From contig JAOAUZ010000002.1 in NCBI GenBank assembly GCA_025464625.1, positions 62,001 through 126,000 on the forward strand: DNA of 64,000 bases, written 5' to 3'. This document shows, piece after piece, positions 1 to 64,000 of the stretch; position 1 is the stretch's first letter; every line of letters starts with the position of its first letter. This DNA is from Rickettsiales bacterium (GTDB taxonomy: Bacteria; Pseudomonadota; Alphaproteobacteria; Rickettsiales; SXRF01). Both the position numbers and the translations under genes were made by a program. Below the pieces are notes generated by a model. The model was not told where the DNA came from, did not search any database, and saw only the letters and a program-made list of their open reading frames with translations.

Positions 1-841
1 GTAGAATTTCTTGAGGTAATGATACGCCAGCCACCTCTTTGTTCCATTTATGCCCGCCTTTTGTAAGTTCCAAAACGCGTATAAAATTTCCTGCTTCACA
101 ATTTGCTGAACGAAGCAAAATATCATCGCTCACTGTTTTTTGTTTTTCTTGCCCACAACGCAAATATTTTTTCCATAAATCTACCGAATCTTCAAACCCC
201 ATATAAGGACGTTTTTGCGTACGAAAGGCACTTCTGTTTTTACTCATGCCACCAGTAAAGGGTATTATCTCGTCATCTTTTGTTTGAATCATAAATAATG
301 AAAATGGGTATTTAGGCATAGCCTGATCGTCAAACACTGCAGAACTCACAACTACAATTCCTTTAATTGCGTGTTGTGTTTCTACCACTGCACGATAAGA
401 AATCATTCCGCCATTGGAATGACCAACGAAGAAAATATTACGTTCATCAATTAAATATTTTTTAGCAATAGAATCAATAGCTGCATCGATATAAGAAATA
501 TCGTCTATTTTATTCTTCGCCGCGTATGCACAGCAATGCTTTGCATTCCATGAATTCAACCTTATCATCCCTGTGCCATTCATAAACGCCACCGCATATC
601 CAGCATTCAGCAGCAAATCATTAAGTTCCGTTGAGTGACGCTGCATCCACGCTGAATTACCACCGCCACCATGAAAAATCATGACCAAAGGCACTGGAAT
701 ATTGGCAGAATTTTCTGGGTAATTAAGAATAAGATCGCGCTCTATATCATCAACCTTAAACGTCAATTCTTCAGCCTTCACTATGGAAGAAAAACCAACA
801 AAGCATGCCATCAAAACCAAAAATAATTTTGTAATACGCAT
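1..841 (-). CDS. Secreted LpqC/PHB-depolymerase-like esterase, 3' end cut by window edge
   Basis: Reading from the ATG at 841 toward position 1 gives about 280 codons with no stop, so the C-terminus lies outside the window. Residues 1-23 look like a signal peptide ending FSSIVKA. The oxyanion-region motif FHGGGGN is near residue 56 and the nucleophile motif GHSNGG near 140 (Ser142). An Asp in QTKDDEIIPF and a His in KGGHKWN could complete the triad. The segment WNAKHCCAYAA near residue 98 is typical of LpqC/feruloyl-esterase-like members of carbohydrate esterase family 1 (COG3509). It probably hydrolyses an ester in the periplasm or outside the cell; the substrate (polyhydroxyalkanoate, feruloyl ester or other) cannot be told. 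It lies 9 bases downstream of rsmD on the same strand. Confidence 0.8.
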   Translation of the reverse strand, partial: MRITKLFLVLMACFVGFSSIVKAEELTFKVDDIERDLILNYPENSANIPVPLVMIFHGGGGNSAWMQRHSTELNDLLLNAGYAVAFMNGTGMIRLNSWNAKHCCAYAAKNKIDDISYIDAAIDSIAKKYLIDERNIFFVGHSNGGMISYRAVVETQHAIKGIVVVSSAVFDDQAMPKYPFSLFMIQTKDDEIIPFTGGMSKNRSAFRTQKRPYMGFEDSVDLWKKYLRCGQEKQKTVSDDILLRSANCEAGNFIRVLELTKGGHKWNKEVAGVSLPQEIL

Positions 842-850
842 GCTAAACTC

Positions 851-1411
851 CTATTTAGTAAGCTGCAAAAGCTCTATTGTTGCACGACCATATTTTCGTT
901 TATCAACAACCTCAAACATTTCTGGAATTTCAATTTCTTCTTTGCTGTCATGTTCAATCACCAGCAAAGCATCAGGAGCAAGCCACTCACCACCGTGCAA
1001 TGCCAGAAGCGTTGGTGGAATCAATTTCTCAAAATAAGGCGGGTCAATAAAAACCAGTGAATATGTTCTACGCGCGCGCCCAAGCTTGGCGGCGTTCATC
1101 TGCAAAAATTCTGCGTTTTCCAATTCATTCATTCTCTCAGCATTATGGCGTGCGCTGGCAATTGCCTCTCTCGAGCTATCAACAAAAGTAATGCTGGCAG
1201 CACCGCGTGACAAGGCCTCCAAACCAAACGCACCTGTGCCACAGAACACATCCAAAACATTTTTACCAACAAAACTATCACCATATTTTCCGTGACTCAA
1301 AATATTAAAAATCGCTTCGCGGGCAAATTCTGATGTTGGTCGAATCGCACCATTAGAATCTTTGAGTAAGTCAATTCGTCTGCCTTTATGTTTTCCAGCA
1401 ATAATTCTCAT
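851..1411 (-). CDS. rsmD: 16S rRNA (guanine966-N2)-methyltransferase RsmD
   Basis: This 186-residue protein has the usual RsmD length. It begins MRIIAGKHKGRRI, as the family does. SAM-binding motif I is DVFCGTGAFGLEALSRGA at residues 54-71, an acidic motif (FVDSS) follows at 76-80, and the catalytic DPPY is at 123-126. The family methylates N2 of G966 of 16S rRNA using S-adenosylmethionine during 30S assembly. It follows an rRNA/tRNA pseudouridine synthase gene on the same strand, a pairing common in alphaproteobacteria, with a 164-base gap that holds a large hairpin. Confidence 0.96.
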   Translation of the reverse strand: MRIIAGKHKGRRIDLLKDSNGAIRPTSEFAREAIFNILSHGKYGDSFVGKNVLDVFCGTGAFGLEALSRGAASITFVDSSREAIASARHNAERMNELENAEFLQMNAAKLGRARRTYSLVFIDPPYFEKLIPPTLLALHGGEWLAPDALLVIEHDSKEEIEIPEMFEVVDKRKYGRATIELLQLTK

Positions 1412-1484
1412 TTTATTACTTCCAATAAGTTATACTCATTTGATTTAAGTTTTCTGTGAATTTATTATAGCAATAAAGCGCGAA

Positions 1485-1550
1485 GCAATGAAAGCCGAAA
1501 AACATGAGTGTACAAAAAGTACACGACATGTTTTGAGGAAGGTTCATTGC
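1485..1550. repeat. Long imperfect palindrome between rluB and rsmD
   Basis: The outer arms gcaatgaa (1485-1492) and ttcattgc (1543-1550) enclose aaaacatg/catgtttt arms (1499-1506 and 1527-1534). These enclose gtgtac/gtacac (1508-1513 and 1519-1524) around a loop of five A. Read on the minus strand, the inner hairpin is followed by five T, so it could terminate the rluB transcript. The nested symmetry and outer arms are larger than a simple terminator needs, so it may be a dispersed palindromic element. Confidence 0.6.
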
Positions 1551-1575
1551 AAGTAGATTTGAAGCTAGAATAAAT

Positions 1576-2307
1576 TTAGTTTCCCACGAATGATTTCAGA
1601 ACTTTTCCTGTTACTTCCTTTACTTCACCTTTGGCAAGGCTGCCAAGCTGGAAAGGTCCATATGAAAGGCGGAGAAGACGGCTAACTGTGCAACCGAAAT
1701 GTTCAAATATTTTACGGATTTCGCGGTTCTTTCCTTCACGCAAACTCACTGTCAGCCAGCTATTATCACCTTTTTGGCTATCAAGCACCGCTTCAATGCT
1801 GCCATAATTTATACCATCTACTGTTACACCTTTTTTCATCCCATCTAACATCGAAGGAGTGATTCCCCCATAGGCTCGCACACGGTAGCGACGAATCCAA
1901 CCAGTGGAAGGAAGCTCTAATTTACGCGCCAGCGAACCATCATTGGTAAGTAACAGCAAACCTTCCGAATTGAGATCCAACCGCCCGATTGAAATAACGC
2001 GTGGTAAATTTTTTGGCAAAGTTTCAAATACTGTTTTACGACCTTCAGGATCTTTATGGGTTGTAACCAGCCCAGCAGGTTTATGATACAGCCACAAGCG
2101 TGTTTCTTCACGCGCTTGTAATAATTTTCCATCAACAACAACTGCGTCCTTTTCACTGACATTAAGCGCAGGAGTAAGAACTTTTTTGCCATTTACTTTC
2201 ACTCGCCCTTCGGAAATCCACGCCTCCGCTTCACGCCGTGAACAAAGCCCTGCGCCAGCCATACGCTTCGCCAAACGCTCACCTGCAAATTCTGATTTTT
2301 CGGTCAT
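1576..2307 (-). CDS. rluB: RluB/RsuA-family ribosomal pseudouridine synthase
   Basis: This 243-residue protein has an N-terminal S4 RNA-binding domain (about residues 8-60, with CSRREAEAWISEGRVKVNG) and an RsuA-type catalytic domain. The catalytic motif GRLDLNSEGLLLLTNDG spans 108-124, with Asp111 as the expected nucleophile. The closing KNREIRK motif of the family is present. It should isomerise a uridine in 23S rRNA (RluB, U2605 in E. coli); RluE/RsuA/RluF relatives cannot be fully excluded, but the S4 domain and sequence favour RluB. Its start overlaps the stop of the upstream peptidase gene by four bases, indicating translational coupling. Confidence 0.9.
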   Translation of the reverse strand: MTEKSEFAGERLAKRMAGAGLCSRREAEAWISEGRVKVNGKKVLTPALNVSEKDAVVVDGKLLQAREETRLWLYHKPAGLVTTHKDPEGRKTVFETLPKNLPRVISIGRLDLNSEGLLLLTNDGSLARKLELPSTGWIRRYRVRAYGGITPSMLDGMKKGVTVDGINYGSIEAVLDSQKGDNSWLTVSLREGKNREIRKIFEHFGCTVSRLLRLSYGPFQLGSLAKGEVKEVTGKVLKSFVGN

Positions 2308-3050
2308 TTTTTATCCGCCATCCGCTTCATGCAGGCCTCTACAAAAGCCTCAAAAATCTTACCGTCGCCAGAGTCAACGTTATATTCAGGATGCCACTGC
2401 ACACCGATGCAAAACGGATGTGATGGCAGTTCGATACCTTCAATTACCCCGTCAGAAGTCACGGCATTTACCAGCATTTGTGGCGCAACCACATCAACCG
2501 CCTGATGATGAGCGGTATTAACTGCCATTTCATTTTTACCCACAATTTTACCAAGCAAACTACCAGCGGTTATTTTTATGTTGTGACCAGCCTCATCGCG
2601 CGGGTTTTTCTGCTCATGCTCCAATGGATTTTTGATGCTGTCGGGAATATGTTGAATCAGCGTTCCGCCAAGAACAACATTTAGCAATTGCTCACCGCCA
2701 CAAATTCCTAAAATCGGGATTTTACGTTCAATAGCCCCACGCGTTATGGCAAACTCAAATCTGGTGCGGTTATCCTTGGTAATTACAGTTTCGTGTTTTT
2801 CACTCTGCCCATAAAGCTCTGGCGACACATCAAATGCTCCGCCAGTTATCATCAGTCCATCAATAATATTCAGATATTCATCAACTTTTTTAGCGTCATG
2901 GGGAAGTGGCAAAGCCAGCGCACCAAGCCTGCTTACAGATGAGCAATAATTCTCACGCAGCGCGTACCAAGGTTTTTTTGAGTAGGTCTGCGACTCCTCA
3001 TAATCAAGGGTAATGCCGATTTTTGGTATATATGATGCGGTTTTTGTCAT
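2304..3050 (-). CDS. Class I glutamine amidotransferase-like peptidase C26 (PuuD-like)
   Basis: This 248-residue cytoplasmic protein has the peptidase C26 fold. The nucleophile elbow GICGGEQ lies at 115-121 (Cys117), and QWHPE at 218-222 supplies His220 and Glu222. Family members hydrolyse gamma-glutamyl amide bonds, for example gamma-glutamyl-GABA in putrescine breakdown (PuuD), or work on other gamma-glutamyl compounds. The elbow GICGGEQ differs from the common GICRGxQ, so the substrate may differ. No putrescine genes are nearby. It is the first gene of the rluB-rsmD run and lies behind the repeat-rich region at 3096-3213. Confidence 0.85.
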   Translation of the reverse strand: MTKTASYIPKIGITLDYEESQTYSKKPWYALRENYCSSVSRLGALALPLPHDAKKVDEYLNIIDGLMITGGAFDVSPELYGQSEKHETVITKDNRTRFEFAITRGAIERKIPILGICGGEQLLNVVLGGTLIQHIPDSIKNPLEHEQKNPRDEAGHNIKITAGSLLGKIVGKNEMAVNTAHHQAVDVVAPQMLVNAVTSDGVIEGIELPSHPFCIGVQWHPEYNVDSGDGKIFEAFVEACMKRMADKK

Positions 3051-3095
3051 AAAGATACGATTTCTTAGCGTTTTATTGGCAGTTTGTTAACCAAA

Positions 3096-3213
3096 AGATG
3101 ATTAGATGACGGATGATAAGACGACTAGATTATTGGATGATTAGAAAAGAAAAACAACCTAATTATCAAACAATCTCGTCATCGTAGTAATCTGATTATC
3201 TAGTCATCTGCTT
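3096..3213. repeat. Degenerate 9-10 base repeats forming a large imperfect inverted repeat
   Basis: The spacer between the divergent peptidase and motA genes contains several copies of a unit close to gatgattaga (near 3097, 3112 and 3135) and variants such as gacgactagat. The right half carries the reverse complement (gattatctagtcatctg, near 3193-3210). The arm agacgactagattattgg (from 3119) pairs imperfectly with the sequence at 3191-3210. The array runs right up to the motA start codon, where no clear Shine-Dalgarno sequence is visible. Confidence 0.55.
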
Positions 3214-4047
3214 ATGAAACAAGTTGTAAAAACAATGTCGCTCGCCACAATTGCTGGCACGTTCTTCGGCTTCGCGCTGATTATCGGCGCGATTATGCAC
3301 GGCACGGATAATTATCTGTCATTCATAAGTGCTGAGGGCTTCCTTATCGTTATCGGCGGCACAATAGCCAATGCTTTCATGAGTTACCATGCTAATTCTG
3401 TGATACTCGCTTTTCAGGCAATCTGGCACATGGTGAAAAAACCAAAGGCAACCCGCGAAGGCTTAAATGCTGAAATAATGCGCCTGATTAAATGGGCATA
3501 TTTGGTTCAAGCCAAAGGTTTTGCAGGGCTAGAGGGCGAAGTTGGTGCAAAAATTAAAGAACCACTGCTGCGCTATGGCATTGATTTAGTAATTACTGGC
3601 TATCAGCCAGACCCTATCCGTAAAATGATGAATACCGCCGTAGAAGCTGATTTTGAACGCAGTATCTCACCTGTAATCGTGCTGAAAAATATGGCATCTA
3701 CCGCACCAGCATTCGGTATGGTGGGAACATTAGTTGGTATGATTATTATGTTACAGAATATACAAGGCGATATGTCGCGCATCGGGCTGGGTCTTTCTGT
3801 CGCTCTCCTCGCCACACTTTACGGAATTATTGTTGCCCGCCTGTTCTGCTTGCCTGCTGCCGATAAGCTGATGCAGAAAGAAGATTTGATGCGTTTTCGT
3901 AATTACATGATGACTGAGGGTCTAGTTCTACTCGCTGAGAAACAAAGCCCACGCTTTATGCAGGATAAGCTCAACAGTTTCCTTGATCCATCCCAGCATT
4001 TCAACCTTGATGATTATCTTAAAAAAGCGGACACAGAGGCGAGCTAA
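3214..4047 (+). CDS. motA: Flagellar motor stator protein MotA/PomA
   Basis: This 277-residue membrane protein has four hydrophobic segments, near residues 9-27, 38-56, 156-178 and 190-210. The pair before the C-terminal tail carries the Pro/Gly-rich MotA/ExbB signature (TAPAFGMVGTLVGMI, then GLSVALLATLYG). The large cytoplasmic loop contains RYGIDLVITGYQPDPIRKMM. Its length and loop resemble PomA (sodium type) or short MotA. With MotB it forms the ion-conducting stator that drives flagellar rotation in the inner membrane. motB follows after 6 bases. No other flagellar genes are in the window. The start has no obvious ribosome-binding site. Confidence 0.9.
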   Translation: MKQVVKTMSLATIAGTFFGFALIIGAIMHGTDNYLSFISAEGFLIVIGGTIANAFMSYHANSVILAFQAIWHMVKKPKATREGLNAEIMRLIKWAYLVQAKGFAGLEGEVGAKIKEPLLRYGIDLVITGYQPDPIRKMMNTAVEADFERSISPVIVLKNMASTAPAFGMVGTLVGMIIMLQNIQGDMSRIGLGLSVALLATLYGIIVARLFCLPAADKLMQKEDLMRFRNYMMTEGLVLLAEKQSPRFMQDKLNSFLDPSQHFNLDDYLKKADTEAS

Positions 4048-4053
4048 TTACTT

Positions 4054-4716
4054 ATGATGCCCCCACGCAAAATATTTCCTGAAGAAAATGTCGATTCATG
4101 GCTGATGAGCTATGCTGATTTGATTACACTGCTCATGTGCTTTTTTATTATCTTCGTATCAGTTTCTGAGCCGCGCAAGGAGCGTATTTCGATGCTTAGT
4201 AGCGGGATGGGTGGAAAATTTGGAACCGTAGACGTGGTAACGCCATTTGATGGAGTAATCCACACGTTGCAGGGAGTTATAGAAACCAATAAATCATTCC
4301 GCGATATAACCATTGAACATAGCAATAAAGATGTTGAAATGGAGATGTCCAGCGCAACGTTCTTCAAGCCATTCACTGCCGAGTTAGAGCCAGAAAAGTT
4401 GCCGTTACTGGTTGAAATCGTGGCATCGCTTCGAAGTGTTGATTTTATTGACTACCGCATCAACATTGAAGGTCACACCAGCGATTCTCTGCCACAAAGC
4501 GGGCTATACGCCACCAATTGGGAGCTTTCTTCCGCGCGCGCAGCCCGCATGGTACGGGTTTTTATCGAAAACGGTATCAAACCAAAGAACATCAAAGCTG
4601 TTGGGCTTGCAGATTCGCAACCGAAAGTTCCAAATCTGGATATGAACGGCAACGCCATCGCTGCCAACCGCGAAAAAAATGAGCGGTTAGTGGTCAAACT
4701 AGAGCGGGTGCAGTAA
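4054..4716 (+). CDS. motB: Flagellar motor stator protein MotB (OmpA-like C-terminus)
   Basis: This 220-residue protein has one N-terminal transmembrane helix containing SYADLITLLMCFF; Asp22 is the expected ion-carrying residue. The C-terminal OmpA/MotB peptidoglycan-binding domain shows NIEGHTSD and NWELSSARAARMV. It anchors the MotA-MotB stator to the cell wall. It is much shorter than the roughly 300 residues of E. coli MotB; the missing part is in the linker between helix and OmpA domain. Two ATG codons in tandem (4054 and 4057) are possible starts. Confidence 0.9.
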   Translation: MMPPRKIFPEENVDSWLMSYADLITLLMCFFIIFVSVSEPRKERISMLSSGMGGKFGTVDVVTPFDGVIHTLQGVIETNKSFRDITIEHSNKDVEMEMSSATFFKPFTAELEPEKLPLLVEIVASLRSVDFIDYRINIEGHTSDSLPQSGLYATNWELSSARAARMVRVFIENGIKPKNIKAVGLADSQPKVPNLDMNGNAIAANREKNERLVVKLERVQ

Positions 4717-4784
4717 AAAACTGTATTGCCTATCTGCAAACCTTCTATCCATTTGATTTATAGCGATTCTCCTTCCTATAAAAA

Positions 4785-4822
4785 TTGTGACAAGGGATAA
4801 AATTAACCAATTTCTGTCACAA
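4785..4822. promoter_or_regulatory. 8-base inverted repeat, possible operator
   Basis: A perfect inverted repeat, ttgtgaca (4785-4792) and tgtcacaa (4815-4822), is separated by 22 bases. It lies 30 bases upstream of the putative -35 box of the following small gene. The size and spacing would suit a dimeric regulator, but no known operator is recognised. Confidence 0.35.
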
Positions 4823-4851
4823 AAACTTCATACTTATCCACAATTAATTAA

Positions 4852-4879
4852 TTGGAATTAACGCTGATTCTGCTATAGT
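4852..4879 (+). promoter_or_regulatory. Putative sigma-70 promoter of the small unknown gene
   Basis: A -35 element ttggaa (4852-4857), a 16-base spacer and a -10 element tatagt (4874-4879) precede the ORF at 4958 by about 78 bases. Each hexamer matches the consensus at four or more positions. Confidence 0.5.
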
Positions 4880-4957
4880 CGGGCATATTCTGGCTCAGTT
4901 GAAATACTAGCCAAATAGAATTTATAACTTAAACCAATAATCAATAGGAGAAGTAAT

Positions 4958-5266
4958 ATGTCAGAGAAAGCAGGCGAAGTTTGTTATACACCAGAAGATA
5001 TGGCAAAATTGAAAGAACTTGCCAATCAAACTGGTGGTGAAAAAGCTAAACAACATGCTGGTGGTCACGCTCTAAACTTAATCCCTGGAGTGGATGGTGC
5101 CGCCCTATCTAGAGGGTTGAATTTTTTAAACAGTGGCGGTGACAAACTTGATGCTGGAATGAAACTCAAAGATGCCCATGAGTGCGCTCCAGGGGAAACT
5201 CCGACACCATTAAGCACACCTGAAACAAAAAAAGGGATGTTTGGTTTTGGTATTGGACCGTTCTAA
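4958..5266 (+). CDS. Small protein of unknown function
   Basis: This 102-residue protein matches no family I recognise. A Shine-Dalgarno sequence (ggag) lies 8 bases before the ATG, and a promoter and a strong terminator frame it as a single-gene unit, so it is probably real and expressed. It has no signal peptide or clear membrane helix. It is rich in Gly, Ala and Lys, with an amphipathic segment around residues 12-60 (GGHALNLIPGVDGAALSRGL) and a Pro/Thr-rich stretch (GETPTPLSTPE) before a Gly/Phe tail (GMFGFGIGPF). Two Cys residues (about 9 and 77) could form a disulfide or bind metal. Confidence 0.7.
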   Translation: MSEKAGEVCYTPEDMAKLKELANQTGGEKAKQHAGGHALNLIPGVDGAALSRGLNFLNSGGDKLDAGMKLKDAHECAPGETPTPLSTPETKKGMFGFGIGPF

Positions 5267-5278
5267 ACAAAGCCAACT

Positions 5279-5311
5279 AAAAAGGGGGTGGTTCTGCCGC
5301 CCCCTTTTTTT
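5279..5311 (+). terminator. Rho-independent terminator after the small gene
   Basis: The arms aaaaaggggg (5279-5288) and cccccttttt (5300-5309), extended by tgg/ccg pairs, form a G+C-rich stem closed by a 5-base loop and followed by more T. It lies 12 bases after the stop codon. Confidence 0.9.
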
Positions 5312-5328
5312 ATTTATACACTACCTCC

Positions 5329-5397
5329 GTCATACTGAGCGAAAGCGAAGTATCTCAGCAATGTATCATGGAGATTCTTCGTTACACTCAGAATGAC
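5329..5397. repeat. Palindromic intergenic element (gtcattctgag type)
   Basis: The left arm 5329-5356 (starting gtcatactgagcg, ending gtatctc) and the right arm 5371-5397 (starting gagattcttcg, ending cagaatgac) are imperfect reverse complements around a 14-base centre. The ends gtcat...ctgag / ctcag...atgac resemble REP/MITE-like palindromes dispersed in many bacterial genomes. It lies between two convergent genes and carries no ORF. Confidence 0.7.
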
Positions 5398-5402
5398 AAA
5401 AA

Positions 5403-6287
5403 TCACCTAATCCCCAATATCCTGCATACCGCTGCTGTTAGGTCGGCGCGGTTTAGAGTATAAAAATGCAGATGCTCACAACCGAATTCCATCAATTTTC
5501 GGCATTGTTCGCTAGCCACAGAAACTGCCACAAGATTACGCATCATCGGGTCATTATCTAAACCATCAAATAATTTATCCAACCACACAGGCACGCTCGC
5601 GCCACACATCGTACTGAATTTTTTTACCTGCGCGACATTACCAACTGGTAAAATTCCGGGGAGAATTGGGATAGTGATTCCAGCATTCCGCACCCGTTCC
5701 ATAAAGCGGAAATAATGCTCAACATCAAAGAAATATTGAGTTATGGCACGAGTCGCCCCAGCATCAATTTTTTGTTTCAAATAATCAATATCCGCCTCAA
5801 AACTGGCTGAATCAGGGTGTTTTTCGGGAAAAGCTGCAACCGTAATTTCGAAATCAGCAATGCGTTTTAGCCCCGCCACCAACTCACAGGAATAACGATA
5901 GCCATCAGGATGTGGTACATAACCAGCTGCGCCATTTGGTGGATCGCCACGCAAGGCAACAATATGACGCACACCAGCTTCCCAATATGCGCGGGCAACA
6001 TCATCAACCTCCTGCCTGCTGGCTGCAACGCACGTCAAGTGTGCTGCTGGTTTCAGGCTGGTTTCCTGCACCATGCGCTTTACCGTGTGGTGAGTGCGTT
6101 CGCGCGTCCCACCCCCTGCCCCATAAGTAACAGAAACAAAACTTGGCTTAAGTTTTTCTAGTTGAATTATGGTTTCCCATAATTTCTGTTCCATTTCGGG
6201 AGTTTTGGGTGGAAAAAACTCAAATGACACAGAAGGCACTGCCCCAGTAAATGTTCTTTCCAGTAATGTAGGTGATGTAATAATCAC
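5403..6287 (-). CDS. metF: 5,10-methylenetetrahydrofolate reductase
   Basis: This 294-residue protein has the typical length and order of MetF. The N-terminal SFEFFPPKTPEME carries the catalytic Glu region, followed by FVSVTYGAGGGTRERT, HLTCVAASRQEV, IVALRGDPP and ITQYFFDVEHYFRF. It reduces 5,10-methylene-THF to 5-methyl-THF with FAD and NAD(P)H, giving the methyl group for methionine synthesis. It is transcribed alone; no metH or metE is in the window. Confidence 0.97.
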   Translation of the reverse strand: MIITSPTLLERTFTGAVPSVSFEFFPPKTPEMEQKLWETIIQLEKLKPSFVSVTYGAGGGTRERTHHTVKRMVQETSLKPAAHLTCVAASRQEVDDVARAYWEAGVRHIVALRGDPPNGAAGYVPHPDGYRYSCELVAGLKRIADFEITVAAFPEKHPDSASFEADIDYLKQKIDAGATRAITQYFFDVEHYFRFMERVRNAGITIPILPGILPVGNVAQVKKFSTMCGASVPVWLDKLFDGLDNDPMMRNLVAVSVASEQCRKLMEFGCEHLHFYTLNRADLTAAVCRILGIR

Positions 6288-6454
6288 AAAAATCTCTTAT
6301 TTTAGACGTATTTATGTGGCAACTATGCAACAAGCCACGCTTATTTATAACAGACAAGAAAACGCCATTGCTTGCTCAAGTCAAGAAGATTAAACAGGCA
6401 TGAGAAAATTCTATTTATAATTCATACTTGCTTAACTTTCTTGGTGTAAGTTTG

Positions 6455-6463
6455 TGTTATAGT
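6455..6463 (+). promoter_or_regulatory. Putative extended -10 promoter of mlaA
   Basis: The sequence tgttatagt reads as TG-n-TATAGT, an extended -10 element, 28 bases before the mlaA ATG. No good -35 box is at the usual distance, as is common for this promoter type. Confidence 0.4.
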
Positions 6464-6491
6464 TGAATTCTTTAACATAGGGATAATAAAT

Positions 6492-7253
6492 ATGCACTAC
6501 TTGGAAAACTCGCTTAAAAAAGTCAGCAGATTAGTGACAGTCATTTTTTGTGTTGGTCTGCTCTCCGCCTGTGCTACCCCTAAAAATTCTACCAATGGCG
6601 AAATTGATTCTGATCCACTTGAGCCGATGAATCGTGGCATATTCCAATTCAATTACGTTGTTGATGGTGTGATAATTAAACCAATCGCGGTTGGATATGA
6701 CGCTGTTATGCCACAACGTGGGCAAATAATGGTTTCTAATTTCGTAAGCAATATCAAAGAGCCTGTAACATTTGTAAACTCTGTGTTGCAAACCGATCCT
6801 CAAAACAGCTTCTGCACATTATGGCGTTTCATGCTCAACTCCACGGTTGGGGTTGGCGGTTTGTTTGACGTGGCTGGCGAAGTTGGTCTAAAAAATCGTG
6901 AGACTGGTCTTGGCGATACTTTCGCAATCTACGGTGCGGATGCTGGTCCATATATCATAATCCCTATTCTTGGACCTTCAAACGTTCGTGACGGATTGGG
7001 AAGATTAGGGGATGTTTTCATAGATCCAGTTAGCTATACAGATAACGCCGTATTCTACAGTGTAGTCGGCGTAAAAACTATCGAAGCTCGTGACCGCAAT
7101 ATGAAAGTGCTGGATGATATTTACAACACCTCTATCGATCCTTACAGCACAATGCGTAGCGCCTATAATCAATATCGTGCTGCTGGGATAAAGAATGCTA
7201 TCAAGGCACGCAAAAAATCTTTAGATTCTGCCAGAAATCAGGATTCTAAATAA
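6492..7253 (+). CDS. mlaA: Outer-membrane phospholipid-removal lipoprotein MlaA (VacJ)
   Basis: This 253-residue protein has a lipoprotein signal ending LLSAC, with Cys27 as the lipidation site. The family hallmarks follow: DPLEPMNRGIFQFN, then FVSNIKEPVTFVN, GGLFDVA, and GLGDTFAIYGADAGPYIIIPILGPS (split across residues 140-165). MlaA sits in the inner leaflet of the outer membrane and passes mislocalised phospholipids to periplasmic MlaC. The stop codon is directly followed by the mlaC ATG. An agggat sequence lies 9 bases before the start. Confidence 0.95.
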   Translation: MHYLENSLKKVSRLVTVIFCVGLLSACATPKNSTNGEIDSDPLEPMNRGIFQFNYVVDGVIIKPIAVGYDAVMPQRGQIMVSNFVSNIKEPVTFVNSVLQTDPQNSFCTLWRFMLNSTVGVGGLFDVAGEVGLKNRETGLGDTFAIYGADAGPYIIIPILGPSNVRDGLGRLGDVFIDPVSYTDNAVFYSVVGVKTIEARDRNMKVLDDIYNTSIDPYSTMRSAYNQYRAAGIKNAIKARKKSLDSARNQDSK

Positions 7254-7901
7254 ATGAAACCTCTGCGTGTTAGCAATATAATCAGCAAAACGGTAGCCCT
7301 TGCCCTGTGCGTTTCATTGCTTACTGCGCCAGCCTCTGCTGCGCCCGTTGATAATGCCAGTAAATATGTGGAAACACTAGGCAACACCGCAATAGCAACG
7401 TTATCTGACAAAAAACTTGATAAAGAAACCAAGCGCAAAAAAATTGAGCAGCTTTTCCGTGATAATGTTGATATTGCATGGATTGGGAAATTTGTCCTCG
7501 GACGTTTTTGGAGACAGATAACCGATGACCAGAAAAAACGTTATTTGAATGAATACGAGACATTTCTAGTTCGTAATTATGCAACACGCTTTACAGATTA
7601 TACTAGTGGCAGCTTTACCATAACCAATGCTCGTGCTGATAGTGCTGATGAATTCTTTATCAGCATGCAGATTAAATCTGATGAGGCTGGCGGGGACCCT
7701 ATAGCAGTTGATTATCGCGTACGCAGTGACAGTAAAAATCATAAAAGCGGTTTTGTTGTGTTTGATATTATTGTCGAAGGTGTGAGTATGATAACAACGC
7801 AACGTTCTGAATTTACCTCTGTTCTGACCAATAAAGATATGGATTATTTAATCACCCAGATCGCCAAAAAATCGGAGATTTCTAATAAATCTTCCCAATA
7901 A
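7254..7901 (+). CDS. mlaC: Periplasmic phospholipid carrier MlaC (Ttg2D)
   Basis: This 215-residue protein has a signal peptide cleaved near residue 29 (TAPASA) and the MlaC/Tol_Tol_Ttg2 domain: LFRDNVDIAWIGKFVLGRFWR, then YLNEYETFLVRNYATRF, and VFDIIVEGVSMI near the C-terminus. MlaC shuttles phospholipids between MlaA and the inner-membrane MlaFEDB complex. It begins immediately after the mlaA stop with no spacer, so translation is probably coupled. The matching permease and ATPase genes are about 23 kb away (mlaE, mlaF). Confidence 0.93.
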   Translation: MKPLRVSNIISKTVALALCVSLLTAPASAAPVDNASKYVETLGNTAIATLSDKKLDKETKRKKIEQLFRDNVDIAWIGKFVLGRFWRQITDDQKKRYLNEYETFLVRNYATRFTDYTSGSFTITNARADSADEFFISMQIKSDEAGGDPIAVDYRVRSDSKNHKSGFVVFDIIVEGVSMITTQRSEFTSVLTNKDMDYLITQIAKKSEISNKSSQ

Positions 7902-7936
7902 TTCCTATAAAGGAACGAAGTTTAATACCTATCCTT

Positions 7937-7957
7937 AACCTTGATTTAAGGTTTTTT
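7937..7957 (+). terminator. Probable weak terminator after mlaC
   Basis: The arms aacctt (7937-7942) and aaggtt (7948-7953), with a 5-base loop, are followed by a run of T. The stem is only 6 bp. It lies between the mlaAC pair and mdh. Confidence 0.55.
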
Positions 7958-7965
7958 ATCTATAA

Positions 7966-8958
<993 letters not shown>

Positions 8959-8970
8959 GGAATAAAAAAT

Positions 8971-10143
8971 ATGAATATACATGAATACCAAGCCAAACAG
9001 GTTCTAGCCAAATATTCTGTTCCTGTGCCAAAAGGACATGTTGCCTACACCCCTAAAGAAGCAGTCGCGGCAGCGCAGGGCTTGGGTGGAAAACTATGGG
9101 TGGTAAAAGCTCAAATTCACGCTGGCGGTCGCGGTAAAGCTGGCGGTGTTAAGTTAGCAAAAACTTTGGATGAAGTTGAAAGCCTCACCAAAGATATGAT
9201 CGGCATGACCTTAGTGACTCACCAGACTGGTCCAGAAGGAAAAGTTGTAAAGCGTGTTTACATTGAAGAAGGTACCAGCATAAGCAAGGAACTTTATTTA
9301 AGTTTGGTTGTTGATCGTGCCAGCTCTTGGGTTACGTTTATCGTATCAACCGAAGGCGGAATGGATATTGAAGAAGTTGCTCATTCTCATCCTGAAAAAA
9401 TCATTAAACTAGCTGTTGACCCAGCAAGTGGTATTCAGCCATTTCATTCGCGCAAAATGGCGTTTGGTCTTGGAATACCAAAAGAATTGTTTGGTAAATT
9501 TGAGCATTTTATAAATTCTATATATGCTGCATTTATTGATACTGATGCTTCACAGGTGGAGATTAATCCTCTGGTTATTACTGCTGGTGGAGATTTAGTC
9601 GCGCTTGATGCAAAATTTAATTTTGATGAAAACGCCCTCTTCCGTCATCCTGATATTCACGAGCTGCGCGATCCAGATGAAGAAGATCCAATGGAACAAA
9701 AAGCTGCTAAGTTTGGTTTGTCATATGTGAAAATGGACGGCAGCATCGGCTGCATGGTAAATGGTGCTGGTCTTGCTATGGCAACCATGGACATCATCCA
9801 GCTATATGGCAGCGCACCAGCAAACTTCTTGGATGTTGGCGGTGGCGCGAATAAAGAAAAAGTTGGTGAGGCTTTCAAATTAATTTTATCTGACCCTAAT
9901 GTTGAAGGTATATTGGTGAATATCTTTGGTGGCATTATGCGCTGCGATATCATCGCAGAAGGCATTATCGCTGCTGCTCGTGAAGTAAACCTGCATGTGC
10001 CACTAGTTGTACGCTTGGAAGGTACAAACGTAGAACTTGGCAAAAAAATGTTGGCATCAAGTGGTCTTGCTATCACCCCTGCTGATAACCTGGCTGATGC
10101 TGCAGAAAAAATTGTCGCTGCTGTTAAGAGAAAGGCTGCATAA
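8971..10143 (+). CDS. sucC: Succinyl-CoA synthetase, beta subunit
   Basis: This 390-residue subunit starts [15 protein letters not shown] as the family does. It has the ATP-grasp fold ([41 protein letters not shown]) and a C-terminal CoA-ligase domain with [10 protein letters not shown]. It binds nucleotide and succinate for substrate-level phosphorylation in the TCA cycle. It is 12 bases after mdh and overlaps the sucD start by one base (taatg). Confidence 0.97.
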
Positions 10144-11027
10144 TGTCTATTTTAATCAACAAAAATACTAAAGTAATCTGCCAAGGTTTCACAGGTCGTG
10201 AAGGCACTTATCACTCTGAACAAGCAGTTGCTTACGGCACAAAAATGGTTGGCGGTGTTACACCGGGAAAAGGTGGAACAACGCATATTGACCTTCCTGT
10301 TTTTAATACAGTTGAAGAAGCCGTACAAAAAGCAGGTGCAAATGCCAGCGTTATTTATGTTCCGCCAAAATTCGCAGCGGATGCAATTTTGGAAGCGATA
10401 GATGCAAAAATTGAACTCGCTATCTGCATTACTGAGGGTATTCCTGTATTGGATATGGTTAAGGTGAAGCGTGCGTTATCAGGTAGCAAAACCCGCCTTG
10501 TTGGGCCGAACTGCCCTGGTGTTATAACACCGGGTGAATGCAAAATAGGAATCATGCCAGGGCATATCCATAAAAAAGGCTCGATAGGAATTGTTTCACG
10601 TTCAGGAACTCTGACTTATGAAGCTGTTGCACAAACTTCTGCTGAAGGCTTAGGACAATCAACCTGCGTTGGTATTGGTGGTGATCCAGTGAATGGTACA
10701 AATTTTATTGATGTTTTAGAATTATTCCTGAAAGATGATGAAACGCAAGCAATAGTAATGATTGGCGAAATTGGTGGCGATGCGGAAGAACAGGCTGCAG
10801 ATTTCCTAAAGCGTAGCAAAATCAAAAAACCTGTGGTTGGCTTCATTGCTGGACGCACTGCTCCTCCGGGTCGTCGCATGGGACATGCTGGCGCGATTGT
10901 TTCTGGTGGTAAAGGTGGCGCAGAAGACAAAATCGAAGCCATGAAATCGGCAGGTATTGTAGTTTCTGATTCACCTGCTAGTCTAGGTCGCACTATGGCG
11001 GAGCTGTTGAAGAAGAGAGCTGCCTAA
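10143..11027 (+). CDS. sucD: Succinyl-CoA synthetase, alpha subunit
   Basis: This 294-residue subunit has a CoA-binding Rossmann domain ([29 protein letters not shown]-like strand) and the phosphohistidine loop [10 protein letters not shown] with His248. With SucC it interconverts succinyl-CoA and succinate with ATP or GTP formation. It is translationally coupled to sucC and lies 33 bases before sucA. Confidence 0.97.
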
Positions 11028-11060
11028 TATCCTGTTCTTTAGTTAATTATGAGATAAATT

Positions 11061-13967
11061 ATGGCACAATTTGAAAGCACATCTTCCCTCTTCGCTAGTA
11101 ATGCGGCATTCATAGAAGAACTCTATGAACGCTATTTGCAAGATGCGAGTAGCGTTGATGTAAGTTGGCGTGATTTTTTCCGTGACTCAACCAGTGGTGC
11201 AGGCGCAGCACAGCGCAATGCGAGTTGGACAAAAGTAAAAAGTCAGGTAATTGGAGTAGTTGAGGAAGCACCTGCCGCTGTAAAAAGCGATAAAAAAGGA
11301 GCTGCTGCGCCAACAGCAAAATCAACAGCTACAAGCACAGATGATGTCGAAAAATTCGCCCATGATTCTATCCGTGCTATAATGATGGTGCGCGCATACC
11401 GTGTGCGCGGTCATTTGCTGGCTAATTTAGACCCTCTTGGTTTAGAAATTTCTTCTCCCCACTCCGAGCTTGATCCTGCGAGTTATGGTTTCACTGACGC
11501 TGATATGGAACGTGAGATTTTCCTCGATGGCTCACTCGGCATCAAAAAAGCCAAACTAAAAGATATTGTTTCTATACTGCGCCAGACCTATTGCGGAAAT
11601 ATCGGCGTGGAATTCATGCATATCCAGCACCCTGAACAAAAAGCGTGGATACAAAAGCGTTTTGAACAAGATCACGGACGTTTTGGCTTTTCAGCCGCCG
11701 AAAAAAAATCTATCTGGAATACTTTGGTAGAAGTGGAAGCATTCGAGCAATTCGTGCAGATAAAATATACTGGAACAAAACGCTTCTCCGCGCAAGGCGG
11801 TGATGCAATGCTCGCGGGGCTGGAATCCATCATCAATAACGCTGCAAAAGGCGGTGTAAAAGAAATCGTTTTGGGAATGCCACATCGCGGGCGCATGAAC
11901 GTTCTAACCACCACTATGGGCAAGCCATACGCTGAACTTCTTTCCATCTTCCAAGGCAATATGGATTTTCCTGATTGGATAACATCATCTGGTGACGTTA
12001 AATACCATCTGGGAACTTCTTCTGACCGTGAAACGCCATATGGTAAAATCCATTTATCACTGCTTGCTAATCCTTCGCATCTGGAAGCAGTGAATCCTGT
12101 TGTTGTTGGCAAGGTGCGCGCTAAATTGGATATATATGGCGACACAGAAGATAAAGGCAGCGTAATGGGCGTAATGCTGCATGGTGACGCAGCGTTTTCT
12201 GGTCAAGGTTCTGTGCCAGAAGTTCTTGCACTTTCCGAATTGCGCGGTTATCGCACAGGCGGCACGGTGCATGTTATCGTCAACAACCAAATTGGCTTCA
12301 CCACCAGCCCAAAATATTCACGCTTCACACCTTACCCAACTGACGTTGCTAAGGCTGTGCAAGCACCAATTTTCCATGTAAATGGTGATGATCCTGAAGC
12401 GGTGTCTTATGTATGTCGCCTCGCTACGGAATTCCGCCAAGCCTTCAAGCGCGATGCTGTTGTTGATATTTTCTGCTACCGCAAATATGGGCATAACGAG
12501 TCTGATGAACCTGCGTTCACTCAACCAATAATGTATCGTGAAATAGCAAAGAAGCCACTGCCTGCAAAAATTTATTCTGATAGATTAGTAGCGGAAGGCG
12601 TACTGACTGCTCAGAATGTTGAGGAAAAATTTGCTCAATATAAGGCATTTTTTGAATCTGAATATGAAGCAGCAAAAACCTTCAAACCAAATAAAGCTGA
12701 TTGGCTGGAAGGTCAGTGGGCTGGTCTTTCTAAACCAAAAGGTGAACATCCCGATGGTGACACTGGGGTTAAGCTGGATACACTTAAAACTATTGGTCTG
12801 GCTCTAGCCAAAAACCCTTCCAATATCAAAGTAAATTCTAAAATCGTCCGCCAGTTAGAAGCCAAAAAAGCCATGATGGAAACTGGCACTGGTTTGGATT
12901 GGGCAATGGGCGAAGCGCTTGCCTTCGGGACATTGCTCGCAGAAGATAGTGGTGTGCGCCTTTCTGGGCAGGATTGTGGACGTGGAACATTTTCGCACCG
13001 CCACAGTGTTCTGGTAGATCAAGAAACAGAAGAGCGCTACATTCCTCTGAACAATTTAGGCGTTAAACAAAAACCCTATGAAGTTATCGACAGCTCACTG
13101 TCTGAGTTTGCTATTCTCGGTTTTGAATATGGTTATAGTTTGGGATTACCAAATTACCTGACAATCTGGGAAGCGCAGTTTGGTGATTTTGCCAATGGCG
13201 CACAGGTTATTATTGACCAATTTATTTCCTCTGGTGAAATTAAGTGGCTACGCATGTCTGGGTTGGTTATGCTCCTGCCACATGGTTATGAGGGACAAGG
13301 GCCAGAACATAGCTCCGCACGCTTAGAACGTTACCTACAGCTCTGCGCTGAAGATAACATGCAGGTGGTAAACTGCACTACCCCCGCTAATTTCTTTCAC
13401 GTTCTGCGCCGTCAATTAAAACGTAACTTCCGCAAACCGTTAATTGTTATGACTCCGAAATCGCTGCTGCGTCATAAACTTGCTGTTTCTGATCTGAAAG
13501 ATTTTGCTGTAGGCACGCATTTCCAGCGCGTTATTCCAGAAGTAAGTAAACTGGTGAAAGATGAAAAAGTCCGTCGCGTAGTCATTACCTCTGGTAAGGT
13601 GTATTACGACCTGTTTGAAAGTCGTACAGCACAGAATATTGATGATGTAGCAATAATCCGCATGGAACAATATTACCCCTTCCCTGCCAAAGAACTAACC
13701 GCAGAATTAAAGCGTTATAAAAATGCAGAAGTAATCTGGTGTCAGGAAGAACCGAAAAATATGGGCGCGTGGACTTTTGTCGCATCGCGCATTGAGGATG
13801 CTCTCGATTCTATCGGGAGGAATATCCGTGTTGGTTATGCTGGTCGCCCTGAGGCAGCATCACCTGCAGTTGGATATTTGAAAGTTCATGAGAAAGAACA
13901 GAAAGCTCTAGTCGAACAAGCTCTGAGTGTATCTACTGGTTTGATTAAAAAACTGGCAAAAGGTTAA
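11061..13967 (+). CDS. sucA: 2-oxoglutarate dehydrogenase E1 component
   Basis: At 968 residues this is a full-length E1. The N-terminus has the E2-contacting motif (FIEELYERYLQDASSVD), followed by an Ala/Lys-rich linker (residues 75-100). The thiamine-diphosphate core includes PHRGRMNVL, HGDAAFSGQGSV and VNNQIGFTT. The C-terminal half carries GQDCGRGTFSHRH and LPHGYEGQGPEHSSAR. It decarboxylates 2-oxoglutarate and passes the succinyl group to the E2 subunit SucB. The next gene is on the opposite strand: sucB and lpd, usually next in alphaproteobacteria, are not here. Confidence 0.97.
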   Translation: MAQFESTSSLFASNAAFIEELYERYLQDASSVDVSWRDFFRDSTSGAGAAQRNASWTKVKSQVIGVVEEAPAAVKSDKKGAAAPTAKSTATSTDDVEKFAHDSIRAIMMVRAYRVRGHLLANLDPLGLEISSPHSELDPASYGFTDADMEREIFLDGSLGIKKAKLKDIVSILRQTYCGNIGVEFMHIQHPEQKAWIQKRFEQDHGRFGFSAAEKKSIWNTLVEVEAFEQFVQIKYTGTKRFSAQGGDAMLAGLESIINNAAKGGVKEIVLGMPHRGRMNVLTTTMGKPYAELLSIFQGNMDFPDWITSSGDVKYHLGTSSDRETPYGKIHLSLLANPSHLEAVNPVVVGKVRAKLDIYGDTEDKGSVMGVMLHGDAAFSGQGSVPEVLALSELRGYRTGGTVHVIVNNQIGFTTSPKYSRFTPYPTDVAKAVQAPIFHVNGDDPEAVSYVCRLATEFRQAFKRDAVVDIFCYRKYGHNESDEPAFTQPIMYREIAKKPLPAKIYSDRLVAEGVLTAQNVEEKFAQYKAFFESEYEAAKTFKPNKADWLEGQWAGLSKPKGEHPDGDTGVKLDTLKTIGLALAKNPSNIKVNSKIVRQLEAKKAMMETGTGLDWAMGEALAFGTLLAEDSGVRLSGQDCGRGTFSHRHSVLVDQETEERYIPLNNLGVKQKPYEVIDSSLSEFAILGFEYGYSLGLPNYLTIWEAQFGDFANGAQVIIDQFISSGEIKWLRMSGLVMLLPHGYEGQGPEHSSARLERYLQLCAEDNMQVVNCTTPANFFHVLRRQLKRNFRKPLIVMTPKSLLRHKLAVSDLKDFAVGTHFQRVIPEVSKLVKDEKVRRVVITSGKVYYDLFESRTAQNIDDVAIIRMEQYYPFPAKELTAELKRYKNAEVIWCQEEPKNMGAWTFVASRIEDALDSIGRNIRVGYAGRPEAASPAVGYLKVHEKEQKALVEQALSVSTGLIKKLAKG

Positions 13968-13971
13968 AATT

Positions 13972-14445
13972 TTATCTGCTCTTGCCATTATCCTCGCCAT
14001 TGCCAAGAAGTTCATTAAAAACATTCTTGCTATTAGCAACGAGTAGCAATGCGCCCAACGTTATACCTGACGCTGTTAGAGCGTTGATTATCACCTTGTT
14101 TTTATAAGGAATGGGAAGATTATCAAAATGCCTCTTTAAACTAGTAAAGCCCATTTTCTCAAATATAGCAGCCCTCTCAGCATCAAACCCTTGCCTAATT
14201 TTTGCTATTTCCTCACTAGGATTTTTCCCATCACGAGCTTTTATAAGTTTCTCAATATTTTTATTACGTAATTCAGAAAACACAGAATCTCTAAGTCTTT
14301 CATACGACTCATGATGCACATCTTTGACGAACACATATGAACCAGCAGCAGCAGAAATAGGGTAAGCTGCCGCGTTCAGCACTGCTCCCGCACCAAGTTT
14401 TTTTTCCTTGTTCTCAGCTTTATCTGCTACAGGTTTTTCGTCCAC
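13972..14445 (-). CDS. Small membrane protein of unknown function
   Basis: This 157-residue ORF starts at a GTG with ggg a few bases upstream. I do not recognise it. A charged N-terminus (about 17 residues, Lys/Glu-rich) is followed by a small-residue hydrophobic stretch (GAGAVLNAAAYPISAAAG, about 18-35). A long charged helical region spans about 45-110, and a clear membrane helix (NALTASGITLGALLLVA) lies near residues 120-137. It converges on sucA with only 4 bases between stop codons. Codon use looks like its neighbours, so it is probably a real gene. Confidence 0.6.
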   Translation of the reverse strand: MDEKPVADKAENKEKKLGAGAVLNAAAYPISAAAGSYVFVKDVHHESYERLRDSVFSELRNKNIEKLIKARDGKNPSEEIAKIRQGFDAERAAIFEKMGFTSLKRHFDNLPIPYKNKVIINALTASGITLGALLLVANSKNVFNELLGNGEDNGKSR

Positions 14446-14569
14446 AAACGCACCCAGATTTAAATTGGTTATAGCCAGCTTGTAATATTAACAAAAACCC
14501 ACAAACCACACAAGTTACAGTTCCGTGACAGAAAAAAGCTGGTAACAAAAAACTAGTTATGCTATTGAA

Positions 14570-16150
14570 TTACCTATATTCTCTAGTTTTTAAAAACTCA
14601 ATATCTGGGAAATCCTGCCCCACACGCTGTAAATTCCACGCATTGGGGGCTAGATAGGTTAGTGCGCCTGAGGCATCCTCAGCAGTATTATATTTATTAC
14701 GCTCGGCAAATTCCCGCAATTTTTCTGGTGATTTGGCTTTAATCCAGCGGGCGGTGGTATATGGCACAGCCTCAAAACTACCACGCACACCATATTCTGA
14801 AAGCAAACGCGAGGCTATCACATCAAACTGCAACTGCCCAACCACCCCGATAATCCAGCTCGCACCATCCAGAGGCTTAAAAATCTGCGATGCCCCCTCC
14901 TCTGCCAATTGTTCCAGCGCAGCTTTTAGCTGCTTTGATTTAAGTGGGTCATCAAGGCGCACGCGCTGAAAAAGCTCAGGGGCAAAGCTCGGTATTCCGC
15001 TAAAAACCAGATGCTCACCTTCGGTCAGAGCATCACCAATATGCAAATGCCCATGCCCTGGTATGCCGAGAATATCACCAGGCCATGCTTCTTCTGCCAG
15101 TTCGCGCTCCCGCGCTAAAAATAATACAGGGTTGTTAAGCGCAAGTGTTTTTCCGCTGCGGACGTGCAAAACCTTCATCCCCCGCGTATATTTCCCTGAA
15201 CATATCCGCACAAAGGCAATGCGGTCACGGTGGTTTTTATCCATATTCGCCTGAATTTTGAACACAAAACCAGTAAATTTAGGCTCGGAAGGATCAATCG
15301 AACGGGGTTGTGCTGCCTGAACACGGGGGCTGGGGGCAAACTCACAGAGAGCCTCAAGCAATTCGCGCACACCAAAATTATTCACTGCACTACCAAAAAA
15401 CACAGGGGTTAAATGCCCCTCAAGATAATGTTCTCGGTTAAAAGGCGGATAAATCGCCTTAACCATCGCTACTTCTTCACGAAATGCTGCAAGCTGGGCT
15501 GCTGGAATATGTGCATCAAGGCTGGGATCATTTACACCTGTAAACTGCATCGCTTCAGAAATTTTGCTGCCTTGCCCAGTTTCAAATAAATATAATTTAT
15601 CAGTAACGAGGTTAAAACAACCGCGAAACCTCTCCCCCATACCTATCGGCCAAGTAATCGGACAAACGTCAAGGGCAAGCCTTTTTTCGATTTCATCAAG
15701 CAGTTCAAATGGTTCACGCACCTCACGATCCATTTTGTTGATAAATGTAAGCACAGGAGTATCGCGCAGGCGACAAACTTCAAACAACTTAAGTGTCTGT
15801 TCTTCAATGCCTTTTGCTCCATCAAGCACCATCACAGCAGAATCAACCGCCGTAAGCGTGCGGTAAGTATCCTCCGAGAAATCTTTATGCCCAGGGGTAT
15901 CAAGCAGGTTTATGGTATTTTTTCCATATTCAAACGTCATCACCGAAGCAGTAACAGAAATACCACGCTGCTGCTCAATCGCCATCCAATCCGAACGCGC
16001 CGACTGCCCGCCTTTTTTGGCTTTCACCGCCCCTGCCAGATGAATTGCCCCGCCGAAAAGCAGCAGCTTTTCAGTAAGCGTTGTCTTCCCCGCGTCAGGG
16101 TGTGAAATAATCGCGAATGTACGGCGATTTATGTATGGTGCGTCTATCAT
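14570..16150 (-). CDS. prfC: Peptide chain release factor 3
   Basis: This 526-residue GTPase has the RF3 domain order: P-loop HPDAGKTT (17-24), RGISVTASVM switch I region, DTPGHKDFSEDTYR, and NKMDRE, then domain II and the RF3 C-terminal domain. RF3 removes RF1/RF2 from the ribosome after peptide release, in the cytoplasm. It stands alone, divergent from the small lipoprotein gene at 16257. RF3 is patchily distributed in alphaproteobacteria, so its presence is useful as a marker. Confidence 0.96.
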   Translation of the reverse strand: MIDAPYINRRTFAIISHPDAGKTTLTEKLLLFGGAIHLAGAVKAKKGGQSARSDWMAIEQQRGISVTASVMTFEYGKNTINLLDTPGHKDFSEDTYRTLTAVDSAVMVLDGAKGIEEQTLKLFEVCRLRDTPVLTFINKMDREVREPFELLDEIEKRLALDVCPITWPIGMGERFRGCFNLVTDKLYLFETGQGSKISEAMQFTGVNDPSLDAHIPAAQLAAFREEVAMVKAIYPPFNREHYLEGHLTPVFFGSAVNNFGVRELLEALCEFAPSPRVQAAQPRSIDPSEPKFTGFVFKIQANMDKNHRDRIAFVRICSGKYTRGMKVLHVRSGKTLALNNPVLFLARERELAEEAWPGDILGIPGHGHLHIGDALTEGEHLVFSGIPSFAPELFQRVRLDDPLKSKQLKAALEQLAEEGASQIFKPLDGASWIIGVVGQLQFDVIASRLLSEYGVRGSFEAVPYTTARWIKAKSPEKLREFAERNKYNTAEDASGALTYLAPNAWNLQRVGQDFPDIEFLKTREYR

Positions 16151-16216
16151 AGACCCGCGTCTATACAGCCCATCAGGTAAATATTCAATAAATTAAGTTT
16201 TATAGAGCGAATTTTA

Positions 16217-16225
16217 TGTTATGAT
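16217..16225 (+). promoter_or_regulatory. Putative extended -10 promoter of the 16257 lipoprotein
   Basis: The sequence tgttatgat reads TG-n-TATGAT, 31 bases before the ATG, in the divergent spacer between prfC and the lipoprotein gene. An aagg Shine-Dalgarno sequence lies 8 bases before the ATG. Confidence 0.4.
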
Positions 16226-16256
16226 TCCAAATATATAAGACACAAGGTAACGAAAT

Positions 16257-16574
16257 ATGAAAAAATATATCCTTATTTTAGGGATAACGGTTCTTCTCGG
16301 CGGTTGCAGACCAACCGCTCTGGGTTTTGTCGATCCCCCAGGTTCACCAGAATACAAGTTAGGCTGGGAAGACGGCTGCGATAGCGGTCTGTCAGCGGAA
16401 GGTAGTTGGGATTATAAATTAATGTATGGCTTCAAAAAACGTCCTGAAATGGCTGCTAGTGATCAGTATAAACAAGCTTGGAATGAGGGCTTCAGCTATT
16501 GTCGTTTCTCTCTTGCTGCATCAAAAGATACAGGCACTTTCAGAGGCATTGGGTTAGGTGACGGGTTCGAGTAA
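16257..16574 (+). CDS. Small lipoprotein with an internal YKxxWxxG repeat
   Basis: This 105-residue protein has a lipobox (LLGGC, Cys17), so it is predicted to be a membrane-anchored lipoprotein. Two similar segments occur, YKLGWEDGCDSG (about 33-44) and YKQAWNEGFSYCR (about 71-83), suggesting a duplicated short motif with a Cys in each. Short lipoproteins with a GWxDG-type motif are seen in alphaproteobacteria, but I know no assigned function. It ends 3 bases before obgE and may share its transcript. Confidence 0.75.
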   Translation: MKKYILILGITVLLGGCRPTALGFVDPPGSPEYKLGWEDGCDSGLSAEGSWDYKLMYGFKKRPEMAASDQYKQAWNEGFSYCRFSLAASKDTGTFRGIGLGDGFE

Positions 16575-16577
16575 TAA

Positions 16578-17584
<1,007 letters not shown>

Positions 17585-17585
<1 letters not shown>

Positions 17586-18715
17586 TGCTCGCCACCGCCA
17601 AACGCATTGTTATAAAAATAGGTTCTTCGCTGATTATTGGCGAAGATGGGCATGTACGCAAGGAATGGTTAGCGACTTTAGCTAATGATATTGCAAAATT
17701 TAAAAAAGATGGCAAAGAAATAATTGTTGTAACCTCTGGTGCAGTTGCGCTTGGGCGACATGTATTACATTATGGAACACGAAAATTATTGCTTGAAGAA
17801 AAACAAGCTGCCGCTGCTTGTGGACAGGCTCCGTTGCTTGTTAGGTGGCAAGAAGCACTTTCTAATGAGAAAGTATTTCAAACACTTTCATATTATCTTT
17901 ATCCAGCACAAATTTTACTGACAGCTGATGATAGTATAGAACGGCAACGCTACTTAAATGCACGCAACACACTAGAAATATTATTAGAAGATTTATATGT
18001 CGTACCTATCATCAATGAAAATGACACGGTAGCAACCGCCGAGCTGCGCTTTGGTGATAATGACCGCCTCGCGGCAAGAGTAGCACAAATGGCAGGTGCA
18101 GATTTACTGATTTTATTTTCTGACATTGATGGGCTATATAGTGCCGACCCACGCAGCAATCCAAACGCAAAATTTCAAGAAAAAATCAGCGAAATAACGC
18201 CAGAAATTGAAAAAATGGCGGGTGGTGTTGGAAGCTCAGTCGGCACTGGCGGAATGGCAACCAAAATTGCAGCAGCTAAAATTGCAACTGCTGCTGGCTG
18301 CAACATGATAATTGCTAAAGGCATGGAAAATCATCCGCTACAAACATTATTTTCTGGTGGCAAACATTCGTTATTTATCGCTAAAGAAAGCCCGCTTTCT
18401 GCTCGCAAACATTGGATTGCGGGAAGCCTCCACCCTGCGGGAACTATCACCATTGATGCTGGTGCAGCCAGTGCTTTAACAGCAGGAAAAAGCCTGCTTC
18501 CTGCTGGAGTTACGGCTATCGTTGGCAAATTCGAACGTGGTGATTGCGTACTTATTTGCAATGCAAATGGAGCAAAAATTGGGCGTGGTTTAATTTCCTA
18601 TAATTCAGAAGATGCGGGACGCATAATCGGCAAAAAAAGCGCGGAAATTGAGCAAATTCTAGGCTTCAAACGCCGTGATGTTCTCATCCACCGCGATGAT
18701 ATGGTGCTGGAATAA
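17585..18715 (+). CDS. proB: Glutamate 5-kinase
   Basis: This 376-residue enzyme has an amino-acid-kinase domain (IVIKIGSSLI; VVTSGAVALG; NENDTVAT; GTGGMATKI) and a C-terminal PUA domain from about residue 280. It phosphorylates glutamate as the first step of proline synthesis and is usually inhibited by proline. proA, often the next gene, is absent; pdxJ follows instead after a single base. Confidence 0.96.
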
Positions 18716-18716
18716 T

Positions 18717-19439
18717 ATGAGGTTACGGCTAGGAATAAACATCGACCATGTGGCGACACTGCGTAATGCTCGTGGTGGTGATAATCCCTGCCCGATTCGC
18801 GCTGCACTGGTTGCGCTGGAAGCTGGTGCAGATGGTATAACAGCTCACCTACGCGAAGATAGAAGACATATCAAAGACCATGATATTGAACGGCTGAAAA
18901 ATGAAGTACCATTACCGCTGAATTTAGAAATGGCAGCAACGGATGAAATGCTGGAAATAGCGTTGCGGATAAAGCCGCACGCCGTTTGCCTTGTGCCAGA
19001 AAAACGGGCAGAGCTTACCACCGAAGGCGGGCTTGATGTTATATCTATGGAAAAAATTCTCACTCCCTATATCAAAAAATTGCAGGATAACGGCAGTCGT
19101 GTTTCGCTATTTATCGCTCCTAATACCCCGCAGATAGAAGCAGCAAAACGCACAGGCGCAAGAGTGGTGGAATTACACACAGGAACTTATGCAGAAAATG
19201 TTTCACAAACAAATTTGCAGGCAATTATAAATTCAGCAAAACATGCTCACAATCTTGGTTTAGAAGTGCATGCAGGGCATGGGCTTAATTATAAAAACGT
19301 GGCGAATATTGCTGCAATACATGAAATTATTGAGCTTAATATCGGGCATTTTATAATCGGCGAAGCAGTGTTTGTAGGGCTAAAAAAAGCGATTACTGAG
19401 ATGAAAGAAATAATGAATAACACACATGGGAATTTATGA
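18717..19439 (+). CDS. pdxJ: Pyridoxine 5'-phosphate synthase
   Basis: This 240-residue TIM-barrel enzyme condenses 3-amino-2-oxopropyl phosphate with deoxyxylulose 5-phosphate to form pyridoxine 5'-phosphate. The start MRLRLGINIDHVATLRNARG, DGITAHLREDRRHI and VEVHAGHGL-like strand (LEVHAGHGLNYKN) are diagnostic. The frame is open upstream into proB, but the ATG at 18717, one base after the proB stop, gives the family start. It overlaps acpS by four bases (atga), the order seen in many alphaproteobacteria. Confidence 0.97.
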   Translation: MRLRLGINIDHVATLRNARGGDNPCPIRAALVALEAGADGITAHLREDRRHIKDHDIERLKNEVPLPLNLEMAATDEMLEIALRIKPHAVCLVPEKRAELTTEGGLDVISMEKILTPYIKKLQDNGSRVSLFIAPNTPQIEAAKRTGARVVELHTGTYAENVSQTNLQAIINSAKHAHNLGLEVHAGHGLNYKNVANIAAIHEIIELNIGHFIIGEAVFVGLKKAITEMKEIMNNTHGNL

Positions 19440-19852
19440 TACTCGGTATAGGTAGTGACTTGGTAGATATCCGCCGCATTGAAAACTCACTTACGCGTTA
19501 CGGAAAACGTTTTGAAAACCGCATTTTCACACCAGCAGAACAGCAATATGCAGGGCGCAATAAAAACGCAGATATTAAAGCTGTTGCCTCCACTTACGCC
19601 AAACGTTTTGCTGCTAAAGAGGCTTGCTACAAAGCCTTAAATATAGCTAGAAATAACAGCGTTTCATGGCAGGATATTGAGATAATAAAAAATGAAAATG
19701 GTTCAACTGATATAAAATTATCAGGTGCAGCAGAAAAACACCTGCAAACCATCACCCCGCAGGGAATGGAAGCAAAAATATTCATAAGCCTCAGCGATGA
19801 ATATCCTTACGCGCAAGGCTATGTAATAATTGATACAATTCCGATTTCGTAA
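19436..19852 (+). CDS. acpS: Holo-[acyl-carrier-protein] synthase
   Basis: This 138-residue phosphopantetheinyl transferase has ILGIGSDLVDIRRIE at the start and FAAKEACYKAL, which hold the metal and CoA-binding Asp and Glu. It transfers 4'-phosphopantetheine from CoA to acyl carrier protein for fatty acid synthesis. It is translationally coupled to pdxJ. Confidence 0.96.
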   Translation: MILGIGSDLVDIRRIENSLTRYGKRFENRIFTPAEQQYAGRNKNADIKAVASTYAKRFAAKEACYKALNIARNNSVSWQDIEIIKNENGSTDIKLSGAAEKHLQTITPQGMEAKIFISLSDEYPYAQGYVIIDTIPIS

Positions 19853-19869
19853 TTATAAAAAGAGAGCCT

Positions 19870-20643
19870 ATGCCACAAAATTCTATAAACGCTAAAACTG
19901 GTGCAAAAACTATCGTTATAACCCGCCCTTTGGGTGATGAGATGATTCTGCGTGATGAACTTATTGAACGTGGCTATCACGTTATCCATGAACCACTTAC
20001 CGAAATCATTTTAGACCACAACAAACGTTTGGAAGTTGAACATGCCTTACTCGATGATCCAGATGCCATACTTGTCACCAGCAAACATGGTGTACAAGCC
20101 CTCGCCCTGCTCACCGAATTACGCGATATGTTTTTGCTCTGCGTTGGTGAAACAACAGCAGATGTTGCAGTCCAGCTTGGATTTGATAGAGTGAGCGTTA
20201 CAGGCGAAACAGTCGATCATTTGATTGATTATATTCTCGATTGCTATGACGAAGATTCCAAATTCTTATATATTTCTGGCGAACATGTAAGTGCTGATTT
20301 AGGTGAAGCCCTCAGCACGCGGGCAATGGAGGTTACACGCATTGCAGCTTATGAAGCCGTTGCCTCAGAAGCATTATCCGACACTCTAGTGGAACAATTA
20401 AAACGCGGGCAGATTGATGCACTTTCTTTCTTTTCTAAACGTTCGGCACAGATATTTTTGGCACTAGCTGAAAAAACCAATATTCTAAAAACACTGGATA
20501 GAATCGATGTTTTCTGCCTTAGTGACTCTATAGCCGAAAATCTGCAGGAAACCAATTGGCAAAGAATATATAGCGCGGAAAAGGCAACACTTGCATCTCT
20601 CATCACTTGCGTAGATAATGCCTACGGAAATAATAAAGGGTAA
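19870..20643 (+). CDS. hemD: Uroporphyrinogen-III synthase
   Basis: This 257-residue protein has the two-lobed HemD fold. Recognisable parts are IVITRPLGDE near the N-terminus, DAILVTSKHGVQAL, LLCVGETTADVA, and IDALSFFSKRSAQIF with FCLSDSIAENL. It cyclises hydroxymethylbilane with ring-D inversion in tetrapyrrole synthesis. HemD sequences are poorly conserved, but the genes that follow (mitofilin-like, hemY) support the call. hemC is not in the window. Confidence 0.87.
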   Translation: MPQNSINAKTGAKTIVITRPLGDEMILRDELIERGYHVIHEPLTEIILDHNKRLEVEHALLDDPDAILVTSKHGVQALALLTELRDMFLLCVGETTADVAVQLGFDRVSVTGETVDHLIDYILDCYDEDSKFLYISGEHVSADLGEALSTRAMEVTRIAAYEAVASEALSDTLVEQLKRGQIDALSFFSKRSAQIFLALAEKTNILKTLDRIDVFCLSDSIAENLQETNWQRIYSAEKATLASLITCVDNAYGNNKG

Positions 20644-20647
20644 TCTG

Positions 20648-21631
20648 ATGTCAGAACAGCCAGAAGAACAGGAAAAAACACCTAGCAAACAACCTATCAG
20701 CTTGCGTGACAAATTCAGGTTTGCGCTAATTGCCATAGTTTTGTTATACGTCATTGTAAGTGCCTTCGGACAAAAAATACAGGCATCTCTATCTGGCAAA
20801 ACAAAAGACAAAACCGCTGAAAAGATAGAAGAAAAGATAATAGAAAAGCCAGCAGAGAACCATCCTGCCCAACTAGCCGAAAAGCAACCTGAGAATAGTA
20901 TCGATAAAAAAAATGATCCGCAGATTGAAAAAGTGGTGGAAGAAAATGTCGTTCCATCTCCAACATCACCTGTTGTTATAGCAGAAACCCCTCCACAAAG
21001 CGATGAACGCATTCACGTTCTTGAAGAAAAAATTGCTTCACTGGAAACAGCTCACGCCAATGCTTTGTCAGAGATGAAGAAGAATTTTGAGGCACAAAGT
21101 TCAGATGCTCAGAATAAATCTAATATCCTTCTTTCGTCACTTGTTGTTTTTGGGCAATTAAAAGATGCGGTGAATAATGGTGAGCCTTACAGCGCAATAT
21201 TAAATCAGTTAAAAACTCTTACAACAACTAACCAGCAAGCCAAAGAAATTATTACAACTATTGAAAAACATTCCGAAAGCGGAATAAAAACCACTGCCCA
21301 ACTTAAAACACTATTTGCGCCACTGATAAAACAGGCACTCACCAACAAAAATGAGAGTGCTTTTATGAAGATACTGCATAGATTTGTTACGGTTAGAAAG
21401 GTCGGGGAGCAAGCTGGAGACAACGACGAAGCAATTCTAGCACGCGCGGAAAATAAATTATCCAAGAATGACCTACCAGCAACATTAAAAGAACTGGAGA
21501 AACTTTCACAGCCCGTCCAAGAGATTTTTGCGGTATGGGTGGTAGACGTGCAAACCCTGCTCGACACCAATATGAATCTTGATAAATTGCAACTAACGCT
21601 GACACAAACTAAACCAGTGCCACAACCATGA
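20648..21631 (+). CDS. Mitofilin/Mic60-like inner-membrane protein
   Basis: This 327-residue protein has one N-terminal membrane helix (about 23-41), a Lys/Glu/Pro-rich linker to about 120, a coiled coil (about 123-160, HVLEEKIASLETAHA), and an alpha-helical C-terminus. This is the architecture of alphaproteobacterial Mic60 (mitofilin, COG4223), which published work places beside hemY and haem genes and links to inner-membrane shaping. The ATG at 20648 is preferred over an upstream in-frame ATG at 20618 because aaaggg lies about 7 bases before it and it does not overlap hemD. It overlaps hemY by four bases. Confidence 0.8.
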   Translation: MSEQPEEQEKTPSKQPISLRDKFRFALIAIVLLYVIVSAFGQKIQASLSGKTKDKTAEKIEEKIIEKPAENHPAQLAEKQPENSIDKKNDPQIEKVVEENVVPSPTSPVVIAETPPQSDERIHVLEEKIASLETAHANALSEMKKNFEAQSSDAQNKSNILLSSLVVFGQLKDAVNNGEPYSAILNQLKTLTTTNQQAKEIITTIEKHSESGIKTTAQLKTLFAPLIKQALTNKNESAFMKILHRFVTVRKVGEQAGDNDEAILARAENKLSKNDLPATLKELEKLSQPVQEIFAVWVVDVQTLLDTNMNLDKLQLTLTQTKPVPQP

Positions 21632-22689
21632 TAAATTTATTATTATTCCTGTTTTTCATCGCTTGCACCAGCCTTGCAGTCGCGCTTATAGTTGATAACC
21701 CTGGTGTTGTAACGATGCTGTGGTTTGATTATCAGATAGAGACCAGCGTTGCTTTTATTATTCTTACTATATTACTGACATCAATATTGCTGATATTAGT
21801 CACCCTGATTCTAAGGCGTATAATTTCTACCCCATCGCGCATTTTACAGAGACGTGGCGTAAGGCAGCTTAAAACTGGAATAAGCGAACTCACCTATAGC
21901 GTTGCTGCCCTCGCCTCTTCCAATATTGATGTGGCTGAACAGCATGTCCATAAGGTTGAAAAACTGCTGGGGCGCACACCACTTACTTTATTACTTTCTG
22001 CACAAATTGCCAAGAGTCGTGGCAATGAAGTCCTAACCCAAACGTTGCTGGAGCAACTTCTTGAACATAAAGAGACTGAATATCTGGCAGCTCGTTCGCT
22101 AAGTGACAGCGCAAGCAAGCAGGATAACCTTCCGAAAGCATTGCAACTGGCTAAAAAAGCCCAGACAATGAATCCACGGGATAATGCCTCCGCCCTTGCC
22201 GTGGCAAGCCTTCAGGTTCGCCTTAAACATTGGCATGAAGCACTGGAAAATGTACAAAAAACCAAACTTCCACGCAAAGAGAAGCTCCGTATATACACGT
22301 TAATCCAACTAGCTCGCGGTGAGTTATTGCTGGAAGATGGACGAGCTGAACAAGCATTGTATCTCACCAATAATATATTACGAGTCCTGCCAGATTTTTC
22401 TCCAGCAATAGCTTTTGTCGCGCGCGTGTATGACAGAAATAATATGTCAGCAAAAGCCATCAAACTCATTACGCGAGCATGGAAGAAAAATCCTTCTCCA
22501 CTGTTTATTGAAGTGCTAAACGAAATAATTATAAATGAAAAACCTGAGCGTCAGGAAAAATTACGGTCTGCTTTTACAGGAAATATAGAAATCGGAAGCT
22601 GGGTATGTAAAACTTGTGGACACCATCATGAAAAATGGTCTCTGCACTGTGAATCTTGCAGCGATTTTAATTCTCTGGAATGGAAGTAA
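21628..22689 (+). CDS. hemY: HemY-domain TPR membrane protein with C-terminal zinc ribbon
   Basis: This 353-residue protein has two N-terminal membrane helices (about 2-21 and 40-63) followed by a HemY_N-type region and TPR-like helices. The C-terminus carries a CxxC-x10-CxxC pattern (Cys327, 330, 341, 344), resembling the rubredoxin-like ribbon of LapB. It is not the protoporphyrinogen oxidase that shares the name. The alphaproteobacterial HemY is thought to act with Mic60 in the inner membrane; its exact role is unsettled. It is coupled to the mitofilin-like gene (atga overlap). Confidence 0.85.
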   Translation: MINLLLFLFFIACTSLAVALIVDNPGVVTMLWFDYQIETSVAFIILTILLTSILLILVTLILRRIISTPSRILQRRGVRQLKTGISELTYSVAALASSNIDVAEQHVHKVEKLLGRTPLTLLLSAQIAKSRGNEVLTQTLLEQLLEHKETEYLAARSLSDSASKQDNLPKALQLAKKAQTMNPRDNASALAVASLQVRLKHWHEALENVQKTKLPRKEKLRIYTLIQLARGELLLEDGRAEQALYLTNNILRVLPDFSPAIAFVARVYDRNNMSAKAIKLITRAWKKNPSPLFIEVLNEIIINEKPERQEKLRSAFTGNIEIGSWVCKTCGHHHEKWSLHCESCSDFNSLEWK

Positions 22690-22690
22690 T

Positions 22691-23500
22691 CTACTCTTCC
22701 TTTTTATAAGGATAACAATATTCTGCACTAGGAAATTTACGAGTGCGTACTTCCTGTGCATATTTTTTTACCGCCTCTTCCGCTACACTGGCAAGATTAG
22801 CATAGGGCTTTACAAAGCGTGGAACATACCCACCACTCAGTCCAAGCATATCCTCGGTAACAAGCACCTGCCCGTCACAAGCTGGTGATGCACCAATACC
22901 TATAGTTGGTATGGCAAGGTTGCTGGTAATATTTTTTGCAACTTCTTCTACCACACCTTCAATAACAATTGAAAAAGCACCCGCTTGTTCAATTGCCTTC
23001 GCATCAGCGAATATCGTAGCTGCTTCCACTTCATTTTTTCCCTGCGTGCGATATCCACCCATAGCATTCACGCTTTGTGGTTTCAAACCAACATGCCCCA
23101 TAACTGGGATACCGCGTGAAGTCAAAAAATGCACTGTTTCTGCCATCTCCACACCGCCTTCAAGCTTAACCGCATTACAGCCCGTCTTGGTAAGTACCGA
23201 TGCAGCGGTTGCAAATGCCTGCGCTGGTGATTCTTGATAACTTCCAAAAGGTAAATCTACCACCACCAAAGCGTGCTTAGAACCTCGTACCGCCGCGCTT
23301 CCATGTGCTATCATCATGTCGACTGTAACAGGCAAAGTGCTTTCCATGCCATAAAGCACCATACCGAGTGAATCACCAACCAGCAAAATATCGACATGTT
23401 CATCCAGCAGACGTGCCTGCGGAGCAGTGTATGCTGTCAAAACCACCAAAGGCTCTGAGCTTTTTCTGGCAGCAATATCAAGTGTTGTTAGTCTTTTCAT
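22691..23500 (-). CDS. panB: 3-methyl-2-oxobutanoate hydroxymethyltransferase
   Basis: This 269-residue TIM-barrel enzyme adds a hydroxymethyl group from methylene-THF to ketoisovalerate, the first step of pantothenate synthesis. [54 protein letters not shown] and [15 protein letters not shown] are all family motifs. panC is not adjacent. It ends one base from hemY (convergent). Confidence 0.97.
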
Positions 23501-23533
23501 ACTTGTGACAATAACAATAATGCTTGCAAAAAT

Positions 23534-25021
23534 CTAGTCGGCATTCTTAACAACCAATTCCTCACTGGCTCTTACTTCACGCGGAACAGAGAATCTGATG
23601 GTAGTTCCTACACCGACCTCACTCTCAATTTCAAATTTTCCGCCCATCAATTCCACAAATTTTTTCGTAAGTGGCAGACCAAGACCCGTTCCTTCATATT
23701 TACGGCTCATAGCACTGTCAACCTGTCCAAACGGCGACATAGCACGGGAAATATCCTTGGGGGCAATTCCAATTCCGCTGTCACGCACTTCAAACATGTA
23801 AGTATCACTATTAATATCAGCCCAAGCGGTAATGCGTACTTCTCCACCAGCAGGTGTGAATTTAATAGCGTTAGAAAGTAAATTGAGGAGAATCTGTTTG
23901 AATTTCTTACTGTCAGTCACAATATTCAATATTTCCTTAGGCATAGCCTCTATCAACGAAACATTGGCTGCATCAGCGCGTGGCGTTACTAAACGCACAC
24001 AGTTATGCACCAGCTTGTTTAAATTAACTTCAGACACTTCCATTTCCATCTTGCCAGCTTCGGCTTTAGAATAATCCAGAATATCATTAATCAAACTAAG
24101 CAAATGAACACCCGATGAGTGGATATCGTTGATGTATCCTTCCAGTTTTTTACCATCCATTTCATTGGCAGCACTATTTTTAATAATCTCCGAAAAACCA
24201 ATAATGGCATTTAAAGGTGTGCGTAATTCATGACTAATATTTGCTAGGAATTGTGACTTATCACGATTTTCTGATTGAGCAGCAGCAGCGGCAGAAGCTA
24301 GTTCAACGTTAGCTTCATGCTGTTTGGTTATAATATGCTCGGTACGCCGTGCCATAAAAAACAGGATGCCAAGATAAAGAAGAAAAAAACCTATTATGTA
24401 AATAGTACCTATGATTTGTACACGCTGTAGATTTTCTAAAGGCATGGTAAGATCGGCAACAAGCTCAATCATACCTTCCGAAGATGCTGCCAAACCAGCT
24501 TTGCCAACAATCATAACAGGCACTAATGTCTGTAATACGATTCCCTCACTGCCATTTTGCAATTTTATATTTTGTAGTGCCTGACTACTAACCGAAGTGC
24601 CACGAAATTGGCTCTGAACAAAATTTGAATTAGGAGAAACGTCTGATCCCGCGAGGGCATTACCAGAGTTAACATTGGTGGTAATAAGTAATGTTCCCGC
24701 GGAATTATATATATTAACCCGAAGAAGTGGCATTTTTCTAAAATAACGAACCGTATCCTGCCCGAACAATTGTATTAATTGTTGTATAACGGGATCGTTT
24801 TTATCATTTTCAGATACGTTATTCTTTAATATGGAAACTATCTGCCGATGTTCTTTCCACACTGATTCAATATAGCCTTCAGCGATGCTGGCGTTGTTTC
24901 TATCAATCAGGCGTTTTATGTCATCGATGGCAACATTGCGAAACAATATACCAGCAGCACCAGTAAATCCGATGACGACAATTAAGCTAATGAGAGAAAA
25001 TAATCTGAAATAACCAAACAT
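23534..25021 (-). CDS. Membrane-bound sensor histidine kinase, orphan
   Basis: From the ATG at 25021 the protein has 495 residues. Membrane helices at about 6-27 and 202-223 enclose a roughly 175-residue periplasmic sensor. A HisKA domain with HELRTPLNAIIGF (His264) and a HATPase domain with N box (LLNLLSNAIKFTP), G1 (DSGIGI), F (SPFGQVDS) and G2 (GTGLGLPLTKK) follow. The open frame extends to 25156, but the added 45 residues would be unusual ahead of the first helix. No response regulator is nearby, so partner and signal are unknown. Confidence 0.9.
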   Translation of the reverse strand: MFGYFRLFSLISLIVVIGFTGAAGILFRNVAIDDIKRLIDRNNASIAEGYIESVWKEHRQIVSILKNNVSENDKNDPVIQQLIQLFGQDTVRYFRKMPLLRVNIYNSAGTLLITTNVNSGNALAGSDVSPNSNFVQSQFRGTSVSSQALQNIKLQNGSEGIVLQTLVPVMIVGKAGLAASSEGMIELVADLTMPLENLQRVQIIGTIYIIGFFLLYLGILFFMARRTEHIITKQHEANVELASAAAAAQSENRDKSQFLANISHELRTPLNAIIGFSEIIKNSAANEMDGKKLEGYINDIHSSGVHLLSLINDILDYSKAEAGKMEMEVSEVNLNKLVHNCVRLVTPRADAANVSLIEAMPKEILNIVTDSKKFKQILLNLLSNAIKFTPAGGEVRITAWADINSDTYMFEVRDSGIGIAPKDISRAMSPFGQVDSAMSRKYEGTGLGLPLTKKFVELMGGKFEIESEVGVGTTIRFSVPREVRASEELVVKNAD

Positions 25022-25156
25022 AATTTTTATTGAAATTGTTACAATCCAGACTAGAGAATATATACAATTCAAGTTAATAAAAGATTGAAATATTAGGCAA
25101 AACTTTATAAAAATAGAAAAATCGTGGATTTTTTCATTATCCCACTTGCGCACCAC

Positions 25157-25213
25157 TTGACATACGCTGGCTAAACGGTTACAAGCATCATCCGTTTATA
25201 AAACCCGTATAAT
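25157..25213 (+). promoter_or_regulatory. Promoter region of rpmH
   Basis: A perfect -35 ttgaca (25157-25162) is followed after 17 bases by tacaag (25180-25185). A perfect -10 tataat lies at 25208-25213 without a good -35. One or both could start the rpmH-rnpA transcript; rpmH begins at 25257. Confidence 0.55.
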
Positions 25214-25256
25214 TGTATTTACTACATTTATATATTGATTTTTCAGGATTTTTGCT

Positions 25257-25391
25257 ATGAAAAGAACATTCCAACCTAGTAATCTTGTTCGCAAGCGTCG
25301 CCATGGTTTTCGCGCCAGAATGGCAACCGTTGGTGGTCGTCGCGTAATCAACGCTCGCCGTGCTAAGGGTCGCAAGCGTCTTTCAGCATAA
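25257..25391 (+). CDS. rpmH: 50S ribosomal protein L34
   Basis: This 44-residue basic protein starts [18 protein letters not shown] and ends GRKRLSA, as L34 does throughout bacteria. A caggat sequence precedes the ATG by about 8 bases. It is the first gene of the rpmH-rnpA-yidD-yidC-engB-argB block. Confidence 0.98.
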
Positions 25392-25426
25392 TATACGCTG
25401 TATTCCCTGTTTAACGACGGGATAGT

Positions 25427-25834
25427 ATGGTTAATAATGGGATGCTATGGGATTTTATGGCATGTATTACCGTAAAAAAGCGTAAAGATTTTCTGCTGGC
25501 TTCTGCGTCAGGCAAAAAATTTATCACAAATTCTTTTATATTACAGATGATTAAAAGGGCAGGCATCCACCCGTCCCCCATCGAAGAGGTGCGCATTGGC
25601 TACACTGTGACCAAAAAAATGGGTGGAGCTGTTGTTCGCAATCGTATTAAACGACGATTGCGCGAAGCGGCAAGACCAGTCCTTGAAAAACATGGGCAAA
25701 GTGGACATGACTATATAATAATTTCACGCCACAAAGCTCTGACTTGTAATTTTTCTGAATTACAACGCGATATGGAATTTGCATTTACGCGAATTATCCA
25801 TCATAAGGGCTATGATTCAAAATCGAAAAATTAG
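25427..25834 (+). CDS. rnpA: Ribonuclease P protein component
   Basis: RnpA is the protein subunit that helps the RNase P RNA trim the 5' end of tRNA precursors. The diagnostic basic helix GAVVRNRIKRRLREAAR and YTVTKKMGGA are present. The frame allows starts at 25427, 25442 or 25457; the last (MACITVKKRKDF) matches the usual N-terminus best, so the true protein may be 10 residues shorter than the 135 given here. It lies between rpmH and yidD in the standard order. Confidence 0.94.
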   Translation: MVNNGMLWDFMACITVKKRKDFLLASASGKKFITNSFILQMIKRAGIHPSPIEEVRIGYTVTKKMGGAVVRNRIKRRLREAARPVLEKHGQSGHDYIIISRHKALTCNFSELQRDMEFAFTRIIHHKGYDSKSKN

Positions 25835-25846
25835 AATAACTAGAAT

Positions 25847-26104
25847 ATGTTGATAATTACCAATATCATAAAACTGATAATTCGTGCCTACCAGCTAGTG
25901 CTTTCTCCTGTGCTTGGCGTTAATTGTCGCTTTGCACCAAGCTGTTCGCATTATGCAACTGAGGCAATAAATACGCATGGGGTGAGCAAAGGAAGTATTC
26001 TCACCTGCAAACGATTGCTGCGCTGCCATCCTTTTGCCAAATCTGGCTACGACCCTGTTCCAACGGCTAAAAAATCAAATATCAACTCCAAAACCAAAGT
26101 CTAA
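25847..26104 (+). CDS. yidD: Membrane protein insertion efficiency factor YidD
   Basis: This 85-residue protein contains the family core [23 protein letters not shown] and the second basic/Cys part [16 protein letters not shown] (in separate stretches). It has an N-terminal amphipathic helix and assists YidC-dependent insertion at the inner membrane. It is 5 bases before yidC. Confidence 0.96.
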
Positions 26105-26109
26105 AATCC

Positions 26110-27894
26110 ATGAAGAATATTAATGAGCCTGATTATCAGCGTATAACTCTCACTATTTTCCTAGCTGCAATTATATTGATAGGATGGCAAGCATTGGTGG
26201 AGTGGCCACGCCGTCAACATTTAGCGCAAAACGTTGCTATCCAAGCACAAAAACAGGTGGAAATTAAAGAAAAAAAGGTTGCGGAAATTACAACCAAAGA
26301 AATTGATGCTGATTACAACCCTAACCTCACCCGTGAGCAACGTCTTGCCGCTTCCGCCCGCGTTGTAATAAAATCTAATAAGCTGCATGGCTCAATTGCC
26401 CTGAAAGGCGCACGCTTTGATGATTTAACTTTAGCTAAATATAAAGTAACTCTAGAAAAAAACAGTGATGAAGTAACTTTACTTTCACCAAATGGTGGTG
26501 AAGATGCCTATTTCGCACAGGCAGGCTGGGTAGCAACTGATGGAAAGACCAAAGTACCAGATGGAAAATCCATGTGGACAGCCGATAAAAAATCTATTTC
26601 CGCAAATGAAAGCACAACACTCCGTTGGGATAACGGTGAAGGGGTAATTTTTATCCTTACAATTTATCTGGATGCTGACTACATGTTTACCATTAATCAG
26701 CGCGTAGAAAATAATTCCGCAAACGAAATATCGGTTGCTCCATATGGCTATATCAACCGTTCCTACAAAGATTTAGCAGCTAACCCAATAATGCATGAAG
26801 GACCTCTCGGTGTTGTGGAAAACACAATAATTGAGATTTCCTATCAAAACCTGCGTGAAAATGGCAACAGGATATATGAAAATGCGAATGGCTGGCTAGG
26901 CATAACCGATAAATACTGGCTCACCGCATTAGTACCAGATTCAGCTGGCTTCAAAGGAACAATTAGCCATTATACTAAAAATAACCAAGATCGTTATCAA
27001 GCGGACTATATTGGCACAACACAAGCAATTGCTGCCAGTTCTTCACAAGAATCAAAATTACGCTTATTCGCAGGAGCAAAAGAAATTAAAGTCCTTGATC
27101 GCTATGCACAAGGTAGTGATTCAGATGTAACTTCACCTATTCCACTGTTTGATCGTGCAGTTGATTTCGGTGTGTTATACTTCCTTACTAAACCGCTTTT
27201 CCTGATGCTAAACTTGTTTTATTCGCTGATTGGCAATTTCGGACTGGCTATCATGATGGTTACGATCGTGGTGAAATTATGCATGTATCCACTAGCGAAT
27301 AAGTCATATAAAGCTATGGCACAAATGCGTGTTTTGCAGCCAGAAATGGTCAAATTGCGTGAAAAATATAAAGATGACCAGATGGCTCTTAACAAAGAAA
27401 CCATGGCTCTATATAAACGTCATAAAGTAAATCCAGCCTCTGGCTGCCTACCTTTATTAATACAAATACCAGTGTTTTTTGCCTTATATAAAGTTCTATA
27501 TGTCACTCTGGAGATGCGCCATGCGCCATTTTTCGGATGGTTAAAAGATCTATCCGCAGCAGACCCTTCAAATATATTCACTGCTTTTGGACTTATTCCA
27601 TGGGAAACACCGCACTTCCTGCACCTTGGAATATTGCCAATACTTTACTGTGTAACCATGATTATTCAGCAACGTCAACAACCTGCTCCGACTGATCCTA
27701 TACAAGCAAAAATGCTGAAATTTATGCCTTATTTCCTTTTGTTTATATTCGCAAGTTTCCCCGCTGGACTGGTTGTATATTGGGTGTGGAGCAATATCTT
27801 ATCTATAGTTCAACAGGAAATAATAACCTTACGCCACGGCACTCATAGATCACAGCGTGAGAAAAATACCGACACTGTAAAAAATAATGGGTGA
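26110..27894 (+). CDS. yidC: Membrane protein insertase YidC
   Basis: This 594-residue Gram-negative type YidC has an N-terminal helix (about 9-27), a large periplasmic beta domain (about 60-350) and a C-terminal five-helix insertase core. The core includes GNFGLAIMMVTIVVKL, the loop KYKDDQMALNKE and GCLPLLIQIPVFFALYKVL (two pieces). It inserts proteins into the inner membrane alone or with SecYEG. Its end overlaps engB by 8 bases. Confidence 0.97.
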   Translation: MKNINEPDYQRITLTIFLAAIILIGWQALVEWPRRQHLAQNVAIQAQKQVEIKEKKVAEITTKEIDADYNPNLTREQRLAASARVVIKSNKLHGSIALKGARFDDLTLAKYKVTLEKNSDEVTLLSPNGGEDAYFAQAGWVATDGKTKVPDGKSMWTADKKSISANESTTLRWDNGEGVIFILTIYLDADYMFTINQRVENNSANEISVAPYGYINRSYKDLAANPIMHEGPLGVVENTIIEISYQNLRENGNRIYENANGWLGITDKYWLTALVPDSAGFKGTISHYTKNNQDRYQADYIGTTQAIAASSSQESKLRLFAGAKEIKVLDRYAQGSDSDVTSPIPLFDRAVDFGVLYFLTKPLFLMLNLFYSLIGNFGLAIMMVTIVVKLCMYPLANKSYKAMAQMRVLQPEMVKLREKYKDDQMALNKETMALYKRHKVNPASGCLPLLIQIPVFFALYKVLYVTLEMRHAPFFGWLKDLSAADPSNIFTAFGLIPWETPHFLHLGILPILYCVTMIIQQRQQPAPTDPIQAKMLKFMPYFLLFIFASFPAGLVVYWVWSNILSIVQQEIITLRHGTHRSQREKNTDTVKNNG

Positions 27895-28507
27895 ACTAAG
27901 TAAAAATGCTATATTTTTTCGCCAACCATGTCGTTTTGTGGCAGGGGCAGCTACCATTGCATCTCTACCAGAATTCAGCCAACCAGAAATAGCCTTTATT
28001 GGTCGTTCCAATGTTGGCAAATCAAGTCTGGTTAATGCCTTGGTCGGGCAAAAACATTTGGCAAAAACCTCACAAAATCCAGGGCATACCAAGCAGCTCA
28101 ATTTTTTTCTCCTTGCTGAAAAATTAATGCTGGTGGATATGCCAGGTTACGGTTATGCAAAAGTCTCAAAAACCCGTAAAAGCGAATGGGATAACCTGAT
28201 TGCTAGTTACCTTTGCGGGCGACCAACTTTACAGCGTGCCTGCTTACTCATTGATGCTCGCCGAGGCGTAATGCCTCATGATGATGAGTTTATGTCTATG
28301 CTTGATGATTCAGCAGTTAATTACCAAATTATCCTAACTAAAATGGATACACTCACTAATGCAGAAGCAAGCGAGATATTGCAAACTGTTGCAGATGCGT
28401 TAAAGTCGCACGCAGCAGCTCACCCGCGCATAATAGCAACCAGCTCGCATGACAAACGAGGAATAGAAGAATTACAAGATGAACTAGCAGCCTTTGCACT
28501 AAAATAG
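27887..28507 (+). CDS. engB: Ribosome-biogenesis GTPase EngB (YsxC/YihA)
   Basis: This 206-residue GTPase has the P-loop GRSNVGKSSL, switch region NPGHTKQLNFF, DMPGYGYAKVSK and TKMD. EngB acts in assembly of the 50S subunit. It overlaps yidC and precedes argB by 15 bases, the usual alphaproteobacterial arrangement. Confidence 0.96.
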   Translation: MGELSKNAIFFRQPCRFVAGAATIASLPEFSQPEIAFIGRSNVGKSSLVNALVGQKHLAKTSQNPGHTKQLNFFLLAEKLMLVDMPGYGYAKVSKTRKSEWDNLIASYLCGRPTLQRACLLIDARRGVMPHDDEFMSMLDDSAVNYQIILTKMDTLTNAEASEILQTVADALKSHAAAHPRIIATSSHDKRGIEELQDELAAFALK

Positions 28508-28522
28508 TAAGGTATAAATATT

Positions 28523-29434
28523 ATGAAAACACGAATTATCCAAGACCCCAGCGAATGGTTGAAAACGGTTTCAACGCTTTCAGAGGCTCTGCCCTATATG
28601 CGCGAGTTTTCTGGCGAAACTTTTGTCATAAAATATGGCGGACATGTAATGGGAGACCCTATTCTTTCGCGCCAATTTGCCGAAGATATCGTGCTACTTA
28701 AACAGGTTGGTATCAACCCTATAGTTGTCCATGGTGGCGGACCACAAATTGGGAAAATGCTGGAGCGTTTAAAAATCCAAAGCTCATTTATTGATGGATT
28801 GCGCGTAACTGATGCTGCAACTGTTGAAATAGTAGAGATGGTTCTGTCTGGCTCTATCAACAAACAGATAGTTGCTGAAATTAATTCCGCTGGTGGAATG
28901 GCTATTGGTATATCTGGAAAAGACGGCGGATTGATTGAAGCCCGCAAACTACGTCGTACCGTGCGCGATCCTGATTCAAATATTGAAAAAATTTTGGATC
29001 TCGGTTTTGTTGGCGAACCAACGCGCATCAACCCAACATTGCTTCAGGAATTTTCTGAATCAAACATTATACCAGTTATTGCTCCAATCGGCATCGGCGC
29101 GAATGGCGAGACATTCAATATCAATGCTGACACCGCTGCAGGCGCGATAGCTGCTGCCATTGGCGCATCAAAACTTATGATTCTCACCGATGTTTCAGGT
29201 GTTCTTAACGACAAAAAAGAGTTGATAAGCGAGCTTTCTTTCAGCGAAGTTCGTAAATTAATAAAAGAAAAAATTATAACTGGCGGTATGATACCTAAAG
29301 TTGAAACCTGCCTGCATGCGCTGGAAAATGATTGTGAAGCAGCGCATATACTTGATGGTCGCCTTCCGCATGTCCTACTTTTGGAAACTTTTACCAAGTA
29401 TGGCGCAGGAACAATGATCTTTCATGACGAGTAG
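28523..29434 (+). CDS. argB: Acetylglutamate kinase
   Basis: This 303-residue amino-acid kinase phosphorylates N-acetylglutamate in arginine synthesis. VIKYGGHVMGD, VVHGGGPQIGKML, NADTAAGAIAAAI, LTDVSGVL and GGMIPKVETCLHAL are the family motifs. The N-terminal extension before the kinase core is typical of arginine-sensitive hexameric forms, so feedback inhibition is likely. Confidence 0.97.
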   Translation: MKTRIIQDPSEWLKTVSTLSEALPYMREFSGETFVIKYGGHVMGDPILSRQFAEDIVLLKQVGINPIVVHGGGPQIGKMLERLKIQSSFIDGLRVTDAATVEIVEMVLSGSINKQIVAEINSAGGMAIGISGKDGGLIEARKLRRTVRDPDSNIEKILDLGFVGEPTRINPTLLQEFSESNIIPVIAPIGIGANGETFNINADTAAGAIAAAIGASKLMILTDVSGVLNDKKELISELSFSEVRKLIKEKIITGGMIPKVETCLHALENDCEAAHILDGRLPHVLLLETFTKYGAGTMIFHDE

Positions 29435-30254
29435 TAAGATGCGCGTTTTACATATTGGTAATTTACTGAAACACATAGCTATGATCTTAAAATCAGAATG
29501 TTATATGCTTGCCAAGATATGCTGGTTTCCACTTTTTCTATTGTGTGTTTCTCCAGCTTTAATAAAATATTTGCAATTTATTGGCATAAGTCACGAGATA
29601 GTAAGCATAACAATAATCATCCTAAAAGCAATTATAGGCACAGTGATTATTGTAGGCGTTTTTAGATATTTACTTTCTGATTCACGTTTCAATCTCAACA
29701 AGATATACATTAGAAGAAACTCAGAAGCACCACCGATATTTACAATTAGTTTTTATCTACGAATTGATAAGTCAGTTATTCTTTTAGCGGTGTTTTTTGT
29801 AGTTTTACAAGTACTGTTAAGTCCTATGTACTTTTTTGTGTTCAAACTAATTGATAGATCTACTTTTGATATAGAGACCATTTCTAACATAAAAGTAGCA
29901 GAGTATGTGTGGAAAGTCATTTTATTATCTACTGCCTCGCAGCTATGCTTGGTTTTTCCTTACATAGCCACTTCTCAAAATATTACATGGCAGGCTATAA
30001 AGCAGAATGTAAAATCTCTTAATAGAAACAGAATTAGGGCTTTTATAATACAAGCATTTATTATGGTATGCTTTCTGACTACAATGTCATTAATAAACTC
30101 GTCGCTTAGTTTGTTTTATAACAGCCAAATTTCAGCCCATTATTATGGCAAGAATTTTGTTTATATTGTGGTCTGGTCAATTATGTTGCTTGCAATGACA
30201 ATTTTTTCTGCCACAGTTTTTAAGATTATTGGCGCAAGAGAAAACAGCACTTAA
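29424..30254 (+). CDS. Polytopic membrane protein of unknown function
   Basis: This 276-residue protein is not recognised. It has about six hydrophobic segments, for example ICWFPLFLLCVSPALI, VSITIIILKAIIGTVIIVGVF, ILLAVFFVVLQVLLSP and IVVWSIMLLAMTIFSATVF (each given in part). A charged loop (SRFNLNKIYIRRNSEAPP) lies between helices two and three. Start ATGs at 29424 (overlapping argB by 11 bases) and 29439 are both possible. It looks more AT-rich than argB before it and mlaE after it. A link to Mla transport is possible only from position. Confidence 0.65.
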   Translation: MTSSKMRVLHIGNLLKHIAMILKSECYMLAKICWFPLFLLCVSPALIKYLQFIGISHEIVSITIIILKAIIGTVIIVGVFRYLLSDSRFNLNKIYIRRNSEAPPIFTISFYLRIDKSVILLAVFFVVLQVLLSPMYFFVFKLIDRSTFDIETISNIKVAEYVWKVILLSTASQLCLVFPYIATSQNITWQAIKQNVKSLNRNRIRAFIIQAFIMVCFLTTMSLINSSLSLFYNSQISAHYYGKNFVYIVVWSIMLLAMTIFSATVFKIIGARENST

Positions 30255-30359
30255 GTTAATATATGAACAAATATTTTACCATAGACTACCTGCCTCATAA
30301 GCATTGGAAAAACCCAAAGAAAAGTTGCAAACCATATAAACTTCGTATAAAAGAATTTT

Positions 30360-31145
30360 ATGACAATTCCATTTACATTTTTAGCCTCAATCGGTCGGGT
30401 TTTTTTTGCTTTTCTTGAAGCAGTGGGACGGCTTACATTATTTGTGTGGGCAAGTGTTAGCAGTATTTTCCGCCCACCTTTTTATGGCAAAATGCTCCTC
30501 AAGCAAATCATTGAACTTGGTTATTACTCTCTGCCTGTAGTTGGCATGACAGCAATGTTTACTGGTGCTGCCCTTGCACTGCAAACCTATTCAGGATTTT
30601 CTCGTTTTAATGCTGAAAGCTCTGTTGCTATTGTTGTTGTTTTGGCTATCACCCGTGAGCTAGGGCCTGTAATGGCTGGGCTTATGGTTGCTGGGCGCAT
30701 TGGCGCGGCGTACGCAGCGGAAATTGGTACAATGCGCGTGACCGAACAGATTGACGCACTATCTACCTTATCCACCGATCCTCATAAATATTTAGTGCTA
30801 CCGCGTTTGCTGGCAGGGGTAATGATGTTGCCATTGCTGGTGGCAATCGGTGATATTATTGGTGTGTTTGGCGGTTATATGGTGTCCATCCATAATCTTG
30901 GCTTCTCACCTGGTCCATACCTAAAAAGCACCTTTGAATATCTGGAAAGTAAAGACGTTGTTTCTGGCCTGATTAAAGCCTCGGTGTTTGGGTTTATTAT
31001 CACACTCATGGGCTGCTATCATGGCTTCCATTCCAAAGGCGGAGCGCAAGGAGTGGGTGCAGCTACTACCCACGCCGTTGTATCGGCATCAATCCTAATT
31101 TTGCTCTCCAATTATGTCTTAACCGCGTTACTATTTGCGAAATAA
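30360..31145 (+). CDS. mlaE: Phospholipid transport permease MlaE
   Basis: This 261-residue inner-membrane permease has the MlaE/Ttg2B core: FTGAALALQTYSGFSRF, ITRELGPVMAGLMVAGRIGA (in part) and IGTMRVTEQIDAL. Four or five membrane helices are seen. It forms the membrane part of the MlaFEDB ABC complex that moves phospholipids between the inner membrane and periplasmic MlaC. mlaF follows one base after the stop. Confidence 0.94.
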   Translation: MTIPFTFLASIGRVFFAFLEAVGRLTLFVWASVSSIFRPPFYGKMLLKQIIELGYYSLPVVGMTAMFTGAALALQTYSGFSRFNAESSVAIVVVLAITRELGPVMAGLMVAGRIGAAYAAEIGTMRVTEQIDALSTLSTDPHKYLVLPRLLAGVMMLPLLVAIGDIIGVFGGYMVSIHNLGFSPGPYLKSTFEYLESKDVVSGLIKASVFGFIITLMGCYHGFHSKGGAQGVGAATTHAVVSASILILLSNYVLTALLFAK

Positions 31146-31146
31146 A

Positions 31147-31914
31147 ATGGCTATTCCAAAAATTGAACTCTCTGGTGTGTACAAAGCCTTTGGCAGCAAG
31201 AAGGTTCTTGATGGTATTGACCTAACAATAGATAAAGGTGAGTCACTGGTAGTTATAGGTGGCTCTGGCTCGGGTAAATCAGTGCTTATTAAATGTATTT
31301 TAGGTATAATTACTCCTGATAAGGGAAGCATCAAAATTGATGGTGTCGAAATAACCAAACTCTCGCGCTCTGATCGTCAACAGATAATGCGTAAATTTGG
31401 AATGCTGTTTCAAGGTGGTGCATTGTTTGACAGTTTACCTGTTTGGGAAAATATCAGCTTTGCACTGTTACAGAATAATGTTTTGGATAGAAATAAAGCG
31501 AAGGAACTAGCGATAGAAAAGCTGAAATCTGTCGGTTTATCTTCTGATGTTGCCAACTTGTCACCTTCCGAACTATCTGGTGGTATGCAAAAACGTGTTG
31601 CTCTTGCGCGTGCGATAGCGGCCAATCCAGAAATTATTTTCTTTGATGAGCCAACAACAGGTCTTGACCCGATAATGGCAGACGTAATCAACCAACTAAT
31701 CGTGAAATGCTCAAAAGAACTTGGTGCTACTACCCTTACCATTACCCACGACATGGCAAGTGTGCGCAGAATCGCCCACCGCGTCACAATGATATATCAG
31801 GGCAAACTTATCTGGCAAGGCAACGTAGGCGACATCGAACACAGCGGAAACGAATATGTTGACCAATTCATACATGGTCGCGCTGAAGGACCAATCACCG
31901 CAGCAATCCGCTAA
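31147..31914 (+). CDS. mlaF: Phospholipid transport ATPase MlaF
   Basis: This 255-residue ABC ATPase has Walker A GGSGSGKSVLI, Q-loop MLFQGGALFD, signature LSGGMQKRVALARA, Walker B IIFFDEPTTGLDP and the H-loop TITHD. QGGALFDSLPVWENI is characteristic of the MlaF branch. The ATG at 31147 is chosen; a TTG at 31135 would overlap mlaE. mlaD (MCE protein), usually the next gene, is missing; the next ORF is convergent. Confidence 0.95.
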   Translation: MAIPKIELSGVYKAFGSKKVLDGIDLTIDKGESLVVIGGSGSGKSVLIKCILGIITPDKGSIKIDGVEITKLSRSDRQQIMRKFGMLFQGGALFDSLPVWENISFALLQNNVLDRNKAKELAIEKLKSVGLSSDVANLSPSELSGGMQKRVALARAIAANPEIIFFDEPTTGLDPIMADVINQLIVKCSKELGATTLTITHDMASVRRIAHRVTMIYQGKLIWQGNVGDIEHSGNEYVDQFIHGRAEGPITAAIR

Positions 31915-31916
31915 CT

Positions 31917-32312
31917 CTATTCCTGAATTAAATCACCAGCATTAACTGGCGGAATACCAACAACAGAATCTTCTGACGCTGGCTCCATATTGCCAGAAGT
32001 GGTTTGCTTGCCGAGCGACATCGGATAAGGGGAATCATCAGCAACACCTACCTTATCAAACTCATCTTCTATTTGCTTCAGGTAAGCCTTCTTATCCAGC
32101 TTCGCTTTTGACAAATCAGCTTTATTTTTTATACCTAACGGTGTCCCATCAACATTGCTTGGGATACCATCTTCTGCTTGAGAGCTGAAGTCAGCATCAT
32201 CCTCAACACCTAAACCTGCTGCAACAACCCTTGAATTGCCTTTTTCAGCAGCAAAAACAGGAACAGCTACAGAACAAAAGACCAAAGCAACAGTAACCCT
32301 CAATAATCCCAT
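31917..32312 (-). CDS. Secreted paralogue of the EF-hand protein, EF-hand loop lost
   Basis: From the ATG at 32312 this gives 131 residues with a signal peptide (MGLLRVTVALVFCSVAVPVF, then A). The open frame reaches 32369, but those extra 19 residues would precede the signal. It aligns with the next gene: LDKKAYLKQIEDEFDK matches LDRKSYMKQLEEAFDK, and both end GIPPVNAGDLIQ plus one charged residue. Where the sister has a canonical calcium-binding loop, this one reads VGVADDSPYPMS, which lacks most ligands. It is presumably periplasmic or extracellular, with unknown function. It ends 2 bases from mlaF (convergent). Confidence 0.7.
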   Translation of the reverse strand: MGLLRVTVALVFCSVAVPVFAAEKGNSRVVAAGLGVEDDADFSSQAEDGIPSNVDGTPLGIKNKADLSKAKLDKKAYLKQIEDEFDKVGVADDSPYPMSLGKQTTSGNMEPASEDSVVGIPPVNAGDLIQE

Positions 32313-32346
32313 AACCGCGCCAAGTTTAATATATACAAAAACACCC

Positions 32347-32362
32347 CTACGCATTCGCGTAG
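32347..32362 (-). terminator. Short hairpin between the paralogue pair
   Basis: On the minus strand, ctacgc and gcgtag pair around a 4-base loop, followed after a few G by five T. It could be a weak terminator of the EF-hand gene or a leader hairpin of the second paralogue. Confidence 0.4.
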
Positions 32363-32398
32363 AGAACACTAATAACGCATAAAGCCCGTCTTAGAAAG

Positions 32399-32869
32399 CT
32401 ATTTTTGTATCAAATCACCCGCATTAACTGGTGGAATACCAACAGAGCCATCAGACGCTGGCTTTGCTGCTGGACGAGCAGGAACCGATTGCTTGCTGAG
32501 TGGCATCGTATCTGAGATATCCTCATCAAATTGCTCACGAGCCCCAGCATTCCTACCCTGCCCCATCTCTTTAGTGTCAAGCGTGCCGTCACCATTAGCA
32601 TCCATTTTATCAAACGCTTCTTCCAACTGCTTCATGTATGATTTTCTATCTAATTTTACCTTAGACATATCAGTCGGAGCCTCAGAATCGAAAGATATGC
32701 CGTCAACGGTTTTCATGCCTTTTTCTTCTGGTTTAGCAGGCGCTTTGTTATCCACTCTAACACCAACACCCTTAGCAATTACCTTAGATTTAGTAGCATC
32801 TTCAGCAAACGCTGGAGTGGACAATGAACAGATACAAACCAAAGCAACACCAATCTTCAATGAACGCAT
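32399..32869 (-). CDS. Secreted single EF-hand protein
   Basis: This 156-residue protein starts at the ATG at 32869, with a gggggg-rich Shine-Dalgarno region 6-11 bases before it. The signal peptide ends STPAFA (about residue 22). One canonical EF-hand loop, DANGDGTLDTKE, follows the helix YMKQLEEAFDKM; all calcium-ligand positions (1, 3, 5, 7, 9, 12) are filled. The C-terminal tail GIPPVNAGDLIQK is shared with the downstream paralogue. It probably binds calcium in the periplasm or outside the cell. I do not recognise a named family. Confidence 0.78.
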   Translation of the reverse strand: MRSLKIGVALVCICSLSTPAFAEDATKSKVIAKGVGVRVDNKAPAKPEEKGMKTVDGISFDSEAPTDMSKVKLDRKSYMKQLEEAFDKMDANGDGTLDTKEMGQGRNAGAREQFDEDISDTMPLSKQSVPARPAAKPASDGSVGIPPVNAGDLIQK

Positions 32870-32930
32870 AACACCCCCCAAATTTATATTTTTTACTATT
32901 CACCAATATTGTTAATAAAAATAACATTAT

Positions 32931-33287
32931 TTAAGGTAATAATCTACCAAGTTTTTTACCGCCAACAATATGAACATGAAAATGCGCAACACTCTGCGAT
33001 GCATCAGCACCATGGTTGCTAATTATACGATAGCCATTCTCTGGTAAATCAAGCATTTCCGCCACTTTCTGTACAGTAGCAAAAAACCCTCTCATAAAAT
33101 CGGCTGCAGCGGTTTTAGCAAAATCATCAAACGATACGCAATCGACCTTAGGAACAACTAAGACATGGACTGGGGCTTCAGGGGCAATATCATGAAAAGC
33201 AAGGGCAAATTCGTTCTCAAACACTTTTTTGCAGGGTATTTCCCCGCGCAATATTTTGGCAAATATATTATTTGAGTCATAAGCCAT
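32931..33287 (-). CDS. hinT: HIT-family nucleotide hydrolase (HinT-like)
   Basis: This 118-residue protein has the histidine triad HFHVHIVGG near the C-terminus and the N-terminal NIFAKILRGEIPCKKV of the family. HinT-type proteins hydrolyse purine nucleoside phosphoramidates such as AMP-lysine. It is 5 bases downstream of the nitroreductase-like gene, in the run that begins with hisB. An alphaproteobacterial HIT gene near hisE is a common arrangement. Confidence 0.93.
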   Translation of the reverse strand: MAYDSNNIFAKILRGEIPCKKVFENEFALAFHDIAPEAPVHVLVVPKVDCVSFDDFAKTAAADFMRGFFATVQKVAEMLDLPENGYRIISNHGADASQSVAHFHVHIVGGKKLGRLLP

Positions 33288-33292
33288 CGTTT

Positions 33293-33880
33293 TTACTCAA
33301 TTTTACAAACTTCATCAAAAGCAAATCTAGGGCTGCGTGGGTGTAGTTTTGAGGCATCTCCATAACCCAAATTGCAAATAAAATTGGATTTTATATTTAG
33401 CCCAGCAAAAAATAGCTCGTCAATTTTGGCATTGTCAAAACCAGACATTGGGCCACAATCAAGCCCCAATGCCCGCGCAGCAAGCATAAAATATGCACCT
33501 TGCAGTGAAGAACTACGAAAAGCTGTGGACTCAATTAGTGACTTATTACCTACAAACCAACTGCGTGCATCAGTATGTGGGAATAAAAACGGGAGTTTTT
33601 CGTAAAACTCTATATCATGCCCGATAATCGCGGTTACTGGTGCTGCCATAGTTTTTGCAATGTTGCCTTCAGCAAGTGCTGATTTTAGTTTTTCTTTGGC
33701 AGCTTTGGAGGTAACAAATACTACACGCATCGGCGAACAATTAGCAGAAGTTGCCCCCATTTTGGCAAGATCATAAACCTGTTTAAGTAAATCGTTTGAC
33801 ACTGGCTTATCAAGCCACGCGCTATGGGTGCGAGCATTCCGAAATAATATATCAAGACTTCTATCGTCGAGTGCGCTCAC
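33293..33880 (-). CDS. Nitroreductase-family protein, RutE/HadB-like
   Basis: This 195-residue flavoprotein-like sequence begins [19 protein letters not shown], typical of the RutE (malonic semialdehyde reductase) branch. It continues with [38 protein letters not shown] and [16 protein letters not shown]. It probably binds FMN and uses NAD(P)H to reduce a small carbonyl or enone; the substrate here is not known. No rut genes are present. It overlaps hisE by four bases, so it is co-transcribed with the his genes. Confidence 0.85.
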
Positions 33881-34209
33881 TGGTTTTTTCCTTTTAGTTT
33901 ACGACTGGCTTTTTCGTCTAACCCAGAAATCCCTTCGCGACGTTCTAACTCTGCCATTACTTCACTTACTTTAATATCTCCATCAGCGAGCAACAACAGT
34001 AAATGAAATAACAAATCCGCACTTTCATTAATTACTCCAGCACGGTCCTTTTCCACTGCGGCGATTACAGTCTCCACCGCTTCTTCACCGAGCTTTTGGG
34101 CTATTTTTGCTGTGCCTTGTTTCAGGCGTTTTGCAATATAGGAGGTTTCAGGATCAGCCCCGCGCCGTTCCAAAACCACTTTATATAATCTTTCTAATAC
34201 ATCGCTCAT
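33877..34209 (-). CDS. hisE: Phosphoribosyl-ATP pyrophosphatase
   Basis: This 110-residue MazG-like enzyme removes pyrophosphate from phosphoribosyl-ATP, the second step of histidine synthesis. [21 protein letters not shown] and [15 protein letters not shown] (with the metal-binding Glu and Asp) identify it. It is a stand-alone HisE, not fused to HisI; hisI is not in the window. Confidence 0.95.
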
Positions 34210-34211
34210 GC

Positions 34212-34970
34212 TTATGCTCTTACTGGAATTCCATTTGCTTGCATAGATTTTTTTACCTGCTCAATGCTAAATGTTCCAAAGTGAAAAACTGAAGCAGCCA
34301 GCACCGCATCCGCTTTTCCTTCTGTTACAGCTTGCGCAAAATGCTCCAACGTCCCTATTCCCCCTGAAGCGATTACAGGAACACTAACCGCCTGTGAAAC
34401 CGCGCGAGTTAGCTCCAAATTTATACCTTGCCTTGTGCCATCCCTATCCATTGAGGTGAGGAGTATTTCACCAGCTCCGAGCTGCACCATTTTTTTTGCC
34501 CATTCTACTGCGTCAAGCCCTGTGGCATTGCGCCCACCATGGGTGAATACTTCAAATTTTCCAGTCCCAACCTGCTTAGCGTCTATCGCCACCACAATAC
34601 ATTGCGAGCCAAATTTTGCTGCTGCCTGTGCCACAAATTCAGGATTTTTTACCGCTTCGGTGTTGATAGAGACTTTATCTGCTCCTGCAAGTAGTAAATT
34701 CCGAATATCATCAAGTGTGCGCACACCACCACCAACAGTAAGCGGCATAAAACATTGCTCGGCAACGCGTGAAATTACATCGTATAATATCCCGCGATTA
34801 TCACTGCTTGCGGTTATATCCAAAAAACACAGTTCATCCGCACCCTGCGCATCATAAAGTTTTGCCTGTTCCACAGGGTCGCCAGCGTCAACTAGCTCCA
34901 CAAAATTCACGCCCTTAACCACACGACCATCTTTAACATCTAAACAAGGTATAATACGGGTTTTCAGCAT
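34212..34970 (-). CDS. hisF: Imidazole glycerol phosphate synthase, cyclase subunit
   Basis: This 252-residue TIM-barrel protein starts [20 protein letters not shown] and has [23 protein letters not shown] and [11 protein letters not shown]. The catalytic Asp residues fall in CLDV and SMDRDG. With HisH it converts PRFAR and ammonia to imidazole glycerol phosphate and AICAR. It overlaps hisA by 7 bases. Confidence 0.97.
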
Positions 34971-35683
34971 ATTTTAAGTACTTCCTTAGCATTAATCGCG
35001 CCATCATAAAGTGCGCGACCAATGATAACTCCTTCAATGCCTGAAGTTGCAGCTGCTTTATAGTTTTTTATGTCCTCTATGCTGCTAACACCACCAGAGG
35101 CAATAACAGGCGTGGTGATTGACTGCGCTAACGTAACAGTTTCTACAACATTTGCGCCCTGCATTGCTCCATCACGGTTAATATCCGTGTAAATAATGGC
35201 AGCAACGCCAGCATCTTCAAAACGTTTAGCAAGTTCTGTCGCCTGCATATCAGAAACATCCGCCCAACCAGAGACTGCAACTTTTCCACCAACAGCATCA
35301 ATGCCAACAGCGATTTGCCCTGGGAAAATGCGACAGGCTTCTTTAACCAGAACAGGATTTTTAAGAGCAGCAGTACCCAAAATAACCCGCGCGACACCAG
35401 CCGTAATCCATGTGTCAATCATTTCCAATGTGCGGATGCCACCACCAAGCTGCACCTGCATTTTCACCCGCGCTAAAATTGCTTTCACCGCTCCTGCATT
35501 TACAGGTTTTCCTTCAAACGCACCGTTCAAATCCACAATATGCAACCATGAGAATCCGTCATTTTCAAAAGCAGCAGCTTGGTCAGATGGTGAATTATCA
35601 AACACTGTTGCCTTGTCCATGTCACCACGCAACAGGCGAACACAAGCTCCATCTTTAAGATCAATTGCGGGGTATAAAATCAT
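34964..35683 (-). CDS. hisA: Phosphoribosylformimino-AICAR-P isomerase
   Basis: This 239-residue TIM-barrel isomerase starts [20 protein letters not shown] and has [24 protein letters not shown] and [11 protein letters not shown]. The catalytic Asp residues lie in AIDLKDG and TDINRDG. It opens the ribose of ProFAR to give PRFAR for HisH/HisF. It is followed by hisF with a 7-base overlap. Confidence 0.97.
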
Positions 35684-35700
35684 ATCGCTCTCGTAATAAA

Positions 35701-36234
35701 TTAAATTAAAGAAGTAAGTGGATCAACATTTTTGTAATAAAAACGTCCCGCTATCATCTGGGCATTCACCAGCTCATAATAAGGCAGCCTGCCCCATTGC
35801 ACATAGCCGTGATCTTCATAAAGTTTTATGGCTTTTTCTTGTGTTTCACGCACACTAAGTCTTATAAGCGAAAATCCCTGCGCCCGCGCCTCACGTTCTG
35901 CCGATTCTAATAACATCTTTGCCAGACCATGCCCACGCGCCCATGGCGCAACAAAATGCGCTTCCATTGATGCACAAAATGATGAGGTTTCTTTGCTTAA
36001 CCCCGGTTTTACCAATTGAACACTGCCCGCGAGTGAACCATCCACCCGTCCAACGAATAATACACGGTCTGGCACAACCAAAACTCCCCGCCAGTATAAT
36101 TCCAACACGTCAATACCTGGTGGAAGAACCCAGTTAAAACCAATGCCATCACGAATAGCATCTTCAGTAGCGATGCAGAGTTCTTCCAAATCAGCATGAC
36201 GAAATTCAGTTATACGTTCAATACGAGCAGCCAT
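35701..36234 (-). CDS. GNAT-family N-acetyltransferase
   Basis: This 177-residue protein has the GNAT fold, with the acetyl-CoA-binding loop in [15 protein letters not shown] (R-x-x-G-x-A like) and the late strand/helix [23 protein letters not shown]. The acceptor is not known. It sits inside the his operon, one base after hisH and 17 bases before hisA. A GNAT gene in this position is seen in some alphaproteobacterial his operons; a link to histidine is not established. Confidence 0.82.
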
Positions 36235-36235
36235 T

Positions 36236-36850
36236 CTACAACCCTACAAAATTTTCAATTATCCGCAAACCAGTTTTCTGGCTCTTTTCGGGATGGAATT
36301 GTGTACCAAAAATATTATCTTTTCCAACTATCGCGGTAATATCGCCACCATATTCAGTTGTTGCCAGTAGCTGGGAATTATCAGCAAGTTTTGCATGATA
36401 ACTATGCACGAAATAGGCATGTTCACCATCATTTATGCCCATAAGCAGAGGAGAGTTTTGTTTTATCTGTAAATTATTCCAGCCCATATGTGGAATTTTA
36501 AGAGTAGATGAAGTAATAGGTACAACATCACCTGATAACCAGCCCATTCCTTTATGGATTCCGAGTTCATAACCATTTTCGAAAAGCATCTGCATTCCCA
36601 CGCACACACCTAAAAACCATTTCTTATTTTCTATAACCTGCCTGCGTAAATTATCCAGCATATCAGGAATTGCACTAAGCCCTGCCATGCAATCAGCAAA
36701 CGCCCCTACCCCTGGTAAAACTATATGGCTGGCACTATTCAGTGAGCTCACATCGGCACTAACTTTTACATTTGACGAAACCCGCTCAAAAGCCTTCGCC
36801 ACCGAACGTAAATTCCCTGAACCATAATCAATAATAACGATTGATGTCAT
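36236..36850 (-). CDS. hisH: Imidazole glycerol phosphate synthase, glutaminase subunit
   Basis: This 204-residue class I amidotransferase has VIIDYGSGNLRSV, the nucleophile elbow GVCVGMQMLF, MGWNNL, HSYHA and the FGTQFHPEKS motif with the catalytic His and Glu. It releases ammonia from glutamine for HisF. It lies between DUF2628 and the GNAT gene. Confidence 0.97.
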   Translation of the reverse strand: MTSIVIIDYGSGNLRSVAKAFERVSSNVKVSADVSSLNSASHIVLPGVGAFADCMAGLSAIPDMLDNLRRQVIENKKWFLGVCVGMQMLFENGYELGIHKGMGWLSGDVVPITSSTLKIPHMGWNNLQIKQNSPLLMGINDGEHAYFVHSYHAKLADNSQLLATTEYGGDITAIVGKDNIFGTQFHPEKSQKTGLRIIENFVGL

Positions 36851-36856
36851 CAGACC

Positions 36857-37249
36857 CTATACTGCCAACACGCGATCAAAATAACGTTGCTGCGCGCGCA
36901 GAGAATTATCACTTACTACAATATCCGACATGATATAACCACGACGGGAAAGATTTGCGCGCAACCAGTCATTTGCCCAATAGCCAACTACCAAGTTAAA
37001 TGCAACTTGTAATATTGCCACGCTCCTAATATCCAACAATTGCAAATCTTCTGCTGCTCCCAAGAAGCCAATGACTATTACCATCCAAAATGCTACCCGC
37101 CACATACGATGATACAATGCCCATAATACTCCAAAAAAGAATGCAAAAATATTAAATCCCTCACGCACAAAGACAGCACTTTCATTAGCATGAGTTTTTG
37201 AAAAATTAATATGCACAGTGTAAATCTGCGTTCTTGGGAAAAATATCAT
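36857..37249 (-). CDS. DUF2628-type membrane protein of the his operon
   Basis: This 130-residue protein has an aromatic-rich core FVREGFNIFAFFFGVLWALYHRMW and two or three membrane helices (WALYHRMWRVAFWMVIVIGFL and VAILQVAFNLVVGYWA). This pattern is typical of DUF2628, found between hisB and hisH in alphaproteobacteria. Its function is unknown. It overlaps the hisB stop by one base and precedes hisH by 6 bases. Confidence 0.85.
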   Translation of the reverse strand: MIFFPRTQIYTVHINFSKTHANESAVFVREGFNIFAFFFGVLWALYHRMWRVAFWMVIVIGFLGAAEDLQLLDIRSVAILQVAFNLVVGYWANDWLRANLSRRGYIMSDIVVSDNSLRAQQRYFDRVLAV

Positions 37250-37848
37250 TACAAGCTTCCTCCAAGTGTCCCTTTGGTTGACGGTATATCATCGGCTTTG
37301 CGCGGGTCAATTCCTACTGCCACGCGCAGCGATCTCGCCAGTGCCTTATAACATGATTCCACTATGTGATGATTATTCACACCATATTCATTCTGCACAT
37401 GCAAAGTCGCTCCCGCAGCAAAAGCAAATGCCTGAAACCACTCGCGGAATAATTCCGTATCCATATCACCAAGTTTTGGCTTGGAAAATTCAACATTCCA
37501 CACAAAATATGGCCGTCCCGATAAATCAATTGCTACATGCGACAAAGTTTCATCCATAGGGATGGTTGCATTGCCATAGCGCACTATACCTCTACGATCG
37601 CCAAGAGCTTTTGCCACAGCTTCACCAATAGCAATTCCTGTGTCTTCAGTAGTGTGATGAGAATCAATATGTAAATCGCCTTTAGCAACAAGTTTCAAAT
37701 CAATCAGGCTATGGCGTGAAAGCTGCTCCAGCATATGATCTAAAAAACCAATGCCTGTTGATATTTCATATTTCCCCGTGCCATCTAGGTTAAGCTCAAC
37801 GCTCACCTGAGTTTCTTTGGTTTTACGCTCGTGTTTAGAAGTCCGCAT
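37249..37848 (-). CDS. hisB: Imidazoleglycerol-phosphate dehydratase
   Basis: This 199-residue monofunctional HisB has the metal-binding motifs [16 protein letters not shown] and [18 protein letters not shown], plus [16 protein letters not shown]. It dehydrates imidazole glycerol phosphate to imidazole acetol phosphate. It is the first gene of the his cluster here; the [13 protein letters not shown] start matches the family. Its Shine-Dalgarno (gaggga) lies inside the hairpin at 37853-37886. Confidence 0.97.
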
Positions 37849-37852
37849 TAAA

Positions 37853-37886
37853 AAAATCCCTCAAATATTTATATTTGAGGGATTTT
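37853..37886 (-). terminator. Strong hairpin with T-run between barrel gene and hisB
   Basis: Perfect 15-bp arms, 37853-37867 and 37872-37886, close a 4-base loop. On the minus strand the stem is followed by more T, so it looks like a rho-independent terminator for the iron operon (barrel gene stop at 37914). The T-run ends next to the hisB ATG at 37848, and the 3' arm contains the hisB Shine-Dalgarno gaggga. Confidence 0.8.
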
Positions 37887-37909
37887 AGCAGAGTTATGCT
37901 CAATTACAA
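37882..37909 (-). promoter_or_regulatory. Putative his operon promoter overlapping the hairpin
   Basis: On the minus strand, ttgtaa (-35; 37904-37909), a 16-base spacer and taaaat (-10; 37882-37887) would start RNA near 37875, inside the first arm of the hairpin. Most of that arm would then be missing, leaving the hisB Shine-Dalgarno unpaired. Confidence 0.45.
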
Positions 37910-37913
37910 GCAC

Positions 37914-38657
37914 TTACCATTTCACAGGAAACTCGTACTCTATATTAAGTTTAACTGCGTAGTCTTCGGTTGCTTTTGAGATGCCAAACAGCACACCTGC
38001 TTCATACTTAAAGCCATGTCCAAATTTTCCATAAAGAACAGGACCTAAGCGGTGTTTTTGGCTATCATAATCACCAGTATGAGTTATCTCACCAAATTCA
38101 CCATAATACTCCACCCCTGGATTTATAACTGGCAAATAATTATATTTTGCCATCCATTTTATTTCACCTTCAGGATTGGAATTCGAATTACTGCCAACTT
38201 CTTTTTCAAAGCCTATATTTGCCATAGTTGTGAATTTGTTGAAATTTTTAGCAATCAGTAAAAATGCTTCGACTTTGTCGGCATCGCCGTTTGGATGCTT
38301 AAATTCATACGCCACCAAAGCACCAACATCAGCCCAATACTCACCAACTTCAGTCAACTGAAAAATATTCTCTATCTCAGTGGCGGTATATTTATACCCA
38401 CTATTATTTTCTTTTTCCAACTCGCCATATAACGCTGCTTTCCACTGTGAAGTAAAGCCATATTCAACAGCTAATTTATGCTGGCGGAAATTATCTTCTG
38501 ACGTGCGGTCATCAAAATCAAAACGGTTTTTTGATTCTATTTCCAACATTCCTTTTTCCACATAAGGAGAATATACGTTAAGTGCATAAGCATTTGAGCT
38601 TAGAAATAGTGTGCTGGTAGCAACAATAGTATAGAGTGTTTTCTTATTATTTTTCAT
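37914..38657 (-). CDS. Putative outer-membrane beta-barrel of the iron operon
   Basis: This 247-residue protein has a signal peptide (about 1-25, ending SSNAYA) and then alternating hydrophobic/polar strands rich in Tyr, Phe, Gly and Glu. It ends in an aromatic residue (YEFPVKW), as outer-membrane barrels often do. I do not recognise a named family. It overlaps the FTR1 gene by four bases, so it is co-translated and probably acts with the iron permease, perhaps as an outer-membrane channel or iron-responsive porin. Confidence 0.7.
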   Translation of the reverse strand: MKNNKKTLYTIVATSTLFLSSNAYALNVYSPYVEKGMLEIESKNRFDFDDRTSEDNFRQHKLAVEYGFTSQWKAALYGELEKENNSGYKYTATEIENIFQLTEVGEYWADVGALVAYEFKHPNGDADKVEAFLLIAKNFNKFTTMANIGFEKEVGSNSNSNPEGEIKWMAKYNYLPVINPGVEYYGEFGEITHTGDYDSQKHRLGPVLYGKFGHGFKYEAGVLFGISKATEDYAVKLNIEYEFPVKW

Positions 38658-39460
38658 ATTTTTACCTTTTTAGTTAGTTTTAGAAGAGAAAGTATAATTG
38701 CCATAGTAAGTGCATAAAATATCAACTGAATAACACTAGGACGTTCACTATATCCAAGCATCGCATGAAGAATTTTACCCAGCACACTATCTTGTGAAAG
38801 TATCCTGCTGCTATCCCATGTCTGCCCCAAGGCAGGCAGCATATCGGCAGCGTTTAGATAGCCTGCAATTTGTGCAGACATCCCGCAGGCAAGAAGAATA
38901 AGAAGCCAGCCAGTCACCGAAAATAAATGCTTAGAAGAAAGTTTTACCAATCCGAAATAAAGAGCAACACCAATAACGATTGCAATGCCAGCACCAGCAA
39001 TACCTCCTGTCATAATACTAATGACAGATTCCTGCGAACTGCTGATTATACCAGTCATGAACAATACTATTTCCGCTCCTTCCCGCCACATAGCAAGGCT
39101 CACCACCACGGCTAAAGAATAAAGCGGTACATCGCCATCGGAAACGGCTTTGCCCACCTGCTTCATTTTTTGTGCGATAGCGCGACCATGCGACTGCATC
39201 CACACCACCGTCCAGACAATCATAGCAACAGCGACAGATAATATAGCAGCATTGAACAATTCCTGCCCAACCCCCTCCATTGCAGAAGATATGGAATTGG
39301 CAAAAACAGCAACCAATGCAGCACCAACCAAGCCACTACCAATACCAACACCAATCCACAACGCACGACCACTAACGCCGCGTGTAGCAGCCAGAATAAT
39401 GCTTATGATAATGGCAATTTCTAAAAATTCCCGAAAGCAAATGATAAATGATTGAATCAT
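38654..39460 (-). CDS. FTR1-family high-affinity iron permease
   Basis: From the ATG at 39460 the protein has 268 residues and about seven membrane helices. The two Arg-Glu-x-x-Glu motifs of the FTR1/EfeU family are present: CFREFLEIA near residue 10 and WREGAEIVLF near residue 125. These line the iron path through the inner membrane. A longer open frame to 39550 would overlap the upstream gene by about 86 bases and is rejected. The upstream cupredoxin-like gene ends 4 bases before it. Confidence 0.92.
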   Translation of the reverse strand: MIQSFIICFREFLEIAIIISIILAATRGVSGRALWIGVGIGSGLVGAALVAVFANSISSAMEGVGQELFNAAILSVAVAMIVWTVVWMQSHGRAIAQKMKQVGKAVSDGDVPLYSLAVVVSLAMWREGAEIVLFMTGIISSSQESVISIMTGGIAGAGIAIVIGVALYFGLVKLSSKHLFSVTGWLLILLACGMSAQIAGYLNAADMLPALGQTWDSSRILSQDSVLGKILHAMLGYSERPSVIQLIFYALTMAIILSLLKLTKKVKI

Positions 39461-39464
39461 ATTT

Positions 39465-39791
39465 TTATTTAACCACCAGCTTCCCTTGTGCGGTTTTTTC
39501 GTTGAATTCGCCAAAGAATTTATATTCACCAGCATCAAGTGGCCCAACAAACACTACACCTTCAGAATTTCCTGCGATAACTTTTTCACGATTAAAATCG
39601 TGGCTCTCAAATTCTTCTGGTGTTGAGTCCTGATTTTTAATGACCAGCTTCACCTTCTGCCCAGATGGAATTGTAACAGTTGCTGGGTTGAATTTATGGT
39701 CTTTGATCACAATTTCAAAAACAGGTGTTTCTGCTAGAGCTGGTGTAGAAAGTGCAGCTAAAATTGATACTAAAGTAATTATTTTTTTCAT
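39465..39791 (-). CDS. Periplasmic cupredoxin-like protein (EfeO-Cup/FtrB-like)
   Basis: This 108-residue protein has a signal peptide (1-20, ending TPALA) and a single cupredoxin-like domain. NQDSTPEEFESHDFNREKVI and GEYKFFGEFNE are typical of the cupredoxin domain of EfeO and of FtrB-type proteins. No Cys is left in the mature part, so it lacks a classical type 1 copper site; the acidic EEFE and His may bind iron or copper. It probably binds iron in the periplasm before FTR1 transport. ttggag precedes the ATG by about 8 bases. Confidence 0.87.
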   Translation of the reverse strand: MKKIITLVSILAALSTPALAETPVFEIVIKDHKFNPATVTIPSGQKVKLVIKNQDSTPEEFESHDFNREKVIAGNSEGVVFVGPLDAGEYKFFGEFNEKTAQGKLVVK

Positions 39792-39824
39792 TTGTTTTTC
39801 TCCAAGTTGTTTTTCTGATTTTTA

Positions 39825-39853
39825 TTAATAACGCAAATGAGAATCATTCGCAA
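39825..39853 (-). promoter_or_regulatory. Iron operon promoter with overlapping Fur-box-like site
   Basis: On the minus strand, -35 ttgcga (39848-39853), a 17-base spacer and -10 tattaa (39825-39830) lie 34 bases before the ATG. The sequence gcaaatgagaatcattcgc (39833-39851) matches 14 of 19 positions of the classical Fur box and fills the spacer, so iron-loaded Fur would block RNA polymerase. Confidence 0.7.
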
Positions 39854-39929
39854 TAGAAATATTAAAAAAATTCTGATAAATATAACATATGAATTTTAAT
39901 AGATATTTTTTAGATTTTAGAGAAATTAT

Positions 39930-40136
39930 CTAATTACAAGTATATAAATCGTCGCTGGTGCAGCCGATGACTGATGGTGACGTGTAGTTGCTGTCGTTTT
40001 CGTATTTATCACGGTCACGCACTTTGGAATAATCAATTCCGTCCCATTCTTTTTTCTGCTTATAGTCAGAGCAACCGCCTACTGCAAACAAAGCAGCAAC
40101 CACAAGAATTTTAGGGAAGATATTAGAAATAGGCAT
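39930..40136 (-). CDS. Small lipoprotein of unknown function
   Basis: This 68-residue protein has a lipoprotein signal with lipobox AVGGC (Cys22). The mature part is short, polar and rich in Asp, Tyr and Lys (DYKQKKEWDGIDYSKVRDRD), with two more Cys near the end (GCTSDDLYTC). It stands alone upstream of the iron operon, on the same strand. The function is unknown. Confidence 0.65.
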   Translation of the reverse strand: MPISNIFPKILVVAALFAVGGCSDYKQKKEWDGIDYSKVRDRDKYENDSNYTSPSVIGCTSDDLYTCN

Positions 40137-40211
40137 ATGCGCGTTTTAAACCTCGTTTAACACACCGCGTACATACTCCATTTAATATGGAAAATAAATG
40201 CTGTTTTTTTG

Positions 40212-40376
40212 TTATTTTTTTATATTTTCCAGATATGAATCCTGTAAATACCTCCGCATTAGCTTACCTGTTGCAGTATAAGGGAAATTTGGAACTATAA
40301 CCACATCATGCACCCTTGCCAATTGTGGATTGCGTAGCTTAATGGCTTCACGAACAAAATATTTTATTTTCCTGTA
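40212..40376 (-). pseudogene. C-terminal remnant of an AMP-forming acyl-CoA synthetase
   Basis: On the minus strand an open stretch of about 54 codons without a start, bounded by stop codons at 40377-40379 and 40212-40214, encodes FVREAIKLRNPQLARVHD, then VIVPNFPYTATGKLMRRYL. This matches the last motif (A10, P-x-x-x-T-G-K-x-x-R-R) of the ANL superfamily of acyl-CoA synthetases and related ligases. The rest of the gene is missing upstream. It is a decayed gene end, not a functional protein. Confidence 0.72.
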
Positions 40377-40575
40377 TTAAAAAAGACGCGCTATGCACCA
40401 AAATGATATAAAATCCTTGTTGTTTATGAAAAACTAGTAAATTCTATATTAAAATATTATTAAATATAGATAAAGTGCCTTTTTTATTCCAGTTTCATAA
40501 ATTGTTTGTTTACCTTTATATGCGATTCTGAACTCCGAGTTGGAATTAAACCCGAATAAAACTGGAGTTATAAAA
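40377..40575. other. Gene-free leader of gltA
   Basis: With the remnant at 40212-40376, this forms a gap of over 400 bases without an intact gene between the lipoprotein (40136) and gltA. The right part is very AT-rich and should hold the gltA promoter, but I could not pick one clear -35/-10 pair. Confidence 0.5.
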
Positions 40576-41907
40576 ATGTCAAACGCTGAATCTTCTGCAA
40601 AAAAATCTGCCACCCCATCAGGTCGCACTGCAACACTATCAGTTGAAGGTAAAACCCTTACCTTCCCTATATATGAACCAACCGAAGGTCAGAGTGTTAT
40701 CGACATCACAAAACTTTACGGTGAAACTGGTATGTTCACCTATGATCCTGGGTTTATGTCCACTGCGTCATGCGAGTCAAAAATAACTTTTATTGATGGC
40801 GACGAAGGAATCCTACGCTATCGGGGCTATGATATTGCTACTCTTGCTGACAAAAGCGATTTTCTTGAAGTTTCTTATTTGTTGTTAAATGGTGAGTTAC
40901 CAAACGCTGCGGAGAAAAAAGAATTTTTAACCCGTATCACTAACCACACCATGGTGCATGAGCAACTACATTTCCTTTTCCGTGGCTTTCCACGCGCTTC
41001 ACACCCTATGGCGGTTATGGCAGGGGCAGCAGCATCTTTGGCAGCTTTCTATCATGATTCGCTGGATGTGAACGACCCAAAGCAACGCGAAATTTCGGCT
41101 TATCGTTTAATCGCTAAAATGCCGACTCTTGCTGCTATGTCATATAAATATTCAGTTGGTCAACCGTTCATTTATCCGCAAAATGATCTCGGCTTCTCTG
41201 AGAATTTCCTGCATATGATGTTCTCAACCCCATGTGAAAAATATAAAGTTAATCCTGTTCTTGCCCGCGCTATGGATAAGATTTTGCTCCTCCATGCCGA
41301 CCATGAACAAAATGCTTCAACATCAACCGTGCGCCTTGCTGGTTCATCTGGTGCAAATCCATTCGCTTGTATGAGTGCTGGTATTGCATCTCTTTGGGGA
41401 CCTGCCCATGGTGGTGCAAATGAAGCTGTTATCAACATGCTGCGTGAAATTGGTGACGTTTCAAAAATCCCTGATTTTATCGCTAAAGTTAAAGACAAAA
41501 ATTCTGGCATCAAGCTAATGGGCTTTGGTCACCGCGTTTATAAGAACTATGATCCACGCGCGACTGTTCTCCGTGAAACTTGTAAAGAAGTTCTTGCTGA
41601 ACTTGGTCAGATAAACGAACCATTGCTTAAAATTGCTGTGGAACTGGAAAAAATTGCACTTAGCGATCCATATTTCATTGATCGCAAACTTTATCCGAAC
41701 GTAGATTTTTACTCTGGTATCATCTACCGTGCGATGGGTATTCCATCAAAGATGTTTACTGTATTGTTTGCAGTAGCCCGCACTGCTGGATGGATAGCAC
41801 AATGGAAAGAAATGATGGAAGATCCAAAATTCAAAATTGGTCGCCCTCGCCAGCTATTCACTGGCTCTGCACCGCGCCAATTTTTGCCTGTGGATAAGAG
41901 AAAGTAA
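40576..41907 (+). CDS. gltA: Citrate synthase
   Basis: This 443-residue type II citrate synthase condenses acetyl-CoA and oxaloacetate. [41 protein letters not shown] and [14 protein letters not shown] carry the catalytic His and Asp residues. The ATG at 40576 has gga​g 8 bases upstream; an in-frame TTG at 40540 is less likely. It is monocistronic and convergent with the esterase gene 7 bases on. Confidence 0.97.
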
Positions 41908-41929
41908 CCACAAGTTATTTGTAGTTACT
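41903..41929. other. Inverted repeat spanning both stop codons of gltA and the esterase
   Basis: The arms agtaaccacaa (41903-41913) and ttgtagttact (41919-41929), with one mismatch, surround a 5-base loop. The gltA stop lies in the left arm and the esterase stop in the loop region. It may protect or end both mRNAs; there is no T-run. Confidence 0.5.
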
Positions 41930-42874
41930 GCCTGCGTTCTGGAATGCTTCTTGATAGAATCTCCAGTTTTCTTCTCCTAGCCCATCAAATAATTCTATGG
42001 GATTGTGAACTGCATCAGGAATTAGGTAATAATCGTGCTTAATATTCAGACTCGTCAAATGGGATGAGAAGCGCTTATTGGCTATTTTCATGATATCTTT
42101 ACTGCCAACCACTATGCGTATTTTACTACTGCTACGCAACTCTTCTGCATATTCTTTTGCTAGGTTAGCAGGACTTGTTGTAAAAAAATATTTTTGATCA
42201 TTACCATAAACATCACGCAATATTCTTGCTCTATCTTCTGCCAAGTTCTGCGGACCTGTTTCTTTGTTAAATACTATTTGCATTGGTCCAGCTCCAAGCA
42301 TTGAGATTGCAGAAAACATCTCGTTATACTTAATTCCCAGCCTTGCAGCACCATAGCCCCCCATGCTGAACCCTTCTATTATCCGTCCCGTGCGTAACGG
42401 AATGGTGCGAAAATTAGTATCTATATATGGAAGCAAATCTTTTATGATGACACTCTCCATCGGTATCTTGCCATCTTTAGAATCAATCCACATGCTTTCA
42501 AACATGCCATTTGGAAAAACAATTATAACTTCGGGAATATTTTTTTCTTTTATTGCCACGTCAAAATATTGAGATATTCTCCCTATATAATGCGTATTTT
42601 TTTCATGACCATGCAGCCAATAAATAACTGGAAAATGGCGTTTGTTATCTACATGGTATGAAGAAGGAACGTAAATATGAAAGCTAACATCTTTCTGGGC
42701 TGATTTGCTATAGAAAATGATTCTAGAAAGGTTATGAGCTGAAACCTCTTCTGTTACCCATTCTGTAGAGCCAGACTCCATTTTAGACAAAGCGTATGAC
42801 GGCGTACAAAAGACAGATAGGATTACAACAACCCTGAAAAAACCGACCAAACACATGCCACAAGCTGTATTCAT
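41915..42874 (-). CDS. Secreted esterase of the EstD/Esterase-D fold
   Basis: This 319-residue alpha/beta hydrolase has a signal peptide (about 1-28) and an esterase-D type fold (PF00756-like): VIYWLHGHEKN, VIIVFPNG, and nucleophile GFSMGGYGAARLG with Ser170. Candidate acid and base residues are in VVGSKDIMK and PDAVHNPIELF. It should hydrolyse an ester outside the cytoplasm; mycolyl-transferase-like or feruloyl-esterase-like roles cannot be told apart. It is the second secreted esterase in the window, unrelated in sequence to the one at 1-841. Confidence 0.83.
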   Translation of the reverse strand: MNTACGMCLVGFFRVVVILSVFCTPSYALSKMESGSTEWVTEEVSAHNLSRIIFYSKSAQKDVSFHIYVPSSYHVDNKRHFPVIYWLHGHEKNTHYIGRISQYFDVAIKEKNIPEVIIVFPNGMFESMWIDSKDGKIPMESVIIKDLLPYIDTNFRTIPLRTGRIIEGFSMGGYGAARLGIKYNEMFSAISMLGAGPMQIVFNKETGPQNLAEDRARILRDVYGNDQKYFFTTSPANLAKEYAEELRSSSKIRIVVGSKDIMKIANKRFSSHLTSLNIKHDYYLIPDAVHNPIELFDGLGEENWRFYQEAFQNAGSNYK

Positions 42875-42937
42875 AGAACCCCTGAAACTTCCAGCAGCAT
42901 AACTCTCTTTCGTTATACCATTCCTATTTATGCAAAC

Positions 42938-43939
42938 CTAAGAAGCCAAAGCTTCAAGCTCCATAACTGGTGAGGTCACTACAGGCTTTACTTCAACAGC
43001 TTCAACATTAGATTCTTTTTTTGCATCTTCCTTAGCGTCTTCTTCATCAAGACGCTGTTTATTAATATGCTCATCGAGAAGCGGGATACGAAGCGTTTTT
43101 AACAAATCACGAACTTCCTGACGTGCAGCAACATGCGAAAGTGACAGACCAACCCCACCATTCATTTCCATAATATCAAGCACGGTTAAACCCTGCAAAA
43201 ACATTTCACGGAAAATAACCCGCTCAGAAAACCCTGGTGCCACACGAAAACCAATGCGTCGCGCTAACTCGCCAGTTGCCTGTGTCATAAAGCGTTTATT
43301 TTTAGCATCGATATTGCTCAAACGGTTACGCATCACAATCCACTCAATCGAGCCACCATCACGTTTAGCGCGCATGAGTTTTTGTTCCCAAACCATCTCA
43401 CTATAAATACTAGGTTTGATGATTTTCATCGTTTGCCCATCAACATTGGCAAGAACATCAAGATCCACAAAGCTATCATTAATTGGAGTAATAATAGTAT
43501 CAGCATGGGCATGGGCTACACGCGAAAGGTAAGTATCGCTACCAGGGCTATCGACAACCACGAAATCATTAGCTTCGACCAGACGCGCCAAGGTTTTAGT
43601 AAAACGCTCACGATCATCTTCTTCTGCTTCTTTTACAATGTTAAACGGGCTGCGCTGCACCACCACATGCTGAGGTTGTGGCAGGGAAACATTCTCTTTA
43701 AGGATAGTCTGACGACGATTTTCCAGATAGCGTGAAAGCGAACGCTGGCGGGAATCAATATCAATTGTCCCCACTGAAAAGCCAAGACGTAGCAAAGCCA
43801 CAATCAAATGCATACAGGTGGTTGTCTTGCCAGATCCACCTTTCTCATTACCCAGCACAATCACATGTGCTTTTTTATTTGCAGAGAGAACTGGCATAGA
43901 CACGTCAAATATTGGCTGATTCATAACTTTCCACCCCAT
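42938..43939 (-). CDS. mipZ: ParA-family ATPase MipZ
   Basis: This 333-residue protein has the deviant Walker A GNEKGGSGKTTTCMHL, IDIDSRQRSLSRYLENRR and DSPGSDTYLSRVAHAHAD, which closely fit MipZ. MipZ forms a gradient from the chromosome poles and blocks FtsZ assembly there, placing division at midcell. A charged C-terminal tail (about 285-333, Glu/Lys/Val-rich) is longer than usual. Two starts are possible, 43939 and 43924. Confidence 0.93.
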   Translation of the reverse strand: MGWKVMNQPIFDVSMPVLSANKKAHVIVLGNEKGGSGKTTTCMHLIVALLRLGFSVGTIDIDSRQRSLSRYLENRRQTILKENVSLPQPQHVVVQRSPFNIVKEAEEDDRERFTKTLARLVEANDFVVVDSPGSDTYLSRVAHAHADTIITPINDSFVDLDVLANVDGQTMKIIKPSIYSEMVWEQKLMRAKRDGGSIEWIVMRNRLSNIDAKNKRFMTQATGELARRIGFRVAPGFSERVIFREMFLQGLTVLDIMEMNGGVGLSLSHVAARQEVRDLLKTLRIPLLDEHINKQRLDEEDAKEDAKKESNVEAVEVKPVVTSPVMELEALAS

Positions 43940-43996
43940 GTAATGTTTTCCTGTTTTGAGTGATTATAGTCGCCATCAATTACGACTCAAGCGTTA

Positions 43997-44755
43997 TCAC
44001 ACACCTATCATAAAAAAATATGCGCTCATAGAAAAACCGATAGCACTTACTAAAATGCGAATATGAGCGGGTGATACTTTCAATGCCGTCCGCGCACCAA
44101 TATAACCACCACACACCCCACCCGCAACCATTATAGCTACTAAATTCCACACGACTGCACCATAACATATGAATATCACAACCGTCGCCATATTAATAGC
44201 TGCTGCGAGCAAAGTCTTCAGTGCATTCATCTGGTGAATATTTGAATAGCCCATTAATTGCAACATGGCGAGCATCAATATACCAATTCCTGCACCAAAA
44301 TAACCGCCATAAAAAGAAATAAAAGCCTGCAAAAACAACCCTAAACCTCGCTGCTCCTTACTATTAGGAAAATATTTATGCAACCACACAATGGCGTAGC
44401 GACCAAAAGTAAATATCAGTGTAGCGATTAATAACAGCCAAGGCACAAGCTGCTTAAACAAAACCTCTGGTGTGTTGAGAAGCGTTAAAGAACCAACAGC
44501 TCCACCCACAACACAAACCAAAAATAACGGCAATAATTTTTTATAATCTGTAGCCAGAATTTTGCGGTAACCATAGCTGCTGGAGATTGTCCCTGGCCAC
44601 AGAGCAATGGTACTCATTACATTTGCTTGCAGAGGTGTTAACCCACTCATTATAAACACTGGAAAGGTAAGAAAAGTTCCACCACCCGCCACTGAATTAA
44701 TCGCAGCCGCAATCGCGGGAATAATAAAAAACAATGATATTTCAAGTAAAGTCAT
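43997..44755 (-). CDS. TauE/SafE-family anion exporter
   Basis: This 252-residue inner-membrane protein has about eight hydrophobic segments. The family repeats are visible: AAAINSVAGGGTFLTFPVF with GLTPLQANVMSTIAL in the first half, and FYGGYFGAGIGILML in the second. TauE/SafE members move sulfite, sulfoacetate or other organic anions, but the substrate cannot be assigned. It is transcribed alone, divergent from rpiB. Confidence 0.9.
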   Translation of the reverse strand: MTLLEISLFFIIPAIAAAINSVAGGGTFLTFPVFIMSGLTPLQANVMSTIALWPGTISSSYGYRKILATDYKKLLPLFLVCVVGGAVGSLTLLNTPEVLFKQLVPWLLLIATLIFTFGRYAIVWLHKYFPNSKEQRGLGLFLQAFISFYGGYFGAGIGILMLAMLQLMGYSNIHQMNALKTLLAAAINMATVVIFICYGAVVWNLVAIMVAGGVCGGYIGARTALKVSPAHIRILVSAIGFSMSAYFFMIGV

Positions 44756-44898
44756 TAGGTTAATATTTTATATCAATTTCTGTGCAGGAGCTTGCGCTTT
44801 TATAGCAAGCATGTCAAAATGGCGAACTTCCACGAACACTATATATGGTATTCAGAAATACTGTTTAATACAATATAGAAATAAAACGAAGATAATTT

Positions 44899-45357
44899 AT
44901 GACTGATAAAATATTAGCAATTGCCAGCGATCATGGTGGCTACGAATTAAAAAAAGATCTAACTCATTATTTGAGCAAGCTTGGTTGGCATGTTAAAGAT
45001 CTCGGTACCTATGGCACAGAGGCCGTAGATTATCCTGACCGAGCTGATGAAATGGCAAAATGGATTAGCTTCAACCCTGACAAGATGGGTATTCTCATTT
45101 GTGGTTCTGGAATCGGAATGAGTATAGCAGCTAATCGTTACCGCTCAATTCGTGCCGCCCTTTGCCATGATGGAGTTACAGCAAGCCTTGCTCGCAGGCA
45201 TAATGACGCAAACGTATTATGTCTTGGCGCGCGATTAATCACCACAGAAGCAGCTAAAGACTGTGTAGATAACTTCTTAAATAGTGAATTCGAAGGTGGC
45301 AGACATATCGCCCGCGTACAAAAATTATCAAATTTTACAAAAAGAGAGAATAAGTAA
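44899..45357 (+). CDS. rpiB: Ribose-5-phosphate isomerase B
   Basis: This 152-residue protein has [38 protein letters not shown] and [14 protein letters not shown], all RpiB motifs. It interconverts ribose 5-phosphate and ribulose 5-phosphate. It overlaps the glyA start by one base, as in many alphaproteobacteria. Confidence 0.96.
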
Positions 45358-46670
45358 TGAATAACACTGCTAAAAAATTGGATGTACAAATGAACGCTTT
45401 TTTTGATACTGACTTAGCAACCGCAGACCCTGAAATTTTTTCCGCACTGGAAGAAGAACTCCACCGCCAACAAGACGGCATCGAGCTTATCGCTTCAGAA
45501 AATATAGTAAGCAAGGCGGTGCTACGGGCGCAAGGTTCGGTGCTTACCAATAAATATGCGGAAGGCTATCCTAATAAGCGTTATTATGGTGGCTGCGAGT
45601 TTGTCGATAAAGCCGAGCAATTAGCTATTGACCGCGCTTGCAAACTTTTTAACTGCAAATTCGCCAATGTGCAGCCCAATTCTGGCTCGCAAGCGAATCA
45701 GGGCGTATTCCTCGCCTTACTACAACCTAATGACACTTTTCTTGGTATGTCACTAGCGGCAGGTGGGCATTTAACGCATGGTGCTGCGCCAAATATGTCA
45801 GGCAAATGGTTTAAGGCGGTGCAATATGGCGTGCGTGAGAGCGATGCGCTGATTGATTATGATGAAGTAGAACGCCTCGCCAAAGAACATAAACCAAAAC
45901 TTATCATCGCTGGTGGTTCAGCATATTGCCGTGTGATTGACTTTGCCCGTTTCCGCAAAATCGCTGATTCTGTTGGTGCAATTTTCATGGTAGATATGGC
46001 GCATTATGCAGGGCTTATCGCTGCTGGTGTTTACCCCTCACCTTTCCCACATGCACATGTGGCAACTACCACTACTCACAAAACTCTGCGCGGACCTCGT
46101 GGCGGGATGATTCTCACCAATGATGAAGATCTAGCAAAAAAATTCAATTCAGCAATTTTCCCTGGTGCGCAAGGCGGGCCTTTAATGCACGTTATCGCAG
46201 CTAAAGCAGTGGCGTTTGGCGAGGCATTGCAACCATCATTCAAAGAATATGGCAAAGCGGTAATTGATAATGCCCGCGCGCTGGCGGATACGCTGGTAAA
46301 GCGTGGGGTAAATATCGTAACAGGCGGCACAGATTCACACTTAATGCTCGTGGATCTCCGCCCGAAAAAAGTTACAGGCAAAGCTGCCGAAGAAAGTTTG
46401 GAACGCGCTGGGCTAACTTGTAATAAAAATGCTATTCCATTCGACCCTGAGAAGCCATTTGTTACTTCGGGAATAAGACTTGGAACACCAGCGGGAACAA
46501 CTCGTGGGTTTGGTGTGTCTGAGTTCAAACAAATTGGAGAATTGATTGGTGATGTCTTAGACGGTCTTGCAACTGGTGGTGATAATTCCGCAGTTGAAGC
46601 TAAAGTACGTTCTAAAGTAGCTGAGTTGTGTAAAGCATTTCCAATTTATTCGGGGTTAGATCAGAGGTAA
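45357..46670 (+). CDS. glyA: Serine hydroxymethyltransferase
   Basis: This 437-residue PLP enzyme interconverts serine and glycine and supplies methylene-THF. [30 protein letters not shown], and the PLP-lysine motif [14 protein letters not shown] identify it. The ATG at 45357 couples it to rpiB; an internal ATG at 45390 would remove 11 residues and start closer to the family consensus. nrdR follows after 3 bases. Confidence 0.97.
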
Positions 46671-46673
46671 CAT

Positions 46674-47135
46674 ATGAAATGCCCATTTTGCGGTCATCTT
46701 GACACACAGGTAAAAGATTCGCGCCCGAGCGAGGATGGTCTTACCATTCGCCGTCGTCGTTTCTGCCCTGAATGTAATTCACGCTTTACAACTTTTGAGC
46801 GTGTGCAACTGCGTGAACTTACCGTACTTAAAAAGAATGGTGAACGCCGTATGTTTGATCGCGATAAATTAGCTCATTCACTTGGCATCGCCCTGCGCAA
46901 ACGCCCTGTATCATCCGAACAGATAGAACAGCTCATAACCCGTATCACGCAAAAGTTAGAAAGCCTCGGCGAAAGCGAAATCCCAACCTCGCTTATCGGC
47001 AAAACCGTGATGGAAGAGCTTAAAAAAATCGATAGCGTCGCCTATATACGCTTCGCTTCAGTATATCGTGATTTCCGTGAAGCCAAAGATTTTGAAGATA
47101 TAGTTGAAGAACTTGGAGGAAAACAAAATGACTAA
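46674..47135 (+). CDS. nrdR: Transcriptional repressor NrdR
   Basis: This 153-residue protein has a zinc ribbon (MKCPFCGH ... [18 protein letters not shown]) and an ATP-cone domain ([18 protein letters not shown]). It senses dATP/ATP and represses ribonucleotide reductase genes. Its end overlaps the next small gene by 8 bases. Confidence 0.97.
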
Positions 47136-47352
47136 GAAGCTATTATTTGCTCTGCCGTTGTTACTAAGTGGCTGTAATACCATTTATGGTTGGGCGGATG
47201 GTGTTGGCAAACACATGCCAACTATTGGCGAACCATGCTATAACTGGCAGTGTATGACCAGTTCTGGGCAGGAAAAAAGTGATCAAGTAAAGCGTGCTGA
47301 AGAAGCAGCCAACAAGAAATCTTCTCAGACATCAGAACCAGCTACAAAATAA
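47128..47352 (+). CDS. Small lipoprotein of unknown function
   Basis: This 74-residue protein has a lipobox (LLLSGC, Cys16). The mature region ([23 protein letters not shown]) has two Cys that could form a disulfide, followed by a Lys/Glu/Ser-rich tail. The ATG at 47128 has a perfect ggagga 7 bases upstream, inside the end of nrdR. The open frame begins earlier at 47104, but the start at 47128 is favoured. It lies between nrdR and ribD. Confidence 0.75.
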
Positions 47353-47358
47353 GTTCTT

Positions 47359-48360
47359 ATGAGTGCCTCACACGAGCGATATATGCAAGTGGCTCTGTCA
47401 CTGGCGCGAAGGCAGCTTGGGCAGACTCATCCTAATCCTAATGTAGGTGCAATTATTGTGAAGGACGGGCAAATAATTGCTCAAGGAATAACAGCAACTG
47501 GTGGCAGACCGCACGCTGAAACAATCGCCATAAATAATGCTGGTGATAAGGCGGGTGGCACAACACTATATGTAACTCTTGAACCATGCTCACATCATGG
47601 CAAAACTCCTCCGTGCGTTGATGCAATTATTGCTGCGGGAATTAGAACTGTGGTTATTTCCTGCCGTGATAAAAACCCACAAGTAAGTGGAAATGGAATT
47701 GCTGCCCTAAAAAATGCTGGCATTGAAGTGATAGAAAATATTTGCACGCAAGAAGGTTTAGAAATCAATCAAGGATTTTTTTCGGTTATTGAAAAAAAAC
47801 GTCCCTATATCGCCCTTAAAATAGCAACCTCGCTTGATGGAAAAATCACATCACCGATGCAGCGTTGGCTAACTGGCGAGACCGCCCGCAATTATGGGCA
47901 TCTACTGCGCTCACAATATGATGCTATCCTCACGGGAAGTGGAACGGTTTTAGCAGATGATCCACTTCTCACCTGTCGCCTTGCTGGGCTTGAACATCGC
48001 TCACCTATGCGTATTGTGTTGGATAGAAAAAACCGCATCCCTAAAAATGCAAAGATTCTTGCTGAACAAAATATCTCGCCAACATTAGTTATAAATGAAC
48101 CAGCTATCGCAAAATCAATAAATAAAATTACTGAGCAAGGCATTACCAGCATATTGGTAGAGGCTGGTGCAAAACTCACCACAGCATTTTTGGAAAGCGG
48201 GTTGGTGGATAAAGTTTATTGGTTTCGCGCACCAATAACTATTGGCGAAAAAGGACTATCTGTCGCAGCAGCTCTTGAGAAACTTGCAAATTTTAAGCAA
48301 ATAGAACATATTAAACTCGAAAATGATGATTTGGATATATACGAATGTTCACAGGAATAA
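47359..48360 (+). CDS. ribD: Riboflavin biosynthesis deaminase/reductase RibD
   Basis: This 333-residue bifunctional enzyme has a zinc deaminase domain (QTHPNPNVGAIIVKDG, HAETIAINNAG, PCSHHGKTPPCVDAI) and a C-terminal reductase domain from about residue 145 (IALKIATSLDGKI, VEAGAKLTTAFL). It deaminates and reduces the pyrimidine intermediate after GTP cyclohydrolase. It overlaps ribE by 16 bases. Confidence 0.96.
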   Translation: MSASHERYMQVALSLARRQLGQTHPNPNVGAIIVKDGQIIAQGITATGGRPHAETIAINNAGDKAGGTTLYVTLEPCSHHGKTPPCVDAIIAAGIRTVVISCRDKNPQVSGNGIAALKNAGIEVIENICTQEGLEINQGFFSVIEKKRPYIALKIATSLDGKITSPMQRWLTGETARNYGHLLRSQYDAILTGSGTVLADDPLLTCRLAGLEHRSPMRIVLDRKNRIPKNAKILAEQNISPTLVINEPAIAKSINKITEQGITSILVEAGAKLTTAFLESGLVDKVYWFRAPITIGEKGLSVAAALEKLANFKQIEHIKLENDDLDIYECSQE

Positions 48361-48944
48361 TAACAAATATAGGCACAATTACGAAAGCGGAACAAGCTGG
48401 AGATTTACGGCTTACCGTTGCTTGTAGTTTTACAACTGATAGTATAAAACTTGGTGATTCAATAGCTTGTAATGGTGTGTGCCTCACCGTTGTTGAAATA
48501 CAGGGTAATGGTTTTGCCGTTGAGTTGTCTGCCGAAACAGTTTCCCGCACTGCCAAAAATCAGTGGCAGGTCGGCAAAAAGCTAAATCTTGAGCGTTCAC
48601 TTAGAATGGGTGATTCGCTGGATGGGCATATAGTCAGCGGGCATGTTGACGGAATTGCAACCATTGGAAATATTGAAAAATCTGGTGATTCTCATATTAT
48701 TACTCTAAATGTTCAGCCTGAACTGGCGCGCTTTATCGCACCAAAAGGCTCAGTTACTCTAGATGGTATTTCTCTTACCATCAACAATATGAAAAACAAT
48801 GATTTTTCAGTTAATATAATTCCTCACACTTGGAAAAACACCACTCTAAATGAACGAAAGATCGGTGATCAGCTAAATTTAGAGATAGACATGCTGGCTC
48901 GTTATGTAGCAAGATTTTTGGAAAATCAAACAGTTAGCCCGTAA
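48345..48944 (+). CDS. ribE: Riboflavin synthase, alpha subunit
   Basis: This 199-residue protein has the duplicated lumazine-binding domain: MFTGIITNIGTI with SIACNGVCLTVVEI, and MGDSLDGHIVSGHVDGIA with GSVTLDGISLTIN. It converts two 6,7-dimethyl-8-ribityllumazine molecules to riboflavin and a pyrimidine. It overlaps ribD. Confidence 0.96.
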   Translation: MFTGIITNIGTITKAEQAGDLRLTVACSFTTDSIKLGDSIACNGVCLTVVEIQGNGFAVELSAETVSRTAKNQWQVGKKLNLERSLRMGDSLDGHIVSGHVDGIATIGNIEKSGDSHIITLNVQPELARFIAPKGSVTLDGISLTINNMKNNDFSVNIIPHTWKNTTLNERKIGDQLNLEIDMLARYVARFLENQTVSP

Positions 48945-49025
48945 CAAAAGTTTAACAATTATCACGTTATTAGCAGCACAAATTCATGCTACAATGGGCT
49001 TGTGTTGAATCAATAAATGGTTTTT

Positions 49026-49751
49026 ATGTCCGATAGTTATGGATTCCAAGCAGAGGCACTGACAAAGGGTGTTGTTGACACGGCGAGAGCAGTGTTGACT
49101 AAGGGCGACGACAATCACTCACACTCTACCAATTCAAAAAACAACCTTCCAAATTCCATTGTTGATGGCACTGGGCAAGTGGTTGGCAAAGTCAAAAACC
49201 TACACGGCAGAGCCAAAGATTCCACCCATTTGCTCCAATCAATTTCAAATGGAGATGTAACGGAAGCAGGAAAAACACTGGCTGGGATAGTTGTATCAAC
49301 CGCACCGAATTCTGAAAAAATCAAAGATGGTGTAGAAAAGCTTATAAAGCAAATACCAAAAGGTGAAGAAGCCCTAGAAAAAGGAAAAACAATTTTATCT
49401 CACGGTGCTGCCATTCCGTTAATAGGGATAGGGGTAGCAAGCATACCACTTATTACAGGGAAGGCAGATGCTAAATCTGTTGGTGAGTTCATAGCAACAA
49501 GCTGTAAGACGGGTGGAATGGTTTTAGGACCAGTAGCAAGCGAGGCAGCTGCTAACGGCTGTGAATATGGCTGGGAAAAACTTACTGGTGTAAAAATTGA
49601 AGGGGTTAGCCTTATTTCCCAGATTAAAGGGGTCAACTCTGATATTGCTACAAAAGCAGCCGCCTCGCAGATTGATTCGTTCCCTGTTCTTCCTTCATTT
49701 ACTCCCAAAGGCACAAAGCGTAGCTCGGCGTATGACCTGCCCACAACCTAA
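49026..49751 (+). CDS. Unknown protein with small-residue helices, inside the rib cluster
   Basis: From the ATG at 49026 this is 241 residues; an ATG at 49017 adds three. There is no recognised domain and no signal peptide. Helices rich in Gly, Ala, Ser and Lys occur around 40-120. Two small-residue hydrophobic stretches, AAIPLIGIGVASIPLITG and GGMVLGPVASEAAANG, could insert in or lie on a membrane. A putative extended -10 (tgctacaat, 48987-48995) lies about 30 bases upstream, so it may have its own promoter. Confidence 0.65.
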   Translation: MSDSYGFQAEALTKGVVDTARAVLTKGDDNHSHSTNSKNNLPNSIVDGTGQVVGKVKNLHGRAKDSTHLLQSISNGDVTEAGKTLAGIVVSTAPNSEKIKDGVEKLIKQIPKGEEALEKGKTILSHGAAIPLIGIGVASIPLITGKADAKSVGEFIATSCKTGGMVLGPVASEAAANGCEYGWEKLTGVKIEGVSLISQIKGVNSDIATKAAASQIDSFPVLPSFTPKGTKRSSAYDLPTT

Positions 49752-49861
49752 GAACCGTGTCCTATAAGCCAATTTCAGAATTAAATAAAAATGTAGAAAA
49801 CCTCAGCACAAACGGTGTATAAGAGGTAAAATTTATAATTTGCTAATATACAAACCAAAAA

Positions 49862-50980
49862 ATGACACATTCAAAATGCCTTTCCCCTATTGAAGATATC
49901 ATAGCCGATGCGCGCGATGGCAAAATGTTCATCCTTGTTGATGATGAAGATCGTGAGAATGAGGGAGATCTTGTAATCCCAGCGCAATTTGCCACACCAG
50001 CCGCCATTAATTTTATGGCAAAGCATGGACGCGGATTAATTTGCCTTTCTATGACACATGAGCGCGTTGAATCTCTTGGTCTTAACCTTATGGCACGCGA
50101 TAATAATTCACGCCATAAAACAGCATTTACAGTGTCTATAGAAGCGCGTGAAGGTGTAACAACTGGTATATCCGCCGCTGACCGCGCGCACACTATTCAG
50201 GTTGCTATAGACCCTTCCAAGACCGCCTCTGATATAGCCTCACCGGGTCATGTATTTCCACTAGTTGCCCGCGATGGCGGTGTGCTTGTACGCGCTGGAC
50301 ACACCGAAGCAGCAGTGGATATTTCACGCCTCGCCGGACTTAATCCATCAGGCGTTATTTGCGAAATAATGAATGATGATGGCACTATGGCACGCATGCC
50401 TGACCTGATAGAATTTGCCAAAAAACATGAGCTAAAAATCGCAACTATCGCAGATTTAATTTCTTACCGTCGGCGCAGTGAAAAACTGGTAAAACGGGTG
50501 GTAGAAAGCGATTTCCACAGCGAATTTGGCGGTGAATCAGGAAGTGACTGGCGCATAATTATTTATACCAGCACCACTGAATATTCCGAGCATATCGCAC
50601 TGGTAAAGGGGAAAATCAGTAGTAGTTCGCCAACATTAGTGCGGATGCACTCACTTAATTTATTGCATGATATGCTGGGGGATAAACACCCAAGCAGCGC
50701 GAGTAATATACGTCCTGCTATGGAATATATCAACAAGCAGGGCAGTGGCGTTATCGTTCTTATCCGCGAACCTATCCGCACTGCTGTTTCCGATAAATTA
50801 CGCCTGCGAATTGGCGAAGAGCCACACTCACCCGCAGATTTACGGGATTACGGCATTGGCGCGCAAATCCTGCTGGATTTGGGAGTAAAAGATATGGTAC
50901 TACTCTCCAACTCCAAACGAACCATCGTCGGGCTAGAAGGCTATGGGCTAACTATTCAGGGCTATCAATCACTTACATAG
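49862..50980 (+). CDS. ribB: 3,4-dihydroxy-2-butanone-4-phosphate synthase with degenerate GCH II domain (RibBX-type)
   Basis: This 372-residue protein has an intact N-terminal DHBP synthase domain: [16 protein letters not shown] (acidic metal site), [11 protein letters not shown] and [20 protein letters not shown] (in pieces). The C-terminal half resembles GTP cyclohydrolase II in length and fold strands ([11 protein letters not shown]). At the zinc site, where RibA has a conserved Cys triplet, it reads [17 protein letters not shown], with no Cys. It should make DHBP from ribulose 5-phosphate but not open GTP. This fits the RibBX group described in Proteobacteria. Confidence 0.9.
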
Positions 50981-50992
50981 TAATCGGAAAAC

Positions 50993-51436
50993 ATGACACA
51001 CACACCGCCACATATATTAATTGTTGCCGCCACTTTTTACCCAGATGTTACAGGTGAATTGCTCGCTGGCGCACGCGCTGAACTTACTCGCCTGAATGCA
51101 ACTTTTGATGAAATCGAAGTTCCAGGGGCTTTTGAAATTCCTGCTGCTATTAATTTTGCTATCCAGAGCAATAAATATTACGGCTATGTCGCGCTGGGCT
51201 GCGTTGTTCGCGGTGAAACATCGCATTATGATTATGTCTGCAACGAAAGTGCGCGTGGTTTGATGGAACTAGCCCTGCATAAAAACGCTGCCATCGGCTA
51301 TGGAATACTCACCGTAGAAAATATGGAGCAAGCCTTCGTCCGCGCTAATGTAACTGAGGGGAATAAAGGTCGTGATGCTGTAGAAGCCTGCTTAAAATTA
51401 ATCGCTATAAAACATCGCTTTGGAATCATCGAATGA
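50993..51436 (+). CDS. ribH: 6,7-dimethyl-8-ribityllumazine synthase
   Basis: This 147-residue protein has VAATFYPDV, VPGAFEIPAAI, LGCVVRGETSHYDYVCNES and GYGILTVENMEQA, all family motifs. It condenses DHBP with the pyrimidine to form the lumazine, usually as a 60-mer or pentamer. It overlaps nusB by four bases. Confidence 0.96.
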   Translation: MTHTPPHILIVAATFYPDVTGELLAGARAELTRLNATFDEIEVPGAFEIPAAINFAIQSNKYYGYVALGCVVRGETSHYDYVCNESARGLMELALHKNAAIGYGILTVENMEQAFVRANVTEGNKGRDAVEACLKLIAIKHRFGIIE

Positions 51437-51921
51437 GTGATACAGAGACAAAAAAAACAAACCCTTCATTACAGAAAAAATCAGCAGCCAGAATAGCCGC
51501 TGTCCAGTGTGTTTATGAGCGGTTAGTAAGTGAACATAAACCTACGCCAGAACAACAAATTTCTAACCTTAAAACGCGGCTGGCAAATAATACCGACGAA
51601 CAGAAATTGACATTAGGGGTAATGTTAGAGCCAAACTACCCACTGGTAAGCGCGATTTTAGCTGGAACAATAGAATGGCAAGCTGACATTGATAAACGTA
51701 TTGATGGAACACTTAGCAAGGAATGGACGCGTGAGCGTATGAGCCCAATTTTAATTGCTATTTTACAGTGCGCTATTTTTGAATTGTTTTTCTATAAAGA
51801 CACCAAGCATAAAATTCTGATTGATGAATATACCCGCCTCACCAGCCGTTTCTTTTCTGAAGCAGAGGTTAATTTTGTAAATGGCGTGCTAAAAAATCTG
51901 CACACACAATTTCACGCATAA
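51433..51921 (+). CDS. nusB: Transcription antitermination factor NusB
   Basis: This 162-residue all-helical protein has ARIAAVQCVYERLV near the start, and the C-terminal LIDEYTRLTSRFFSEAEVNFVNGVL and LKNL segments typical of NusB. It binds boxA RNA with NusE for rRNA antitermination. Its place after ribH is a widespread bacterial order. Confidence 0.95.
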   Translation: MSDTETKKTNPSLQKKSAARIAAVQCVYERLVSEHKPTPEQQISNLKTRLANNTDEQKLTLGVMLEPNYPLVSAILAGTIEWQADIDKRIDGTLSKEWTRERMSPILIAILQCAIFELFFYKDTKHKILIDEYTRLTSRFFSEAEVNFVNGVLKNLHTQFHA

Positions 51922-51936
51922 TCAAGCGTCATAACC

Positions 51937-52509
51937 TTATTTCGGACAGCCCCCAGAAACTAATAATCCCTTGAGAAAAGCTCGACGTAATTTTCCAGCC
52001 TGATAGGAACGCTCAACCAATTTGACGTGTTTTTCAGCACCGCTGATGCGACGTACTATCCCGCGAAATGGGATAATATTAACTTTACCGCTAACTATGC
52101 CAACAGCGTGATCTCTAGCAAATCCTGCGCCCTTCTCCACATATTCCCCCTTTGCCGAGCTTGGCATACCAATTTGATTGCTTGGCGTACATACATCTGG
52201 ACCAAGTAAATTATCAAGTTCAACAATTTCTGCCTGAACGCTTTCACACGTTGGTCGCTGTGGTAGAGCATAAGGGTTATCAACTACTTGCTGCAATTTT
52301 TCTGGGATAGATTGTTTTTTAACTCCGATATCTTCAAATGGAGTAAGCACCGCTGCCCATGCTCCCTCAACTGTTCCCACAACCGTATCAGAAATAATGC
52401 TGGTTACTGGTCTTGCGGGAACAAATTTTTCCGATCTAATATCTTTTACTTCTTCAGCTGCTCCACACCCAACCAGAAAAAGCAGCAATATAGCAGATCG
52501 TTTCCGCAT
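51937..52509 (-). CDS. Lipoprotein of unknown function, 190 residues
   Basis: This protein has a clear lipobox (FLVGC, Cys15). The mature part has a stretch VTSIISDTVVGTVEGAWAAVLTPFEDIG that could be an amphipathic or membrane-associated helix. Four further Cys (around residues 88, 107 and near the end at 188) and a basic C-terminal helix (YQAGKLRRAFLKGL) are present. I do not recognise the family. It is convergent with nusB and lies 7 bases after the OsmC gene on the same strand. Confidence 0.72.
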   Translation of the reverse strand: MRKRSAILLLFLVGCGAAEEVKDIRSEKFVPARPVTSIISDTVVGTVEGAWAAVLTPFEDIGVKKQSIPEKLQQVVDNPYALPQRPTCESVQAEIVELDNLLGPDVCTPSNQIGMPSSAKGEYVEKGAGFARDHAVGIVSGKVNIIPFRGIVRRISGAEKHVKLVERSYQAGKLRRAFLKGLLVSGGCPK

Positions 52510-52516
52510 AAAAATC

Positions 52517-52921
52517 CTAAGCCAAAGTGCGTATCACCACATCTGATTGTAATGTGCGCTGCACAGGGCATTTTGCCGCTACATCAATCAGTTTTTTACG
52601 TTGTTCATCAGTGAGAGCGTCACCATGTATAATTATTTGTTTTTCGAACGTATCAACCTTATCTATTTTTCTGTGAGACAGATTCACCTCAACTTTTGTT
52701 AGTACCCAGTTCTGCTGCTTGGCATACCAGCGCACAGTCATTGCTGTACATTCACCAAGTGCCGCAAGCAATAAATCATACGGTGCGGGCCCAAGATTTC
52801 CGCCACCGAAAGAAACAGGCTCATCACCTTTAATATTATGACCAGAAACATCTATGGAAACAGCATAAGCACTTTCACCCGTTTCTTCCACATGCGCGGT
52901 AATTAATGCCTCACCAGCCAT
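52517..52921 (-). CDS. OsmC/Ohr-family peroxiredoxin-like protein
   Basis: This 134-residue protein has both redox Cys of the family: GECTAMTVRWYA (Cys57) and KCPVQRTLQSD (Cys near 118). OsmC/Ohr proteins reduce organic hydroperoxides in the cytoplasm. The sequence SFGGGNLGPAPYDLLLAALGEC (in part) suits the YhfA/OsmC-like branch. It is 18 bases before the K+ channel stop. Confidence 0.9.
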   Translation of the reverse strand: MAGEALITAHVEETGESAYAVSIDVSGHNIKGDEPVSFGGGNLGPAPYDLLLAALGECTAMTVRWYAKQQNWVLTKVEVNLSHRKIDKVDTFEKQIIIHGDALTDEQRKKLIDVAAKCPVQRTLQSDVVIRTLA

Positions 52922-52939
52922 AAAATTTCCTTTTAATCT

Positions 52940-53431
52940 CTATTCATGATGTGTATTTTTCTTATGTTCAGCATCATTTTTATGATGCAACGACCAGAAC
53001 TTCTCCATAGTAAGATAGGTAAATGAAACCGTCCAGCCAATCATAACCAAACCGTTTAGCACCTCCGCGCTGGCAAGCATCCGCAAATCACGAGTAGGTG
53101 TAATATCGCCTATGCCCAGCGAGGTATAAGTGGTAGTAGAAAAATAAAGCCTCTCAACAAAACTTTCATACGTCATCGCAGCCTTGCTTACCGTTCCAGT
53201 CAACACCCCAAAATCAGTAAAATTTTCAACTAAAAGATAAACAAGAGCATAAATCCAAATGGCGATTATATGTGCGGAAAATATAGGGATTATGATAAGC
53301 AAAACGCGCATGCGGGGTGTGATGCTCATGCGCGGCAGAATATTCCACACTACGCGCAAAATCTCATATGTAATCAAGCTGGTGATTGCAATGACGCATG
53401 TACTTAGCAAAGATATGATTACAAAGCTCAT
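52940..53431 (-). CDS. Two-helix potassium channel-like protein
   Basis: This 163-residue membrane protein has an N-terminal helix (about 4-25), a second pair of membrane segments (45-70 and 126-150), and a pore loop YFSTTTYTSLGIGDITP. The selectivity filter reads TSLGIGD in place of TVGYGD, so selectivity may differ from classical K+ channels. The C-terminal tail is His-rich (HHKNDAEHKKNTHH) and short, with no regulatory RCK domain. It is followed by osmC. Confidence 0.85.
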   Translation of the reverse strand: MSFVIISLLSTCVIAITSLITYEILRVVWNILPRMSITPRMRVLLIIIPIFSAHIIAIWIYALVYLLVENFTDFGVLTGTVSKAAMTYESFVERLYFSTTTYTSLGIGDITPTRDLRMLASAEVLNGLVMIGWTVSFTYLTMEKFWSLHHKNDAEHKKNTHHE

Positions 53432-53713
53432 AAGGGCAGTTTGCTCACCAGAATAAATAAGGCAAGCATTTTATATCATTTCTCAATAACAAATCATCTT
53501 CTTATGCGTTTAGAAGCGTTTCGCATCACTTCTAAGCGTTGCTTTTTATTTTATTTTTGTTTCTTTGCAATGGCATAACCATAAAAACCAAATTTTTTTA
53601 TCATTTTCTGTGTTACATTATGTTGCATTTTTTTAACTATTTTGCCAACGCCAAAACGTATGCTGCGTTCATTTTATAGCCGATATAAATGGTCGGGAAG
53701 TGGAAAAGATTGG
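53432..53713. other. AT-rich spacer with one imperfect hairpin
   Basis: No gene is seen. An 11-base imperfect inverted repeat (gcgtttagaag at 53506-53516, cttctaagcgt at 53529-53539) is followed on the plus strand by a T-rich run to about 53559. It looks like a terminator, but no plus-strand gene precedes it. Confidence 0.4.
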
Positions 53714-53787
<74 letters not shown>

Positions 53788-53917
53788 ACATAATATTCGC
53801 TTTGGTGTTACGCGAGAGACCGCCGATATTCAAGGAAAATATCACTAAGAACCCTAATCCCACAATAAATGCTTGCGATATGCGCACTTTTGTTGATAGT
53901 TATCCTTTCCCCTATAG

Positions 53918-53994
53918 GGGCGGTTAGCTCAGCTGGTTAGAGCGCCACGTTGACATCGTGGAGGTCGATGGTTCGAGTCCATTACCGCCCACCA
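53918..53994 (+). tRNA. tRNA-Val (anticodon GAC)
   Basis: A 77-base cloverleaf including encoded CCA: acceptor gggcggt/accgccc, D stem GCTC/GAGC, anticodon stem ccacg/cgtgg around loop ttgacat, and T loop ttcgagt. It reads GUC and GUU codons. Confidence 0.96.
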
Positions 53995-54143
53995 CGCTTC
54001 GCCTTTACGGGCTACGCGTGGCGCAGCCATCCAAACCAAAAAGGCAAATTGATCTCGTCGTAGCTTTGGCGAAGGTGGACTGGCACAGTAGTTTACCTGA
54101 TTTTTTGTTTTTACATATTTGGCAACAGCAATACTGCCGTGTT

Positions 54144-54220
54144 TGGTTGCGGGGGCCAGATTTGAACTGACGACCTTTAGGTTATGAGCCTAACGAGCTA
54201 CCGGGCTGCTCCACCCCGCG
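54144..54220 (-). tRNA. Initiator tRNA-fMet (anticodon CAT)
   Basis: On the minus strand a 77-base cloverleaf with encoded CCA starts cgcggggtggagcag, like initiator tRNAs. The C1:A72 mismatch typical of initiators is present. Anticodon loop ctcataa sits on stem ttagg/cctaa. The usual three G:C pairs (29-31/39-41) are AGG/CCU here rather than GGG/CCC. Confidence 0.95.
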
Positions 54221-54486
54221 TCACCAAGAAAAAATTATTAAACCAATACTCAGCGGAAAATCCAACAATTCCAGCTAAACCAGCTAAAAGAGAGAGGGGA
54301 TTCTACACTATATTTTCCGTTATACAAGCATTGTTTACTAAATTACCAATTATACCTTTTTAATAGCTTAACAAAGCTCTGATTGCGTAATTAATTTTTT
54401 TATTGTAAAAGTCTCCTTCCGTTAAGTAATTTGCGCCTCTTAAACCAATTAGCAAACTATACAATTAACAAAAGGATATACAAGTC

Positions 54487-55812
54487 ATGGCAACACCAAA
54501 GCAGCCGTTTTCTGCGTCTTCTACCACACATTCCCTATTTTCTCAATTATGGTTTCGGGTAGTTCTAGGTCTATTATTGGGAACGGCTTTTGGCTTTGCG
54601 ATGGGTAGAATTGGAACTGGTGTCATACTGGAAGGGGCTGACGGTAAAACCATTTTAACAGAATACGTTAAGCCTGTTGGAACTGTGTTCATCAACATGA
54701 TTAAAATGGTGGTTGTACCTCTGATCTTCTTCTCATTAGTCAGTGGGATCACCAGCATGACTAATGCGGAATCATTCAAACGCGTCGGCTTCAAATCAGT
54801 TGCTGCCTTTTTAGTGACTGGCGCATTTGCCGTGTGTATTGGTTTGGCTTTCGGTACAGTATTCCACCCTGGTGTTGGAGTAGATCTAACATCGCTAAAG
54901 GCTCATGTCTCATCATCTGCCCCAGCTACAATTCCTAAGCCTGTAAGCCTTATACAGATTTTTGTGGATATGGTTCCAACCAACATTATTGAGGCTATGG
55001 CAAAGGATAATATCCTACAGGTTGTTGTGTTTGCTATTTTTGTTGGCATAACCCTCAATGCTTTAGGTGAAAAAGTCAAAAACCTAACTGATCTTTGTCA
55101 ATCTGCTGCACAACTAGTATTTAAGATGATTGCAACTATTATCAAATTCTCACCATACGGTGTTTTCGCCCTTACATCTTGGGTTGTCGGCACTCAGGGC
55201 ATTGAAATATTACTAGCGTTGCTCAAATTAGTGGGAACGGTTACTGGTGCGCTTCTAACCCAATATCTATTGTTTGGTGTTATGATAGTTGTATTCGCGC
55301 AGATGTCGCCAATGCCATTTTATCGCAAAATGGTGGAAGCGCAGATTCTTGCTTTTTCCACCAGCAGCAGCAAAGCAACACTCTCCACAGCGATGCGTGT
55401 TGTTAATGAAAAAATCGGCGTATCAAAAAGTAGCACCTCTTTCGTGTTGCCGCTAGGGGCTTCCATCAATATGGATGGCACGGCGATTTATCTTGGTATC
55501 TGCTCGTTGTTTTTCTCGCAAGCGTATAATATCCCTCTTGATGCCCACCATTATTTTATTCTTATTCTCACCGCTACACTAGGCTCTATCGGTGCCGCGG
55601 GAATACCTGGTGGTTCACTTATCATGATGGGAATGGTGTTTACCTCTGTTGGCTTGCCACTGGAAGGCATTGCCATAATCGCTGGTGTTGACCGTATATT
55701 GGATATGATGCGTACCACGGTGAATATCACTGGTGATTCACTTATAACAATGCTGGTTGATAAATCAGAGGGTACGATGAATATGAAAACCTACCACGAT
55801 ATGAGCAAGTAG
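54487..55812 (+). CDS. Dicarboxylate/amino acid:cation symporter (DAACS)
   Basis: This 441-residue inner-membrane transporter has about eight helices and two hairpin loops. The serine-rich loop FSTSSSKATLSTAMRV and the cation-site motif LPLGASINMDGTAIY identify the GltP/DctA family. Substrate (glutamate/aspartate or C4-dicarboxylates) cannot be told apart from sequence by eye. It has an aaagga sequence 10 bases before the ATG and stands alone. Confidence 0.93.
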   Translation: MATPKQPFSASSTTHSLFSQLWFRVVLGLLLGTAFGFAMGRIGTGVILEGADGKTILTEYVKPVGTVFINMIKMVVVPLIFFSLVSGITSMTNAESFKRVGFKSVAAFLVTGAFAVCIGLAFGTVFHPGVGVDLTSLKAHVSSSAPATIPKPVSLIQIFVDMVPTNIIEAMAKDNILQVVVFAIFVGITLNALGEKVKNLTDLCQSAAQLVFKMIATIIKFSPYGVFALTSWVVGTQGIEILLALLKLVGTVTGALLTQYLLFGVMIVVFAQMSPMPFYRKMVEAQILAFSTSSSKATLSTAMRVVNEKIGVSKSSTSFVLPLGASINMDGTAIYLGICSLFFSQAYNIPLDAHHYFILILTATLGSIGAAGIPGGSLIMMGMVFTSVGLPLEGIAIIAGVDRILDMMRTTVNITGDSLITMLVDKSEGTMNMKTYHDMSK

Positions 55813-55825
55813 GCTTTCTAAAATT

Positions 55826-57811
55826 TTACCGCAGCAAATCCTGCCCCAATAGCAGCATATCGGCATCGCTATCAATTGATTTTTGTGCTTCGATATGGCG
55901 GTATATTTGCAGATTTTCGAGAACACGCTGCACATAGTTGCGCGTTTCAGTAAATGGTATTTTTTCAATCCACTCGACCGCACCATCAATGCTGTTTTCT
56001 GGTTTCCCAAATTTCTGTACCCATTTGTAAACATTGCCAGGTCCAGCATTATAGGCAGCAATCGCCATAACTATAGAGCCATCATAATTATCAATCATCC
56101 TCTGAAGATACATACTGCCGAGCGTCATATTATACTCTGGCTCGTATAGTTTCTGGGGGTTAAAAGAAAGACTGTTTTTATATGCGGTTTCCCGAGCAGT
56201 AGAAGGCAGCAACTGCATAAGTCCAAGCGCGCCAGCGGGACTTTTCGCAAAATTATCAAATTCACTTTCCTGACGGGTAATTGCAAATGCAAGTTCAGGA
56301 GGTACTGCCAAATTTTCCAGCTTATCAATTATGGGGTATCCAGCATCAATCAATATTACATTATTTTGTAACGCTTTCTTCGCTCCCCGAACACTCAAAT
56401 ATATTTTTCCTGCCTTTGCACCAAGCTCGCTGGCGAGCATTGCCACCCTGTCATTATCAGCATCAATCACCAAATGATTTATAAGTTTTTCGGCAGTTCT
56501 AATATCGCCAAAAGCTATACATAAATTTACCGCACGCACGATGCTACGAGAGTTAAATTCTTCGTGTTCACTATCATCAATTGTCGGCGGAGATGGAATG
56601 CGAAGCGGCATCGTTCCACCATGTTTAAGGGCAGCGAGTTGACCATAAAAAGTGGTTGGGTAATTCATAGCCTTATGCAGCCAATTTTTAGCTAAATCAA
56701 AATCAGCAGATTCTCTTGCTGCCTTTGCTGCCCAATATGCCGCACGCGATTTGCTAACTGGATATTTCACCGTATCAAACATTTTATTGAATACTTGATA
56801 AGCCTCTTTTGGATGTCTTTTATATTCGAGCAATAGCCTGCCTTTCAGCCAGCTTGCATCTGCCAGAGATTGACCATCCTCCTGCCCGTGATTATCAAGC
56901 AAGCGCGTTGCAAGGGCAATGTTGCCATCAAGCATAGCATCACGAATTTTTCTTTCACGAAACTTCCACCATTTTTCTGGATAAGGAACTTTTTTAGGGG
57001 TTATCAGAAGCAGTTCAAAAACTCCAGAATCATCATCATGCCTAGCTCTAAAAGTAAGACGATCATAAATCAGGCCTACATCTTTTTTCATTTCTGATGA
57101 AAGCGCGGCAACCAATTTTGGTGCATTTTTTTTATCTGCCTGTAGAGCTATGCGTGCTTTATACAATTTTTGTTGTTCATCACTAACTTTTGAGAATATA
57201 CGCTCTGCTGGAGTGTTTTTTCCTTCCCACAACAAACGATCAATACGCGCAATATAATCTTCTTTGCGAATATATTTGCCATATGTTTCCAGCAGGGATT
57301 TTTCTTGCGCTTCACTAAAGTCACCATCCTGCCATGCAGAACGAATAATGGGTTCTATTTTCTCAGGAGAGGTTTCACCAGTTTTTTGCATTGCATCTGC
57401 AAGAACAACTTTACCAACTCCTGTAATTGGAGGGTTCACTGTCAACCATTCCATTATTTCATCAGCCTGCATGTTGCTGTCTGAGAGAGCCATTTCCGCG
57501 CGAATACGGAGTTTCTTCTGTTCTGGCCAATCAGGATGTTCTGCGATAAATTGTTTGATTTCAGAGAAACCAGCCCCCGAATCTATATCCAGCAAATATT
57601 GCCACTTTACAAGGGTTTGCAATACTTTATCATTACTGTTTTCCGCCTGCACAAGTGCATCATTCCATTGCCCGCGGCTAGAATACAAAAAGGCAGCTTT
57701 GCTATGTTCTGTTTCTTCCTGTGTCATCGCCAAAACTGATGGGGCGGTGATCGTCGACATAAAAATAGCGATAAAACAGTAACTTAAAAACAATCGTAGG
57801 TAGTTAAACAT
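55826..57811 (-). CDS. Soluble lytic murein transglycosylase (Slt-type)
   Basis: This 661-residue protein has a signal peptide (1-28), a long helical superhelix domain as in Slt70, and a C-terminal goose-lysozyme-like domain. The domain shows AITRQESEFDNFAKSPAGA (catalytic Glu), GLMQLLPSTA, and AIAAYNAGPGNVYKW. It cleaves peptidoglycan glycan chains to 1,6-anhydro products in the periplasm. It diverges from the methyltransferase gene at 57883. Confidence 0.94.
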   Translation of the reverse strand: MFNYLRLFLSYCFIAIFMSTITAPSVLAMTQEETEHSKAAFLYSSRGQWNDALVQAENSNDKVLQTLVKWQYLLDIDSGAGFSEIKQFIAEHPDWPEQKKLRIRAEMALSDSNMQADEIMEWLTVNPPITGVGKVVLADAMQKTGETSPEKIEPIIRSAWQDGDFSEAQEKSLLETYGKYIRKEDYIARIDRLLWEGKNTPAERIFSKVSDEQQKLYKARIALQADKKNAPKLVAALSSEMKKDVGLIYDRLTFRARHDDDSGVFELLLITPKKVPYPEKWWKFRERKIRDAMLDGNIALATRLLDNHGQEDGQSLADASWLKGRLLLEYKRHPKEAYQVFNKMFDTVKYPVSKSRAAYWAAKAARESADFDLAKNWLHKAMNYPTTFYGQLAALKHGGTMPLRIPSPPTIDDSEHEEFNSRSIVRAVNLCIAFGDIRTAEKLINHLVIDADNDRVAMLASELGAKAGKIYLSVRGAKKALQNNVILIDAGYPIIDKLENLAVPPELAFAITRQESEFDNFAKSPAGALGLMQLLPSTARETAYKNSLSFNPQKLYEPEYNMTLGSMYLQRMIDNYDGSIVMAIAAYNAGPGNVYKWVQKFGKPENSIDGAVEWIEKIPFTETRNYVQRVLENLQIYRHIEAQKSIDSDADMLLLGQDLLR

Positions 57812-57882
57812 ATTAAATATTGCTTCTTAATCTTTATTGGCGTTATCCTTGTGTCATAACCAATCTTTAAGTCAAGGATAGC

Positions 57883-58638
57883 ATGCACACACCTGACATA
57901 ATAAGCCTCCGCCGTTTTTATGCAACAGCACTTGGTGAATCTGTGCAGAAAGTAATTTCTGATGCAATACTCAGATTATGGCCTGATGCTAGTGGCGATG
58001 TGGTGATAGGCATGGGTTATGCAACGCCATATATTGAGCAATATCTTGGGCAGGCGGCGAATCTGGTTGCCTGTATGCCAGCGCAGCAAGGCGCGGTTTA
58101 CTGGCCGCATGGCGGTGACAATCTGGTTTTAATCGCTCATGATAGCGAGCTGCCTTTTGCCGAAAGCAGCGTTAATCGGGTTCTATTAGTTCACAGCATG
58201 GAAAATAGCGAGCAGCTTTCATGGATGATTCAGGAGCTATGGCGGGTATTAACTCCCAATGGCAAGATATTGGCTGTTGTTCCCAACAGACGCGGTATGT
58301 GGTCTGGCTCTTCACGCAGCCCGTTCGGTTATGGTCGTCCGTTCAGCATAACCCAAATGCGCGATTTGCTTAACGATCAGCAATTCACCATAACACGCAC
58401 CAGTTCGGCATTGTTCATGCCCCCTACCCGCATAAAATTCCTGTGGCGGGCAGCAAACAAGCTGGAAACTATAGGCAGGTTTATTTGCAGATTTTTAGGT
58501 GGTTTTTTGGGTGGTGTTCTTCTCGTTGAGGCAGAAAAACAAATTTACTCCACCATCCGCCAACCAGTTGTAGAAGCAAGAAGCTATCGCGGCGCACTAG
58601 CTGGAAAACAAACAGCAATGACTTTGGAGAGAGAATAA
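57883..58638 (+). CDS. Class I SAM-dependent methyltransferase
   Basis: This 251-residue protein has a Methyltransf_11-like fold. The first motif is modified (DVVIGMGYATPYIEQYL), followed by ELPFAESSVNRVLLVHSME and ELWRVLTPNGKILAVVPNRRG. Alphaproteobacteria commonly carry this gene; the substrate is unknown. C-terminal hydrophobic and basic residues may hold it at the membrane. A short run ataagtcaagga precedes the ATG. Confidence 0.85.
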   Translation: MHTPDIISLRRFYATALGESVQKVISDAILRLWPDASGDVVIGMGYATPYIEQYLGQAANLVACMPAQQGAVYWPHGGDNLVLIAHDSELPFAESSVNRVLLVHSMENSEQLSWMIQELWRVLTPNGKILAVVPNRRGMWSGSSRSPFGYGRPFSITQMRDLLNDQQFTITRTSSALFMPPTRIKFLWRAANKLETIGRFICRFLGGFLGGVLLVEAEKQIYSTIRQPVVEARSYRGALAGKQTAMTLERE

Positions 58639-58661
58639 CAAGATAGATAAAAGAGGATACA

Positions 58662-59084
58662 CTACCTAAATAGTTTCCAAAAAAAGCTAAGAGGAATGTA
58701 CTTGATGTAAAAAAGATACCCAAAACGATCTATATAATCAGCCAGTGTTTTATCTCGTTCCCTGTCATTAACCCAACGGGCAAGTTTCTTGTTTATCTCA
58801 TCAATAGTCACATCGGATTTGCCAGCAGCTACGGAACGATCAGCGCATATCCCGCCATCTCTGGTGACATATAGCCTACCCTCTCCTCCACCCAACAACC
58901 CTATTAAGGTAATTTTATGTGAGAACTTTTCACCACATGATTTCTCAACTTCTTTAACTAGGTCTGCAAATTTTGCAAAACCCTCAATTTCTTCCTGCGA
59001 AGGTGGCCATACTCCATCAGAGATTATATTCTTAACCACTGGTACAAAATCAAAACCATTTACCGTTACAGGAACTATTTCCAT
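58662..59084 (-). CDS. Protein of unknown function, 140 residues
   Basis: No known family is recognised. The N-terminal half is acidic, with EEIEGFAKFADLVKEVEKSC as a likely helix. A GGGEGRLYVTRDGGICADRS stretch suggests a beta-rich centre. The C-terminus is aromatic (YLFYIKYIPLSFFWKLF) and could associate with a membrane. No signal peptide is seen. It converges on the methyltransferase gene with 23 bases between stops. Confidence 0.6.
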   Translation of the reverse strand: MEIVPVTVNGFDFVPVVKNIISDGVWPPSQEEIEGFAKFADLVKEVEKSCGEKFSHKITLIGLLGGGEGRLYVTRDGGICADRSVAAGKSDVTIDEINKKLARWVNDRERDKTLADYIDRFGYLFYIKYIPLSFFWKLFR

Positions 59085-59153
59085 TTCATATATCCATAAT
59101 CACTAATGTGCTAACCACTAAACCAGCTGATTTTACCGAAAAAACACTAAATT

Positions 59154-59471
59154 TCAAAGATAATATACCTCTTGTTCCACCCACTCCATAAACGCTGGCA
59201 GACCAGATTCAACTGGCAATATTAAAACGCATGGTAACTCGTAACTATGCAGATCTTTTATTCGATTTACAGCTTTTTGTGATTGTTTATCAGTGGTTTT
59301 GGCAAATAATATTGCTTCTTGTTGCTGTTGAACTTTATTTTCCCATTTATAAATTGAAGCCCCTCCATCAAAGATATTAGCACAGGCAATCAGTTTTTCT
59401 TCCAGCAACTTATGGGCGATAGAAACCGCCTCCTCCTTGCTTGCAAAAGTTGCATATAAAAGTTTTATCAT
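59154..59471 (-). CDS. cutA: Divalent-cation tolerance protein CutA
   Basis: From the ATG at 59471 this is 105 residues, normal for CutA1. LLYATFASKEEAVSIAHKLLEEKLIACANIF is the family start (given in part), and KTTDKQSQKAVNRIKDLHSYELPC follows (in part). CutA1 trimers bind divalent metals; their role in the cell is unclear. The open frame runs further upstream to 59528, but that part is the repeat at 59479-59562 (PHPDPLPEGEG) and is not protein. Confidence 0.93.
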   Translation of the reverse strand: MIKLLYATFASKEEAVSIAHKLLEEKLIACANIFDGGASIYKWENKVQQQQEAILFAKTTDKQSQKAVNRIKDLHSYELPCVLILPVESGLPAFMEWVEQEVYYL

Positions 59472-59478
59472 TTCTTCC

Positions 59479-59562
59479 CCCTCTCCCTCTGGGAGAGGGT
59501 CGGGGTGAGGGCAAAACCCACCAACCACACCCTCACCCTAGCCCTCTCCCAGAGGGAGAGGG
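59479..59562. repeat. Inverted-repeat element with nested palindromes
   Basis: Two 33-base arms, 59479-59511 and 59530-59562, are inverted copies differing at a few positions. Each contains a smaller palindrome (ctctccctctgggagag). The sequence type, which translates as PHPDPLPEGEG, is a dispersed REP-like element in many proteobacteria. It lies between the murJ stop and the cutA start. Confidence 0.85.
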
Positions 59563-59571
59563 AACTTGTTT

Positions 59572-61125
59572 TTACTTCCGACCTCTAATGCGCTCCAAAA
59601 CTATGGTCCGCGAATGTAAAATATTAAGCGCGAAACTGACAGCTAAATATACACCACCACCAATGCAAGATAATGTCACCAGTGCAGTAAACCTCCATAT
59701 CGAAAATTCATGACGTTCCATATATGGCGCGAGCAGTGGGGTAACAAAATATAACACCGCAGCCATAGCCAGACTCGCCACCAACATTCTGGCAACTTGC
59801 GCTATTAATCTACTCTCAATCACTAACCATCCTCGTACTTTCAGAGTCCGCGCCATCAGCACCACATTAACCCAACTGGCGATAGAGGTAGCAAGTGCCA
59901 TGCCCACATATTGCAGAGGTATCATAAGCAGCAAATTAAAAACTAGATTCACACCAATACACAATGTCGCTATTTTAAATGGTGTTTTGGTGTCTTGATT
60001 AGCATAGAAAGCAGGTGCTAAAATCTTCACCAAAATAAATGCTGGAAGCCCTATTGCAAATGCCATAAGTGTGTGGAAAGTTGCGGTGGTGTCGGCTGCG
60101 GTAAATGCTCCACGTTCAAACATCACGCTGATTATTGGCTGCGCGATTACAAAAAGAGCTATAGCAGCGGGAAGACTTAAGAATACCGCCAACTCCATGG
60201 CTCGGTTTTGACTGTGGAAACTTTCTTCGCGTTTTCCTTCACGAACCTGCCGTGAAAGAAGTGGCAGTAATGCCGTACCAACCGCAATTCCAATCACTGC
60301 CAGCGGCAATTCATTGATACGGTCAGCATAATATAAATAAGAAACACCGCTATCAAATTGCGAGGCTATAATAATATCAATAAATAAATTAATCTGCGCA
60401 ACCCCTGCCCCAAGTGCTGCTGGTGCAATTAGTGCCAGCATTTTTTTAACCTCAGGGGTAAGGCGTGGACGCACAAGTTTGGGCAACATATTTTGCCGTC
60501 TGCAAAAACGCACCAACCATAGCCACTGTGCTACCCCCGAAATCATCACAGCAATCGCCAGCGCATGGGCAGCGGTCGGGGTAAGCCCACCAATAAAATA
60601 TGGGATAATTATAAGGCATAAATTCATGATAATTGGCGTTGCGGCAACGGCTGCAAACTTATCACCACTATTTAGTATTCCGCCGAGCAGCGACACTAGC
60701 GAAATAAAAATTATGTAAGGCATGGTGATGCGGGTAAGCGTAACGGTAAGTACGAATTTATCTGGATTATCCGAAAATCCGGGAGCGAGAATATACATCA
60801 GATAGGGCATGGCGAGGATGAACAAAGCCGTAACAATAAGCAGAACCAGCAACAGAAAAGACATTGCTTCGCTGGCAAAATCGCGCGCCTTTTCTTTGCC
60901 GTCCACAGCGAGCATACCTGCAAAAAGTGGTACGAAAGCTGAGTTAAACGCCCCTTCAGCAAAAAGGCGACGCAGGAAATTAGGCAGCTTGAAGGCAACA
61001 AAAAAAGCGTCTGATAAAAAACTCGCGCCAAGGCTGGAGGCAATCGTAACATCGCGCACAAATCCCAGCACACGCGAAAGCAGCGTGTATCCACCAATAG
61101 TTGCTGTAGATTTAACGAGTGACAT
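59572..61125 (-). CDS. murJ: Lipid II flippase MurJ (MviN)
   Basis: This 517-residue MOP-family protein has about fourteen membrane helices. The N-terminal SRVLGFVRDVTIASSLGAS and FKLPNFLRRLFAEGAFNSAFVP (in part) are MurJ signatures. It moves lipid II across the inner membrane for peptidoglycan synthesis. It follows the SDR gene by 8 bases on the minus strand. Confidence 0.96.
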   Translation of the reverse strand: MSLVKSTATIGGYTLLSRVLGFVRDVTIASSLGASFLSDAFFVAFKLPNFLRRLFAEGAFNSAFVPLFAGMLAVDGKEKARDFASEAMSFLLLVLLIVTALFILAMPYLMYILAPGFSDNPDKFVLTVTLTRITMPYIIFISLVSLLGGILNSGDKFAAVAATPIIMNLCLIIIPYFIGGLTPTAAHALAIAVMISGVAQWLWLVRFCRRQNMLPKLVRPRLTPEVKKMLALIAPAALGAGVAQINLFIDIIIASQFDSGVSYLYYADRINELPLAVIGIAVGTALLPLLSRQVREGKREESFHSQNRAMELAVFLSLPAAIALFVIAQPIISVMFERGAFTAADTTATFHTLMAFAIGLPAFILVKILAPAFYANQDTKTPFKIATLCIGVNLVFNLLLMIPLQYVGMALATSIASWVNVVLMARTLKVRGWLVIESRLIAQVARMLVASLAMAAVLYFVTPLLAPYMERHEFSIWRFTALVTLSCIGGGVYLAVSFALNILHSRTIVLERIRGRK

Positions 61126-61133
61126 ATAGCAAG

Positions 61134-61841
61134 TTATTTAACATAAAATTTCTTACCATTCTCTTTTAATTTATCGCTGGCAAGCTTAACAAAAATATCT
61201 GTAATTTCATCAGGATGAGGAAGTGTTTCAGGATCTTCCCCTGGAAATGCCTTCGCCCGCATACGAGTGCGCACCACGCTTGGGTCTATTATATTTGCGC
61301 GTAGAGCTGTCTTAGCATTTTCCGCAGCGTAGGTTTCTACTAATTTTTCCAATCCTGATTTACTTACCGCATACGCTCCCCAATAAGCATAAGCTGCCTC
61401 AGTTACACCTGATGACACAAACATTGCGCGTGGCGATGGTGAGGCTTTAAGCAGCGTATCAAAACAGCGAATCAGGTGAAAATTCGCGGTGAGGTTGACC
61501 GCTATCACCTTGTCCCAATCATCAGGAGCGGTATGTGCCACTGGTGTAAGTTCACCAAGAATTCCCGCATTGCCAACCAGAATATCCAACCTGCCGAAAC
61601 GTGCAGCAATATTCTGCGCGAGTAGTTCAATTTTACCCGTTTCCAGCAAATCAAGTGGCACTAATGTCGTAGTTCCACCTATCGCTTTTATAGCATCATC
61701 AAGCTCTTCCAACCCTGCCACACTGCGCCCTGTAGCAATTACATGCGCTCCTTCAGCAGCAAAACGTTTAGCAACAGCAAAACCAATCCCACGCGTTGCG
61801 CCTGTGATTAGAGCTATTTTATTAGCAAGCCCGCCAGACAT
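61134..61841 (-). CDS. Short-chain dehydrogenase/reductase
   Basis: This 235-residue classical SDR has TGATRGIG near residue 14, the NNAG-like GNAGILGE, a Ser in FVSSGV and the YxxxK site YAVSKSG. It binds NAD(P)(H); the substrate is unknown. Its start overlaps the purF stop by one base. purF-SDR pairs are common in alphaproteobacteria, but a purine role is not shown. Confidence 0.9.
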   Translation of the reverse strand: MSGGLANKIALITGATRGIGFAVAKRFAAEGAHVIATGRSVAGLEELDDAIKAIGGTTTLVPLDLLETGKIELLAQNIAARFGRLDILVGNAGILGELTPVAHTAPDDWDKVIAVNLTANFHLIRCFDTLLKASPSPRAMFVSSGVTEAAYAYWGAYAVSKSGLEKLVETYAAENAKTALRANIIDPSVVRTRMRAKAFPGEDPETLPHPDEITDIFVKLASDKLKENGKKFYVK

Positions 61842-63286
61842 TAGCTATACGGCTTTTCTGAGAATAAATCTTTCTGTAAATCTGCATTCTCGCAGTCGGT
61901 AAGAGGTATCGGATAATCGCCAGAGAAACAAGCATCACAGAATTGCGGAGAAGCATTATTGCGGTTGATTCCTGCCACTGCCTGATACATTCCGTCCAGT
62001 GAAATAAAGGCAAGGCTATCAACACCAATTAATTTTGCCATAGAGGCAACGTCATGATTGGCTGCAAGCAACTGGTCACGAGTTGGCGTATCCACACCAT
62101 AAAAACATGAGTGGGTGGTTGGCGGGCTGGCTATGCGCATGTGAACTTCTGTTGCTCCAGCTTCACGCACCATCGAAACAATTTTCTTGGATGTCGTCCC
62201 ACGCACGATACTATCGTCCACTAATATGACACGCTTTCCTGCTAAAATCGCACGGTTGCCATTATGTTTTAATTTCACCCCGAGATGACGCACTTGATCC
62301 GAAGGCTCAATAAATGTTCTGCCAACGTAATGATTGCGGATAATGCCAAGCTCAAACGGTATGCCTGATTCATTGGCATAACCAATAGCTCCCGGTATCC
62401 CAGAATCTGGAACAGGAACAACCACATCAGCAGCAACTTTTGTTTCCCGCGCCAGCCACGCACCAATCCTCTTGCGGGTTTCATAAACATTGCGACCTTC
62501 ACTGATAGAATCAGGACGCGAAAAATAAACATATTCAAAAATGCAAAAACGTTTTGGAGTTTTGGCAAATGGTTTAAGCGAACGAACACCTTCATCAGTA
62601 ATAATTACGATTTCCCCCGGCTCAATATCACGCACATAACTAGCCCCAACAATATCCAGCGCGCAAGTTTCAGAAGCCAGAATATGGCTATCACCAAGTT
62701 TGCCCATAACCAGCGGACGAACACCAAGAGGATCGCGCACACCGATTAGCGTATTATCAGCTATCACCACCAGCGAATAAGCACCCTCCACTCGTGAAAG
62801 CGCATCATACAAACGATCTTCAACTGAAGCATGTTTAGAGAGCGCGATAAGGTGAATAATAACTTCTGTGTCTGATGTTGATTGGAACAAACAACCAATA
62901 TCAATAAGCTGTTTACGCAGGGTCATGGCGTTAGTTAAGTTGCCATTATGCGCTACGCCCAGACCACCAAAACTAAAGTCACCAAATAGTGGTTGCACAT
63001 TACGCAACAAAGTTTCACCCGTTGTAGAATAACGGTTATGACCGATGGCGATATGACCTTTTAACTTACCAATTACATCCGCCGAATTAAAATTATCGCC
63101 AACCAACCCCAGCGCACGGTGAGTATAAAAATGTTTACCATCATGTGAAACAATTCCCGCCGCTTCCTGCCCGCGATGTTGCAACGCGTGCAGACCTAGC
63201 GCAGTCAGCGCAGAAGCCTCACCATGTCCGAATATTCCAAATATCCCACACTCTTCGTGCAGATGATCAGTGTCAAATGGTGTCAT
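61841..63286 (-). CDS. purF: Amidophosphoribosyltransferase
   Basis: This 481-residue enzyme starts the purine pathway, converting PRPP and glutamine to phosphoribosylamine. A 12-residue propeptide precedes the catalytic Cys13 (EECGIFGIFG). The glutaminase core has HNGNLTNAM and TSDTEVI, and the C-terminal phosphoribosyltransferase domain has VILVDDSIVRGTT. It overlaps the upstream membrane gene by four bases. Confidence 0.97.
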   Translation of the reverse strand: MTPFDTDHLHEECGIFGIFGHGEASALTALGLHALQHRGQEAAGIVSHDGKHFYTHRALGLVGDNFNSADVIGKLKGHIAIGHNRYSTTGETLLRNVQPLFGDFSFGGLGVAHNGNLTNAMTLRKQLIDIGCLFQSTSDTEVIIHLIALSKHASVEDRLYDALSRVEGAYSLVVIADNTLIGVRDPLGVRPLVMGKLGDSHILASETCALDIVGASYVRDIEPGEIVIITDEGVRSLKPFAKTPKRFCIFEYVYFSRPDSISEGRNVYETRKRIGAWLARETKVAADVVVPVPDSGIPGAIGYANESGIPFELGIIRNHYVGRTFIEPSDQVRHLGVKLKHNGNRAILAGKRVILVDDSIVRGTTSKKIVSMVREAGATEVHMRIASPPTTHSCFYGVDTPTRDQLLAANHDVASMAKLIGVDSLAFISLDGMYQAVAGINRNNASPQFCDACFSGDYPIPLTDCENADLQKDLFSEKPYS

Positions 63287-64000
63287 ATTTTATTCGCCCT
63301 TATCGCGCAGAATAGATACACCGTGTTAAGTGCAAAATAAGTCCACTCAGATATATGTATTGTCAGTATAATGCTTAAAGCAAATAACGCTATAGTTGCT
63401 GTAGTAGCAACAGATGCCAACCTCACACATTCAGTGTACGAAAAATCCATCTTAAGAATAAGATTTATTATTTTCCCTAAAATACCATAAAGAAACATTA
63501 TAACAATACGGCACACAAACCATAGCAAGATCATAAATGGTGTTAAAGCCAACACCCCTACCCAAGCATAATTCAAGAATTTAGTTACCCAACCGCGAAC
63601 AACATCACTAGTGACAACCATGTTCATATCATCAGGTAGATCATAGAGCCTTCTTTCTCCACCTTTAGGATTTTTGTTCACTAATATCTGGTTCTTACCA
63701 ATAATTGCTCCCACTTTATAATCTCGCATTTGCTGCGACCAATCAGTCACCGAACGGGTTGTATCAATTATCGCTAATGTGTGTCCCGTTTCTTTATCTC
63801 TAATATAATGAGGCATTGGAACTTTTGTCGATATTTGACCTTTTTCTATATTGAGTTCTGGAATTTGATTGATTACATAATTAGCATCATAAGGTTTATC
63901 AAGAGTTATGGTAAAAGAGTACAAAAGCGCAACAATAGCAATCGGCAGAACGAAAATACTGATAGCTACAAACAAATAGCCAAAGCCAAAACCCGACCAT
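63283..64000 (-). CDS. Membrane protein of unknown function, 5' end cut by window edge
   Basis: The frame is open to the right edge, so the start may lie outside. At least 230 residues are visible. Membrane helices occur near the N-terminus (ISIFVLPIAIVALLYSFTI) and in the second half (WVGVLALTPFMILLWFVC; ATIALFALSIILTIHI), with a soluble segment of about 90 residues between. A TTG at 63975 is a possible start. It is coupled to purF by a four-base overlap. It does not look like CvpA, the usual purF neighbour. Confidence 0.55.
   Translation of the reverse strand, partial: WSGFGFGYLFVAISIFVLPIAIVALLYSFTITLDKPYDANYVINQIPELNIEKGQISTKVPMPHYIRDKETGHTLAIIDTTRSVTDWSQQMRDYKVGAIIGKNQILVNKNPKGGERRLYDLPDDMNMVVTSDVVRGWVTKFLNYAWVGVLALTPFMILLWFVCRIVIMFLYGILGKIINLILKMDFSYTECVRLASVATTATIALFALSIILTIHISEWTYFALNTVYLFCAIRANKI

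Follow-up and report, generated by a model that had tools for sequence, protein, structure and literature searches.

A Fur-box-associated FTR1 permease operon with a predicted outer-membrane β-barrel, and permease-barrel fusions in its relatives

General porins are usually named as the route by which free Fe2+ enters Gram-negative cells. In Bradyrhizobium a metal-regulated outer-membrane channel, MnoP, is paired with an inner-membrane importer, and in the FbcH cytochrome b/c1 preprotein of the same genus a membrane protein is fused to an exported protein and the internal signal peptide is cut. The described iron systems closest to the locus analyzed here are EfeUOB and the FtrABCD system of Brucella and Bordetella. 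In Brucella FtrB the proposed iron ligands are E84, E86, and E93, and the proposed copper ligands are D118 and H121 (PMC11966278). The closest described outer-membrane proteins are the COG4313/Phenol_MetA_deg channels. In the COG4313 protein Pput2725, the nearest family relative with a solved structure, the N-terminus plugs the lumen, a role as a classical channel for hydrophilic molecules was judged unlikely, and a hydrophobic cargo has been proposed (PMC4493636).

The operon studied here lies in the window, the whole 64,000-nucleotide stretch of Rickettsiales DNA that was analyzed, and has the following features.

37850..37886, minus strand: probable intrinsic terminator AAAATCCCTCAAATATAAATATTTGAGGGATTTTTTT at the operon/hisB boundary, read from the sequence
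37914..38657, minus strand: OMP, predicted 12-stranded outer-membrane β-barrel with a signal peptide ending NAYA (AlphaFold2; Pfam)
38654..38657, minus strand: ATGA overlap of the FTR1 stop (TGA) and the OMP start (ATG), read from the sequence; the frame is continuous here in relatives
38654..39460, minus strand: FTR1 permease, 268 aa, motifs REFLE and REGAE (Pfam FTR1, E 5.1e-35)
39465..39791, minus strand: CUP, periplasmic cupredoxin of the FtrB/EfeO-N type, signal peptide MKKIITLVSILAALSTPALA (Pfam Cupredoxin_1, E 3.3e-33)
39825..39853, minus strand: putative promoter TTGCGA-17-TATTAA, a weak 8/12 match read from the sequence, overlapped by the Fur site
39833..39851, no strand assigned: Fur-box-like palindrome GCAAATGAGAATCATTCGC, containing an exact AATGAGAATCATT and overlapping the putative promoter

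The three genes are read 5' to 3' as cupredoxin, permease, and barrel. The first-pass annotation of this DNA had their coordinates and tight layout right: four bases separate the CUP stop from the FTR1 ATG, and the permease and barrel genes overlap by ATGA. The flanks are unrelated, with hisB beyond the hairpin terminator and a small lipoprotein-like ORF and citrate synthase upstream. The hairpin ends immediately 5' of the hisB start codon; a terminator scan did not list it, probably because the T run was mostly counted into the stem. The hisE/F/A/H/B cluster itself spans positions 33877-37848 (minus strand), with an acetyltransferase-like ORF and a DUF2628 protein amid the his genes.

The permease scored 121.6 bits against PF03239 (cut-off 25.3) and is the only FTR1 copy in the genome. 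Its best start is the ATG at 39460, and a TTG at 39550 was set aside. Both Arg-Glu-x-x-Glu motifs noticed at first reading, REFLE and REGAE, were confirmed, and R10/E11/E14 and R126/E127/E130 are invariant in the FTR1 alignment. Partner searches covered the whole source genome, which comprises 1.9 Mb in 7 contigs with a rated completeness of 100%. It contained no P19 (PF10634, FtrA), no DyP peroxidase (PF04261, EfeB), no M75 domain (PF09375, EfeO), no FeoB C-terminal domain, and no FtrD-like polyferredoxin, the sole Fer4_5 protein being CcoG. One TonB receptor was detected by PF00593, together with one Fur-like and one Zur-like regulator. The lack of P19, FtrD, and DyP/EfeB asserted by the first-pass annotation is therefore borne out genome-wide, and the partners did not turn up elsewhere as one operon. 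Its wider statement that the usual partners are missing stands for P19, FtrD, M75, and DyP but not for the cupredoxin, which is itself the equivalent of FtrB and of the EfeO N-terminal domain.

The operon resembles EfeUOB in its EfeU-like permease with two REXXE motifs and in a cupredoxin similar to the EfeO N-terminal domain. However, M75 and DyP are lacking, and the permease scored 145.7 against the NCBIfam EfeU equivalog, under the cut-off of 255. With FtrABCD it shares an FTR1-type permease (FtrC in that system) and a Cys-free cupredoxin (FtrB) that keeps the three iron-ligand glutamates, but P19/FtrA and FtrD are absent, the FtrB copper ligands are replaced, and an outer-membrane barrel is added. 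Permease and cupredoxin each belong to a known family, and the operon falls outside the definitions of EfeUOB and FtrABCD that were tested.

The cupredoxin has no Cys residues, as previously noted, and matches the Brucella FtrB structure 8VUK with an E value of 5.2e-14; an FtrB-type cupredoxin thus adjoins the permease. In the numbering of PMC11966278, E84, E86, and E93 are kept, D119 is replaced by Glu, D118 by Gly, and H121 by Asn. Among the 52 relatives that could be read by the motif used (29 could not), 46-48 have Glu at each of the three iron-ligand positions, 42 have Gly at position 118, and 27 have Asn and 24 His at position 121. Judged from these residues, the ligand pattern favors an Fe2+-binding role for the cupredoxin over that of a copper ferroxidase. 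We think it quite unlikely that the substrate is another divalent metal such as Mn2+ or Cu. The presence of a cupredoxin domain would fit such a substrate, as would the copper transporter PcoB among the fold matches of the barrel and the neighbors of a homologous locus on a Hydrogenophaga plasmid, a GDT1-family protein and the Co/Ni exporter DmeF; against it stand the FTR1 family membership with both REXXE motifs, the retention of the three proposed iron ligands with loss of the copper ligands D118 and H121, and the Fur boxes. We infer that the substrate is iron and that it is imported, the cargo most likely being Fe2+.

The barrel matched Phenol_MetA_deg (PF13557) marginally (E 7.6e-5, 23.3 bits against a cut-off of 22), and this match is accompanied by 12 predicted strands. 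No PF13557 match was found in the fused relatives scanned (described below), and neither NCBIfam nor PHROGs returned a family for the barrel. An AlphaFold2 model built with 12 relatives in the alignment had 12 strands forming a barrel (pLDDT 82.9, pTM 0.77), so the putative outer-membrane barrel of the first reading did not dissolve into a non-barrel fold. By VIA-align the model was closest to FapF (Z 18.7, rmsd 3.2, 218 residues aligned) and to the COG4313 channel 4rl8 (Z 17.7, rmsd 3.4, 216 aligned), with 6-9% identity to these neighbors. Despite the top fold match, a FapF function was not adopted, the identity being 6%. BAM-assembled barrels commonly end in an aromatic residue, and the C-terminal residue is aromatic in 63 of 81 homologous barrels. 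The inward face of these 81 homologues carries on average 18.6 acidic against 7.9 basic residues per barrel, where facing was deduced from the hydropathy alternation of the strands rather than from coordinates and barrels are polar inside anyway. E39, E41, D49, E96, D110, E183, E240, and E242 are acidic in 82-99% of the homologues.

It is possible, although we hold it doubtful, that the three genes serve iron import while the barrel is no Fe2+ pore and instead admits a chelate or a hydrophobic or amphipathic molecule, as proposed for COG4313. The window barrel shares its Pfam family and 12-stranded fold with proteins of the Pput2725 type, and in Pput2725 the lumen is occluded and hydrophilic passage in vivo was judged unlikely (PMC4493636). 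The window-type barrels differ from these channels, however, in their recurrent linkage and fusion to an iron permease in several gene orders, in a strongly acidic inward face with nearly invariant Glu and Asp residues, and in the Fur boxes upstream. We therefore favor a dedicated Fe2+ channel, similar in outline to the MnoP-type channels, to which it is likened by description and not by sequence.

The 19-base site at 39833-39851 agrees with the E. coli Fur consensus at 14 of 19 positions (p = 0.08 when the 256-base upstream stretch is shuffled). No site in the window matched the 19-base consensus with three or fewer mismatches; the 13-base core does have a match in the window, and the exact AATGAGAATCATT occurs once in its 64 kb, inside this site. 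Since the score alone gives p = 0.08, the case for the site rests on conservation. The same site is kept upstream of the orthologous cupredoxin gene in the related locus L003 and, with one core change, in L034. Across 76 related upstream regions, 43 have Fur-like boxes at p < 0.05 against their own shuffles, where about 4 would be expected, and the best boxes of several relatives reach 17-18 of 19 against the E. coli consensus. The 19-base Fur-box-like site of the first-pass annotation is accordingly real, and a conserved box lies at the putative promoter, supporting, as far as sequence can, Fur control of the operon. The promoter itself fared less well: its hexamers are present, overlapped by the Fur site, and the -35 half is conserved in L003 and L034, but the match is weak (8/12) and a promoter scan did not include the 39853-39825 pair among its matches.

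A search for the same trio showed that it recurs in many genera across Proteobacteria, but in shuffled orders: cupredoxin-permease-barrel, cupredoxin-barrel-permease, permease-cupredoxin-barrel, and barrel-cupredoxin-permease. In many relatives the permease and barrel occupy one stop-free frame of about 515-550 codons. After removal of duplicates, 78 non-redundant FTR1 loci remained, and the counts that follow are not population frequencies because the barrel itself served in part to select the loci. FTR1 and the barrel form a single frame in 35/78; separate genes run permease-then-barrel in 14/78 and barrel-then-permease in 5/78; FTR1 is fused to the cupredoxin in 3/78, all Rhodopila; and the orders FTR1-cupredoxin-barrel and barrel-cupredoxin-FTR1 account for 2/78 and 1/78. 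The remaining arrangement, with no barrel within the flanks examined, was seen in 18/78, so the barrel is not essential everywhere. A barrel-blind sample of 398 genomes of the phylum included 117 with FTR1, of which 12, mostly from one family, have frames of fused length (≥490 aa). Frames of about 350-380 aa were rejected as further fusions; the ones that were read end with the usual FTR1 tail, and their length is due to upstream stop-to-stop extension.

Where a fused gene has a named record, the source is a metagenome-assembled genome. Assembly error was rejected as the origin of the fusions, since about 35 non-redundant loci, drawn from many projects and genera, share this design of the junction. 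In the open-licence papers searched (preprints excluded) we found no description of the barrel partner, of an FTR1-barrel fusion or other polypeptide joining an inner- to an outer-membrane protein, or of a comparable bacterial polyprotein. The fusion of permease and barrel in so many relatives is more surprising than what had been proposed at first, a compact importer under Fur control that includes an outer-membrane protein. That proposal is well supported by the conservation of the trio in many genera, the predicted barrel, and the frequency of upstream Fur boxes; the first reading as a whole is supported in part, given the correction on the cupredoxin and the fusions, which it could not have seen.

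At the joint of the two proteins that share a frame lies a segment with the makings of an internal signal peptide, a feature of the relatives and not of the split window operon. In 37 properly anchored linkers (L106 was excluded for a misplaced anchor) the predicted -1 residue is always Ala, and 31 have Ala-X-Ala, against a background of 11% in 9-residue zones elsewhere in these proteins. The n-region contains 1-5 Lys or Arg residues and the h-region has a mean hydropathy of 1.6-3.1; the linker is otherwise poorly conserved in an alignment of 22 fused proteins. In a model of the fusion from L036, predicted FTR1 helices are followed by a linker of pLDDT < 50 at 266-292 and then by 12 predicted strands; its pTM of 0.46 makes the relative placement of the domains meaningless.

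That the fusion stays uncut, with the barrel tethered to the inner membrane, is highly improbable. The fused frame does exist, but in the L036 model only about 11 residues lie between the predicted cut and the first strand, so a tether left uncut would not reach across the periplasm, and no linker has lost the -1 Ala while the remainder drifts. We also regard it as unlikely that the fused genes make the barrel separately by internal translation initiation, the continuous frame being of no consequence. Many linkers do contain an in-frame ATG, GTG, or TTG, and the ATG of L036 sits where the split genes start. Nevertheless, 4/37 linkers have no such codon in the zone in which a separate signal peptide would need its start, 31/37 have no start with an SD-like sequence there, and ribosomes reading FTR1 would make the fusion anyway, there being no stop. 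Cleavage of the fusion at the linker is the reading we prefer.

In the tree, the window operon and L034 ("Pseudomonadota bacterium KLAP47") are sisters, followed by L035 ("Rickettsiales bacterium F1-140"), all three split, and then by the fused L036, with support of 100/97 or better. The split window operon thus nests beside fused L036 (support 100/99), and the neighboring groups are fused. Most simply, on this tree, the window operon would be a secondary split of a fused gene. At least 8 changes between the fused and other states are needed over the whole tree, in which gain and loss elsewhere are indistinguishable because no root was inferred. In the Rhodopila metagenome-assembled genomes L075, L077, and L080, FTR1 and the cupredoxin share one frame and are joined by an Ala-X-Ala linker, the same linker design with another cargo, which suggests that FTR1 run-on can take in any exported gene that happens to lie downstream. 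In the isolate Vineibacter terrae, the barrel ORF (L071:3839-4675) opens with what is left of an FTR1 N-terminus, MLARLVVVIREVIEAALM, comprising the first helix with REVIE and followed by a signal-peptide-like segment. The remnant matches L059 at 55% over 31 residues (E 7.7e-5, small database), and the ORF apparently derives from an earlier FTR1-barrel fusion by internal deletion.

Overall, we consider it likely that the operon encodes a Fur-repressed iron importer made of an acidic 12-stranded outer-membrane channel, an FtrB-like cupredoxin, and FTR1, that the fused forms are cut by signal peptidase I, and that the window operon was secondarily split. Iron is probably brought through both membranes by the products of three co-transcribed genes. 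At low iron, Fur would leave the promoter and the operon would be derepressed; Fe2+ would cross the outer membrane through the acidic lumen of the dedicated barrel, be bound in the periplasm by the cupredoxin, and be moved across the inner membrane by FTR1. In the fused form, the last FTR1 helix would lead into a short positive stretch, presumably on the cytoplasmic side, and the next hydrophobic segment with its Ala-X-Ala would act as an internal Sec signal peptide. Cleavage by signal peptidase I at Ala-X-Ala would leave the permease in the inner membrane, and the freed barrel would pass into the periplasm for assembly by BAM. We infer the outer-membrane location of the barrel and its conduction of iron, as well as the cleavage, from these features. 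In FbcH both products stay in the inner membrane, whereas here the freed part would reach the outer membrane.

We lean slightly toward the broader view that a widespread two-membrane importer is made as one polyprotein that signal peptidase I cuts into a 1:1 pair in both membranes, and that FTR1 run-on arose more than once, with barrel and cupredoxin as cargo, and was undone by splits as in the window. Should FTR1 indeed work with a dedicated, Fur-linked channel in the outer membrane, the porin view would have to be revised for many environmental Proteobacteria, and the barrel offers a candidate that can be tested. With a natural permease-barrel fusion, one can directly test whether signal peptidase processes bacterial polyproteins and whether two membranes receive their proteins stoichiometrically.

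Barrel homologues also occur with no FTR1 or cupredoxin in the 1.5-kb flanks (L100, L102, L104, L105, L107-L110, L112, L113, and L116). In L009, an FTR1 gene without a barrel of the present family lies beside a 455-aa OprB-type-porin-like ORF on the opposite strand (117-1481, plus strand). On the Hydrogenophaga conjugative plasmid pPBL-H3_B2-1 (L146:3001-6490), FTR1 is followed by a barrel homologue that is broken by a stop and annotated as two hypothetical proteins, and then by the GDT1-family protein and DmeF.
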